A stretch of 37,083 nucleotides of DNA from Nitrospirota bacterium (GTDB lineage Bacteria > Nitrospirota > Nitrospiria > JACQBZ01). The first letter of the stretch is position 1. Every line of letters begins with the position of its first letter. Of this stretch, positions 1 through 37,083 are shown in pieces. The position numbers and the translations under genes are program-made. Under the pieces are notes generated by a model. The model searched no databases. It saw only the letters and a list, made by a program, of their open reading frames with translations, and had not been told where the DNA came from. The stretch is from positions 1 through 37,083 of the forward strand of contig JACQCA010000053.1 of assembly GCA_016201865.1 (NCBI GenBank), given 5' to 3'.

Positions 1-644
1 CGCGAGCGGCGCGCGATCTCGTTCGCCCCTGCGGCATCGACTGCGATTTCTAAAATTCGCGCCGAACGGTTTACGATCTCTTCCAGCTCGGAGAGCTGAT
101 AGAAGTCGAGCCGGTTGATCACACCGAACCGTTCGCGAAGCGGCGAGGTGAGCAGTCCGGCCCGCGTCGTCGCGCCGATTAGTGTGAACCGGGGCAGCGC
201 CAGCTTGACACTTCGGGCCGAGGGCCCCTGGCCGATCACGAGGTCGAGCTGAAAATCCTCCATCGCCGGATAGAGGATCTCCTCCACCGCCGGATGAAGA
301 CGGTGGATCTCGTCGATGAAAAAAACATCCCGCTCCGAGAGGTTGCTCAAGATCGCGGCGAGATCGCCGGGATGCTCCAGCGCCGGGCCGGAGGTGGCCT
401 TGATATTGACGCCCAGCTCCCGGGCGATGATATGCGCCAGCGTCGTCTTGCCGAGCCCCGGCGGACCGTAGAAGATGACATGGTCCAGTACGTCGCCCCG
501 AAGCCGCGCGGCCTGGATATAGATCGTCAGGTTCTCCTTGAGCTTCGTCTGGCCGATGTATTCGGTCAATGAAGTCGGCCTGAGCGAGGCCTCGTAGGTC
601 TTTTCCTCCTCGTTCAACTGCGATGTCAGTATGGGATCGGGCAT
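1..644 (-). CDS. ruvB: Holliday junction branch-migration ATPase RuvB (3' end cut by window edge)
   Basis: RuvB is the hexameric AAA+ motor that drives branch migration of Holliday junctions with RuvA. About 214 N-terminal residues are present; the C-terminal part, including the winged-helix DNA-binding domain, lies beyond base 1. The protein begins [10 protein letters not shown]; the Walker A motif GPPGLGKTT lies at residues 60-68 and a Walker B DEIHRL follows at about residue 112, with the sensor-type GATTRAG segment further on. The ATG at 644-642 directly follows the TAA of ruvA (645-647) with no gap, which suggests translational coupling. It is the last visible gene of yebC-ruvC-ruvA-ruvB. 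Identification is secure from motifs and context. Confidence 0.97.
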
Positions 645-1265
645 TTATGTCCTTGATAGAACCTTCAATGACTCTTTGATCAGCTCCTCAATCTCCCATG
701 TCCGATCGGCGTCGCCGTTTTCGGCTTTCAGCACTTGCTTGACGGCGTCCTTCGCCAGCGGGGATTTATACCCCAGATTAACTAACGCCGAAACGGCATC
801 CTCGATCCGGCGTGAATCCTTCTCTGCGGCCGGACCTCCCGCAGCGGCATCCGTAACCGACACGGCTGCAATCTTCTCTTTCAACTCCAAGGCCAGACGG
901 GACGCCGTTTTCTGGCCGACGCCCGGGATCGAGCTCAACTTCGCGATATCTCCTTTTCGGACGGCCGCGACCAACTCGGCCAGCGGAAGGCCGGACAGGA
1001 TATTGATCGCCAGCTTGGGCCCGATTCCGGAAACCCCTAGCAGCAGCAGAAAAACGTTTTTTTCATCGCCGGACGAAAAACCGTAGAGTTGAAGGGCGTC
1101 CTCCCGTACATGGGTGTACGTCCAGAGATGGACCGTCTCGTTCTCGGACGGAAGGCGATAGAAGGTCGTCAGCGGCGTCATTACCTCGTAGCCCACGCCG
1201 TGAACGTCGAGGACGACCGACTGGGGCGTCTTCCGCTTCAATGTCCCGGTGAGCGAGGCGATCAT
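645..1265 (-). CDS. ruvA: Holliday junction DNA helicase subunit RuvA
   Basis: RuvA binds the four-way junction as a tetramer and loads RuvB. The 206-residue product has the family length. It starts MIASLTGTL with an OB-fold N-terminal domain (about residues 1-64), two helix-hairpin-helix motifs (GVSGIGPKLA near residues 73-82 and SIPGVGQKTA near 108-117), and a C-terminal three-helix domain (about 150-203) that contacts RuvB. The reading frame stays open 72 codons further upstream, but the start at 1265 is preferred because it matches the family N-terminus and gives a 4-base ATGA overlap with the ruvC stop codon. Confidence 0.97.
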   Translation of the reverse strand: MIASLTGTLKRKTPQSVVLDVHGVGYEVMTPLTTFYRLPSENETVHLWTYTHVREDALQLYGFSSGDEKNVFLLLLGVSGIGPKLAINILSGLPLAELVAAVRKGDIAKLSSIPGVGQKTASRLALELKEKIAAVSVTDAAAGGPAAEKDSRRIEDAVSALVNLGYKSPLAKDAVKQVLKAENGDADRTWEIEELIKESLKVLSRT

Positions 1266-1783
1266 GGCGATACGGCCGCCTTCGATGCCGGATAGTCGCG
1301 GGCCAGCGCGCGGATCTTGGCCGAATGGAGATAACAGATCGCGACGGCCAGCGCGTCGGCCGCGTGATCGGAATCGGGAGCGACCTTGAGATTTAAAAGA
1401 CGGCCGACCATGCTCTCGACCTGATCTTTCCGTGCCGCGCCGTACCCGACCACGGCCAGCTTCACCTCGGTCGGCGTGCATTCATACACCGGGACACCGT
1501 ATTGTTCCGCGGCGAGAAGGGCGATGCCGCGGGCCTGGCCCAGTTTCAACGCGCTCTGGAAATTTTTTGAGACGAAGGTGTTCTCGACCACCACGGCCGA
1601 CGGTTTCTGGGATCGGAACACGGTCAACAGCTCGTCATAGATTTTTTTGAGTCGTTTCGGGAGCGGTTGTTTCGAGACGGTCGTGATCGAGCCGGAGGCG
1701 ACGTACGAAAGCCGGTGATTCTCTTCATCCACCACCCCGTAGCCCGTGGTAACGGTTCCCGGATCAATCCCGATCACGCGCAT
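1262..1783 (-). CDS. ruvC: Holliday junction endonuclease RuvC
   Basis: RuvC is the dimeric resolvase that nicks opposite strands of Holliday junctions in the RuvABC resolvasome. The 173-residue protein starts MRVIGIDPGT, and Asp7 in this motif is the first metal-binding acid. Glu67 (VVVENTF) and the SDHAADALAVA motif (His140, Asp143) complete the RNase H-type active site; the His in place of Asp is the known Thermus-type variant. The frame extends 33 codons upstream in poor, Ser/Thr-rich sequence, so the start at 1783 was chosen. The 3' end overlaps the ruvA start by 4 bases, and yebC ends 16 bases upstream. Confidence 0.96.
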   Translation of the reverse strand: MRVIGIDPGTVTTGYGVVDEENHRLSYVASGSITTVSKQPLPKRLKKIYDELLTVFRSQKPSAVVVENTFVSKNFQSALKLGQARGIALLAAEQYGVPVYECTPTEVKLAVVGYGAARKDQVESMVGRLLNLKVAPDSDHAADALAVAICYLHSAKIRALARDYPASKAAVSP

Positions 1784-1799
1784 GAAGGGTCCTGTCTCC

Positions 1800-2555
1800 T
1801 TACTTTGCGGCCACCTTTTCCATGACGTCCTGCGGGATGTCGAAATTCGCATGGATGTTCTGGACGTCGTCGTGATCTTCAAGCGCCTCCATCAGCTTCA
1901 GCATCTGTTCGGCGTCCTTGCCTTTGAGACTCACGTAGCTTTGAGGAACGGAGGCCACCTCGGCCGAGATCATCTCGATCTTTTGATCTTCCAAAACCTT
2001 CCGAACCTTCTCGAAATCATGCGCCGAGGTGATCACTTCAAAACTGTCATTCTCCTCCGTGCGGAGGTCCTCCGCCCCGGCCTCCAGGACGAGGCTCATC
2101 AGCTTTTCTTCGTCGGCTTTGGATTTCTCGATCACAATCCGGCCTTTTCGGTGGAACATCCAGGCCACGCTTCCGGCGGCGGCCATCCGGCCGCCGTTTT
2201 TCTCCAGCAGGTTCCGTATCTCGGAGACGCTGCGGTTTTTATTGTCCGAGGTGGTCTCGATCAGCATCGCCACGCCGCCGGGGCCGTAGCCTTCGTAGAC
2301 GGCCTCTTCGTAATGCACGCCCGGCAGCTCGCCGGTGCCGCGCTGGATCGCCTTCTTGATGTTGTCGGCCGGCATGTTGACGTCCTTCGCCTTGACGATT
2401 GCGAGACGAAGCCGCGGGTTCCCGTTGGGATCACCGCCGCCGACGCGTGCTGCGGTCGTGACTTCGCGGATGATCTTGGTGAAGACCTTCCCCCGCTTCG
2501 CGTCCTCGGCGCCTTTTTTCCGTTTAATTGTGGACCAGTGCGAATGCCCGCCCAT
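1800..2555 (-). CDS. yebC: YebC/PmpR/TACO1-family regulatory protein
   Basis: This is a 251-residue member of the YebC family, known as DNA-binding regulators and, in some organisms, as factors that help ribosomes through difficult sequences. It begins [14 protein letters not shown], the hallmark N-terminus, followed by the GRGTGE-like segment ([10 protein letters not shown]), the EGYGPGGVA motif and three mixed alpha/beta domains of the usual length. Seventeen upstream in-frame codons are excluded because of this N-terminus. It is the first gene of the ruvCAB operon, an arrangement common in bacteria. Its promoter is at 2597-2625. Identity is secure; which of the two family functions applies cannot be read from the sequence. 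Confidence 0.96.
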
Positions 2556-2596
2556 AAGAAATATCACTTGCCTTTCTTTAATCGGTGGATGCGCTA

Positions 2597-2625
2597 TTTC
2601 TAACACAAACCACGACGGGAGTCAA
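2597..2625 (-). promoter_or_regulatory. sigma70-type promoter of yebC-ruvCAB
   Basis: On the minus strand TTGACT (2625-2620) and TAGAAA (2602-2597) are separated by exactly 17 bases. Transcription would start near 2590, about 35 bases upstream of the yebC ATG. No LexA-like operator is evident around it. Prediction from sequence only. Confidence 0.7.
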
Positions 2626-2674
2626 TGAAGAGGCCGCTTGTGTTTAGTAACGCGCCTTTGTAGATAAGGGCGTC

Positions 2675-2703
2675 TTGACCGCTACGGGCAGGTATGATAA
2701 AGT
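2675..2703 (+). promoter_or_regulatory. candidate promoter of the mazEF-like pair
   Basis: TTGACC (2675-2680) is followed after 17 bases by TAAAGT (2698-2703), a 4/6 match to the -10 consensus. The GGAGGT ribosome-binding site at 2715-2720 and the ATG at 2726 follow at sensible distances. Antitoxins of this type usually autorepress such a promoter, but no clear palindrome was seen. Confidence 0.45.
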
Positions 2704-2725
2704 AGAATACCAATGGAGGTGTTGG

Positions 2726-2968
2726 ATGCCTACCGCAAAAATTGCGATCACGCTGGACGATGAGATCGTTAAAGAGATTGACCGCTGGGTCCGAGAAAGA
2801 AGGTACCCGAATCGGAGCAAGGCCATCGCCGAAGCGGTGAAAGAGCGCATGGCCCGCTGGCGCAAGACCCGACTCATCGAGGAAGCCGCGAAACTCGACC
2901 CCAAAGAAGAAAAGGCCCTGGCTGAAGAAAGTCTCGCCGCGGAGAACGAGGCATGGCCCGAATATTAA
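2726..2968 (+). CDS. Ribbon-helix-helix antitoxin (MazE/CopG-like)
   Basis: The 80-residue product is a likely antitoxin for the toxin encoded immediately downstream. Residues 1-45 have the ribbon-helix-helix pattern: a short beta strand (KIAITLDDEIV) followed by two helices and the typical YPNRSKAIAEAV segment. The C-terminal half is charged and helical (many Glu, Lys and Ala), as expected for the toxin-wrapping tail. The ATG at 2726 is chosen over an upstream in-frame start because GGAGGT precedes it by five bases. The gene overlaps the toxin gene by 16 bases, typical of such pairs. As a family rule the antitoxin would repress its own promoter alone or with the toxin; here this is inferred. 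Confidence 0.85.
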   Translation: MPTAKIAITLDDEIVKEIDRWVRERRYPNRSKAIAEAVKERMARWRKTRLIEEAAKLDPKEEKALAEESLAAENEAWPEY

Positions 2969-3288
2969 GAGGCGAGATTTACTGGGCCGACCTCAATCTC
3001 ACGCGCGGACATGAACAGGCGGGTCTGCGCCCCGTTCTGGTCATCAGCCATGACATTCTTAATGAGCGCTCGGGCACCATCATCGCCTTGGCGCTCACCA
3101 GCCAGCCCCAACGGGCCGGTTTCCCGCTCACCTTTCAACTCACCGGCTTAAAACTTCCAAAACCTTCCTGGGTCAAGATCAATCAAATTCGGACGCTGTC
3201 GATCGAACGTCTCGGCCGCCGCATCGGGCGAGTCGGTGAAGCGGACTTGGCCAAAGTAATCGAAGGGCTTTTTGAATTAGTCGGTTGA
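2953..3288 (+). CDS. mazF: MazF/PemK-family mRNA interferase toxin
   Basis: MazF-type toxins are sequence-specific ribonucleases that cut free mRNA or rRNA. The 111-residue protein has the complete fold: the N-terminal RGEIYWADL strand, the GLRPVLVISHD segment carrying the conserved Arg of the active site, the ALTSQ segment carrying the conserved Thr/Ser, and PSWVKINQIRTLS followed by a C-terminal helix. Its start lies inside the antitoxin gene (16-base overlap), implying coupled translation. Being a complete, uninterrupted pair, it is probably active. The cleavage specificity cannot be predicted from sequence alone. Confidence 0.92.
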   Translation: MARILRGEIYWADLNLTRGHEQAGLRPVLVISHDILNERSGTIIALALTSQPQRAGFPLTFQLTGLKLPKPSWVKINQIRTLSIERLGRRIGRVGEADLAKVIEGLFELVG

Positions 3289-3366
3289 ATCGGAAATCAT
3301 AGGAAGGCTTGTCCCAGATCCTACTACGCCGATTCAGGCTTCGCGGCGAGGCGCATGAAGGTTGCG

Positions 3367-3834
3367 TCATTTGTCCTCACCGAGCTTGCGGGTTCGATAG
3401 CCCTCATAATCCGGCACCAGACGTTCATAATCACTGTCCATCAATGGGGAGGAGATCATGAAATCGGCGGTGGAGCGGTTGCAGGCGATCGGAATGTTCC
3501 AGACCACCGCCATGCGAAGGAGCGCCTTGACATCCGGATCGTGCGGCTGCGGCTCGAGCGGATCCCAGAAAAAGATGAGAAAATCGATTTCGCTGTCGGC
3601 GATCTTGGCCCCGATCTGCTGATCCCCGCCCAGGGGTCCGCTCTGAAGCTTTGTGATTTTGAAACCGAGCTCTTGCTCCAGGATCCCCCCGGTCGTCCCG
3701 GTCGCATAGATTTTGTGGTGCGCCAGGAGATCCCGATTATATTTCGCCCATTCAACCAGATCGCGCTTCTTGTTGTCGTGGGCGACCAGCGCAATCTTCT
3801 TATCGTGTTCCATCGTAATTTTTTTGTGCGCCAT
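3367..3834 (-). CDS. mgsA: Methylglyoxal synthase
   Basis: MgsA converts dihydroxyacetone phosphate to methylglyoxal and phosphate, a glycolytic bypass that relieves phosphosugar stress. The 155-residue protein carries the diagnostic block [12 protein letters not shown] with the catalytic Asp at residue 71, the substrate-binding TGTTGG motif at 45-50 and the [20 protein letters not shown] segment. The start at 3834 lies 7 bases after the stop of the MFS gene upstream; a second ATG seven codons later is an alternative. It is the last gene of a DedA-MFS-mgsA run. Enzyme identity is secure; the reason for its linkage to the carrier is unknown. Confidence 0.96.
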
Positions 3835-3840
3835 ACCCGT

Positions 3841-5139
3841 TCATCCCCTTTCTCTATAATAACTGTTCTCGTCAAACTTCACGCCCAGCCAGAGGAGGCT
3901 TCCTAAAAAGGCCAGGCCCGCCGCCACGGTCAGTGCAACCGGCCATCCCCATCGCTCGCCGATCAGCGGGGTGAGCGTCGGTGAGATCGTTCCTCCGAGA
4001 TTGGCTCCCATGTTCATCAAACCGGATAACGCTCCGGAATGTTTATGGGAAAGATCGATCGTGGAGGCCCAGTACGCGCCCACCGTGGCGTAGAGAATTC
4101 CCGCGCCCAAAGAAAGCAAGAAGATCGCCGTATAAGGATTCGCGGCGATGGCCCCGCTATAGATCAGCAGAGAGGTCAGAAGCATTCCGGCCCCGCCAAC
4201 GCCGGTTCTCCCTTTGCGATGGCCGTATCGTTTCGTCAACCCATCGCTCAACCAACCTCCCAAGGGACAGAAGATGGCCATCGCAATAAAAGGGCCGGCG
4301 GCCCAAAAAGATCCTTTCAGCACGGTAAAATGCCGGACATTCACTAAATAGAGAAAAAACCAGGAAAGGTAAATATAGGCGATATAACCAAGCATCGTGT
4401 AGCTTAACGTGAGAAACCAGACCGAAGGCATTTTTAACAATTCACCGAATGCCTGCTTGGATGAAACGATGGGTTGAGCTTCCGCCGAAGTCTGGGTGAT
4501 CCAGGCGAGTTCCGATGGATTGACTCTTGGATGTTCGCGAGGATCATCACGGGAAAAAAGATACCATGCCGCCGCGACGAACAGGCCGATCGCTCCGGTC
4601 ACGTAGAACGCCGTCTTCCATCCATGCAGGATCATCAGCCATGCGACAAGCGGCGGGGTCGCGGCCGAGCCCAGTCCGATGCCGCCGATCGAGACGCCCA
4701 TTCCCAATCCTCTTTCCGATGGCGCCAGCCAGTTCGCGACGGTTCGATTAAAATTCGGAAGCGCCGCCGCTTCGCCCACTCCGATGAGAAACCGGATCAA
4801 AATCAATGAACCCAAGATGCCGACAGACGCACTGAAAAATAAATCTCCTGCCTCGGCCGTGAGAACAGTGAAGAGAGACCACCAGAGCACCGCGAGCGTT
4901 AAGACGCGCCGGGGGCCCCACCGGTCGCCCAGCCAGCCTCCCGGAATTTGAAAGAGCGCATATCCCAAAACAAACGCCGAAAAAACGGTTCCCATCTGGA
5001 CGGAAGATAAACCGAATGCAGGCATCATCTCTTTTCCCGCAACCGAAATATTCACGCGGTCGATGTAAGTCACGACGCTGATCAGAAAGAGCAGCCCGAG
5101 AATCTGCCATCGAACGCGGCTTCGCTTATGATTCATCAT
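3841..5139 (-). CDS. MFS transporter, anion:cation symporter-like
   Basis: A 432-residue major facilitator protein with about 12 predicted membrane helices. The N-terminus (residues 8-30, with the VTYIDRVNIS motif) and the GDRWGPRRVL loop between helices 2 and 3 are typical of the anion:cation symporter family, whose members carry hexuronates, sugar acids, phosphate or related organic anions. The start codon is one of two adjacent ATGs at 5139/5136; the frame is open far upstream into the dedA region, but that part reads as non-membrane, Arg/Gly-rich sequence antisense-like to nothing useful and overlaps dedA in another frame. The gene sits between dedA (29 bases upstream) and mgsA. The substrate cannot be deduced. 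Confidence 0.88.
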   Translation of the reverse strand: MMNHKRSRVRWQILGLLFLISVVTYIDRVNISVAGKEMMPAFGLSSVQMGTVFSAFVLGYALFQIPGGWLGDRWGPRRVLTLAVLWWSLFTVLTAEAGDLFFSASVGILGSLILIRFLIGVGEAAALPNFNRTVANWLAPSERGLGMGVSIGGIGLGSAATPPLVAWLMILHGWKTAFYVTGAIGLFVAAAWYLFSRDDPREHPRVNPSELAWITQTSAEAQPIVSSKQAFGELLKMPSVWFLTLSYTMLGYIAYIYLSWFFLYLVNVRHFTVLKGSFWAAGPFIAMAIFCPLGGWLSDGLTKRYGHRKGRTGVGGAGMLLTSLLIYSGAIAANPYTAIFLLSLGAGILYATVGAYWASTIDLSHKHSGALSGLMNMGANLGGTISPTLTPLIGERWGWPVALTVAAGLAFLGSLLWLGVKFDENSYYRERG

Positions 5140-5168
5140 TCCGCTTTTGTTTTCCTTGTCGCGGCGGT

Positions 5169-5816
5169 TTATTTCACGCCTTCCTGCGCGGGCTCGGACT
5201 TTGCGGTGAGGCGCATCACGACGATATAGAGAATGACCAGAAGAAGCGCGAGGCCCGCGAACCAGCGGAACCGGTCGGCAAGAACCCGGATCATTTGATG
5301 AGGATCGTTGAGCAGCTCGGGCCGGTCGCCGATCACTTTCGCCCCGAACCAGGCTAATACCGTGCACCAGAGGGCCGAGCCGGTAATCGTCATGAGGCTG
5401 TAAATCCTGAAATCCATCCGAACGATCCCGGCCGGGATTCCGATCAGATGCCGGACGACCGGGAGGAGCCGCGCGAAGAAGATGCCGCCGGCCTCGTACC
5501 GCACCAGCCATCGCTCGGCGCGAAGCAGCTTTGATTCGGGAATAAAAAAATACTTTCCATGCCGGACGACGAGCGGCCGGCCGATCCATCGGGAGGCCCA
5601 GTACATCACGGCCGCGCCGAGATAACTCCCGACCGTTCCGGCCAGAATCACGCCCCAGAAGTTGTACCGCCCCTGAGCCGCCCAATAAGCCGCCGGCGGG
5701 ATGACCACCTCGCTCGGAACCGGAAGGATAGAACTCTCCATCGCCATCAAAAGGACGATCCCGAGATAGCCCCAATCCCGGACCAACCCGAACCAGATTA
5801 CGATCCATGCATGCAT
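5169..5816 (-). CDS. DedA/SNARE-associated family membrane protein
   Basis: A 215-residue integral membrane protein of the DedA family, whose members act in envelope homeostasis and, in some cases, undecaprenyl-phosphate or phospholipid translocation. The signature is clear: an N-terminal hydrophobic segment, the E-x-SILPVPSEVVIPPAAY re-entrant motif at about residues 27-44, a glycine-rich GSYLGAAVMYW helix, and the FFARLLPVVRHLIGIPAG motif at about 112-129 with the conserved Arg residues. The last 50 residues form an additional helix with a charged tail. The ATG at 5816 has only a weak ribosome-binding site. It lies 69 bases downstream of the aldehyde dehydrogenase stop and may be co-transcribed with it. 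Confidence 0.93.
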   Translation of the reverse strand: MHAWIVIWFGLVRDWGYLGIVLLMAMESSILPVPSEVVIPPAAYWAAQGRYNFWGVILAGTVGSYLGAAVMYWASRWIGRPLVVRHGKYFFIPESKLLRAERWLVRYEAGGIFFARLLPVVRHLIGIPAGIVRMDFRIYSLMTITGSALWCTVLAWFGAKVIGDRPELLNDPHQMIRVLADRFRWFAGLALLLVILYIVVMRLTAKSEPAQEGVK

Positions 5817-5885
5817 ATCGGATTTACTCGACGTACCTGTGAAGGGTTTCGTTGGAATGGATGTACGAATTGGACGACGCCATCG

Positions 5886-7379
5886 TTAATCCAGCGTCGC
5901 CTTCAGCCCTTGGGCCATCTTGATCTCTTTGGCGTTATTGACGGTCCAGGCGGTGCGGTGCGTCACGGCGTCGATCAGTGTTGCGGCCGACGGCATGCCG
6001 GTCCCGCTTTTCTTCACGCCGCCGAAAGGAAGATGCACCTCGGCCCCGATGGACGGCAGATTGACATACCCAAGGCCGTACTCGCATTCTTCCCGCACTC
6101 GCCGGGCCTTTCGGTAGTCCTCCGTGATGACGGCCAGGGCCAGACCGTAATCGGTGTCGTTGTAGATCCGGATCGCGTCCTCGATCGTTCGGAAAGGCAC
6201 GATCGCGACATTCGGCGCGAACACCTCCTCGCGAAGAACGCGGGATTGGGGGTTGTAGTCCATCTGATACACGAACGGGGAGACAAACCAGCCTTTATCG
6301 CACCCCCTTCCCTTGAGCGTCCCGCCCTCAAGAAGGATGCGGCCGCCTTCCTTGCGGGCCAGGTCGTTATAATATTCCATCTTCTTCCGGCCGGCCGCAT
6401 TGATCAGCGGCCCCATGAAGGTCTTCTCATCCAACGGGTCGCCGATATTCACGCGCCTTGAGAGCTTGACGAACTCTTCGCAGAATTTGGGGTACAGCGT
6501 CTCATGGACGATCAGCTTCCCGGACGAGACGCACCGCTGGCCGGTCGTTTTATAGGCCGAAAGCAGCGCCGCGTTGAGCGCAATTGAAACGTCGGCGTCC
6601 TCGAAAACGATCACGGCGTTCTTCCCGCCCATCTCGCAGACCGCCATCTTATGAGGAGCCTCGGCGCAGATCTTCCGGATCTCGGAGCCGACCTCAAACG
6701 ATCCCGTGAAGGCGACCACATCGACATCGGAATGAGCCGCGAGCGGTCGGCCGGCGCCTTCGCCGTCGCCTTGAACCAGGTTCAAGACCCCGGGCGGGAT
6801 GCCGGCGCGTTCCAGGTATTCCGCCACCTTCTCGCCCATCAGCGGCGTATCTTCCGAGGGCTTGAAGACGACCGTATTGCCCTCGACCAGCGACGGGCCG
6901 AGCAGCCAGAGCGGGATCGCAAACGGAAAGTTCCACGGCGTGATGGCCGCGACGACGCCCTTGGGGTGGCGGCGCATATAGGCATCCTTCTCGGCGATCT
7001 CGGAGGCGATCACATCCCCGGCCGGTGTTCGCGTTATGCCGAAGACGTATTGGGCCATATGAATGCCTTCCGTCACGTCGGCGCGGGATTCATTGATCGC
7101 CTTGCCGCATTCCCTCGCCATCAGACGCGACAGTTCTTCATGGTCCTTTTTAATGAGCTGGACGAAATTGTCAAAGACCTCACCCCGCTTGATCCGTGAC
7201 ATCGCACGCCAGGCCGGGAAGGCCTTTTCGGCGGCCTGGACGGCCCCATCGACGTCCTGCGCGTTGGACAACGGGAAGGTCCCTATGACGTCGTCCCGGT
7301 CCGCCGGGTTGCGGCTCTCAAAAATTTCGCCCGAACCGGAAGCGACCCATTGCCCGTTGATGAAATTTTTGCCCTTCAT
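5886..7379 (-). CDS. NAD(P)-dependent aldehyde (semialdehyde) dehydrogenase
   Basis: A 497-residue aldehyde dehydrogenase, complete at family length. The catalytic residues are in place: Asn150 (TPWNFPF), Glu249 (CEMGGKN), the nucleophile Cys283 (TTGQRC), and the conserved EEVFAPN block near residue 385. The C-terminal PFGGVKKSGTG motif is normal. It oxidises an aldehyde to the acid with NAD(P). The substrate is uncertain: overall style suggests an amino-acid-derived semialdehyde, and proC just upstream would fit delta-1-pyrroline-5-carboxylate metabolism, but it is not a classical RocA/PutA sequence. AAAGGAG precedes the ATG at good spacing. The long leader (7397-7447) can fold into a stem. 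Confidence 0.9.
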   Translation of the reverse strand: MKGKNFINGQWVASGSGEIFESRNPADRDDVIGTFPLSNAQDVDGAVQAAEKAFPAWRAMSRIKRGEVFDNFVQLIKKDHEELSRLMARECGKAINESRADVTEGIHMAQYVFGITRTPAGDVIASEIAEKDAYMRRHPKGVVAAITPWNFPFAIPLWLLGPSLVEGNTVVFKPSEDTPLMGEKVAEYLERAGIPPGVLNLVQGDGEGAGRPLAAHSDVDVVAFTGSFEVGSEIRKICAEAPHKMAVCEMGGKNAVIVFEDADVSIALNAALLSAYKTTGQRCVSSGKLIVHETLYPKFCEEFVKLSRRVNIGDPLDEKTFMGPLINAAGRKKMEYYNDLARKEGGRILLEGGTLKGRGCDKGWFVSPFVYQMDYNPQSRVLREEVFAPNVAIVPFRTIEDAIRIYNDTDYGLALAVITEDYRKARRVREECEYGLGYVNLPSIGAEVHLPFGGVKKSGTGMPSAATLIDAVTHRTAWTVNNAKEIKMAQGLKATLD

Positions 7380-7396
7380 GGCGCACTCCTTTTATA

Positions 7397-7447
7397 TCTG
7401 GGGGCCCGTGCGGCAAACAAAAGATGAGGTCCTCCGATGCCCCCAGA
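7397..7447 (-). promoter_or_regulatory. leader stem-loop before the aldehyde dehydrogenase
   Basis: Two 9-base segments (tctgggggc at 7397-7405 and gcccccaga at 7439-7447) are perfectly complementary and enclose 33 bases. In RNA from the minus strand the closing arm ends just 5 bases before the AAAGGAG ribosome-binding site, so folding could influence translation of the aldehyde dehydrogenase. No known riboswitch class was recognised. Confidence 0.4.
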
Positions 7448-7453
7448 CCCCGC

Positions 7454-7483
7454 GGCAGCCCCAGGCAAAGCCTGATGGCTGCC
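7454..7483 (-). repeat. long hairpin just after the proC stop codon
   Basis: GGCAGCC and GGCTGCC arms enclose a second stem (CAGGC / GCCTG) around an AAA/TTT loop, giving about 12 paired bases. It starts 4 bases after the proC stop. On the transcribed strand it is not followed by a U-run, so it may be an RNA-stabilising 3' hairpin or a weak terminator rather than a classical Rho-independent one. Confidence 0.45.
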
Positions 7484-7487
7484 TTGC

Positions 7488-8309
7488 TTATTTATTGCCG
7501 CCCAGCTCGATCGACCGCTTCGTCGCCGCCTCGACCGCCTCGATCAAGGCCGCTCGCAGTCCTCCACGCTCCAACGCCGAGATCCCGGCGATCGTCGTTC
7601 CTCCGGGTGAGGCGACTTGATCCTTCAGTTCTCCGGGATGTTTTTTAGTTTCCAGCACCATCTTCGCCGCGCCCGACACGGTCTGGGCCGCAAGAAGCAT
7701 CGCCACGACCCGGGGCAGGCCCATCTTCACGCCGCCGTCGGCCAGCGCCTCGATCACCATAAAGACGAAGGCCGGGCCGCTGCCGGAAAGACCGGTGACG
7801 GCGTCGAGATACTTTTCCGGCAGCTCGACCGCCACGCCCACCGCCTCGAGGATCGCCTTCACGTCCTCGACATCTTCCCTCGTCGCTTTCTTGCCTGGAC
7901 TGAAGGCCGCAGCCCCTTGGCCGATTAAGGCCGGCGTATTCGGCATCACGCGCACGATCCGCGCCTCGCTGCCCACGACCTCTTCGATCGCTTTGATCGG
8001 CACGCCGGCCGCGATCGAGACGATGAGGTGGTCTTTCGTGAGTGAGCCCTTCACTTCCTGAAGGACCGGACGGATCATGTCCGGCTTTAAGGCCAGCAAG
8101 ACGATCTCGGACGATTTCACCACGACCGAGTTGTCCGATGTCGTCTTAATGCCAGCGTCCTCTTTCAGAGCCGAAAGGAGAGCCGCATCCGCATCGCTCG
8201 CCGTGATTTTATCGGACGGAAGCGCTTGGGCCTTTAAGATTCCGCGGATCAAGGCCGAGCCCATCTTGCCCGTGCCGATGACGCCGAATCGCCTCTTCAG
8301 TTTTGCCAT
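7488..8309 (-). CDS. proC: Pyrroline-5-carboxylate reductase
   Basis: ProC catalyses the last step of proline synthesis, NAD(P)H-dependent reduction of 1-pyrroline-5-carboxylate. The 273-residue protein has the Rossmann motif GVIGTGKMGSAL at about residues 9-20, the VRVMPNTPALIGQG block, and the C-terminal signature from SGSGPAF through DQVASPGGTTIAGI that forms the dimeric active site. The start at 8309 gives MAKLKRRFGVIG, a normal N-terminus. A well-formed promoter lies about 45 bases upstream (8356-8387). The neighbouring aldehyde dehydrogenase could act on the same intermediate in the reverse direction, but that is only inferred. Confidence 0.96.
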   Translation of the reverse strand: MAKLKRRFGVIGTGKMGSALIRGILKAQALPSDKITASDADAALLSALKEDAGIKTTSDNSVVVKSSEIVLLALKPDMIRPVLQEVKGSLTKDHLIVSIAAGVPIKAIEEVVGSEARIVRVMPNTPALIGQGAAAFSPGKKATREDVEDVKAILEAVGVAVELPEKYLDAVTGLSGSGPAFVFMVIEALADGGVKMGLPRVVAMLLAAQTVSGAAKMVLETKKHPGELKDQVASPGGTTIAGISALERGGLRAALIEAVEAATKRSIELGGNK

Positions 8310-8355
8310 CGCAAACCCCCTTCGGTGGAGACGGACATCGTCAAACTCATTTTTT

Positions 8356-8387
8356 AAGAATACTCCGAAACGCCTCCCTTTTTCAAG
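8356..8387 (-). promoter_or_regulatory. proC promoter, copy 1 of a 32-bp repeated promoter
   Basis: Minus strand TTGAAA (8386-8381), an 18-base spacer and TATTCT (8362-8357). The whole 32-base segment matches 28 of 32 positions of the segment at 13042-13073 upstream of the tolC homologue, including most of the spacer (GTTTCGGAG next to the -10). Conservation of the spacer goes beyond what two unrelated sigma70 promoters would share. Confidence 0.65.
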
Positions 8388-8398
8388 ACGAAGCCTCC

Positions 8399-9616
8399 TT
8401 ACTCATACCGAAGCGCCTCGATCGGGTCGAGCGAGGCGGCGCGCCGCGCCGGATACAGTCCGAAGAAGACGCCGATCGCGATCGAGAAGGTAAACGCAAG
8501 CAGGATCGAACTTAGCGAGATGATGGTCGGCCAATGGACAAACGCCGAGACAATCCGAGAACCGACCACGCCCAGGATCACTCCCAGTATTCCGCCGGCC
8601 AGCGACAGGACCACCGCCTCCACGAGGAACTGCAGAAGGATGTCCCGACCCCGCGCCCCCACCGCCATCCGGATGCCGATCTCCCGCGTCCGCTCCGTGA
8701 CCGAGACCAGCATGATGTTCATGATCCCGATCCCTCCGACAATCAGGGAGACCGATGCGATGCTTCCCAAGAGAAGCGTCATCACGCTGGAGGAGGCCTC
8801 GGCGGCGGCGGCGATATCGCTCATGCTTCTGACGGTGAAATCGTCATCCTGGCCGGGCGGGATGTGGTGCCGCTGGCGGAGCAGCAGCCGAACTTGCTCT
8901 TGGGCGACCGCGGCCTCGAGAGGAGAATTGGCTGAAACAAGGATCGCCCCGACGTTGGTCACCCCCATGATCCGTTTCTGGAGAGTTGAGAAGGGAATAA
9001 TCACGGTATCGTCCTGGTCCTGTCCCATGGCCGATTGACCCTTGGGCGAGAGGACCCCGGCCACCTTGAACGGAACATTCCGGATCCGGACGATCTGGCC
9101 GATCGGGTCCCGCGAACCGAACAAATTGTTTGCCACCGTCTTTCCCAACACCGCCGTCTTTGTCGCCCCATCGACGTCCGATTGGGTAAACGGACTCCCC
9201 GATTCAAACGACCAGTCACGAATCGGGAAAAAAGCCGGCGTGCTGCCGGTCACCGCCGTCGACCAGTTCTGGTTTGCGCTCACGACCTGCGCCACGGTTC
9301 GGACAGTCGGCGCCGACAACCATACGGAAGACAACTCCTTTTTGATGGCCCTTGAATCCTCCTCCGTCAGAGTGGTCACGGTCCCCGATCCGGCGTGGAC
9401 TCCTCCCTGGGTCGTGCTGCCCGGAAAAACCATAAGCAGGTTGGATCCGATGCTTGCGATCTGGGCCTCGACCTGGGCCTTGGCGCCCTGCCCGACCGCG
9501 ACCATCGCGATGACGGCGCCGACCCCGATGATGATTCCCAGCATCGTCAGCGCCGACCGCATGGTATTGCGGGCCAGGGCCCTCCCGGCGATCTTGAAGA
9601 CGATCAGCAAATTCAT
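8399..9616 (-). CDS. MacB-type ABC transporter permease
   Basis: A 405-residue permease of the MacB/FtsX class, here a separate polypeptide and not fused to its ATPase. One N-terminal membrane helix (about residues 17-40, MLGIIIGVGAVIAMVAVGQG) is followed by a large periplasmic domain of roughly 230 residues and three C-terminal helices; the GERTREIGIRMAVGA-like segment (TERTREIGIRMAVGAR) between helices 2 and 3 is the mechanotransmission signature. It forms the inner-membrane part of a tripartite pump with the ATPase, the MacA-like adaptor and the TolC-like channel encoded just upstream. Its ATG overlaps the ATPase stop as ATGA. Substrate unknown; macrolides, peptides, siderophores or lipoproteins are possible. 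Confidence 0.93.
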   Translation of the reverse strand: MNLLIVFKIAGRALARNTMRSALTMLGIIIGVGAVIAMVAVGQGAKAQVEAQIASIGSNLLMVFPGSTTQGGVHAGSGTVTTLTEEDSRAIKKELSSVWLSAPTVRTVAQVVSANQNWSTAVTGSTPAFFPIRDWSFESGSPFTQSDVDGATKTAVLGKTVANNLFGSRDPIGQIVRIRNVPFKVAGVLSPKGQSAMGQDQDDTVIIPFSTLQKRIMGVTNVGAILVSANSPLEAAVAQEQVRLLLRQRHHIPPGQDDDFTVRSMSDIAAAAEASSSVMTLLLGSIASVSLIVGGIGIMNIMLVSVTERTREIGIRMAVGARGRDILLQFLVEAVVLSLAGGILGVILGVVGSRIVSAFVHWPTIISLSSILLAFTFSIAIGVFFGLYPARRAASLDPIEALRYE

Positions 9617-10374
9617 GGAACCTCCCCCCTTGCATCTTTTGAAGATTCAAACAATCCCTTTGACAAGACCTCTTTCGCATCGGTGTGACGGGAGACGGGC
9701 CGATCGGAGCGAATGATCCCATCCCGAAAGGCGATGATCCGGGAGGCATAGCGTGCGACATCCGGCTCGTGGGTCACCACCATGATCGTGATCCCATCCC
9801 GATTCAATTCCTGAAAGAGCGCCATGATCTCGACCGAGGTTCGGGTGTCCAGGTTTCCGGTCGGCTCGTCGGCCAGGATCAATTGCGGCCGCATCACCAG
9901 CGCACGCGCGATCGCCACGCGCTGCTGCTGGCCTCCGGAGAGCTGGTTGGGATAGTGGTATCGTCGATCCCCCAAACCCACACGTTCCAGCGCCTCGCCA
10001 GCACGCGCGGCACGCTCGCGGACCGACAGGCCGTCGTACAGGATCGGAAGCTCCACGTTTTCGATCGCGGTCGTCCGGTGAAGGAGATTAAATCCCTGAA
10101 AGACGAACCCGATCTTCTGATTCCGGATCCGGGCGAGATCGTTCGGTTTCAGCCCTCCGATTTCCACGCCGTCTAAAAGATAGCGGCCGCGGCTCGGCCG
10201 GTCCAGGCAGCCGAGAATATGCATCAAGGTTGACTTCCCCGATCCCGACGGCCCCATGATGGCGATAAACTCCGCCCGGGTTACAGAAAGAGAGATCCCT
10301 TTCAACGCGGCCAGTTCGATCTCGCCGGTTCGATAGATCTTCCAGAGATTTTCGGTCTGGATCAGCGGCGGCAT
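9613..10374 (-). CDS. MacB/LolD-type ABC transporter ATPase
   Basis: The 253-residue nucleotide-binding subunit of the adjacent MacB-type transporter. Walker A (GPSGSGKST) is at about residues 43-51, the Q-loop region is FVFQGFNLL, the ABC signature LSGGQQQR lies at about 144-151, Walker B is [13 protein letters not shown] and the switch His is in VVTHEPD. This DEPTGNLD form is typical of the lipoprotein/MacB exporter class. The start at 10374 is preferred over in-frame codons further upstream, which would overlap the adaptor gene; it lies 7 bases after the adaptor stop. The C-terminal 30 residues form a charged extension beyond the core. Confidence 0.95.
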
Positions 10375-10381
10375 ACTTTCA

Positions 10382-11581
10382 TCAGAACCGCATGAACGGC
10401 GGTCTGCTCCCTCCCTGCGATGAGCTGTTCTTTCGGATCCTTTCAATAATCAATTCATCGCCCGGCTTCAACGCCCCTTCGACCGCCTCGGTGAAGCTCC
10501 CGTCGCTTAGCCCCAAGGTCACGGGTATCGGAACTTCCTTGCCGTTCTTGAAAATCCAGACATTGGCGGTGTCGGCCTTCCCGGATTTGGACTGGGCCTC
10601 CAGACCGGAGGCCTTTTGGGGGCTGTAACGGAGCGCCGCATTGGGAATTTTAACGGCATCGTCCTTGTGGCCGACCTTGATCGTGATGTTGGCCGTCATT
10701 CCCGGCTTGAGTTTAAGATCGGGATTCTTGACCCGGATGATCGCGTCATAGGTCACGACATTCTGGACGATGAGCGGCTGATTATAGATGTCGTGGACCG
10801 TCCCATGAAACGGGCTTTCGGGATAGGCGTCCACGGTGAACTCGGCCTCCTGCCCGACACGGACCTTTCCGATGTCGGCCTCATCCACGCTGGTATCCAC
10901 CTGCATCTCGGTCAGGTCCTGTGCGATGGTGAAAAGGGTCGGGGCCTGAAGCGAGGCGGCCACGGTCTGGCCGACATCCACATTCCGGGAGATGACGATC
11001 CCGTCCACTGGCGATCGGATCGTCGTGTAACGAAGATTGGTCTCGGCGAGCCTCAGGGCAGCCTGATCCTGCATGACCTGCGCCTCGGCGGCCTTCTGTC
11101 CGGCGAGGGCGGAGTCAGAGGCCGTCTGCGCGGCATCCTTATCGCTCTGGGAGACCAGGTTTTTGGTGAGAAGCTCCTCCATCCGGCCGAGGTTTCGCTT
11201 GGCATCCGTCAGGACGACCCGCGCCTTTTCAGAGTTGGCCTCGTCATTCGCCAGCTTCGCACGGGCCTGCGCCACCTGGGCTTCAAGAAGGGACGGGTCG
11301 ATCTGGGCCACGATCTGGCCTTTTTTCACACGGGAATTGAAATCGGCGAAGAGCCGTTGGATCGTCCCGGAGACCTGGCTCCCCACCTGAACGGTGACGA
11401 CCGCATTGACCTTTCCGGTCGCCGAAACGGCGGCCGTGATCTCTCCACGCCCCACCTTCGCGGTCTTGTACTGCGCGGCCGGCTCACCGCCCCGAAAGAA
11501 GACGATCCACGCGAGGACGACGACGGCCACAAGACCGACGAGAAGGAGCCATTTTTTTCCAAACAGATCAAAACGCATCAT
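10382..11581 (-). CDS. MacA-like periplasmic adaptor (membrane fusion protein)
   Basis: A 399-residue HlyD/RND-type adaptor linking the MacB-like transporter to the TolC-like channel. An N-terminal membrane anchor (about residues 9-28) is followed by the lipoyl half-motif with VGSQVSGTIQRL, a long helical hairpin (about 95-190) rich in Ala, Glu and Lys, the second lipoyl half (YTTIRSPVDGIV), a beta-barrel domain and a membrane-proximal domain. GGAGAG stands 5 bases before the first of two adjacent ATGs (11581, 11578). The tail ends in a Ser/Gly/Arg/Pro-rich stretch. It lies 13 bases downstream of the tolC homologue in the same operon. Confidence 0.94.
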   Translation of the reverse strand: MMRFDLFGKKWLLLVGLVAVVVLAWIVFFRGGEPAAQYKTAKVGRGEITAAVSATGKVNAVVTVQVGSQVSGTIQRLFADFNSRVKKGQIVAQIDPSLLEAQVAQARAKLANDEANSEKARVVLTDAKRNLGRMEELLTKNLVSQSDKDAAQTASDSALAGQKAAEAQVMQDQAALRLAETNLRYTTIRSPVDGIVISRNVDVGQTVAASLQAPTLFTIAQDLTEMQVDTSVDEADIGKVRVGQEAEFTVDAYPESPFHGTVHDIYNQPLIVQNVVTYDAIIRVKNPDLKLKPGMTANITIKVGHKDDAVKIPNAALRYSPQKASGLEAQSKSGKADTANVWIFKNGKEVPIPVTLGLSDGSFTEAVEGALKPGDELIIERIRKNSSSQGGSRPPFMRF

Positions 11582-11594
11582 TATTCTCTCCGCA

Positions 11595-12923
11595 TTATTG
11601 TCTACGACCCATGGCCTTCTGCAGCCGGGACTCGGCCACCCGGTAGTCATAAAGAGCCTGGACCCGGGTGGTCTTGGCGTTTGTCAGCAGCACCTGTGCA
11701 TCGGTCCGCTCCACCGAGGCTCCCAGGCCGGCTTGGAAACGCCCGTTGGCCAGGTCGAGATTCTCCTCGGCCTGGCGAACCACGACCTCCGAGGTCTGAA
11801 CCCGTTCCTCGGCTTCTTTGAGGTTTGAAAAGGCCTGATGGATTTCCAGGATAATATTCTGCCGAAGGACCTCTTCGTTGGCGCCGATCACGACCAAATT
11901 GGCGCGAGCCTCGGCGACCTGGGATTGCGTCAGGTAGCCGGAGAAAATCGGAAAGGTCAGATTCACCCCCGCGTCCCAATTCCAGACGAGCGGGAAGTCC
12001 TGTCCGCGATAGGTGTAGTCCGCGATGCCGGAGAGAACCGGGAAATAACTCCGTTGGGCGGATCGAACCGATGCCTCGGCCGCACGGCGCTGCGCCGAAA
12101 AGGACAAGAGCTCCGGCCGAGTCGTGAGCGCTGCCCCAACGGCCTGACCTTCGGAGATCTCGACCTTCTTGAAACCCAACAGCTCTTCTAATTCGCCGAT
12201 CGGTCGGTCGGGCAGGCCCATCGCGTTGGCCAAGGTCGCACGGGCCACCTCTTCGGCATTCCGCGCCTTGATGAGATCGAGCCGCGCGTTGGTGAGATCC
12301 ACTTCGGCCTTCGTGACGTCGAACCGGGCGCGGGTGCCCGCTCGGTGGAACCCCTCGACCTGCTCAAGATGAAGCTCAAACTGCCGGACCGTCTCCTCAT
12401 CGACCTGAACCAGGCGCCGGGCCGCCAGGAGACCGAAGTAGGCCACCTTGACGTTGACCGCGACGGTTTGCCGGGAGGCCTCTTCACTCAAATCACTTCC
12501 CTGCAAATTCTCACGGGCCGACTCCACCGCGGCGTCGGTTTTTCCGAAATCATAAATCAGTTGCTCAAGCGAAAGGTTGGCCGAGTAGTTGTTAAACGCC
12601 GTATTGGAGCGATCCGAAGATGTATTGGAGCTTCCCGAAAGCGTGGATGGGGCGGTATTGGCGGTTGCACGGCTGTAATCGGATCGGAGTTTGAGCTGGG
12701 GAAGAAAGTTCGCCCGCGCTTCTCCCACGCGTGCCTGCTGAACCTGCAACGCTCCCCGCGCAGCCAGAAGACTGGGATGATGACTCAGCGCGATCTCGAC
12801 GACCTCTTGCAGTGTCAATCGACCGACCGTTGCCGAAGGTTCTTCCGCAAAGACATCCGTTGAAAAAACGCACATGATAATAAGAACCCCCAAGCCGAAT
12901 ATTTGATGACGATTCAGTTCCAT
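11595..12923 (-). CDS. TolC-family outer membrane efflux protein
   Basis: A 442-residue outer membrane channel of the TolC family. A signal peptide covers about residues 1-24 (hydrophobic core IFGLGVLIIMCVFS, cleavage near DVFAEE). Two repeated helical/beta halves follow: the first with the ALSHHPSLLAARG start and the second starting with TTRPELLSFSAQRRAAE, both typical of the family. AGGTGA precedes the ATG at 12923; forty additional in-frame codons upstream are ignored because the signal peptide starts here. It is the first gene of the four-gene efflux operon and has its own promoter at 13042-13073. Confidence 0.94.
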   Translation of the reverse strand: MELNRHQIFGLGVLIIMCVFSTDVFAEEPSATVGRLTLQEVVEIALSHHPSLLAARGALQVQQARVGEARANFLPQLKLRSDYSRATANTAPSTLSGSSNTSSDRSNTAFNNYSANLSLEQLIYDFGKTDAAVESARENLQGSDLSEEASRQTVAVNVKVAYFGLLAARRLVQVDEETVRQFELHLEQVEGFHRAGTRARFDVTKAEVDLTNARLDLIKARNAEEVARATLANAMGLPDRPIGELEELLGFKKVEISEGQAVGAALTTRPELLSFSAQRRAAEASVRSAQRSYFPVLSGIADYTYRGQDFPLVWNWDAGVNLTFPIFSGYLTQSQVAEARANLVVIGANEEVLRQNIILEIHQAFSNLKEAEERVQTSEVVVRQAEENLDLANGRFQAGLGASVERTDAQVLLTNAKTTRVQALYDYRVAESRLQKAMGRRQ

Positions 12924-13041
12924 GCTATCACCTCGTGATTCGCATTTTGATGCGGAAGGAAGACCCGAGTGGAATAGGCCGGGGCATTTCCAACGCAAAA
13001 CGTCTTCGAGGGCGGTTGACGCCGTCAAATGCATTGGTTTC

Positions 13042-13073
13042 AAGAATACTCCGAAACCCTCACCTTTTTCAAG
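13042..13073 (-). promoter_or_regulatory. tolC-operon promoter, copy 2 of a 32-bp repeated promoter
   Basis: Minus strand TTGAAA, an 18-base spacer and TATTCT, matching the proC promoter at 8356-8387 in 28 of 32 bases. The predicted start leaves a leader of roughly 110 bases before the tolC homologue. The shared spacer suggests common regulation or a recent duplication of the promoter. Confidence 0.65.
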
Positions 13074-13130
13074 CTGGAGAAGGGCCCCGCCAAACAGGGC
13101 TTCTGATTTAAGCGGGATAAATAGGCTTTG

Positions 13131-13871
13131 TCAGGCGTACAGATGGGCAACGTATTTTTCGTAGCCGTTGTAGAGAAGCGTCGGACGGCGCTCGCCGGTG
13201 CCGATCATCTTTTCAGTCGCCTGGGACCATCGGGGATGGGGAACCTCGGGGTTGACATTTGCCGGAAAGTCATACTCTTCCGGAATGACCGTATTCCAGA
13301 ACGTGCGCGGCCGCTGTTCCGTAAACTCGATCCGGACGATCGACTTAATGCTCTTGTAACCGTACTTCCACGGAACGACCAGCCGCAGCGGCGCGCCGTG
13401 CTGCTTCGGAAGCGGGTGGCCGTAGATTCCGGTCACGAGCATCGTGAGCGGGTTGACGGCCTCTTCCATCGTCAGCCCCTCGGTATAAGGCCAGGGGGCG
13501 TTCCAAGTGAAGGGATTTGATCGACGGGCCGGATGGAAGGTCGTGAACCGGATGAATCGAGCCTTCGAGAGGGGTCGGACAGTGTCGATGAAAGCCTTCA
13601 TCGGGAAGCCGGTCCAAGGCACGGCCATCGCCCAGGCCTCGACGCAACGGTGGCGGTAGAGCCGCTCTTCCATCGGCATTAATCGGAGCAGATCGTCCGG
13701 ATCGAAGGTTATCGGCTTTTCGACAAGCCCGGAGATTTCGATTGTCCAGGGCCGGACCGAAAATTTTTCAACCTTCAGATAGACGTCGTCCTTGTCGCTT
13801 GAGAATTCGTAAAAATTATTGTACCGGGCCGCGTCCGGAATCTCCCAGCCTTTAGGAATTCGGATCAGCAT
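13131..13871 (-). CDS. MsrP/YedY-like molybdopterin oxidoreductase subunit without a signal peptide
   Basis: A 246-residue sulfite-oxidase-fold protein close to MsrP (YedY), the molybdenum catalytic subunit of periplasmic methionine sulfoxide reductase. It has RHRCVEAWAMAVPW with the Cys that ligates molybdenum (about residue 76), the YNNFYEF block, GAPLRLVVPWKYGYKSIKSIV and the HPRWSQATEKMIG tail motif. It begins MLIRIPKGW, right where the mature MsrP core starts, and lacks the Tat signal and about 60 N-terminal residues; a stop codon lies four codons upstream in frame, so no longer form exists. It follows a second Mo subunit that does carry a Tat signal (37 bases upstream), so export as a passenger is possible. 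The substrate is inferred from similarity only. Confidence 0.85.
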   Translation of the reverse strand: MLIRIPKGWEIPDAARYNNFYEFSSDKDDVYLKVEKFSVRPWTIEISGLVEKPITFDPDDLLRLMPMEERLYRHRCVEAWAMAVPWTGFPMKAFIDTVRPLSKARFIRFTTFHPARRSNPFTWNAPWPYTEGLTMEEAVNPLTMLVTGIYGHPLPKQHGAPLRLVVPWKYGYKSIKSIVRIEFTEQRPRTFWNTVIPEEYDFPANVNPEVPHPRWSQATEKMIGTGERRPTLLYNGYEKYVAHLYA

Positions 13872-13908
13872 GGGTCGGCTCCGTCAAGGGTTTTGTGTCG
13901 CCGGAAAC

Positions 13909-14676
13909 TCAAATCCCAGCATACCATTCATATCCCTGGTCCTCCCAATAACCCCCGTTCCCGCCACCGATCGCCACCAGGTTATCGACCAACTCGATCC
14001 GCATAATATATTTGGCCATCTTATAGCCGAGCTGACGTTCGAGCCGAAGACGGATCGGCGCGCCGTGCGCGATCGGGAGAACCTGATCGTTGATTGCATA
14101 TGCCAGGAGGGTTTGTGGGTGATAGGCGTCGTCGAAATCGATGCTCTCGTAATAGTTCTGGCCCGACTCATCCGGATCGGCGCAGTGGAAGACGACATAG
14201 CGCGCCGAAGGAAGAGGGCGAACCCGATTCAATAGCTCACTGAGCGGAACGCCTTTCCATTTCGCGATGGCGCTCCATCCTTCGACGCAATCGTGACGGG
14301 TGATCTGCGTGCGGGACGGAAGCCGGCGCAGCTCGGAAAGCGAAAACTCGGCCGGCCGCTCGACTAAACCCGAAACGGTCAGCTTCCAGTCGGCGAAATT
14401 GTTTTTGGCCAAGACTTGGTAGTCCGGATTATTCGGATCGATATTCCCGTTGGTCGGGAAAACGGCCGAGCGATCGGCTTCGGTATACTCACGAGCCATC
14501 GCCTTTCGCGGTGTGATGAGACGCTGGACTCTCCGGGTCAAGCCTTCGGCGCTGCCCAGAATTCCAGGAAACCACTCGGACCGCGAAAGCTTATCGCAAC
14601 CGGCCAGAAGCATCAGGCCGACGGCCTGAGCGGACCGAATCATAAAACGCCGACGGTCAATTCGTTTCTTGATCAT
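13909..14676 (-). CDS. Tat-exported sulfite-oxidase-family molybdopterin subunit (lipoprotein)
   Basis: A 255-residue molybdopterin-binding oxidoreductase domain. The N-terminus has a twin-arginine motif (DRRRFMIRS) followed by a hydrophobic stretch and a lipobox LLAGC, so it is predicted to be Tat-exported and lipid-anchored at about Cys27. The catalytic core has TRHDCVEGWSAIAKW with the Mo-ligand Cys, the SIDFDDAYHPQTLLAYA block and HGAPIRLRLERQLGYK. It overlaps the cytochrome b gene by 20 bases and precedes the signal-less MsrP-like gene. Together these form a membrane-anchored Mo reductase or oxidase module; electrons would come from or go to the quinone pool through the cytochrome. Substrate not known. 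Confidence 0.9.
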   Translation of the reverse strand: MIKKRIDRRRFMIRSAQAVGLMLLAGCDKLSRSEWFPGILGSAEGLTRRVQRLITPRKAMAREYTEADRSAVFPTNGNIDPNNPDYQVLAKNNFADWKLTVSGLVERPAEFSLSELRRLPSRTQITRHDCVEGWSAIAKWKGVPLSELLNRVRPLPSARYVVFHCADPDESGQNYYESIDFDDAYHPQTLLAYAINDQVLPIAHGAPIRLRLERQLGYKMAKYIMRIELVDNLVAIGGGNGGYWEDQGYEWYAGI

Positions 14677-15628
14677 GATGGTCGACTCCCAATTCCGCGA
14701 TGTGATACCGTCCGATCAGCATGGAACGGAAATTGTTCCAAAGCCCGGTCACGGCCACCATAAAAAGATGGATCGCGACAAATCCGACAAACGCAAAGCA
14801 AACGACAAAATGGATCGTTCTCGCCGATTGCCGTCCGCCGAAAAGGGTGAGAAGGCCCGGAAAGGCCGCGTCGAGTCCCGGGGACATCGTCATTCCGGTC
14901 AAGAGGATCAGCGGCCCCAGACCGAAGACCACGCCGGTGTAGGCGAGCTTTTGGAGTACATTGTAACGGGCCGCCTCTTCCCCCTTCGGATGGCGAAACA
15001 AAAGATGATCCCGCACCGCGCGTCCGATGCCGCGAAGGTCTTTCGGGAACGGAATCAGGTCTCGATCAAGATGCCGGCTGAGGAGGGAGTAGAGGCCGAA
15101 GAGAAGTCCGTTGAGGACAAAGACCCATGCGAAGAAAAGATGCCAACGACGCCCCATCGCCAGCCATTGATGGCTTGGAATCGTGACCCAGGTCGGAAAC
15201 CCGCGACGATGAATCTGCCCGGCGGAATCTCTGGAGGCCCCCAGCCATCCCGTGGTGTCGAACGAATATCCAAAAACTGCGGTGATCCCCCGGATCTCGC
15301 CGGAGTCGGAAAAAACCGTGTCAAGCGAAAGAATCGGCCGGTCACGATCCGAACGCTCTCCAAGGTAGAGGGCCGGATGGGCGTTGAAGATCTGAAGACC
15401 GCTCATGACCAGAATCGGAAGGCAGAGGACATTGACCCAATGGGCCAGTCGGACGGGAACGGTATGACGATAAATCCAGCGGACAGCCGGAGCGTGAGAG
15501 TCGGTGGGAACCGGCGGTTCCGTGACGGGCAACTCGGATGGAATGGCAGAGGGTCTGATCTCTTCTGAACGATTCTCTGATTCCGGTGCTTCAGAGGGCT
15601 CGATCCGGTTGTCATTGGAGTCCGACAT
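14657..15628 (-). CDS. Cytochrome b561-like membrane subunit
   Basis: A 323-residue di-heme cytochrome b-type protein, similar in style to the b subunits of hydrogenases, thiosulfate reductases and YedY-like modules, and distinct from the small MsrQ/YedZ. About 55 acidic and proline-rich residues precede the first helix (VPVRLAHWVNVLCLPILVM). Further helices are near residues 175-195 (RRWHLFFAWVFVLNG), 230-255 and 270-300 (ARTIHFVVCFAFVGFVAIH). The His residues in these helices are suitable heme ligands. An unusually long loop lies between helices 1 and 2. The start at 15628 has GGGGAG upstream. It heads the three-gene molybdoenzyme operon. Confidence 0.88.
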   Translation of the reverse strand: MSDSNDNRIEPSEAPESENRSEEIRPSAIPSELPVTEPPVPTDSHAPAVRWIYRHTVPVRLAHWVNVLCLPILVMSGLQIFNAHPALYLGERSDRDRPILSLDTVFSDSGEIRGITAVFGYSFDTTGWLGASRDSAGQIHRRGFPTWVTIPSHQWLAMGRRWHLFFAWVFVLNGLLFGLYSLLSRHLDRDLIPFPKDLRGIGRAVRDHLLFRHPKGEEAARYNVLQKLAYTGVVFGLGPLILLTGMTMSPGLDAAFPGLLTLFGGRQSARTIHFVVCFAFVGFVAIHLFMVAVTGLWNNFRSMLIGRYHIAELGVDHHDQETN

Positions 15629-15722
15629 TGAAGCTCCCCTGCCCGCATTCATTCAATTCATAGTACGATGGTGTTCAGTCAGATCATCCGGCCAGGATAA
15701 GATAAGGTCATTTTACCGTTGC

Positions 15723-16241
15723 CTATTGTGCTTCGGCAAGGAGATTCTGAATCATCCTTTCGGTTTCTGCATAGCTTCCCTCCCCCACCCGGATGTACCG
15801 TATAACACCCTGTTTGTCGATCAGATAAATGGCCGGCCAGTAATGGTTTTGATATTGATTCCAGATGGTGAAGTCGTTATCGATGGCCACGGCGTAGGGG
15901 ATCTTTTTTTCTTGGACATACCTTTTGACGGCATCCACCTCCTTCTCATACGAGAACTCCGGAGTGTGAATTCCGATCACGACGAGCCCGCGGTCCGCAT
16001 AGGTCTGGTGCCACTTTTTAATCTGGGGCTCCACGTTCCTGCAGTTGTAGCAGCCAAACGTCCAAAACTCGACCATGACCACCTTCCCTCGAAGGCCGCT
16101 CAGCAATTGGGGATCTGAATTGATCCATACGGGGCTGATGATCTCGGGGGCCTTTTGGCCAACAAATGCGACGGCCTCGTCGAAATGGATCAACAGCATG
16201 CCGAAAATGATTGCTACGAACCCTCTCAGGAGCATCGTCAT
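15723..16241 (-). CDS. Exported thioredoxin-like protein (TlpA/DipZ C-terminal type)
   Basis: A 172-residue thioredoxin-fold protein with an N-terminal hydrophobic segment (residues 4-19) that should export or anchor it. The redox motif is CYNC (Cys64, Cys67) in EFWTFGCYNC, and the cis-Pro lies in YWPAIYLID near residue 138. The EFSYEKEVDAVKRYV and IDNDFTIWNQYQNHYWPA segments are typical of the DipZ C-terminal thioredoxin domain. Its ATG overlaps the stop codon of the small secreted Met-rich peptide gene as ATGA. A role in supplying electrons to, or forming disulfides in, the neighbouring periplasmic Msr proteins is plausible but inferred. Confidence 0.88.
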   Translation of the reverse strand: MTMLLRGFVAIIFGMLLIHFDEAVAFVGQKAPEIISPVWINSDPQLLSGLRGKVVMVEFWTFGCYNCRNVEPQIKKWHQTYADRGLVVIGIHTPEFSYEKEVDAVKRYVQEKKIPYAVAIDNDFTIWNQYQNHYWPAIYLIDKQGVIRYIRVGEGSYAETERMIQNLLAEAQ

Positions 16242-16360
16242 TTCATCATCTCCTTGCCTTTATCTTTCTCCATCATCTCGCCATGGCTCTGCGATCCTGT
16301 AAAACCGAGGACCATGACCAAGAGTACAGAACCCAGGTGAATCCTCTGGATATTTCGCAT
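16238..16360 (-). CDS. Small secreted Met/Lys-rich peptide (40 aa)
   Basis: A 40-codon gene easily missed because of its size. AAAGGAGG precedes the ATG at 16360 by about 8 bases. The product starts MRNIQRIHLG, has a hydrophobic core (SVLLVMVLGFTG) and continues SHGEMMEKDKGKEMMK, then TGA. The signal peptide plus HGEMMEK is clearly paralogous to the N-terminus of the Met-rich protein at 18532-19101 (GHGEMMEKEKG). If cleaved near Ser/His, the mature peptide is about 15 residues with four Met and four Lys. Its stop overlaps the thioredoxin-like gene. It could be a degenerate remnant of a longer Met-rich protein or a true scavenging peptide. Confidence 0.75.
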   Translation of the reverse strand: MRNIQRIHLGSVLLVMVLGFTGSQSHGEMMEKDKGKEMMK

Positions 16361-16390
16361 CTGGAATCCTCCTTTAAAATGCTTTGGTGA

Positions 16391-16425
16391 GAGGAAAAGC
16401 GGCCGGCCTCAGATGAGCCGGCCGC
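16391..16425 (-). terminator. Rho-independent terminator after the tandem-domain secreted protein
   Basis: GCGGCCGGC and GCCGGCCGC arms (16399-16407 and 16417-16425) form a 9-bp GC-rich stem around a short loop, followed on the minus strand by TTTTCCTC. It lies 38 bases after the stop of the 16463-17449 gene and would separate it from the small peptide gene downstream. Confidence 0.8.
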
Positions 16426-16462
16426 CGAGTCCGTTATGTCTGTTTCCCAGGCAGGGCACCGG

Positions 16463-17449
16463 CTATTTGCCAGCCACGCGCAGGATTGGGCAGTTGACGA
16501 TGATGCCGGGTTCGGGCCCCGCCGTCATCTGGCCACTTGCGACCATCTGATAGATCTCATCCTCAGAACGGATCAGTGGATAAGACCTCCGCGTCTGGTC
16601 CGTGAAAGCAACCGGAACCACATCCCACAGCGGGCTATAGTCGGGATCGATGTTTGATGGCCCGACCGGATTCGGGGCTGAATCCACGACCGTGCGCTGG
16701 GCTGGATTCGTGTTGCCGAAAAAGGGATAGAGATCCGCCTCGGCCCCGCTTTCACGAGCATTGGCCAATTTGGGCACGAAGTTCGTCCCGTCTGCGGCCG
16801 CCACGGCAGAGTCAGAGGTGTCCGTATTGATATAGAAGATTGTATTGCCATGTGCGAATCCCTTGATGAGCGGCAACGTAATCGTCGCTCCCGCCTCTTC
16901 ATCATCAACGTCGATCTCGATCGCGCTTGGGAGAACTCCATCGGGGGTAGCAACAATGGGACAGTTGACCACGATGTTTGTCGCCTCCACGATCACCTTA
17001 CCGGAAGCCTGAGCCGCCAAGACCGCATCTTCCGAGGTCAGGATCTCCGGAGTAAACCCCGGCTGCCAGGCGACAAGGTGGATTTGCCAGAGCGGACTAT
17101 AGTCAAGGTTGGTATTACTCGGGCCGACAGGGTAGGGTACCGAGTCGAGTATGTTGGGTTGGCTGAAATTTGTGACATGGAACAGGTCTGCGGTGGCGTT
17201 TACTGCGATTGCATTGGTCAGCTTCGGCACGAAAGTTGTGCCATCGGCAGTCGCCAGGCCAAGATCAGAGGCTTCTGTGTTGATGTAGAAGACCTGCTGC
17301 CCATCATAGAATCCCTGTATAAGCGGCAGTGTGATTTTGGGACGGGCCTGGGCCGTTCCCGGGAGCGCCAGCAGAACCGAAAATAGAAACAGCCCGATCG
17401 TACTGACCAGCGAAACGAAAGGGACATGCCAATTGATGAGTCGCTTCAT
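16463..17449 (-). CDS. Secreted protein of unknown function with two tandem homologous domains
   Basis: A 328-residue exported protein that I do not recognise by function. Residues 1-35 are a signal peptide ending LPGTAQARP. The rest is two copies of a domain of about 145 residues: each starts ITLPLIxGF, continues with FYINT-x3-SD, DGTxFVPKL, a D-SxPxPVGPSN segment, YSPLW, and ends IVVNCPI. The repeats begin near residues 38 and 190. The protein is poor in Met, unlike its neighbours. Its promoter region contains a 44-bp element shared with the Met-rich gene at 19101, so co-regulation is likely. The starting ATG at 17449 has AGGAAA before it. Possible ligand binding in the periplasm; no motif indicates an enzyme. 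Confidence 0.85.
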   Translation of the reverse strand: MKRLINWHVPFVSLVSTIGLFLFSVLLALPGTAQARPKITLPLIQGFYDGQQVFYINTEASDLGLATADGTTFVPKLTNAIAVNATADLFHVTNFSQPNILDSVPYPVGPSNTNLDYSPLWQIHLVAWQPGFTPEILTSEDAVLAAQASGKVIVEATNIVVNCPIVATPDGVLPSAIEIDVDDEEAGATITLPLIKGFAHGNTIFYINTDTSDSAVAAADGTNFVPKLANARESGAEADLYPFFGNTNPAQRTVVDSAPNPVGPSNIDPDYSPLWDVVPVAFTDQTRRSYPLIRSEDEIYQMVASGQMTAGPEPGIIVNCPILRVAGK

Positions 17450-17529
17450 GGATTTCCTCCTTATGGAAAGTGGTTGGAATGGATCCGGGGAACGCCGATC
17501 CGGGGCGTTCTCTCTGTCCATTTGAGTTC

Positions 17530-17585
17530 ATGATAAACAGACGAGATCACGCGATCCTCCCAAAACAATCACATTTCGGTCACGG
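17530..17585 (-). promoter_or_regulatory. Shared regulated promoter, copy A
   Basis: The 44-bp block 17542-17585 matches 19198-19241 with about four mismatches. On the minus strand the block is followed 6 bases later by TATCAT (17535-17530), and copy B has TATTCT at the same offset, so these are the likely -10 boxes. No good -35 is present, as expected for an activator-dependent promoter. The palindrome seen in copy B is imperfect here. Gene start is about 80 bases downstream. Confidence 0.55.
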
Positions 17586-17614
17586 GATAATCTTTAATGA
17601 AAAAAGTGTCCGAT

Positions 17615-17635
17615 TTAGGCTTTATAGATAGGCAG
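17615..17635 (-). other. Possible remnant of a histidine kinase 3' end
   Basis: Read on the minus strand, CTGCCTATCTATAAAGCC then TAA would encode LPIYKA-stop, close to the LPVYKP-stop that ends the histidine kinase just upstream of promoter copy B. It sits at a similar place relative to copy A. This suggests copy A arose with duplication of the kinase-promoter junction, but at 21 bases a chance match cannot be excluded. Confidence 0.3.
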
Positions 17636-17652
17636 GCGGCGACGCGTCCGAT

Positions 17653-17859
17653 TCAGTTGGATGGAATCGGTTCAGAAGCGGGGATGAACTTGAGCGACAC
17701 GCCGTTGTTGCACCAGCGCTGGTAAGTCGGCCGAGGGCCATCATCAAACCGATGTCCCTGATGTCCGCCGCAGCGGGCGCAATGGTACTCGGTGCGAAGA
17801 TAAATAAGTTTATAGTCGGGTTTAGTCTCCACAGGAAGACCCGTCGGGTCATAGGTCAT
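17653..17859 (-). CDS. Half-length MsrB-like protein
   Basis: A 68-residue protein equivalent to the C-terminal half of methionine-R-sulfoxide reductase MsrB. It contains [16 protein letters not shown] (Cys27, Cys30) and [13 protein letters not shown] with the catalytic-type Cys at residue 50. The N-terminal half of normal MsrB, including the first CxxC zinc pair, is absent, and no frame in the overlapping msrA supplies it. The start at 17859 gives an ATGA overlap with the msrA stop and has GGGGG before it; a GTG three codons upstream is an alternative. The tidy junction suggests an established short gene, not random decay. No signal peptide is present, although MsrA upstream has one. Activity is uncertain. 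Confidence 0.75.
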
Positions 17860-18482
17860 TTCCCCCACAATTCCTTCAGCCGCTGATCCCGTCCGCAGGT
17901 GTGGCGGTAGAATTTGTACCGGATCGGGTTTTTCTCATAAAAACCCTGGTGATACTCCTCGGCTTTGTAAAACGTTGAGGCCGGGGTTATCTTCGTCACG
18001 ATCGGTTCCTTAAAGGATTTGGTCCGCTCAATCGCCGCTCGGGACCGCTCGGCCAGTTGCCTCTGGTCATCATTGTGGTAGAAGATTTCGGATCGGTACT
18101 GCCTGCCCTGATCGCAAAATTGGTGGTCGGCCGCGGTAGGGTCGATGTTTCGCCAAAAGACGTCGAGCAGCTTTTCGTAACTGATTTTCTTCGGATCGTA
18201 CAGGATCTCCACCGCCTCGGCATGCCCGGTTCCTCCAGCCGAGACCTCTTTGTAGGTCGGATTCTCCTTGCGTCCGCCGGTGTAGCCCGATGTGGTCGAG
18301 ACGACGCCGTCGAGTTTGTCAAAGGCATGCTCCATGCACCAGAAACAACCGCCCGCAAAGGTGGCCTTTTCCAGATCGGCGGTGGCGTCCTTGGGCATCT
18401 CCCCGGCCCGGGCCGTTACCGTGAGGGTCGCGAAGAGGATCGCCGCCATTACCAGAGACTGACACATCCAGAACCGTTTCAT
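17856..18482 (-). CDS. msrA: Exported peptide methionine-S-sulfoxide reductase MsrA
   Basis: MsrA reduces methionine-S-sulfoxide in proteins. The 208-residue product has a signal peptide (residues 1-26, hydrophobic [14 protein letters not shown], cleavage near ARAGE), so it should act outside the cytoplasm. The active site is GGCFWCMEH with nucleophile Cys46 and a second Cys49; the resolving Cys196 lies in YRHTCGRDQ near the C-terminus. The SGYTGG, GHAEAV and [13 protein letters not shown] blocks are complete. It lies 49 bases downstream of the Met-rich secreted protein gene, probably in the same operon, and overlaps the msrB-like gene. This makes it a direct candidate for repairing that Met-rich protein. 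Confidence 0.96.
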
Positions 18483-18531
18483 GATCGTTCCTCAACCTCC
18501 ATATCTTGCCTGATCCCTAACAGGCCCAATA

Positions 18532-19101
18532 TTATTTTTTCATCATCTCCTTGTCCTCTTCCATCATTCTCTTCTTCTCATCCATCATCATACCGCCTTT
18601 TTCCATCATACCACCTTTCTCCATCATGAGCCCGACCTTGAGCGCGGTTCCATGATTCTTCATATTCTTGGGGTCCCCATCGGGATGATAGGCGATCTCA
18701 AGCATCTGCCATTTGCGAAACTCATCGGAAGACACGGTTGCGGAGTAATGCCCGTTGCCCTGATCGTCGCTCTTAAAGACGTAGTCCCCTTCCCCGATGC
18801 CGATCATGTCCATCTTGGGTTTCATGTTCACCAGCCAGACGGTGTAGACCGAATTGGGTTTCAGCCCCGTCATATGGAGAGTGATCTCCTTCTGACCCGC
18901 TCCGCTGTCTTTGATCACCGCTTCTCCCTTGGCCCCTTTGCCGGCGGAATCCGCCATCAGAGCCATCTTATGTTCTCCCATCATGCTTTCTTTTCCCATC
19001 ATTCCTTTTTCTTTTTCCATCATCTCGCCATGCCCGCGTGACACGGCTAATCCGAGAACAATCAACAACGCGGCTGAACCGATTTTCGTAATCTTTCTCA
19101 T
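18532..19101 (-). CDS. Secreted methionine-rich protein
   Basis: A 189-residue exported protein. The signal peptide is residues 1-24 (MRKITKIGSA, ALLIVLGLAV, SRGHG). Two Met-rich stretches flank a central domain: residues 27-49 with MM pairs at 27, 34 and 40, and residues 159-187 with MM or MMM groups at 159, 165, 171, 179 and 186. I count 25 Met after residue 26. The middle (about 58-157) looks like a beta-sandwich: ITLHMTGLKPNSVYTVWLVN, GIGEGDYVFKSDD, GHYSATVSSDEFRKWQ, AYHPDGDP. Met clusters can act as an oxidant sink or bind Cu(I)/Ag(I). Linkage to msrA favours oxidant scavenging. The start at 19101 has AGGAGG upstream; a longer frame is discounted. Confidence 0.88.
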   Translation of the reverse strand: MRKITKIGSAALLIVLGLAVSRGHGEMMEKEKGMMGKESMMGEHKMALMADSAGKGAKGEAVIKDSGAGQKEITLHMTGLKPNSVYTVWLVNMKPKMDMIGIGEGDYVFKSDDQGNGHYSATVSSDEFRKWQMLEIAYHPDGDPKNMKNHGTALKVGLMMEKGGMMEKGGMMMDEKKRMMEEDKEMMKK

Positions 19102-19185
19102 CTGGGATCCTCCTTTTATTGGTGGTGAACTGATTTTTGATTCCGGGAGACGGATGGAACGCGCTCCCGCTTCTATTCTGTTTGG

Positions 19186-19241
19186 AGAATAACCGACCGA
19201 GATCACGCGATCCTCCCGAAAAGATCACTTTTCGGTCACGG
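19186..19241 (-). promoter_or_regulatory. Shared regulated promoter, copy B, with palindrome
   Basis: Block 19198-19241 is the counterpart of 17542-17585. It contains the palindrome ccgaaaagatcacttttcgg (19216-19235, 8-base arms, 4-base centre). The likely -10 TATTCT is at 19191-19186, 6 bases after the conserved block as in copy A, and no consensus -35 is present. It lies directly after the histidine kinase stop codon and drives the Met-rich/msrA/msrB-like genes. Binding by the adjacent response regulator is a natural hypothesis. Confidence 0.6.
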
Positions 19242-19259
19242 AAAATAGAAGGGAATGAT

Positions 19260-20732
19260 CTATGGTTTATAGACGGGCAGGTGAAAGGTAAAGGTGGTGC
19301 CGTTATTGACGACGCTACTGGCTTCGATGGAACTTCCGTGGAGCTCCAGAATGCGCTTTGCGATCGCCAGGCCCAACCCGGCCCCGTCCGACCGCTCGTG
19401 CTTCTCGACACGGTAGAAGCGGTCAAAGATATAAGGCAATTCTTCCTGCGGGATTCCGCAACCGGTATCGGCCACCTGGATCTTCACCCGGTCGTTGTTG
19501 AGAACCAGCGCGATGGTAATCGCCCCGCCTTCGGGCGTGTACCGGAGCGCGTTCTCGATCAGATTCTCAAGCACCCGTTCGATCAGCCCAATGTCGGCCG
19601 AAACAAACGGAAGATTTTTGGGAAGCTCGGCCCGTAGCCCGACCCTTTTTTTCTCCGAAGTGAGCTGGAACTTCTGCACAACATCCTGAACCAGCTCGCT
19701 TAAGGAGAAAGGCTCGACGTGAGGCTGGGTCTCGTAAGAATCCAGTTTGGCGAGTTCAAACAGTTCGGAGACGAGTTTTCCCAACCGTTCGCTGTGTTTC
19801 GTGGCGATCTCAAGATAGTTTCGATGTTCCTCCGGGGTCAGCGTCCCTTCTTTTAAAAGCAGTGTCTCAAGATAGCCGTGAAGCGAAGCGAGCGGGGTGC
19901 GAAGATCATGCGAGACATTGGCCACCAGCTCACGCCGGAGCGCGTCGGCCTCTTTGAGCTTTGTCATCTGAAGAACGATGCGGTCCGTCATCTGATTGAA
20001 GGTCTCCCCGAGCCGGTCGATTTCATCCCCGAAGCGACCTTTATCATGGACCGATTGCTTTATCGGCTCCGAAAAATTGCTTTGTTTGAACGCCTCCATG
20101 GTTGAGGCGAGCCTTCGGAGTCTCCGCGTCAAGAGGTTGAAGAAGACAAGTCCCGCCAGCAACGCGAACAGTAGTCCGCCGCTCACGACGCCGGTGCTGA
20201 GCCGCAGTATGTAACTGCCTTGCAGCATCTGCGCGACGGAATCGTACTCCTCTCCGCTCAGGATGACGTAAAGATAGCCCTCGACCGGACCCGCCACTGG
20301 AATCGGACAGACCGAAAAGATCTTTTTGCGGCTCACATCACGCGGGTCGTCCCCCAGGATCGGAAGGGTTGTGTTCTTGTTCAAAAACCGCCGAATGGGC
20401 TCCAATGAAACCTCCTGCCGTTTCACTTTTCCGGGAAGTGCCGAGAAGGCCAGGATGGCTCCGTTCGGGTCAAGAAGGTAAATCTCGATGTTCGGATTGA
20501 TCACCATGAGCATGTGGAAAATGTCCTTCAGGACCGCTTCGTTGATCCGGCCTTCCGTCATCAGAATATTCTTGGAAACCAAATGCTCCGCCAATGTGCG
20601 GTTGAGCTTCTGGTTGACCTCCTGTAGATGCATCTGCGTGGTGAATAGGGTTAATAGAACATAGAACACCCCGATGAGACAGAACAGTCCCAGCAGCACG
20701 GCGGCCAATTTGGCATAGAGGGTCTTGAGCAT
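19260..20732 (-). CDS. Sensor histidine kinase (OmpR-partner type)
   Basis: A 490-residue membrane sensor kinase. TM1 spans about residues 8-30, a periplasmic sensor region of about 145 residues follows (31-175), and TM2 is near 179-201. A HAMP domain (about 202-255) leads to the dimerisation helix with the phospho-acceptor His275 in ANVSHDLRTPL. The ATP-binding domain has the N box ENLIENALRYTP, the G1 box ADTGCGIP, the F box YIFDRFYRV and the G2 box GAGLGLAIAK. The ATG at 20732 lies 4 bases after the response regulator stop. The sensor domain has no recognised ligand motif; the periplasmic location fits sensing of envelope oxidants or metals. Confidence 0.94.
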   Translation of the reverse strand: MLKTLYAKLAAVLLGLFCLIGVFYVLLTLFTTQMHLQEVNQKLNRTLAEHLVSKNILMTEGRINEAVLKDIFHMLMVINPNIEIYLLDPNGAILAFSALPGKVKRQEVSLEPIRRFLNKNTTLPILGDDPRDVSRKKIFSVCPIPVAGPVEGYLYVILSGEEYDSVAQMLQGSYILRLSTGVVSGGLLFALLAGLVFFNLLTRRLRRLASTMEAFKQSNFSEPIKQSVHDKGRFGDEIDRLGETFNQMTDRIVLQMTKLKEADALRRELVANVSHDLRTPLASLHGYLETLLLKEGTLTPEEHRNYLEIATKHSERLGKLVSELFELAKLDSYETQPHVEPFSLSELVQDVVQKFQLTSEKKRVGLRAELPKNLPFVSADIGLIERVLENLIENALRYTPEGGAITIALVLNNDRVKIQVADTGCGIPQEELPYIFDRFYRVEKHERSDGAGLGLAIAKRILELHGSSIEASSVVNNGTTFTFHLPVYKP

Positions 20733-20736
20733 TTCG

Positions 20737-21456
20737 TTACCTTGGCCCGTCCCCTTCGGGTTCCGCGAATTTATAACCGACACCCCAAACCGTAAGAATG
20801 TACCGGGGGCGGGCAGGATCCTCTTCGATCTTGGCCCGCAGCCGGTTGATATGGGAATTGACGGTGTGCTCGTACCCGTCGTGCGCATAGCCCCAGACCA
20901 GATCCAGAAGCTGGGAGCGGGTGTAAACCCGGCCGGGATGAAGCGCAAACTGTAGGAGGAGGTCGAACTCCTTCGCGGTCAGCTCGGCCGATTGGCCCTG
21001 GAGCGTCACCTTGCGCTTTTCAACGTCAATCATGAGCTCACCCGACCGGATCGTTTTGCGAACCTCCGGATGCGCAAGCGACCCCAGCGACTCGACGCGC
21101 CGGAACAGGGCCTTGACCCGGGCCAGAAGCTCCCGGATACTGAAAGGCTTGGTGAGATAATCGTCCGCGCCGATCTCCAGCCCCAGCACCCGGTCGAGTT
21201 CCGACGATTTGGCCGTCAGCATCAAGATCGGCGTGTACGGCGGATTGGCCCGCAGCCGCCGGCAGACCTCCAGCCCATCCATTCTCGGAAGCATTAAATC
21301 CAAGATGATCAGGTCATAGGTCCTGGAGAGGGCCTGATCGAGACCGACCGAGCCGTCATGAGCCATATGAACCTCGCAGCCGAGATCCCTCAGATGAAGT
21401 TCCACGAGACGCGCGATGTCCCGGTCGTCCTCGATCACCAGTATTTTACGAGGCAT
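20737..21456 (-). CDS. OmpR/PhoB-family response regulator
   Basis: A 239-residue response regulator. The receiver domain (residues 1-120) has the acidic pair Asp10/Asp11 (IEDD), phospho-acceptor Asp53 (ILDLMLPRMDG), the conserved Thr in MLTAKS and Lys in LTKPFS. The C-terminal winged helix (about 138-232) carries ELTAKEFDLLLQFALHPGRVYTRSQLLDLVWG and the VNSHINRLRAKIE recognition region, ending VWGVGYKF. It is transcribed ahead of its kinase with a 4-base gap. Family members bind direct repeats near activator-dependent promoters, which makes the duplicated promoter elements downstream its likely targets. Confidence 0.95.
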   Translation of the reverse strand: MPRKILVIEDDRDIARLVELHLRDLGCEVHMAHDGSVGLDQALSRTYDLIILDLMLPRMDGLEVCRRLRANPPYTPILMLTAKSSELDRVLGLEIGADDYLTKPFSIRELLARVKALFRRVESLGSLAHPEVRKTIRSGELMIDVEKRKVTLQGQSAELTAKEFDLLLQFALHPGRVYTRSQLLDLVWGYAHDGYEHTVNSHINRLRAKIEEDPARPRYILTVWGVGYKFAEPEGDGPR

Positions 21457-21494
21457 GATTCAAAGCTCCCACCCGACCCACAGCCTACCATGAG

Positions 21495-21500
21495 ATTATC
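21495..21500 (-). promoter_or_regulatory. candidate extended -10 of the response regulator-kinase operon
   Basis: Minus strand TGTGATAAT contains GATAAT (21500-21495) preceded by a TGN extension. No convincing -35 was found. It is 39 bases upstream of the response regulator ATG, in the short gap after the terminator at 21563-21605. Confidence 0.35.
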
Positions 21501-21562
21501 ACAAAAGCATCACGAGGAATAGCATCGGCACGCCGTGAGGCGTATGCAGGTTGAATCCGCAT

Positions 21563-21605
21563 AAAACAAAAAGGAGGAGGGCCCCGCATCGCAGAGCCCT
21601 CCTCC
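21563..21605 (-). terminator. Rho-independent terminator
   Basis: A 10-bp stem (GGAGGAGGGC with GCCCTCCTCC) closes a 13-base loop and is followed on the minus strand by TTTTTGTTTT. It lies 27 bases after the stop of the 21632-22237 gene and insulates the two-component operon from it. Confidence 0.9.
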
Positions 21606-21631
21606 AATCGGATCACGCAAGATCTGTCTTC

Positions 21632-22237
21632 TTACTTGATCCAGACGGGATTTTGATACACCATAAGATGGGCATAGGGTGTCCCCTCGAACATGATCCA
21701 TGTCCCGAACTTGTTTGGAGCAGCAGGGATCCCGCTCGCCACGGAGTCGAATGACCAAAAAACCATCCAATGAGGCGGCTCCGACACCCATTTGGCATTT
21801 TTGACCTCCGGGTCATCCTCCTTCAGGACCCTCCCATTCTTTTCGTAATGCCACCCCCCTCGAGCCATGTAGGAGATCCCGGGAGCGGCGTTGGTCGGTT
21901 TCGGGACACCGCTCATCAGATCATTGATCCACTGCCCGGCAGCCTGGTCCGAGCAGATCGGATCGGGGATGGATTGGCCGTGAATGTCCGGGAGGCAGGT
22001 GAAGCCGTTCGTCCCTTTCTTCGCCTCGATCATCTTGCCGTCCTCGCCGGGGAGCATCACCGCCGCGTCCTTCGCAATTTCCGGCGGGGCGGCGCTGAGG
22101 GCCAGCTTGATCAGGTCTTCCTTCGACATTCCCTTGACTCCCTTTCCGCCCATCTTATGGCCTTCGTCCGCCATGGATGCGGCCGCGAGACTGAAGGTGA
22201 TCACTATCATCGCGATGAGATTTATCATGCGTTTCAT
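21632..22237 (-). CDS. Secreted protein of unknown function
   Basis: A 201-residue exported protein that I do not recognise. Residues 1-23 form a signal peptide (MIVITFSLAAASMADEG). A His/Met/Gly/Lys stretch follows (GHKMGGKGVKGM), then KEDLIKLALSAAPPEIAKDAAVM, and a C-terminal half rich in aromatic residues (GGWHYEKNG, PPHWMVFWSFD, GTWIMFEGTPYAHLMVYQNP). Two Cys (in FTCLPD and PICSDQ) could form a disulfide. GGAGGAAAAGAG precedes the ATG at 22237. It is preceded by a DUF4242-like gene and followed by a strong terminator. The short Met/His segment recalls the Met-rich neighbours but is too small to assign a role. Confidence 0.82.
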   Translation of the reverse strand: MKRMINLIAMIVITFSLAAASMADEGHKMGGKGVKGMSKEDLIKLALSAAPPEIAKDAAVMLPGEDGKMIEAKKGTNGFTCLPDIHGQSIPDPICSDQAAGQWINDLMSGVPKPTNAAPGISYMARGGWHYEKNGRVLKEDDPEVKNAKWVSEPPHWMVFWSFDSVASGIPAAPNKFGTWIMFEGTPYAHLMVYQNPVWIK

Positions 22238-22263
22238 CTCTTTTCCTCCTTTATAGTTGACGT

Positions 22264-22286
22264 GCCCCAGCTTTTAAGGCCGGGGC
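22264..22286 (-). repeat. intergenic hairpin
   Basis: GCCCCGGC and GCTGGGGC arms (minus strand) form an 8-bp stem with one G-U pair and a 7-base loop. It stands 9 bases after the stop of the 22296-22556 gene and upstream of the next ribosome-binding site. No U-run follows, so it may adjust relative expression or stability rather than terminate fully. Confidence 0.45.
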
Positions 22287-22295
22287 ATGGTTTGT

Positions 22296-22556
22296 TCAGA
22301 CCTGAAGAAATTTCCCTGTTGCCCGATCCCACTCATAGTCCACCGGATAAAGATCGCCCGGCGGCTTGTCTTTGAGGAAGGTCCGGATCACGGTCTCGTT
22401 CGGCGCCTCAAAGACGCAGCACATCTTACCGGTTCCCGAAAAGAAATGGGCATGCTGACGGATCCCGTTCCCCAGATCGGCGCGCGGCGGAAGCTCTTTT
22501 ATCGCCTGCTTCACGGCAGCCGGCGTGGCGGCAAAGATTGCAACGAACTTTGGCAT
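22296..22556 (-). CDS. Small ferredoxin-like-fold protein, DUF4242-like
   Basis: An 86-residue cytoplasmic protein, MPKFVAIFAATPAAVKQAI onwards, with FFSGTGKMCCVFEAPNETVIRTFL in the middle. This GKMxCxFEAP pattern followed by a helix resembles DUF4242-type small proteins (a metal-binding ferredoxin-like fold in characterised relatives). It resembles the frameshifted gene at 22721-22983 (GKMYCEYEAPTIELIYEHA). The ATG at 22556 is chosen because GGGGGT stands 7 bases before it; in-frame GTG and ATG codons lie just upstream. Function unknown; family assignment is from pattern alone. Confidence 0.7.
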   Translation of the reverse strand: MPKFVAIFAATPAAVKQAIKELPPRADLGNGIRQHAHFFSGTGKMCCVFEAPNETVIRTFLKDKPPGDLYPVDYEWDRATGKFLQV

Positions 22557-22638
22557 GGTCATCACCCCCTTTCATTTTTGACTGGAACAAGCATCACAGA
22601 GATCGCTTGATACGCGGGGGTGACTCTAACATGGGGAT

Positions 22639-22657
22639 GTTGCGGAATTGTTGCGGA
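22639..22657 (-). promoter_or_regulatory. 11-bp-period direct repeat upstream of the DUF4242-like gene
   Basis: GTTGCGGA occurs at 22639-22646 and again at 22650-22657 on the plus strand, an 11-base period close to one helical turn. It lies about 85 bases upstream of the 22556 start. Direct repeats with this spacing are typical of OmpR-family or similar activator sites, but the region is also low-complexity G-rich. Confidence 0.3.
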
Positions 22658-22683
22658 GGGGTGGGGGGGGTGGATCCAGATAG

Positions 22684-22711
22684 GTAGGGGCGGTTCGAGA
22701 ACCGCCCCTAC
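22684..22711. repeat. Palindromic hairpin repeat (GTAGGGGCGGTTC type)
   Basis: A 13-base arm GTAGGGGCGGTTC and its exact complement are separated by only GA. It starts 10 bases after the stop of the frameshifted gene at 22721. No U-run follows on either strand. The sequence type resembles dispersed palindromes seen in many bacterial genomes; only one copy is visible in this window. Confidence 0.75.
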
Positions 22712-22720
22712 GATGAGCGA

Positions 22721-22983
22721 TTACCGAAACATGGCGGGCTGGAGCTCGGTGACCATCCGGACCACATCAGCCGGGACCTTGGCGCGGCGGGCGTGCTCGT
22801 AGATGAGCTCGATCGTGGGCGCCTCGTACTCGCAATACATCTTCCCCTCATCCGCCGCGTAATAGGTCCGGATCCATTTGACATGGAGATCATCCGCGAC
22901 CTTCACATCGCCAGACGCAGGCCGGCGTCGATCTGGCCCTCGGTCAGTTTTCCGACCTTTCTTTCGATAAGGAATCTGGACAT
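22721..22983 (-). pseudogene. DUF4242-like gene interrupted by a frameshift
   Basis: The first part reads MSRFLIERKVGKLTEGQIDA and continues to ...RLAM then TGA (22983-22903); the second continues in another frame as KVADDLHVKWIRTYYAADEG through to the stop at 22721. The junction reads ATGTGAAG; removing two bases (ATGAAG) would restore one protein of about 86 residues with the usual N-terminus, the GKMYCEYEAP motif and a helical end. The start has GGAGAAACC just upstream and lies 15 bases after the big regulator's stop. Alternatives are a sequencing error, a programmed shift, or reinitiation at the GTG (22906) that overlaps the TGA. Confidence 0.7.
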
Positions 22984-22998
22984 GGTTTCTCCTTTTTT

Positions 22999-25900
22999 TT
23001 AGGGGCTCACGTCGCCCCCTCCACTGGCAGAGCCAGATGGAGCCTCCCCCTCTCGCTCGCCGTGCTCGCTGATAGAGGAGAGAGTAATCCTTTTAAGTAG
23101 CTCTTGATCGCCCAATTCTTGAGCCAACGCAAGCGCTTTGTCAAGATGGGCCCGACTCTCGCGACCCTTTCCGCATTCTTTCAGGACCTTTCCCAATCGA
23201 TACTGGGCCCATGCGAGATGTGTCGGATCCTCGGAACCGGCACGGAGATCTAATGCGGCGCGCGCGGCTTCCTCCGCCTCCGGGTATCGGCTCATGGCAA
23301 GATAGGTGTCGCATAAGCTTGAAAGCACGTATCCCTCAGCTAAACGATCCTGAAGCGACCGGGCCGAGTCGCGGGCCCTGAGAGTGGAATCGAGCGACTT
23401 GTCGATATGACCGGCCTCCCGGTAGACGACGCTGAGCGCGGCCAACGTCGCTCCCTCCGCGGCGCGGTCGCGTTGTTCGCAGGCAAGTTCGAGTGCCTCA
23501 AGGTATAAGGCGATGGCTTCTTCGGGCTTCTTGATGACCCAGTTTGCATGTCCCATTCGGCTCAAGAGAGGGCTAAGGGCTTCGGGGGGACCCTCCTTCC
23601 GGTAATAGTTCAGTGCGCTGTTGTAATAGTGCAGCGCCTTCTCTCCTTGTTGAAACACCCGGACCATTAGATCCCCCAACCGCCGGCAAACATCGGCCCA
23701 AGACGCAAGATCGCCGGCCTCGGACAGTAACGCGGCGGCTTCGGAAAAACAGGCCTCGGCGCGCTCGGCGTCACCGCGCTGCTCGTGAATGATCCCCAAC
23801 CCTCGTAACGCATGTCCCTCCCTTCCAGTGTTTCCGCCCATTTTTCTGGAAAGCTGAAGCGCCGTCTCGTAGGAGGCCCGCGCCGCCTCGGAATTTCCCA
23901 TGCCCAGATAGAGCGAGGCGGCCTCCAATAGATAATGGATCTCTCCATACCGGTCGTTCTCCTCGCGATGCAAGGCCAGGGCCTCCAGCGTGTTGGACAG
24001 AGCCTCGGACTGATTACCGGTCAGTCGCGCAATCCGGGACAGGATGTTTAATGTGCGGCCCTCCTCGTTCCGTTCGCCGATTTTTCGGAACGCCCATCTC
24101 GCCTTTCGATAATATTCCAATCCCTTTTCATAATCCCCCATGCTGGTATAGACTTGGCCCAGGTTATGGAGGTCTCCAGCCGCTCCCTTAAAGTTTCCGG
24201 ACGCCTCGTGAAGATGGAGGGCCTTCTGGTTGACCTCAAGAGCCTTCTCGAGCTGTCCAGAGCCCCAATAGGTATACCCCATCTCCCGATAGGCCTTGGC
24301 CGCGCCGTCTTTTTGTCCTTGCTCTTCGTAGAGGGCGAGCGCCTGTTTCGCCAGCTCGATCGCCTCGTCCCATTCCCGGTTGGCTCCGCGAAGAGCCGAG
24401 AGAGATAGATAAGCGCCGGCCAGTTCGACCCGATCGCCCAATTTTCGGGCGAGGCGGATCGTCTCGGCAACGACCTTTTCCCGTTTTTTAGTCTGGTCGA
24501 GTTCATCCAAGAGATGATCTTTTTGTTTGAATAGATGAAGCCGCTGCCGAATCCTCTCATCGGAGGAAAGAAAGCCCGATCCATGAAGGGATAAAATCCG
24601 CTCGGCCTGATCGAGAAAGGAAAGGGCCGCACCGTAAGCGAACGTTCGTCGCGCCGCCTCGGCCGCATCCTTGAGATATTGAAACGCCTTGGGCCACGCT
24701 TCGGCCGAGAGAAAGTGATGGGCCAATTCCGGGGCGGATGCGTCGGGACCGGGAAACGATTCGAGCGTCCGGGCCGCCCGCAGATGGAACCCTTTTTTCC
24801 GGCCCGGGCTGAGCGCTTCGTAGACCGTCTGCCGGATATTTTCGTGGGTGAATCGATAGGCCCCCTTGAGATGAGGGTCCTCCTGAAGAAATCCGAGACG
24901 CAAAAGGGAATCCAGAACGATTGCGCCGTCGATCCCTTCGGGCTCGAGCAACCTCTCCAGAAACTCATGGGTAAACCCACGGCTCAGCGTGGATAGAATT
25001 TCGAGAGCCTTGCGGTGCTCCGGATCGATTCGTTCGAGGCGGGATAAAATAACGCGCCGAATGCCGCCGGGGATCTCCCATGAGATTTGATCGGCATGCT
25101 CCGGAACGGAGACGGTCCATTTCCCCCGGCGGTCGACCTTCAGCCGTTCTTTTTCGATCAAGGCCTGGAGCACTTCGATCACGAAAAGCGGATTTCCTTG
25201 GGTCTCTTCATAAAGGCGAATGGCCAAACGGTTCGTGAGCTCGGGCGGCCCGCCCTTGGCGGTCATCGTTCGAAAAAGCTCGAGAATCGCCTCGCGCGGA
25301 AGATGCGCCAGAGACAGGACCCGGGAGGAAGCGCGTTGAATCGCCGCAAGGAGCTGTGAGACGACCGGATGCGTCGAGGCCTCCTCGGTCCGGTAGGTAA
25401 GAATCACCAGGACCCGTCCTTGAGAAAGCTGCCGAACCAGATGATGCAGGATCGCCAGCGTCTCATCTTCGGCCCAATGAATATCGTCGAGGAAAAGCGC
25501 GAGCGGCACGTCTTCCGAAAGCCCGATCAGGAGTTGGGTCAGGGCCTCGAACAGGCGCTGCTTGACCTGCTCGCTCGGGAGCGGCGGAAGAACCGGCGCA
25601 TTCGACGGAATCGGAATCTCCGGAACGACCTGTCCGGCGCAGGCCAGATGGAACGAAGAAAGCGAAAGCAAGGAGGAACGACGCGGGCCGTTCAAGATCT
25701 CCCGGAAGATTTCAACGAACGGCTCGTACGGTCGCCGCAGCGCGGGCGCGTAACAACGGCCCGTCGCCGTCAAAAAGTTTTTGCTGCGTGCATACACCAG
25801 AACCTCTTCAGCCAGGCGGGTCTTTCCGACGCCGGGCTCGCCGCCCAGGGCGACGACGCTTCCTTTTTTCCCGACGGCGGCCTCCAGGTGCGCCGCGATC

Positions 25901-26865
25901 AGGCCGATCTCTTTCTCGCGGCCGATCAATCGAAGCCGTCCCAGGGAATGCGGAACCCGTCCGGTTCGCGGGATCTCGACCGGGGGCCGAACGGTCTTAT
26001 CGATACCCGGAACCCGCCTCCGCCGGATCTGGTCATGCAACCGGACCGTTTCCTCCGAAGGATCCACGCCCAAATCCTCCCGCAAGGCGTCGCCGCACTG
26101 TTTGAAGAGCACCTCGACCCCGTTCATGTGGCCGCTTAAATAATGGAGCAGCATCAGCTTTCGGTAGGCCTCTTCGTCGCAGCGGTCGATTTCGAGAACC
26201 GCCCGGCCGGCCTCGATCGCGGAGGGATACCGGCCCAAGAAGAGATGGCAGTCCGTTTGGGCCAGGAGAAGGGCCCGCCGGATTTTTCGCCACTGCTCGC
26301 GGTGAGGGGAAAGCCAGAGGGTTTCCGGCTCATCGGACAAGAACTCGTCCCGGAACCGCGAGAGGGCCGAGCGGTAATGGGCGATCGCCTCCTCCCATTG
26401 TTCCTGTTTCTGCATTTCTTGACCCTGACGAAGGGCTAACTGAACCTCATCGGTATCCAGGATGACGTCCGATGAAGGCACGAAGGCATATCCGCTCCGC
26501 TCCGTCAGGATATATCGGGAGAGACGGCCTTGATGGAGGTCGGGTTCCAACACCTTGCGAAGTTTGCTGACGGCGGCCCGAAGGCTTTTGGCGGCCTCAT
26601 CCGGTTTGAGGGTCGGCCAGAGAAGATCAATGATCTCCTCCGAGGAGAAGATACGGCCCGGCGCGGTCAGAAGAAGCTTCAGGAGTGACTGTGTCTGTCG
26701 GCGATCCCAGGCCTTGGTAGGGAGTGGTTCCCCGCGAATGGAAATGCGCAGCGGACCCAACAGTTCAATCCGCAACGGGGAAACGGTCTCGGTCGCATTT
26801 CGGGGCTGTTCTCGAATTTTCTTTTTCATGGGTCGGCGGAAAGTCCCGTCAGAAATCTTACCCAT
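22999..26865 (-). CDS. Large BTAD-type transcriptional regulator with AAA ATPase and TPR domains
   Basis: A regulator of about 1288 residues. Residues 32-130 are an OmpR-type winged helix (LLGPLRISIRGEPLPTKAW, SLRAAVSKLRKVLEP, ILTERSGYAF), followed by a bacterial transcriptional activation (BTAD) domain (about 138-283). An ATPase of the STAND/AAA16 type starts near 315 (LIGREKEIGLI) with Walker A GGEPGVGKTR at 341-350 and Walker B LALFLDDIHWAED near 460. From about residue 780 to 1265 there are repeated TPR units. This layout is shared with MalT-like and SARP-like regulators that sense a ligand, hydrolyse ATP and activate genes. The TTG nine codons upstream and an ATG at 26829 are alternative starts. 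The extreme C-terminus is encoded by a dispersed repeat. Target genes unknown. Confidence 0.9.
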   Translation of the reverse strand: MGKISDGTFRRPMKKKIREQPRNATETVSPLRIELLGPLRISIRGEPLPTKAWDRRQTQSLLKLLLTAPGRIFSSEEIIDLLWPTLKPDEAAKSLRAAVSKLRKVLEPDLHQGRLSRYILTERSGYAFVPSSDVILDTDEVQLALRQGQEMQKQEQWEEAIAHYRSALSRFRDEFLSDEPETLWLSPHREQWRKIRRALLLAQTDCHLFLGRYPSAIEAGRAVLEIDRCDEEAYRKLMLLHYLSGHMNGVEVLFKQCGDALREDLGVDPSEETVRLHDQIRRRRVPGIDKTVRPPVEIPRTGRVPHSLGRLRLIGREKEIGLIAAHLEAAVGKKGSVVALGGEPGVGKTRLAEEVLVYARSKNFLTATGRCYAPALRRPYEPFVEIFREILNGPRRSSLLSLSSFHLACAGQVVPEIPIPSNAPVLPPLPSEQVKQRLFEALTQLLIGLSEDVPLALFLDDIHWAEDETLAILHHLVRQLSQGRVLVILTYRTEEASTHPVVSQLLAAIQRASSRVLSLAHLPREAILELFRTMTAKGGPPELTNRLAIRLYEETQGNPLFVIEVLQALIEKERLKVDRRGKWTVSVPEHADQISWEIPGGIRRVILSRLERIDPEHRKALEILSTLSRGFTHEFLERLLEPEGIDGAIVLDSLLRLGFLQEDPHLKGAYRFTHENIRQTVYEALSPGRKKGFHLRAARTLESFPGPDASAPELAHHFLSAEAWPKAFQYLKDAAEAARRTFAYGAALSFLDQAERILSLHGSGFLSSDERIRQRLHLFKQKDHLLDELDQTKKREKVVAETIRLARKLGDRVELAGAYLSLSALRGANREWDEAIELAKQALALYEEQGQKDGAAKAYREMGYTYWGSGQLEKALEVNQKALHLHEASGNFKGAAGDLHNLGQVYTSMGDYEKGLEYYRKARWAFRKIGERNEEGRTLNILSRIARLTGNQSEALSNTLEALALHREENDRYGEIHYLLEAASLYLGMGNSEAARASYETALQLSRKMGGNTGREGHALRGLGIIHEQRGDAERAEACFSEAAALLSEAGDLASWADVCRRLGDLMVRVFQQGEKALHYYNSALNYYRKEGPPEALSPLLSRMGHANWVIKKPEEAIALYLEALELACEQRDRAAEGATLAALSVVYREAGHIDKSLDSTLRARDSARSLQDRLAEGYVLSSLCDTYLAMSRYPEAEEAARAALDLRAGSEDPTHLAWAQYRLGKVLKECGKGRESRAHLDKALALAQELGDQELLKRITLSSISEHGEREGEAPSGSASGGGDVSP
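23002..23053. repeat. Structured dispersed repeat, copy 1
   Basis: The 52-bp element starts ggggctcacgtcgccccctc and ends tggagcctccccctct. It holds two potential hairpins: GGGGC...GCCCC, and CTCCA-CTGGC-AGA-GCCAG-A-TGGAG. The flanking arms match copy 2 (33448-33501) almost exactly while the inner stem differs. It covers the last codons of the large regulator gene, in antisense orientation. Confidence 0.75.
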
Positions 26866-26930
26866 GGTAATCCAACTTCCATTCGAATTCAATCCCTATC
26901 GCCGGACAGCCGGTCTACGGTTTCCTGCGG

Positions 26931-26960
26931 TTGACTTTTCCGTCGGCTTGCGTCTATAGT
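26931..26960 (+). promoter_or_regulatory. hisS promoter predicting a leaderless transcript
   Basis: TTGACT (26931-26936), an 18-base spacer and TATAGT (26955-26960). The hisS ATG begins 7 bases after the -10 box, so the start of transcription should coincide with the start codon. No ribosome-binding site fits between them. Confidence 0.65.
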
Positions 26961-26966
26961 GGCGCC

Positions 26967-28217
26967 ATGAAATTCCAATCCATCCGCGGCGTAAAAGACA
27001 TTCTCCCCGGCGAGATCGAAGCGGTTCAGCGGCTTGAACTGGCCGCACGGTCGGTCTTCGAGTCGTTCGGCTTCTCCGAGATCCGCATCCCGATCTTTGA
27101 GGTGACGGAACTGTTCGCGCGGGGCATCGGGACCACGACCGATATCGTCGAAAAAGAGATGTATACCTTTGAGGACCGGGACGGAAAGAAGATCACGCTC
27201 CGGCCGGAAGGGACCGCTCCGGTCGTGCGGGCCTATATCGAGCATCAATTAAACCTGAAGGCGCCGGTCGCCAAGCTCTATTATCTCGGCCCGATGTTCC
27301 GACACGAGCGGCCCCAGGCCGGACGGTTCCGCCAGTTCTACCAGATCGGCGTCGAGGCGATCGGCACCGACCGTCCCGCGATGGACGTGGAGGTGCTCGC
27401 GATGCTGATGACCACGCTTCAGCAGGTCGGCGTGACGGAGGTTCAACTCGAGATCAACAGCCTGGGCGACGCGGCCTGCCGCCCCCACTACCGGAAGACG
27501 CTGAAGGCCTACTTCAAAACGCATCTCTCGCAGCTCTGCGAGGACTGCCGCCGGCGGTATGAGATAAACCCGATGCGGATCCTCGACTGTAAAAAAGAAG
27601 GCTGCAAGACCGTCACGGCCAAGGCCCCCTCATCGCTCGACCATCTCTGCGGGGAATGCCTCGCCCATTTCCAACAGGTGAAGGACGGGCTGAATCAGCT
27701 CAAGATCCCGTTCATCGTAAATGAGCGTCTCGTCCGCGGCCTGGACTACTACATGCGCACCGCCTTCGAGGTCACCACGACGAAGCTCGGCGCGCAGAAC
27801 GCGATCGCGGCCGGCGGGCGGTACGACGGTCTTGTGGAGGAACTCGGCGGCCCGCCCACGCCCGGGATCGGGTTTGCGATGGGCGTCGAGCGGATCGCCA
27901 CGCTCATGGAACGGTTCGAAACGCCGAAGCCCGACCTCTTTTTTGCCCTGTTGGGAGAAGAGGCCGTACGCCAGATGCTGCCGGTGATCATCCGGCTGCG
28001 AGGCGAAGGGGTGCGTATCGAAATGGACTATTCCGGCGGAGGATTGAAAAAGCAGATGGGTCTTGCGGACAAGCTCGGCGCGCGGCACACGCTCATCGTC
28101 GGCGAGAACGAACTCAAATCGGGCAAGGCGATCCTGCGTGACATGAGGACCAAAGAGCAGCGGGAAATGAGTCTGTCGGATTTGTCCGAGCCGCTATTGA
28201 AAATCATCCGGTCCTGA
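26967..28217 (+). CDS. hisS: Histidyl-tRNA synthetase
   Basis: A class II aminoacyl-tRNA synthetase of 416 residues that charges tRNA-His. It begins MKFQSIRGVKDILPGE; class II motif 2 is LYYLGPMFRHERPQAGRFRQF, the histidine-specific motifs are RGLDYYMRTAFEV and AAGGRYDGLVEELGG, and motif 3 is GIGFAMGVER. The C-terminal anticodon-binding domain covers about residues 325-416. A Cys-containing insertion (CEDCRRRYE to HLCGECLAHF) occupies the usual place of the insertion domain. Twelve in-frame codons upstream overlap the promoter and are excluded. It is convergent with recX (13 bases apart) and divergent from the large regulator. Confidence 0.97.
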   Translation: MKFQSIRGVKDILPGEIEAVQRLELAARSVFESFGFSEIRIPIFEVTELFARGIGTTTDIVEKEMYTFEDRDGKKITLRPEGTAPVVRAYIEHQLNLKAPVAKLYYLGPMFRHERPQAGRFRQFYQIGVEAIGTDRPAMDVEVLAMLMTTLQQVGVTEVQLEINSLGDAACRPHYRKTLKAYFKTHLSQLCEDCRRRYEINPMRILDCKKEGCKTVTAKAPSSLDHLCGECLAHFQQVKDGLNQLKIPFIVNERLVRGLDYYMRTAFEVTTTKLGAQNAIAAGGRYDGLVEELGGPPTPGIGFAMGVERIATLMERFETPKPDLFFALLGEEAVRQMLPVIIRLRGEGVRIEMDYSGGGLKKQMGLADKLGARHTLIVGENELKSGKAILRDMRTKEQREMSLSDLSEPLLKIIRS

Positions 28218-28230
28218 CCGTCCATTCCCG

Positions 28231-28704
28231 TTATTCCGAACCCCCTTTCATCCTCCGCAAAACGGTCTGGATCACGTCCGGGGAATAGCCCCGGCGGAAG
28301 AGATAGGCGAACAGCCGACGGTGCTCTTTAGGATCGCGAAGGCCGCGGCCCTTGAGCCGAAGCGCGACGAGTTCCGCGGCTCGGCTCTCTTCATCCTGCC
28401 CGGCAAACAGCTCGTGCAGGGATTCCCCGATCCATTCCTCCGCAATGCCTTTTCGTTCCAGCTCGATCCGAAGACGCAACGGACCCCACCGGCGTCGGGC
28501 GACTCGATCCCGGGCCCATTGCCGCGCAAAGGCCCGGTCGTCGATGTATCGGTATTCTTCGAGCCGTTGGAGGGTTTGACGGATGATCGGATCGGGATAG
28601 TTCTTCTGGCGCAGCCGGCGTTCGACTTCGATGCGGCTTCGAGGGCTGCGGGCTAGGCAGCGGTAGGCAGCGTTGATCGCTTTTCTCAGAAGATCTTCAT
28701 CCAC
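28231..28704 (-). CDS. recX: RecX regulatory protein
   Basis: RecX modulates RecA filaments, usually limiting their extension. The 157-residue product is all-helical with the expected three tandem three-helix repeats; typical segments are SRIEVERRLRQKNYPD, YIDDRAFARQWARDR, WGPLRLRIELERKGI and LFAYLFRRGYSPDVIQTVL. It starts with GTG at 28704, immediately after the TAG of pilT, so translation is probably coupled. The nearest ATG is out of frame. Its place downstream of recA, with pilT in between, is consistent with the family role. Confidence 0.93.
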   Translation of the reverse strand: MDEDLLRKAINAAYRCLARSPRSRIEVERRLRQKNYPDPIIRQTLQRLEEYRYIDDRAFARQWARDRVARRRWGPLRLRIELERKGIAEEWIGESLHELFAGQDEESRAAELVALRLKGRGLRDPKEHRRLFAYLFRRGYSPDVIQTVLRRMKGGSE

Positions 28705-29868
28705 CTACGTTCCGAACCGGTCGATCTTGAGCTTCGACTCCGGTTCCTTGCTCGCGGCGGGTTCGGGCTGAGCCCCCCAGGTATCCGAGGTGGACTGAAT
28801 TCCTTTGACCTTGAGCGTGAAGTCCTCCGGGTTCGTGCACCACCGAAGCGCTTCTTCATAGGTGATCAGGTTCTTCTGGAAGAGGCCGAAGAGGGACTGG
28901 TCGAAGGTCTGCATCCCGTACTGGGACTGGCCGGCCGCAATGACGTCCGGGATCTTGCGGGTCTTGTCCTGATCAATGATGCATTCCCGAACGGTCTGAG
29001 TGGCGATCATGATCTCGACCGCCGGCACCCGTCCGTCGCCGTCCGCCTTGGGCACGAGCCGCATCGAGACGACGCCCTTGATGACCGAGGCGAGCTGCAT
29101 CCGCACCTGTTTCTGCTGATACGGCGGGAAGACCGAGATGATCCGGTTGATCGTCTCGGTCGTGTCCAAGGTGTGCAACGTGCTCATCACGAGGTGGCCC
29201 GTTTCGGCCGCCACTAACGCCGTCGAGATCGTTTCGAAATCGCGCATCTCGCCGACCAGGATGACGTCCGGATCCTGCCGGAGGGCCGATCGCAGCGCCC
29301 CGCTGAACGACTCGGTGTCGGCGCCGACCTCCCGCTGGCTGACGATGCTCTTGCGGTCGCGGTGAAGATACTCGATCGGATCCTCGATCGTGACCACGTT
29401 GTCCATCCGGTTCCGGTTGATGAAATCAATCATCGCCGCCAGGGCCGTCGTCTTGCCGCTGCCGGTGGTCCCCGTCACCAGGATCAGGCCGCGCTGCTCC
29501 ATCGCCAACTTTTCGAGCACCGGCGGAAGATACAATTCTTCAATCGTCAGGATCTTCGTCGGCACGACGCGGAACACCAGCCCGATCGTCCCCCGTTGCT
29601 GAAAAACATTCACGCGGAAGCGGCCCAAACCGGGGGCGCTGTAGGCCAGGTCGAGCTCGCTTTTCTGTTTGAATTTTTCTTTCTGGGCATTGCTCATGAT
29701 CGAGAAGGCCGCTTGGATGGCGTCTTCCTGGGTCAGCTTGGATTGCTCTTCAACCGGCGTCAGATGACCGTTCACGCGGATGATCGGGTGGTTTCCGACC
29801 TTTAAATGCAGGTCGGAGGCATGCCGGTCGACGGCGAGCTTGAGCAGCTCGTTGATTGTGACAGGCAT
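28705..29868 (-). CDS. PilT/PilU-family pilus retraction ATPase
   Basis: A 387-residue hexameric secretion ATPase that would power retraction of type IV pili. Walker A is GTTGSGKTTALAAM near residue 131, the Asp box is TIEDPIEYLH, Walker B lies in DVILVGEMRDFETI and the His box in GHLVMSTLHT. The segment equivalent to the PilT AIRNLI motif reads TVRECI here, so it is a divergent PilT or a PilU-like variant. The last 30 residues are a Pro/Glu/Ser-rich tail. TAAGGAG stands upstream of the ATG at 29868. It sits between recA and recX, an arrangement also found in some deltaproteobacteria. Confidence 0.93.
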   Translation of the reverse strand: MPVTINELLKLAVDRHASDLHLKVGNHPIIRVNGHLTPVEEQSKLTQEDAIQAAFSIMSNAQKEKFKQKSELDLAYSAPGLGRFRVNVFQQRGTIGLVFRVVPTKILTIEELYLPPVLEKLAMEQRGLILVTGTTGSGKTTALAAMIDFINRNRMDNVVTIEDPIEYLHRDRKSIVSQREVGADTESFSGALRSALRQDPDVILVGEMRDFETISTALVAAETGHLVMSTLHTLDTTETINRIISVFPPYQQKQVRMQLASVIKGVVSMRLVPKADGDGRVPAVEIMIATQTVRECIIDQDKTRKIPDVIAAGQSQYGMQTFDQSLFGLFQKNLITYEEALRWCTNPEDFTLKVKGIQSTSDTWGAQPEPAASKEPESKLKIDRFGT

Positions 29869-29880
29869 CGTCGTTTCTCC

Positions 29881-30957
29881 TTAGGCCGTCGGCTGCTGTC
29901 CCCGCACCGGCAGAGCGGTCTTGGCCGGCGCCGTCGTCTTCCCCGCCGCGGCCGCTTTTCGGGCCACCATAGCCGCCTCGCGTATGCGATCCTCGATCTC
30001 CTTCGCCATGGACGGGTTTCCTTTTAACGTGGCCTTGGCCTGGTCGCGGCCCTGGCCGATTCGCTCACTTTTGTAAGTATACCATGCCCCGCTTTTTTCG
30101 ACCACGCTTTTTTCCACGCCCAGATCCAGAATTTCACCGATTTTGGAGATCCCCTCGTTGAACAGGACATCAAACTCGGCCTGTTTGAACGGCGGAGACA
30201 CTTTGTTCTTCACGACCTTGACACGCACGCGGCTCCCGGTCACGTCCTGTCCCTCTTTGATCGCTTCGATTCTCCGAATGTCCAGCCGCACCGAGGCGTA
30301 GAATTTCAGCGCGTTCCCGCCCGTCGTGGTCTCGGGATTTCCGAACATCACCCCGATCTTCATCCGGATCTGGTTGATGAAGATCACGGTCGTCTGGGAC
30401 TTGCTGATCGTGGCGGTCAGTTTCCGGAGTGCCTGCGACATCAGCCGGGCCTGAAGCCCCATATGGGCGTCGCCCATCTCGCCCTCCAGCTCGGCGCGTG
30501 GAACCAGCGCCGCGACCGAGTCGATCACGATCAGGTCGAGCGCCCCGCTGCGTACCAGCGTCTCGGTGATCTCCAACGCCTGCTCGCCCGTGTCCGGCTG
30601 CGCGATCAACAGATCGTCCGTCTTTACGCCTAACTTGCGCGCGTAGGTGATATCGAGGGCATGCTCGGCGTCGATGAATGCCGTCGCGCCGCCCGCCTTC
30701 TGGGCCTCCGCGATTGCGTGCAGCGTCAGCGTCGTCTTTCCCGAGGCCTCCGGGCCGAAGATCTCGACCACCCGCCCGCGGGGAAAACCGCCCACGCCCA
30801 GTGCGATGTCCAGGCCCAAAGAGCCGGTTGAGATGGCCGGGATGTCCGACAGGACCTCCTCCGAACCTAATTTCATGATGGCCCCCTTCCCGAACTGTTT
30901 CTCAATCTGGGCCACCGCCAGATCCAGCGCTTTGCTCCGACTCTCTTTGTCAGCCAT
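29881..30957 (-). CDS. recA: Recombinase RecA
   Basis: RecA forms filaments on single-stranded DNA, catalyses strand exchange and triggers LexA cleavage. The 358-residue protein begins [20 protein letters not shown]; Walker A is GPEASGKTT at about residues 69-77, the MAW region is intact, Walker B is [12 protein letters not shown], loop L2 lies within [20 protein letters not shown] and the [15 protein letters not shown] segment is normal. The tail is Ala/Lys/Thr-rich instead of strongly acidic. AAAGGAGC precedes the ATG by four bases. The 156 bases upstream contain a candidate operator (31036-31048). Confidence 0.98.
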
Positions 30958-31035
30958 GGATGCTCCTTTGAGGTTAGAATGGTGTCATCATCGTTCACAT
31001 TTTAACACGCTCAGGATGAACGGTCGGTATTTCCC

Positions 31036-31048
31036 GTTCCCTCCGAAC
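31036..31048. promoter_or_regulatory. inverted repeat upstream of recA (possible SOS operator)
   Basis: GTTC-N5-GAAC (gttccctccgaac on the plus strand) lies about 80 bases upstream of the recA ATG, overlapping the likely promoter region; TAAAAT nearer the gene could be a -10. It resembles the GAAC/GTTC half-sites of some LexA boxes in reversed order and does not match a known consensus. Confidence 0.3.
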
Positions 31049-31113
31049 CCGTCAAAGTGCGAAATGGGATTACGAATCTGCCCCATTTCCATTTATAGTA
31101 TTATAGATTGCAA

Positions 31114-31668
31114 TTACAGTGCCACCGACCACAGCTTTGTATAGACCGCTCCTTCCTGTTTCAGCTCGCTCTGAATCAAATGAAGCTCATCCAGCGCGCA
31201 GTCCCCCGCAAGAACATTGTGATGGGCCGACATGGCCTTCATCAAGTCATCCAGCCCGCGGGAGGATTTGACGCGCCCCAGCGTCAAATGCGGACGGAAG
31301 TCGCGCTTCTCCGGCGGAAACCCCAGCGGCGCCAGTGCGCGATCGATCCGTTCCTGAAGCCGTAACAACCGGTCGTCCTCCGGAAGGATGCCCAGCCAGA
31401 CGACCCTGGGGTTCCTCGGGTTCGGAAAGACGCCGATGCCGCGAACCGTGATCTTCAGTGAACCGGTTCCCTCCACAGCCGATTCAAGGGCCTTCTCGAT
31501 CTCGGGCAGCCGCGGCGGCGCCACTTCTCCCAAAAACTTCAAGGTCAGGTGCATTCCCTCGACCCGGACCCAGCCGACATGCGCGTCGGACTTCATCGGC
31601 CCGCGCTGGATCGCGGCCACAGCCTCCTTGATGACGGAAGGCAGCTCTAACGCAACAAAGGTCCGCAC
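31114..31668 (-). CDS. thpR: RNA 2',3'-cyclic phosphodiesterase (LigT/ThpR)
   Basis: A 184-residue 2H-superfamily phosphodiesterase that opens 2',3'-cyclic phosphates on RNA, as known for the family. The two catalytic HxTx motifs are visible: HLTLKFLGE near residue 40 and HLTLGRVKS near 127, together with the MRTFVALELP start and the ELHLIQSELKQEGAVYT ending. It starts with GTG at 31668, 26 bases after the cinA stop. It is the last gene of pgpA-cinA-thpR; recA follows after a 156-base gap. Confidence 0.94.
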   Translation of the reverse strand: MRTFVALELPSVIKEAVAAIQRGPMKSDAHVGWVRVEGMHLTLKFLGEVAPPRLPEIEKALESAVEGTGSLKITVRGIGVFPNPRNPRVVWLGILPEDDRLLRLQERIDRALAPLGFPPEKRDFRPHLTLGRVKSSRGLDDLMKAMSAHHNVLAGDCALDELHLIQSELKQEGAVYTKLWSVAL

Positions 31669-31694
31669 CGATCGCTATTTATATATAGAACGCA

Positions 31695-32951
31695 TTACGT
31701 CGCCCGGTCTAAAAGCGCTCGTCTCAGCAGATCCAATGCGTGCTGAGAAGCGCGCAGCTTGATCGCCGCACGATCTCCGGAAAATCGCGCGAAGGTGGTC
31801 CGCGCCTCGCGGCCGTCATCCAGTCCGAAAAAGACGCTGCCCACCGGCTTTTCCGGCGTCGCGCCACCGGGTCCCGCAATCCCGGTCACGGCCAGGCCGA
31901 AGTCGGTTCCGGCCCGTCGTCGGACCCCCTGGGCCATCGCACCGACCACGGGCGCGCTGACGGCGCCGTTCGCTTCAATCAGCTCCGGCAGCACGCCCAG
32001 CACCTCGACCTTGGCCCGGTTACTATAACACACCTCGACCCGGTCGAGATAGTCCGAGCTTCCCGGAACATTCGTCAGCCGGTGGCCGATCAATCCGCCG
32101 GTGCAGGACTCGGCCACGGCCAGTTTCCGGCGGTGTTCCTTCAACAACCGGCCTACAACCGCTTCCATCTCTTCCGGCCCCTTGGCATAAAGAACATCCG
32201 CCAGCCGCTCTTCCACTTTCTGGAGCAGGTCCTTCAGAAGGAGAGCGACCTCTTCTTTGCTTCTTCCGGTTCCCAGGATCCGGACATCCACCCCGGCGGC
32301 CTTCGCCGTCATTCCGATCCGAACCTGGCGGTGGCCGATCATCAAATCGGCCAGCCGTTCATTCACGACCGATTCCATCAGACCATAGGTTCGGAACTGA
32401 TGTAACTCGTTCCAGCGACGGGATGGAAACCGTTGTTCCAAGAACGGTCGGACGGTCGCCTCAAACATCGAACGCATCTCGTGCGGAACACCGGGAAGAC
32501 AGATCAGGTGGCTGTTTTCCCAGTGAAGGATGAATCCCGGCGCGCTCCCGACCGGATTCGGGATCACGGTGGACCGGGCCGGCATCAGCGCCTGTCGCGC
32601 GTTTTGAGCTGGCATCTCCATCTGACGTTCCGCAAAACGTTTGCGCAGCCGCTCGAGCAACTTTTCCTGAAGGATCAGGCGGCGGCCGGTGATTTGGCTG
32701 ACGACCTTCTTCGTAAGGTCATCCTCCGTCGGCCCCAGCCCGCCCGTGATCAATACCACCGACGCGCGGGCGGCGGCCGGTCGGATCGCCTCGGCGATCA
32801 TGCGTTCATCATCGCCGACGACCCCCTTATGGGTCGGCTCGAATCCGAGCTCGATCAATCGATCCGCGAGATAAACCGAGTTGGTCTCGGTCACCCCGTC
32901 CCACAAGAATTCCGAGCCGGTTGCCACGATCTCCGCCTTTAATGTTTTCAT
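31695..32951 (-). CDS. cinA: CinA-family nicotinamide mononucleotide deamidase-like protein
   Basis: A two-domain CinA protein of 418 residues. The N-terminal molybdopterin-binding-like domain (about 1-170) starts KAEIVATGSEFLWD, with ITGGLGPTEDDLT and LPGVPHEMRSM; the C-terminal domain (about 255-415) has VAESCTGGLIGHRLTNVPGSS and LAVTGIAGPGGATPEKPVG, the deamidase (PncC) signature. Known members recycle NMN and have ADP-ribose pyrophosphatase activity; the competence link is limited to some species. The start at 32951 overlaps the pgpA stop as ATGA, which favours it over an upstream frame extension of nine codons. Confidence 0.95.
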   Translation of the reverse strand: MKTLKAEIVATGSEFLWDGVTETNSVYLADRLIELGFEPTHKGVVGDDERMIAEAIRPAAARASVVLITGGLGPTEDDLTKKVVSQITGRRLILQEKLLERLRKRFAERQMEMPAQNARQALMPARSTVIPNPVGSAPGFILHWENSHLICLPGVPHEMRSMFEATVRPFLEQRFPSRRWNELHQFRTYGLMESVVNERLADLMIGHRQVRIGMTAKAAGVDVRILGTGRSKEEVALLLKDLLQKVEERLADVLYAKGPEEMEAVVGRLLKEHRRKLAVAESCTGGLIGHRLTNVPGSSDYLDRVEVCYSNRAKVEVLGVLPELIEANGAVSAPVVGAMAQGVRRRAGTDFGLAVTGIAGPGGATPEKPVGSVFFGLDDGREARTTFARFSGDRAAIKLRASQHALDLLRRALLDRAT

Positions 32952-33520
32952 GTCGCACTCAAAACGATCTTCATGCACTGCAAGATTAGATTGGCATACA
33001 GCGCGGCCACGGTGTCATCGAGCATAATCCCCCACCCGCCGACGATGTTCCGTTCGATCCAGCCCGCCGGAAACGGTTTGATGACATCCAAGACGCGAAA
33101 CAGGATGAAACCGCCGATGAGATACCCTGCGGCCGATGGAAGAAGGAAACCGACCACCAACATGCCGGCGATCTCATCGATCACGATCCGCCGGCTGTCC
33201 TTTTCACCCGTGGCGCGTTCAACCCGATCGGCCGAATAGACGCCGACCGCAAAGACCGCCAGCGCGACGGCGATATAAAGGATCAGCGAACGGTTGTGAA
33301 TGAGGAAGACAAGCACCAGTCCCACGAGGCTTCCGGCGGTGCCGGGAGCCGCGGGAGCATAGCCGGCGCCGAAGCCGGTGGCCACCCAATGAGTCCATCG
33401 AGGCAAATAGATACCTGCGGAAAAGCCCGCGACGCTTTTCAAGAACAAGAGGGGGAGGCTCCATTCCGCCTTAGGCGGGTGGAGGGGGCGACGCGAGCCC
33501 CTGTAAACTCGATCGCGCAT
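32948..33520 (-). CDS. pgpA: Phosphatidylglycerophosphatase A
   Basis: PgpA dephosphorylates phosphatidylglycerophosphate to phosphatidylglycerol in the inner membrane. The 190-residue protein has the family motifs ATGFGAGYAPAAPGTAGSL, DSRRIVIDEIAGML and FRVLDVIKPFPAGWIER, with about four hydrophobic segments. The N-terminal 30 codons (RGSRRPLHPPKAEWSLPLL) are encoded by copy 2 of a dispersed repeat, so the true start could be a TTG after it (near 33448); 33520 is kept because a strong promoter lies 25 bases upstream and leaves an 18-base leader. First gene of pgpA-cinA-thpR. Confidence 0.9.
   Translation of the reverse strand: MRDRVYRGSRRPLHPPKAEWSLPLLFLKSVAGFSAGIYLPRWTHWVATGFGAGYAPAAPGTAGSLVGLVLVFLIHNRSLILYIAVALAVFAVGVYSADRVERATGEKDSRRIVIDEIAGMLVVGFLLPSAAGYLIGGFILFRVLDVIKPFPAGWIERNIVGGWGIMLDDTVAALYANLILQCMKIVLSAT
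33448..33501. repeat. Structured dispersed repeat, copy 2
   Basis: On the minus strand this 54-bp element starts GGGGCTCGCGTCGCCCCCTC and ends ATGGAGCCTCCCCCTCT. The outer arms equal copy 1 (23002-23053) apart from one base, but the inner stem is CCGCC-TAA-GGCGG where copy 1 has CTGGC-AGA-GCCAG. Both versions are self-complementary. It lies inside the 5' end of the pgpA reading frame. Confidence 0.75.
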
Positions 33521-33544
33521 GCTCTCTGTTTTAAAATTGATCGC

Positions 33545-33573
33545 ATTCTAACACCCGCTCAAGAGGGTGTCAA
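33545..33573 (-). promoter_or_regulatory. strong sigma70-type promoter of pgpA-cinA-thpR with overlapping inverted repeat
   Basis: Minus strand TTGACA (33573-33568), a 17-base spacer and TAGAAT (33550-33545). The spacer and part of the -35 form ACACCC-N8-GGGTGT (33551-33570), a good place for a repressor to bind. The region 33574-33781 further upstream shows no gene or recognisable RNA. Confidence 0.75.
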
Positions 33574-33781
33574 GAAAACGGCCGCGACCTTACGCGCAAC
33601 CGTTCTCCTTTGCCGTCCGACCCATCGCCCTTCCTTCCGTCACGCATCAAACGCGATTCGTCTCGAGCTTTTTCCTCGTCGGAAAATCGGCCCGATCGTT
33701 CTTCCATCGGCGTTCGCCATCGCAAACCGGCGTGGATTGATCGGCCCAATGAAAATTTTTAGAACTTTTTCTACTTTTTCC

Positions 33782-33809
33782 TTGACAAACGAAAAATTTC
33801 AGATATATT
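33782..33809 (+). promoter_or_regulatory. promoter of the polyamine operon
   Basis: TTGACA (33782-33787), a 16-base spacer and TATATT (33804-33809). The predicted leader to the speD start is about 155 bases and contains a short hairpin (CGACG/CGTCG at 33885-33899) and an unused-looking strong ribosome-binding sequence GGGAGGTGA at 33905-33913. Confidence 0.6.
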
Positions 33810-33971
33810 TACAATTAAATGATGTTGACGTGAACGTTTCTCTTTCGCGTCCATCGAACAAAAACGCAGAACGGATTTTCACCACGACGGGCCGCGTCGC
33901 GGTAGGGAGGTGAGAGCGATTCCAAACATCTCACAGAGACCATTCACCCGTAACGAAAGGGGGCAAATAGA

Positions 33972-34403
33972 TTGCACGCACTCGGGAGGCATTTGCTGTT
34001 GGAGTTGAAGGTCTGTAACTCCAAGGTATTAAATGATCTGAAAAAGGTTCAAGAGATCATGGTCTCAGCGGCAAAGGAAGCCAAAGCCACCATCGTTGAG
34101 ATCTCCTTCCACAAGTTCAGTCCTTTCGGTATCAGCGGTGTCGTCGTAATCGCCGAGTCCCACATTTCGATTCACACTTGGCCCGAATACGGATACGCCG
34201 CCATCGACATCTTCACCTGCGGCGATGTTCTTCAGCCGGAAACGGCCGCGTCCCACCTGATCGAAAAGTTTCAGTCGAAAGACCCTTCCATCGTCGAACT
34301 CAAACGCGGCCTCTTCCTCCGCGGCGATGTCAAGCTTCCTCACAAACCGATGAAAGAGGTCGTGGACTATGCCCGAACCAAAGAGTTACAAATGGTTCCT
34401 TGA
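33972..34403 (+). CDS. speD: S-adenosylmethionine decarboxylase proenzyme, TTG start
   Basis: SpeD makes decarboxylated AdoMet, the aminopropyl donor for polyamine synthesis, and self-cleaves to form a pyruvoyl cofactor. The 143-residue protein has the cleavage site Glu62-Ser63 in AESHISIHTWPEYG, plus His68 and Cys83 (DIFTCGD), all at the positions known from the bacterial class-1b enzymes. The start is TTG: an in-frame TAA at 33951 excludes upstream starts, GGGGG stands 8 bases before, and the product begins MHALGRHLLLEL as in homologues. The gene overlaps speE by 35 bases. Confidence 0.96.
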   Translation: MHALGRHLLLELKVCNSKVLNDLKKVQEIMVSAAKEAKATIVEISFHKFSPFGISGVVVIAESHISIHTWPEYGYAAIDIFTCGDVLQPETAASHLIEKFQSKDPSIVELKRGLFLRGDVKLPHKPMKEVVDYARTKELQMVP

Positions 34404-35289
34404 TTTTCTCACGCCCAACGAAGGCCACATGCACGGCGTGGAGACGATCCTCTACGCCAAGCAGACGAAGTTTCAACAGATGGAAATCATGGTCACCCGG
34501 AACTACGGGCGATGTCTCGTCCTGGACGGCAAGATGCAGTCCAGCGAATACGACGAGTTCATCTATCACGAGGCCCTGGTTCATCCGGCCCTGCTCACGC
34601 ATCCCAATCAGAAAAAGGTGTTCATCGTGGGGGGCGGCGAAGGCGCCACCCTCCGCGAGATCCTCCGGCACAAATCGGTCGAGCATGTCCTGATGGTCGA
34701 CATCGATCAGGAGGTCGTGGAGTCCTGCAAAAAATATCTGCCGGAGTGGCACCGGGGTTCGTTCGACGATCCGCGGGTGGAGCTGGAGTATCGGGACGCC
34801 CGAAAATATTTGGAGGAGACGAAGGACGTCTACGATATCATCATCATCGACATCTCGGAGCCGGTGGAAGAAGGTCCGGCCTATCTCCTCTACACGAAAG
34901 AATTCTACCAGATCGTGATGAACCGTCTGAGCAAGAACGGGCTCATCTCCCTTCAGGCCGGAACCACGGCCCTGACGGCGCTGCTCTGTTTCTCCGCGGT
35001 CTATCAGACCTTGAAGTCGGTCTTTCCGATCGTGCGGCCGTATCAGGCGATCATCCCTTGCTTCGGACTGCCGTGGGGATTCGCGCTTGCCTCAAAACAA
35101 TTGGACCCGCAGTCGCTCTCACAGGAAGAAGTCAATAAACAGATCGCCGAGCGTCTCACAGGCGAACTCCAGTACTACAACGGCGAGATTCATCACGGAC
35201 AGTTTCTCTTGCCCAAGCATATCCGGCAGCATGCCGAGCGCGAGACTCGGATTATCGAGGACAACCATCCGCTGTTTACGTACACCTGA
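34369..35289 (+). CDS. speE: Aminopropyltransferase, spermidine/thermospermine synthase family
   Basis: A 306-residue polyamine aminopropyltransferase that transfers the aminopropyl group from decarboxylated AdoMet to an amine or agmatine acceptor. The dcAdoMet-binding motif is VGGGEGATLRE (87-97), the MQSSEYDEFIYHEALVHPA block (56-74) is present, and the catalytic Asp161 is in IIDISEPVEEGPAYLLYTKEFY. That last segment, and the GELQYYNG...ERETRIIEDN ending, resemble plant ACL5 thermospermine synthases and thermophile SpeE proteins more than E. coli SpeE. The product may thus be spermidine, aminopropylagmatine or a longer polyamine. The 5' end overlaps speD. Confidence 0.92.
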   Translation: MPEPKSYKWFLDFLTPNEGHMHGVETILYAKQTKFQQMEIMVTRNYGRCLVLDGKMQSSEYDEFIYHEALVHPALLTHPNQKKVFIVGGGEGATLREILRHKSVEHVLMVDIDQEVVESCKKYLPEWHRGSFDDPRVELEYRDARKYLEETKDVYDIIIIDISEPVEEGPAYLLYTKEFYQIVMNRLSKNGLISLQAGTTALTALLCFSAVYQTLKSVFPIVRPYQAIIPCFGLPWGFALASKQLDPQSLSQEEVNKQIAERLTGELQYYNGEIHHGQFLLPKHIRQHAERETRIIEDNHPLFTYT

Positions 35290-35309
35290 GCCGAGCAAGA
35301 TCGTCTCTC

Positions 35310-36794
35310 ATGGACCCGGACGACCAATTTAGAACCCCGCTCTTCGACGCGATGGTCGCCCTGGCCGAATCGCGGAAGGTCTCGTTTCACACCCCCGGCC
35401 ATAAAAGCGGAAAAGGCATCTCGACCCGTTTTCGGAAATTTGTCGGGCCGAAGATCTTTTCGATCGACCTCACCACGCTGGACGAGGTGGACTCGCTTCA
35501 CAAACCGCGCGGCGTGATCAAAGAGGCCCAGGAGCTGGCGGCCCGCGCGTACGGCGCCGATCGGTCCTACTTCCTGGTCAACGGAACGACCGGCGGCAAC
35601 CATGCCATGATCCTGGCGGCCTGCAATCCGGGCGATGCGATCCTCGTGGCCCGCAACGCGCACAAATCGGTGATCGCGGGCGCCATTTTGAGCGGGGCCC
35701 AGCCCGTTTTTTTCAGGCCGACCATCGACGCGCGGCTCAAGCTCACGCGCAACGTCACTTTTGAAGAGACCCGGACGGCCATTGACGCTCATCCCGAGGC
35801 CAAAGTGATCTTTCTGACCAGCCCCAATTATTACGGGCTCTGCGCCGATCTGGAGCGGATTATCCCGTATGCTCATGACCGCGGGCTGATTGTTCTGGTG
35901 GACGAGGCTCACGGACCACATCTACGGTTTCACCGGGACCTTCCCCGTTCGGCCGTCGAGATCGGCGCCGACCTCTGCGTTCAGAGCACCCATAAGATCA
36001 TCGGCGGGATGACACAGGCCTCGATGCTCCACGCCCGGGCCGGCCGGATCGATTTTCCAATGCTGAGGAATGTTCTCCGCTTCGTCCAGACCACCAGCCC
36101 GTCCTACATCCTCATGGCCTCGCTGGACCTCGCGCGGATGCAGATGGCGACCGAGGGAGAGAAGCTCCTGACCAAGGCGATTCAACTCTCGCAGGAGGCG
36201 CGGGCCCGTATCAATAAGATCCCGGGACTGTTCTGCTTCGGCGAAGAACAGGCCGGCCCGTTTGACATGACAAAGCTCACGATCACGGTCACGGCCCTGG
36301 GCCTTCCCGGCTACCAGGTCTCCCGCCTCTTAAACAGCCGGTTCAACATCCAGGTCGAGATGGCGGATGCATTTCATATCCTCGTGATCGTCAGCATCGG
36401 CGACCGGAAAGACGACCTCAACAAGCTGGTCGAGGCGCTTCGGGAGATCGCGGCCGAGCATGTCGGAAAATCATCGGTCGCCGAGATACCCGACATCGAG
36501 GTCTTGAATTTCGAAAACGAGTCGAAGGCCACGCCGCGCGAGGCCTTCTTCGCCGACCACCATTATATTGCCATGGATGACGCCGCGGATGAGATCAGTT
36601 CCGAGATCGTCACGGTCTACCCGCCCGGCGTCCCGGTCCTCGTTCCGGGAGAACGAATCTCGAAAGAAACGATCGACTATCTGAAGCGCTCGCTGAAGTT
36701 GGGCGGCACCGTGGACGGCCTGGATGAGACCAACCAATCCATCGGCGTCGTGAAGCGCGGTTCGCTTCCTACTCCCGGCTCCCGTTCTTTCTAA
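35310..36794 (+). CDS. speA: PLP-dependent Orn/Lys/Arg decarboxylase, SpeA (arginine decarboxylase) type
   Basis: A 494-residue fold-type I decarboxylase of the short Bacillus SpeA kind. The N-terminal [12 protein letters not shown] motif, the PLP-phosphate site NGTTGGNH (91-98), Asp198 ([10 protein letters not shown]) and the Schiff-base Lys229 ([12 protein letters not shown]) are all present. The C-terminal third has the [21 protein letters not shown] motif ([17 protein letters not shown]). Most proteins of this form decarboxylate arginine to agmatine, which fits the neighbouring speD and speE; lysine or ornithine activity cannot be ruled out. It starts 20 bases after speE; no agmatinase or agmatine deiminase is visible in the window. 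Confidence 0.92.
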
Positions 36795-36838
36795 AGACCG
36801 CTTCCCTCTCCTTGCTTTGCATCGGATCACCCGATACA

Positions 36839-37083
36839 ATGTCCCGCATGTCATCACCGATTGAACAGGTTCGTGAACATCTTTCATCGGCCCGGGGCGT
36901 GACGGTCCTCACCGGGGCCGGGATCTCGGCCGACAGCGGCATTCCGACCTTTCGAGGCCCCGAAGGTTTGTGGCGGAACTTCAAAGCCGAGGATCTGGCC
37001 ACGCCGGAGGCCTTCGCGCGAAACCCTGCACTCGTCTGGGAGTGGTACAACTGGCGGCGGGAGTTGCTGGCCACAAAAGAACC
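36839..37083 (+). CDS. Sir2-family NAD-dependent protein deacylase (cut by window edge)
   Basis: The first 81 or so residues of a Sir2 (CobB-type) deacylase, truncated by the right edge. After [17 protein letters not shown] come the NAD-binding motif [18 protein letters not shown] and the PEGLWRN segment, both diagnostic, followed by the helical [18 protein letters not shown] part. Two in-frame ATGs (36839 and 36848) are possible starts and neither has a strong ribosome-binding site. The gene lies 44 bases downstream of speA on the same strand and may be read through from it. The catalytic His and zinc-binding Cys residues lie outside the window. Confidence 0.93.

Follow-up and report, generated by a model that had tools for sequence, protein, structure and literature searches.

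Sacrificial methionine is already known in the form of loose peptides. MrpX has been described, together with YedYZ, as a methionine cycle that detoxifies hypochlorite in the periplasm (PMC4623255), and BcrX, with MsrQP-type enzymes, as induced by HOCl and as contributing to HOCl resistance (PMC8315932). A disordered Met-rich tail on a folded core also has a precedent: the copper chaperone PcuC has one disordered C-terminal tail rich in Met and His (PMC12860648). The locus analyzed here differs from the loose peptides in that the Met stretches are anchored on a folded domain: the window, a 37,083-nucleotide stretch from a groundwater bacterium of the Nitrospirota, encodes a secreted protein, P0001, in which two Met-rich arms flank a folded core (Table 1). 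The sections of the open-licence literature that were searched yielded no Met-armed folded protein of this kind. We consider it fairly probable that P0001 is a periplasmic rechargeable methionine sink, a tethered version of MrpX or BcrX that is recharged by co-encoded Msr enzymes.

Table 1. Features of the Met-arm locus, in window coordinates
Feature	Position	Strand	Basis or remark
MsrP, without visible export signal	13131..13871	-	NF003767 377 bits, cut-off 207, model positions 72-312
Molybdopterin oxidoreductase, apparent Tat/lipoprotein signal	13909..14676	-	PF00174 2.6e-37; MsrP model 105 of 207 bits, below cut-off
Cytochrome b561-type membrane protein, MsrQ position	14657..15652	-	PF01292 3.4e-21
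Secreted thioredoxin-like protein (AhpC-TSA/ResA-like, CYNC)	15723..16241	-	Pfam
40-aa ORF, signal peptide and 14-residue Met/Lys/Glu tail	16238..16360	-	sequence comparison
Secreted protein, two DUF7482 stretches	16463..17449	-	PF24298 1e-36
41-bp element, second copy, ahead of DUF7482	17545..17585	-	sequence comparison
MsrB remnant, internally deleted	17683..17871	-	sequence reading
MsrA, apparent signal peptide	17856..18482	-	PF01625 3e-67, TIGR00401 7.8e-64
Met-armed secreted protein P0001, 189 aa	18532..19101	-	ATG at 19101, stop 18532-18534
C-terminal Met arm, residues 159-189, 11 Met of 31	18535..18627	-	partly predicted helical
SOD-like beta-sandwich core, residues 55-158, 6 Met of 104	18628..18939	-	without HxH motif; model, fold comparison
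N-terminal Met arm, residues 26-54, 8 Met of 29	18940..19026	-	composition; low pLDDT to residue 40
41-bp conserved element CCGTGACCGAAA..GTGATC..GGGAGGATCGCGTGATC, upstream of armed gene	19201..19241	-	sequence comparison
Sensor histidine kinase	19260..20735	-	Pfam
OmpR-type response regulator	20737..21456	-	Pfam
Secreted orphan, 201 aa, upstream of response regulator	21632-22237	-	no Pfam/NCBIfam match

An earlier note on this DNA had placed the gene at 18532-19101, which is correct, with the minus strand as coding strand, and the Met clusters it described at both ends were borne out by the counts (8/29 in the N arm and 11/31 in the C arm vs 6/104 in the core). The N terminus of P0001, read by eye, resembles a signal peptide. 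The arms hold 19 of the 25 non-initiator Met, compared with a mean of 9.1 and a largest value of 19 when the mature sequence was shuffled 20,000 times, and the protein contains 9 MM pairs vs a mean of 3.7 on shuffling (p 0.0035). With 9 Met per 25 residues it is the most Met-dense of the 35 ORFs in the window, where the runner-up has 3, and it ranks top among 300 ORFs of at least 100 aa from 21 stretches, which were mostly picked around genes of this study. Both arms contain paired Met at steps of 5-6 among many Lys and Glu, as does a free peptide in genome G027; in a CusB-like protein the copper-type stretch differs, with Met steps of mostly 3-4 and almost no Lys/Glu. Cys is absent from both arms and no His in them is conserved (the ortholog from genome G006 has Lys in place of H44), and MM pairs are the main pattern rather than MxM or MxxM steps. 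Pfam and NCBIfam scans of P0001 returned no family above cut-off, with the anti-sigma-K C-terminal domain RskA_C below its Pfam cut-off (16 bits vs 29.4, E 0.015), and the MXKDX repeat model TIGR02953 gave no match at E up to 10.

P0001 is encoded with a putative periplasmic Met-sulfoxide reductase system that includes MsrA and MsrP over cut-off. Because its gene lies among genes for repair of oxidized methionine, the arms are probably a rechargeable oxidant sponge. The comparison with MrpX drawn in the earlier note stands as regards gene context, since MsrA and MsrP are in the cluster and the tested bare homologues lack them. An intact MsrB of this genome sits on another contig (C32, L160). 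The G006 locus shows the reverse arrangement, with MsrB intact and MsrA reduced to its last 33 residues (L013, 2618-2716). We also observed that the second, canonical MsrP/MsrQ pair of the window genome adjoins a secreted DUF7482 look-alike, as judged by eye (L076, 5940-6983), and that MsrP and the neighboring molybdoenzyme with the Tat/lipoprotein signal may be exported as a pair. The 40-aa ORF is most similar to the armed gene of G006, at its 5' end; it is probably what an internal deletion left of a second armed gene, and has perhaps become a mini Met peptide. Pfam and NCBIfam recognised no copper gene in the cluster, and an Rfam scan of 13000-22500 returned no match.

In the proposed mechanism, an SOD-fold scaffold without the dismutase copper motif would bear two mobile arms that expose 19 Met among Lys, Glu and Gly. 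Periplasmic oxidants would convert arm Met to Met sulfoxide (MetO) ahead of damage to vital proteins, with reactive chlorine the most likely oxidant and peroxynitrite or others possible, and the secreted MsrA, the MsrP/cytochrome b pair and the thioredoxin-like protein would then restore the arm Met. Export of P0001, hypochlorite as the oxidant, MetO formation and MetO reduction by the cluster enzymes are steps that we infer, as are control by the neighboring two-component system and a ligand of the core. The carrier may serve for retention, for stability, or as a ligand or copper site within the core. Against the reading as a sink are the MsrP without a visible export signal, the broken MsrB and the presence of the armed core in three genomes only.

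The 41-bp element found upstream of the armed gene and again ahead of the DUF7482 gene also precedes, in identical or nearly identical form, the armed gene in genome G005 and a Spond_N gene in G006. Its 28-base core has exactly two sites in the 2.47-Mb genome with up to 3 mismatches allowed, and its 31-base form is absent from 100 shuffles of the window. The element is probably an operator or promoter, for which the adjoining response regulator would be the obvious candidate binder. The armed gene of G005 has a divergent sigma-70-type (ECF-like) gene. A promoter motif like that of Brucella BcrS was detected in 0 of the upstream regions of 17 genes or clusters.

Relatives of the core are few. 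A scan of GTDB contigs returned 10 loci with core relatives, from Nitrospirota, one member of the Desulfuromonadales, two of NC10/Methylomirabilota and a weak match in Bacilli; a core profile matched 6 of 395 Nitrospirota genomes and P0001 as query matched 9 of 58 close relatives, the window genome included in both counts. Neither viral contigs nor plasmids contained a relative of P0001. The SOD-like core is armed only in the window genome, G005 (L019) and G006 (L020), all of one family, and each of these three loci has MsrA, MsrB or an MsrP-like molybdoenzyme. At 10 tested bare-core loci (7 of 5-20 kb and 3 of 2-3 kb, leaving out G020, G040, G009 and the weak Bacilli match L028), none had a match to Msr, molybdoenzyme, cytochrome b or thioredoxin families. 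The homologue alignment that the earlier note had proposed as a check shows conservation of the arm Met: 18 of 19 Met columns are kept across the three armed orthologs vs 31 of 40 other ungapped arm columns (small numbers), and arm dN/dS among the three is 0.03-0.36 (few sites). A DNA pattern derived from the arms matched 10 of 395 genomes, four of them with a Met-rich ORF at the match (G000, G005, G016, G027); the remaining six matches look like chance, and a reversed control matched one genome.

A second match of P0001 in G016 (contig C119) covers signal peptide and arm only, and is a DM13 protein (PF10517, 3.9e-14) with arms similar to those of P0001. Among 166 genomes of the class, we found 9 DM13 proteins in 8 genomes, and every one of these proteins is associated with Met-rich sequence: 8 by fusion (7 genomes) and one through an adjoining separate peptide. 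With arm and core borders drawn by regular expressions, the N arms of the 8 armed proteins carry 7-14 Met in 27-63 aa (the weakest, in G159, has 7 in 57), and the C arms range from 5 to 28 aa, long and Met-rich in four (6-8 Met in 20-28 aa) and short in the other four (1-2 Met), around 90-aa cores that hold 0-2 Met. The unfused case is G027, where a DM13 lipoprotein without arm Met lies beside a 68-aa Met-rich lipoprotein with a short thioredoxin-like ORF between them. A free Met-rich lipoprotein beside an arm-less DM13 lipoprotein, as at locus L041 (482-688 and 945-1400), is a split version of the fused proteins. None of 11 plasmid DM13 proteins (Deinococcus, Streptomyces, cyanobacteria, Haladaptatus) has Met arms, with at most 3 Met per 25 residues. 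On the plasmid of the archaeon Haladaptatus (L141), a spondin-domain gene adjoins the DM13 gene, which echoes the Spond_N/DM13 pairing in L014 and L090. The earlier note was right to set two Met arms on a folded core apart from the known peptides as a design of its own, and this design recurs on a second fold.

Each of the 9 DM13 genes of the class has a thioredoxin-like gene no more than about 2.5 kb away, and this gene is the constant partner at the armed DM13 loci. Company of Msr genes is not universal there, since a molybdoenzyme is near 3 of the 8 loci (one an MsrP relative) and neither MsrA nor MsrB was detected in the stretches read at any of the 8. Arm length and spacing drift among the DM13 proteins and Met stays abundant, so a bulk sink fits better than an ordered site. 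Among 30 thioredoxin-like loci that were read, the window included, an armed protein, a DM13 protein or the 40-aa ORF was close by in 7; a Met-rich partner is not universal at such loci.

Free Met-rich peptides occupy a comparable place. In G010, G026, G034 and G053, four of the five such loci examined, a free secreted Met-rich peptide is encoded directly upstream of a cytochrome b/molybdoenzyme pair, the fifth (G015) being without one, and in G006 the armed gene itself is upstream of such a pair, with MsrB in between. Among these free peptides only that of G010 resembles the MXKDX model (29.3 bits, below the cut-off of 41).

The beta-sandwich proposed for the center of P0001 was supported by AlphaFold2, which gave a pLDDT of about 90 for residues 41-160 (9 relatives) and below 50 for residues 1-40 and 161-172; a C-terminal helix, 170-188, was predicted in P0001 at modest confidence. 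Foldseek returned no match to the model at E 0.001 or better, and the best match was the Cu-only SOD DR_0644 at E 1.1e-3. VIA-align placed DR_0644 at Z 12.1 and 2.1 Å over 97 residues, with other SODs ranking below; the model of a bare homologue reached Z 11.7, with SODs again among the matches listed. The copper ligands of DR_0644 are assigned as His74, His76 and His182 (PMC9823218). P0001 has His at 24, 44, 76, 118, 139 and 150 only and is missing the copper HxH motif, the His of which are invariant in 11 SodC proteins of the class. In sequence searches P0001 did not match Sod_Cu (PF00080) at E up to 1, a comparison of the core profile with the 11 SodC proteins by hhalign gave a probability of 7.5%, and a PDB search with the single sequence or a 9-row profile found no convincing match. 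Three core residues, M97, H139 and M147, are invariant across 9 homologues, armed or bare. By SOD topology, they would presumably be near the former metal site, and their invariance suggests a metal or ligand role beyond that of a passive scaffold.

Binding of Cu(I) or Ag(I) was the main alternative raised in the earlier note, and we rate it as possible but doubtful that P0001 handles these metals, with a converted Met/His site at M97, H139 and M147 in the SOD-like core, arms that recruit copper, and Msr genes that mend copper-exposed Met. These three residues are invariant in 9 homologues, so that the core may bind copper, the nearest folds of the core are copper enzymes, and in PcuC a Cu site is combined with a disordered tail, rich in Met and His, that has been proposed to play two roles (PMC12860648). 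For the conserved Met/His spacing of a copper site, which the earlier note named as part of its refuting condition, the picture is mixed: no His is conserved in the arms, and the core has the invariant M97, H139 and M147. The arms also lack Cys and favor MM pairs over MxM/MxxM, they are confined to the company of Msr genes whereas the conserved core residues occur in arm-less homologues too, the cluster has no recognised copper gene, and the same slot is taken elsewhere by free Met-rich peptides.

The MM pairs, which repeat every 5-7 residues, could instead be heptad-like steps on amphipathic helices lined with Met, which would bind periplasmic proteins as they unfold under oxidative stress, with oxidation toggling the binding. 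The partly predicted helix at 170-188 in the C arm is compatible with such a chaperone, which we nevertheless regard as quite improbable given the modest helix confidence, the unstructured N arm, and DM13 arms that differ in register and in length (N 27-63 aa, C 5-28 aa). We give least credence to the arms being functionless, decaying low-complexity sequence produced by slippage. They are of low complexity, and the 40-aa remnant and broken Msr copies indicate a fluid locus, but the retention of 18 of 19 arm Met columns, the dN/dS of 0.03-0.36 and the return of arms on an unrelated core adjoining the same thioredoxin-like gene all argue against decay. A bolder extension of the sink, which we offer as an unlikely speculation, is that Nitrospirota have a portable Met arm, in which free MrpX-like peptides are exchanged, by fusion and deletion at one type of locus, with arms borne by at least two unrelated secreted cores, an ex-dismutase fold and DM13, and that the ex-dismutase core swapped its His copper site for the invariant Met/His site, which gathers copper or oxidant beside the arms to make a self-loading rechargeable scavenger.

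If P0001 is a tethered methionine sink, sacrificial methionine would be a module that evolution fixes onto folded carriers, beyond loose peptides, and reactive-chlorine or similar oxidant stress would be indicated for groundwater Nitrospirota. Related genomes contain free, split and fused versions, a matched set of proteins in which to measure directly how tethering alters scavenging and recycling by Msr.

Compared with Cu,Zn and Cu-only SODs such as DR_0644, the core of P0001 shares the predicted Greek-key sandwich but differs in having neither the HxH copper motif nor a Sod_Cu Pfam match. PcuC has an HxnMx22HxM Cu site, a motif absent from P0001 by inspection, and one Met/His tail (PMC12860648), whereas P0001 has an SOD-like fold, Msr company and two arms in which no His is conserved. 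The DM13 proteins of seven related genomes carry similar arms on an unrelated small core (PF10517), and the one from G016 resembles P0001 through signal peptide and arm only. The MXKDX-type peptides MrpX of Azospira suillum and BcrX of Brucella melitensis likewise place a secreted stretch rich in Met, Lys and acidic residues beside a periplasmic Met-sulfoxide reductase and a membrane cytochrome, and a stress regulator adjoins their clusters as it does here, although theirs is an ECF sigma factor and the window has a two-component system (G005 has an adjoining sigma-70-type gene). MrpX and BcrX are short free peptides; P0001 instead carries two arms on a confidently predicted core, residues 41-160.
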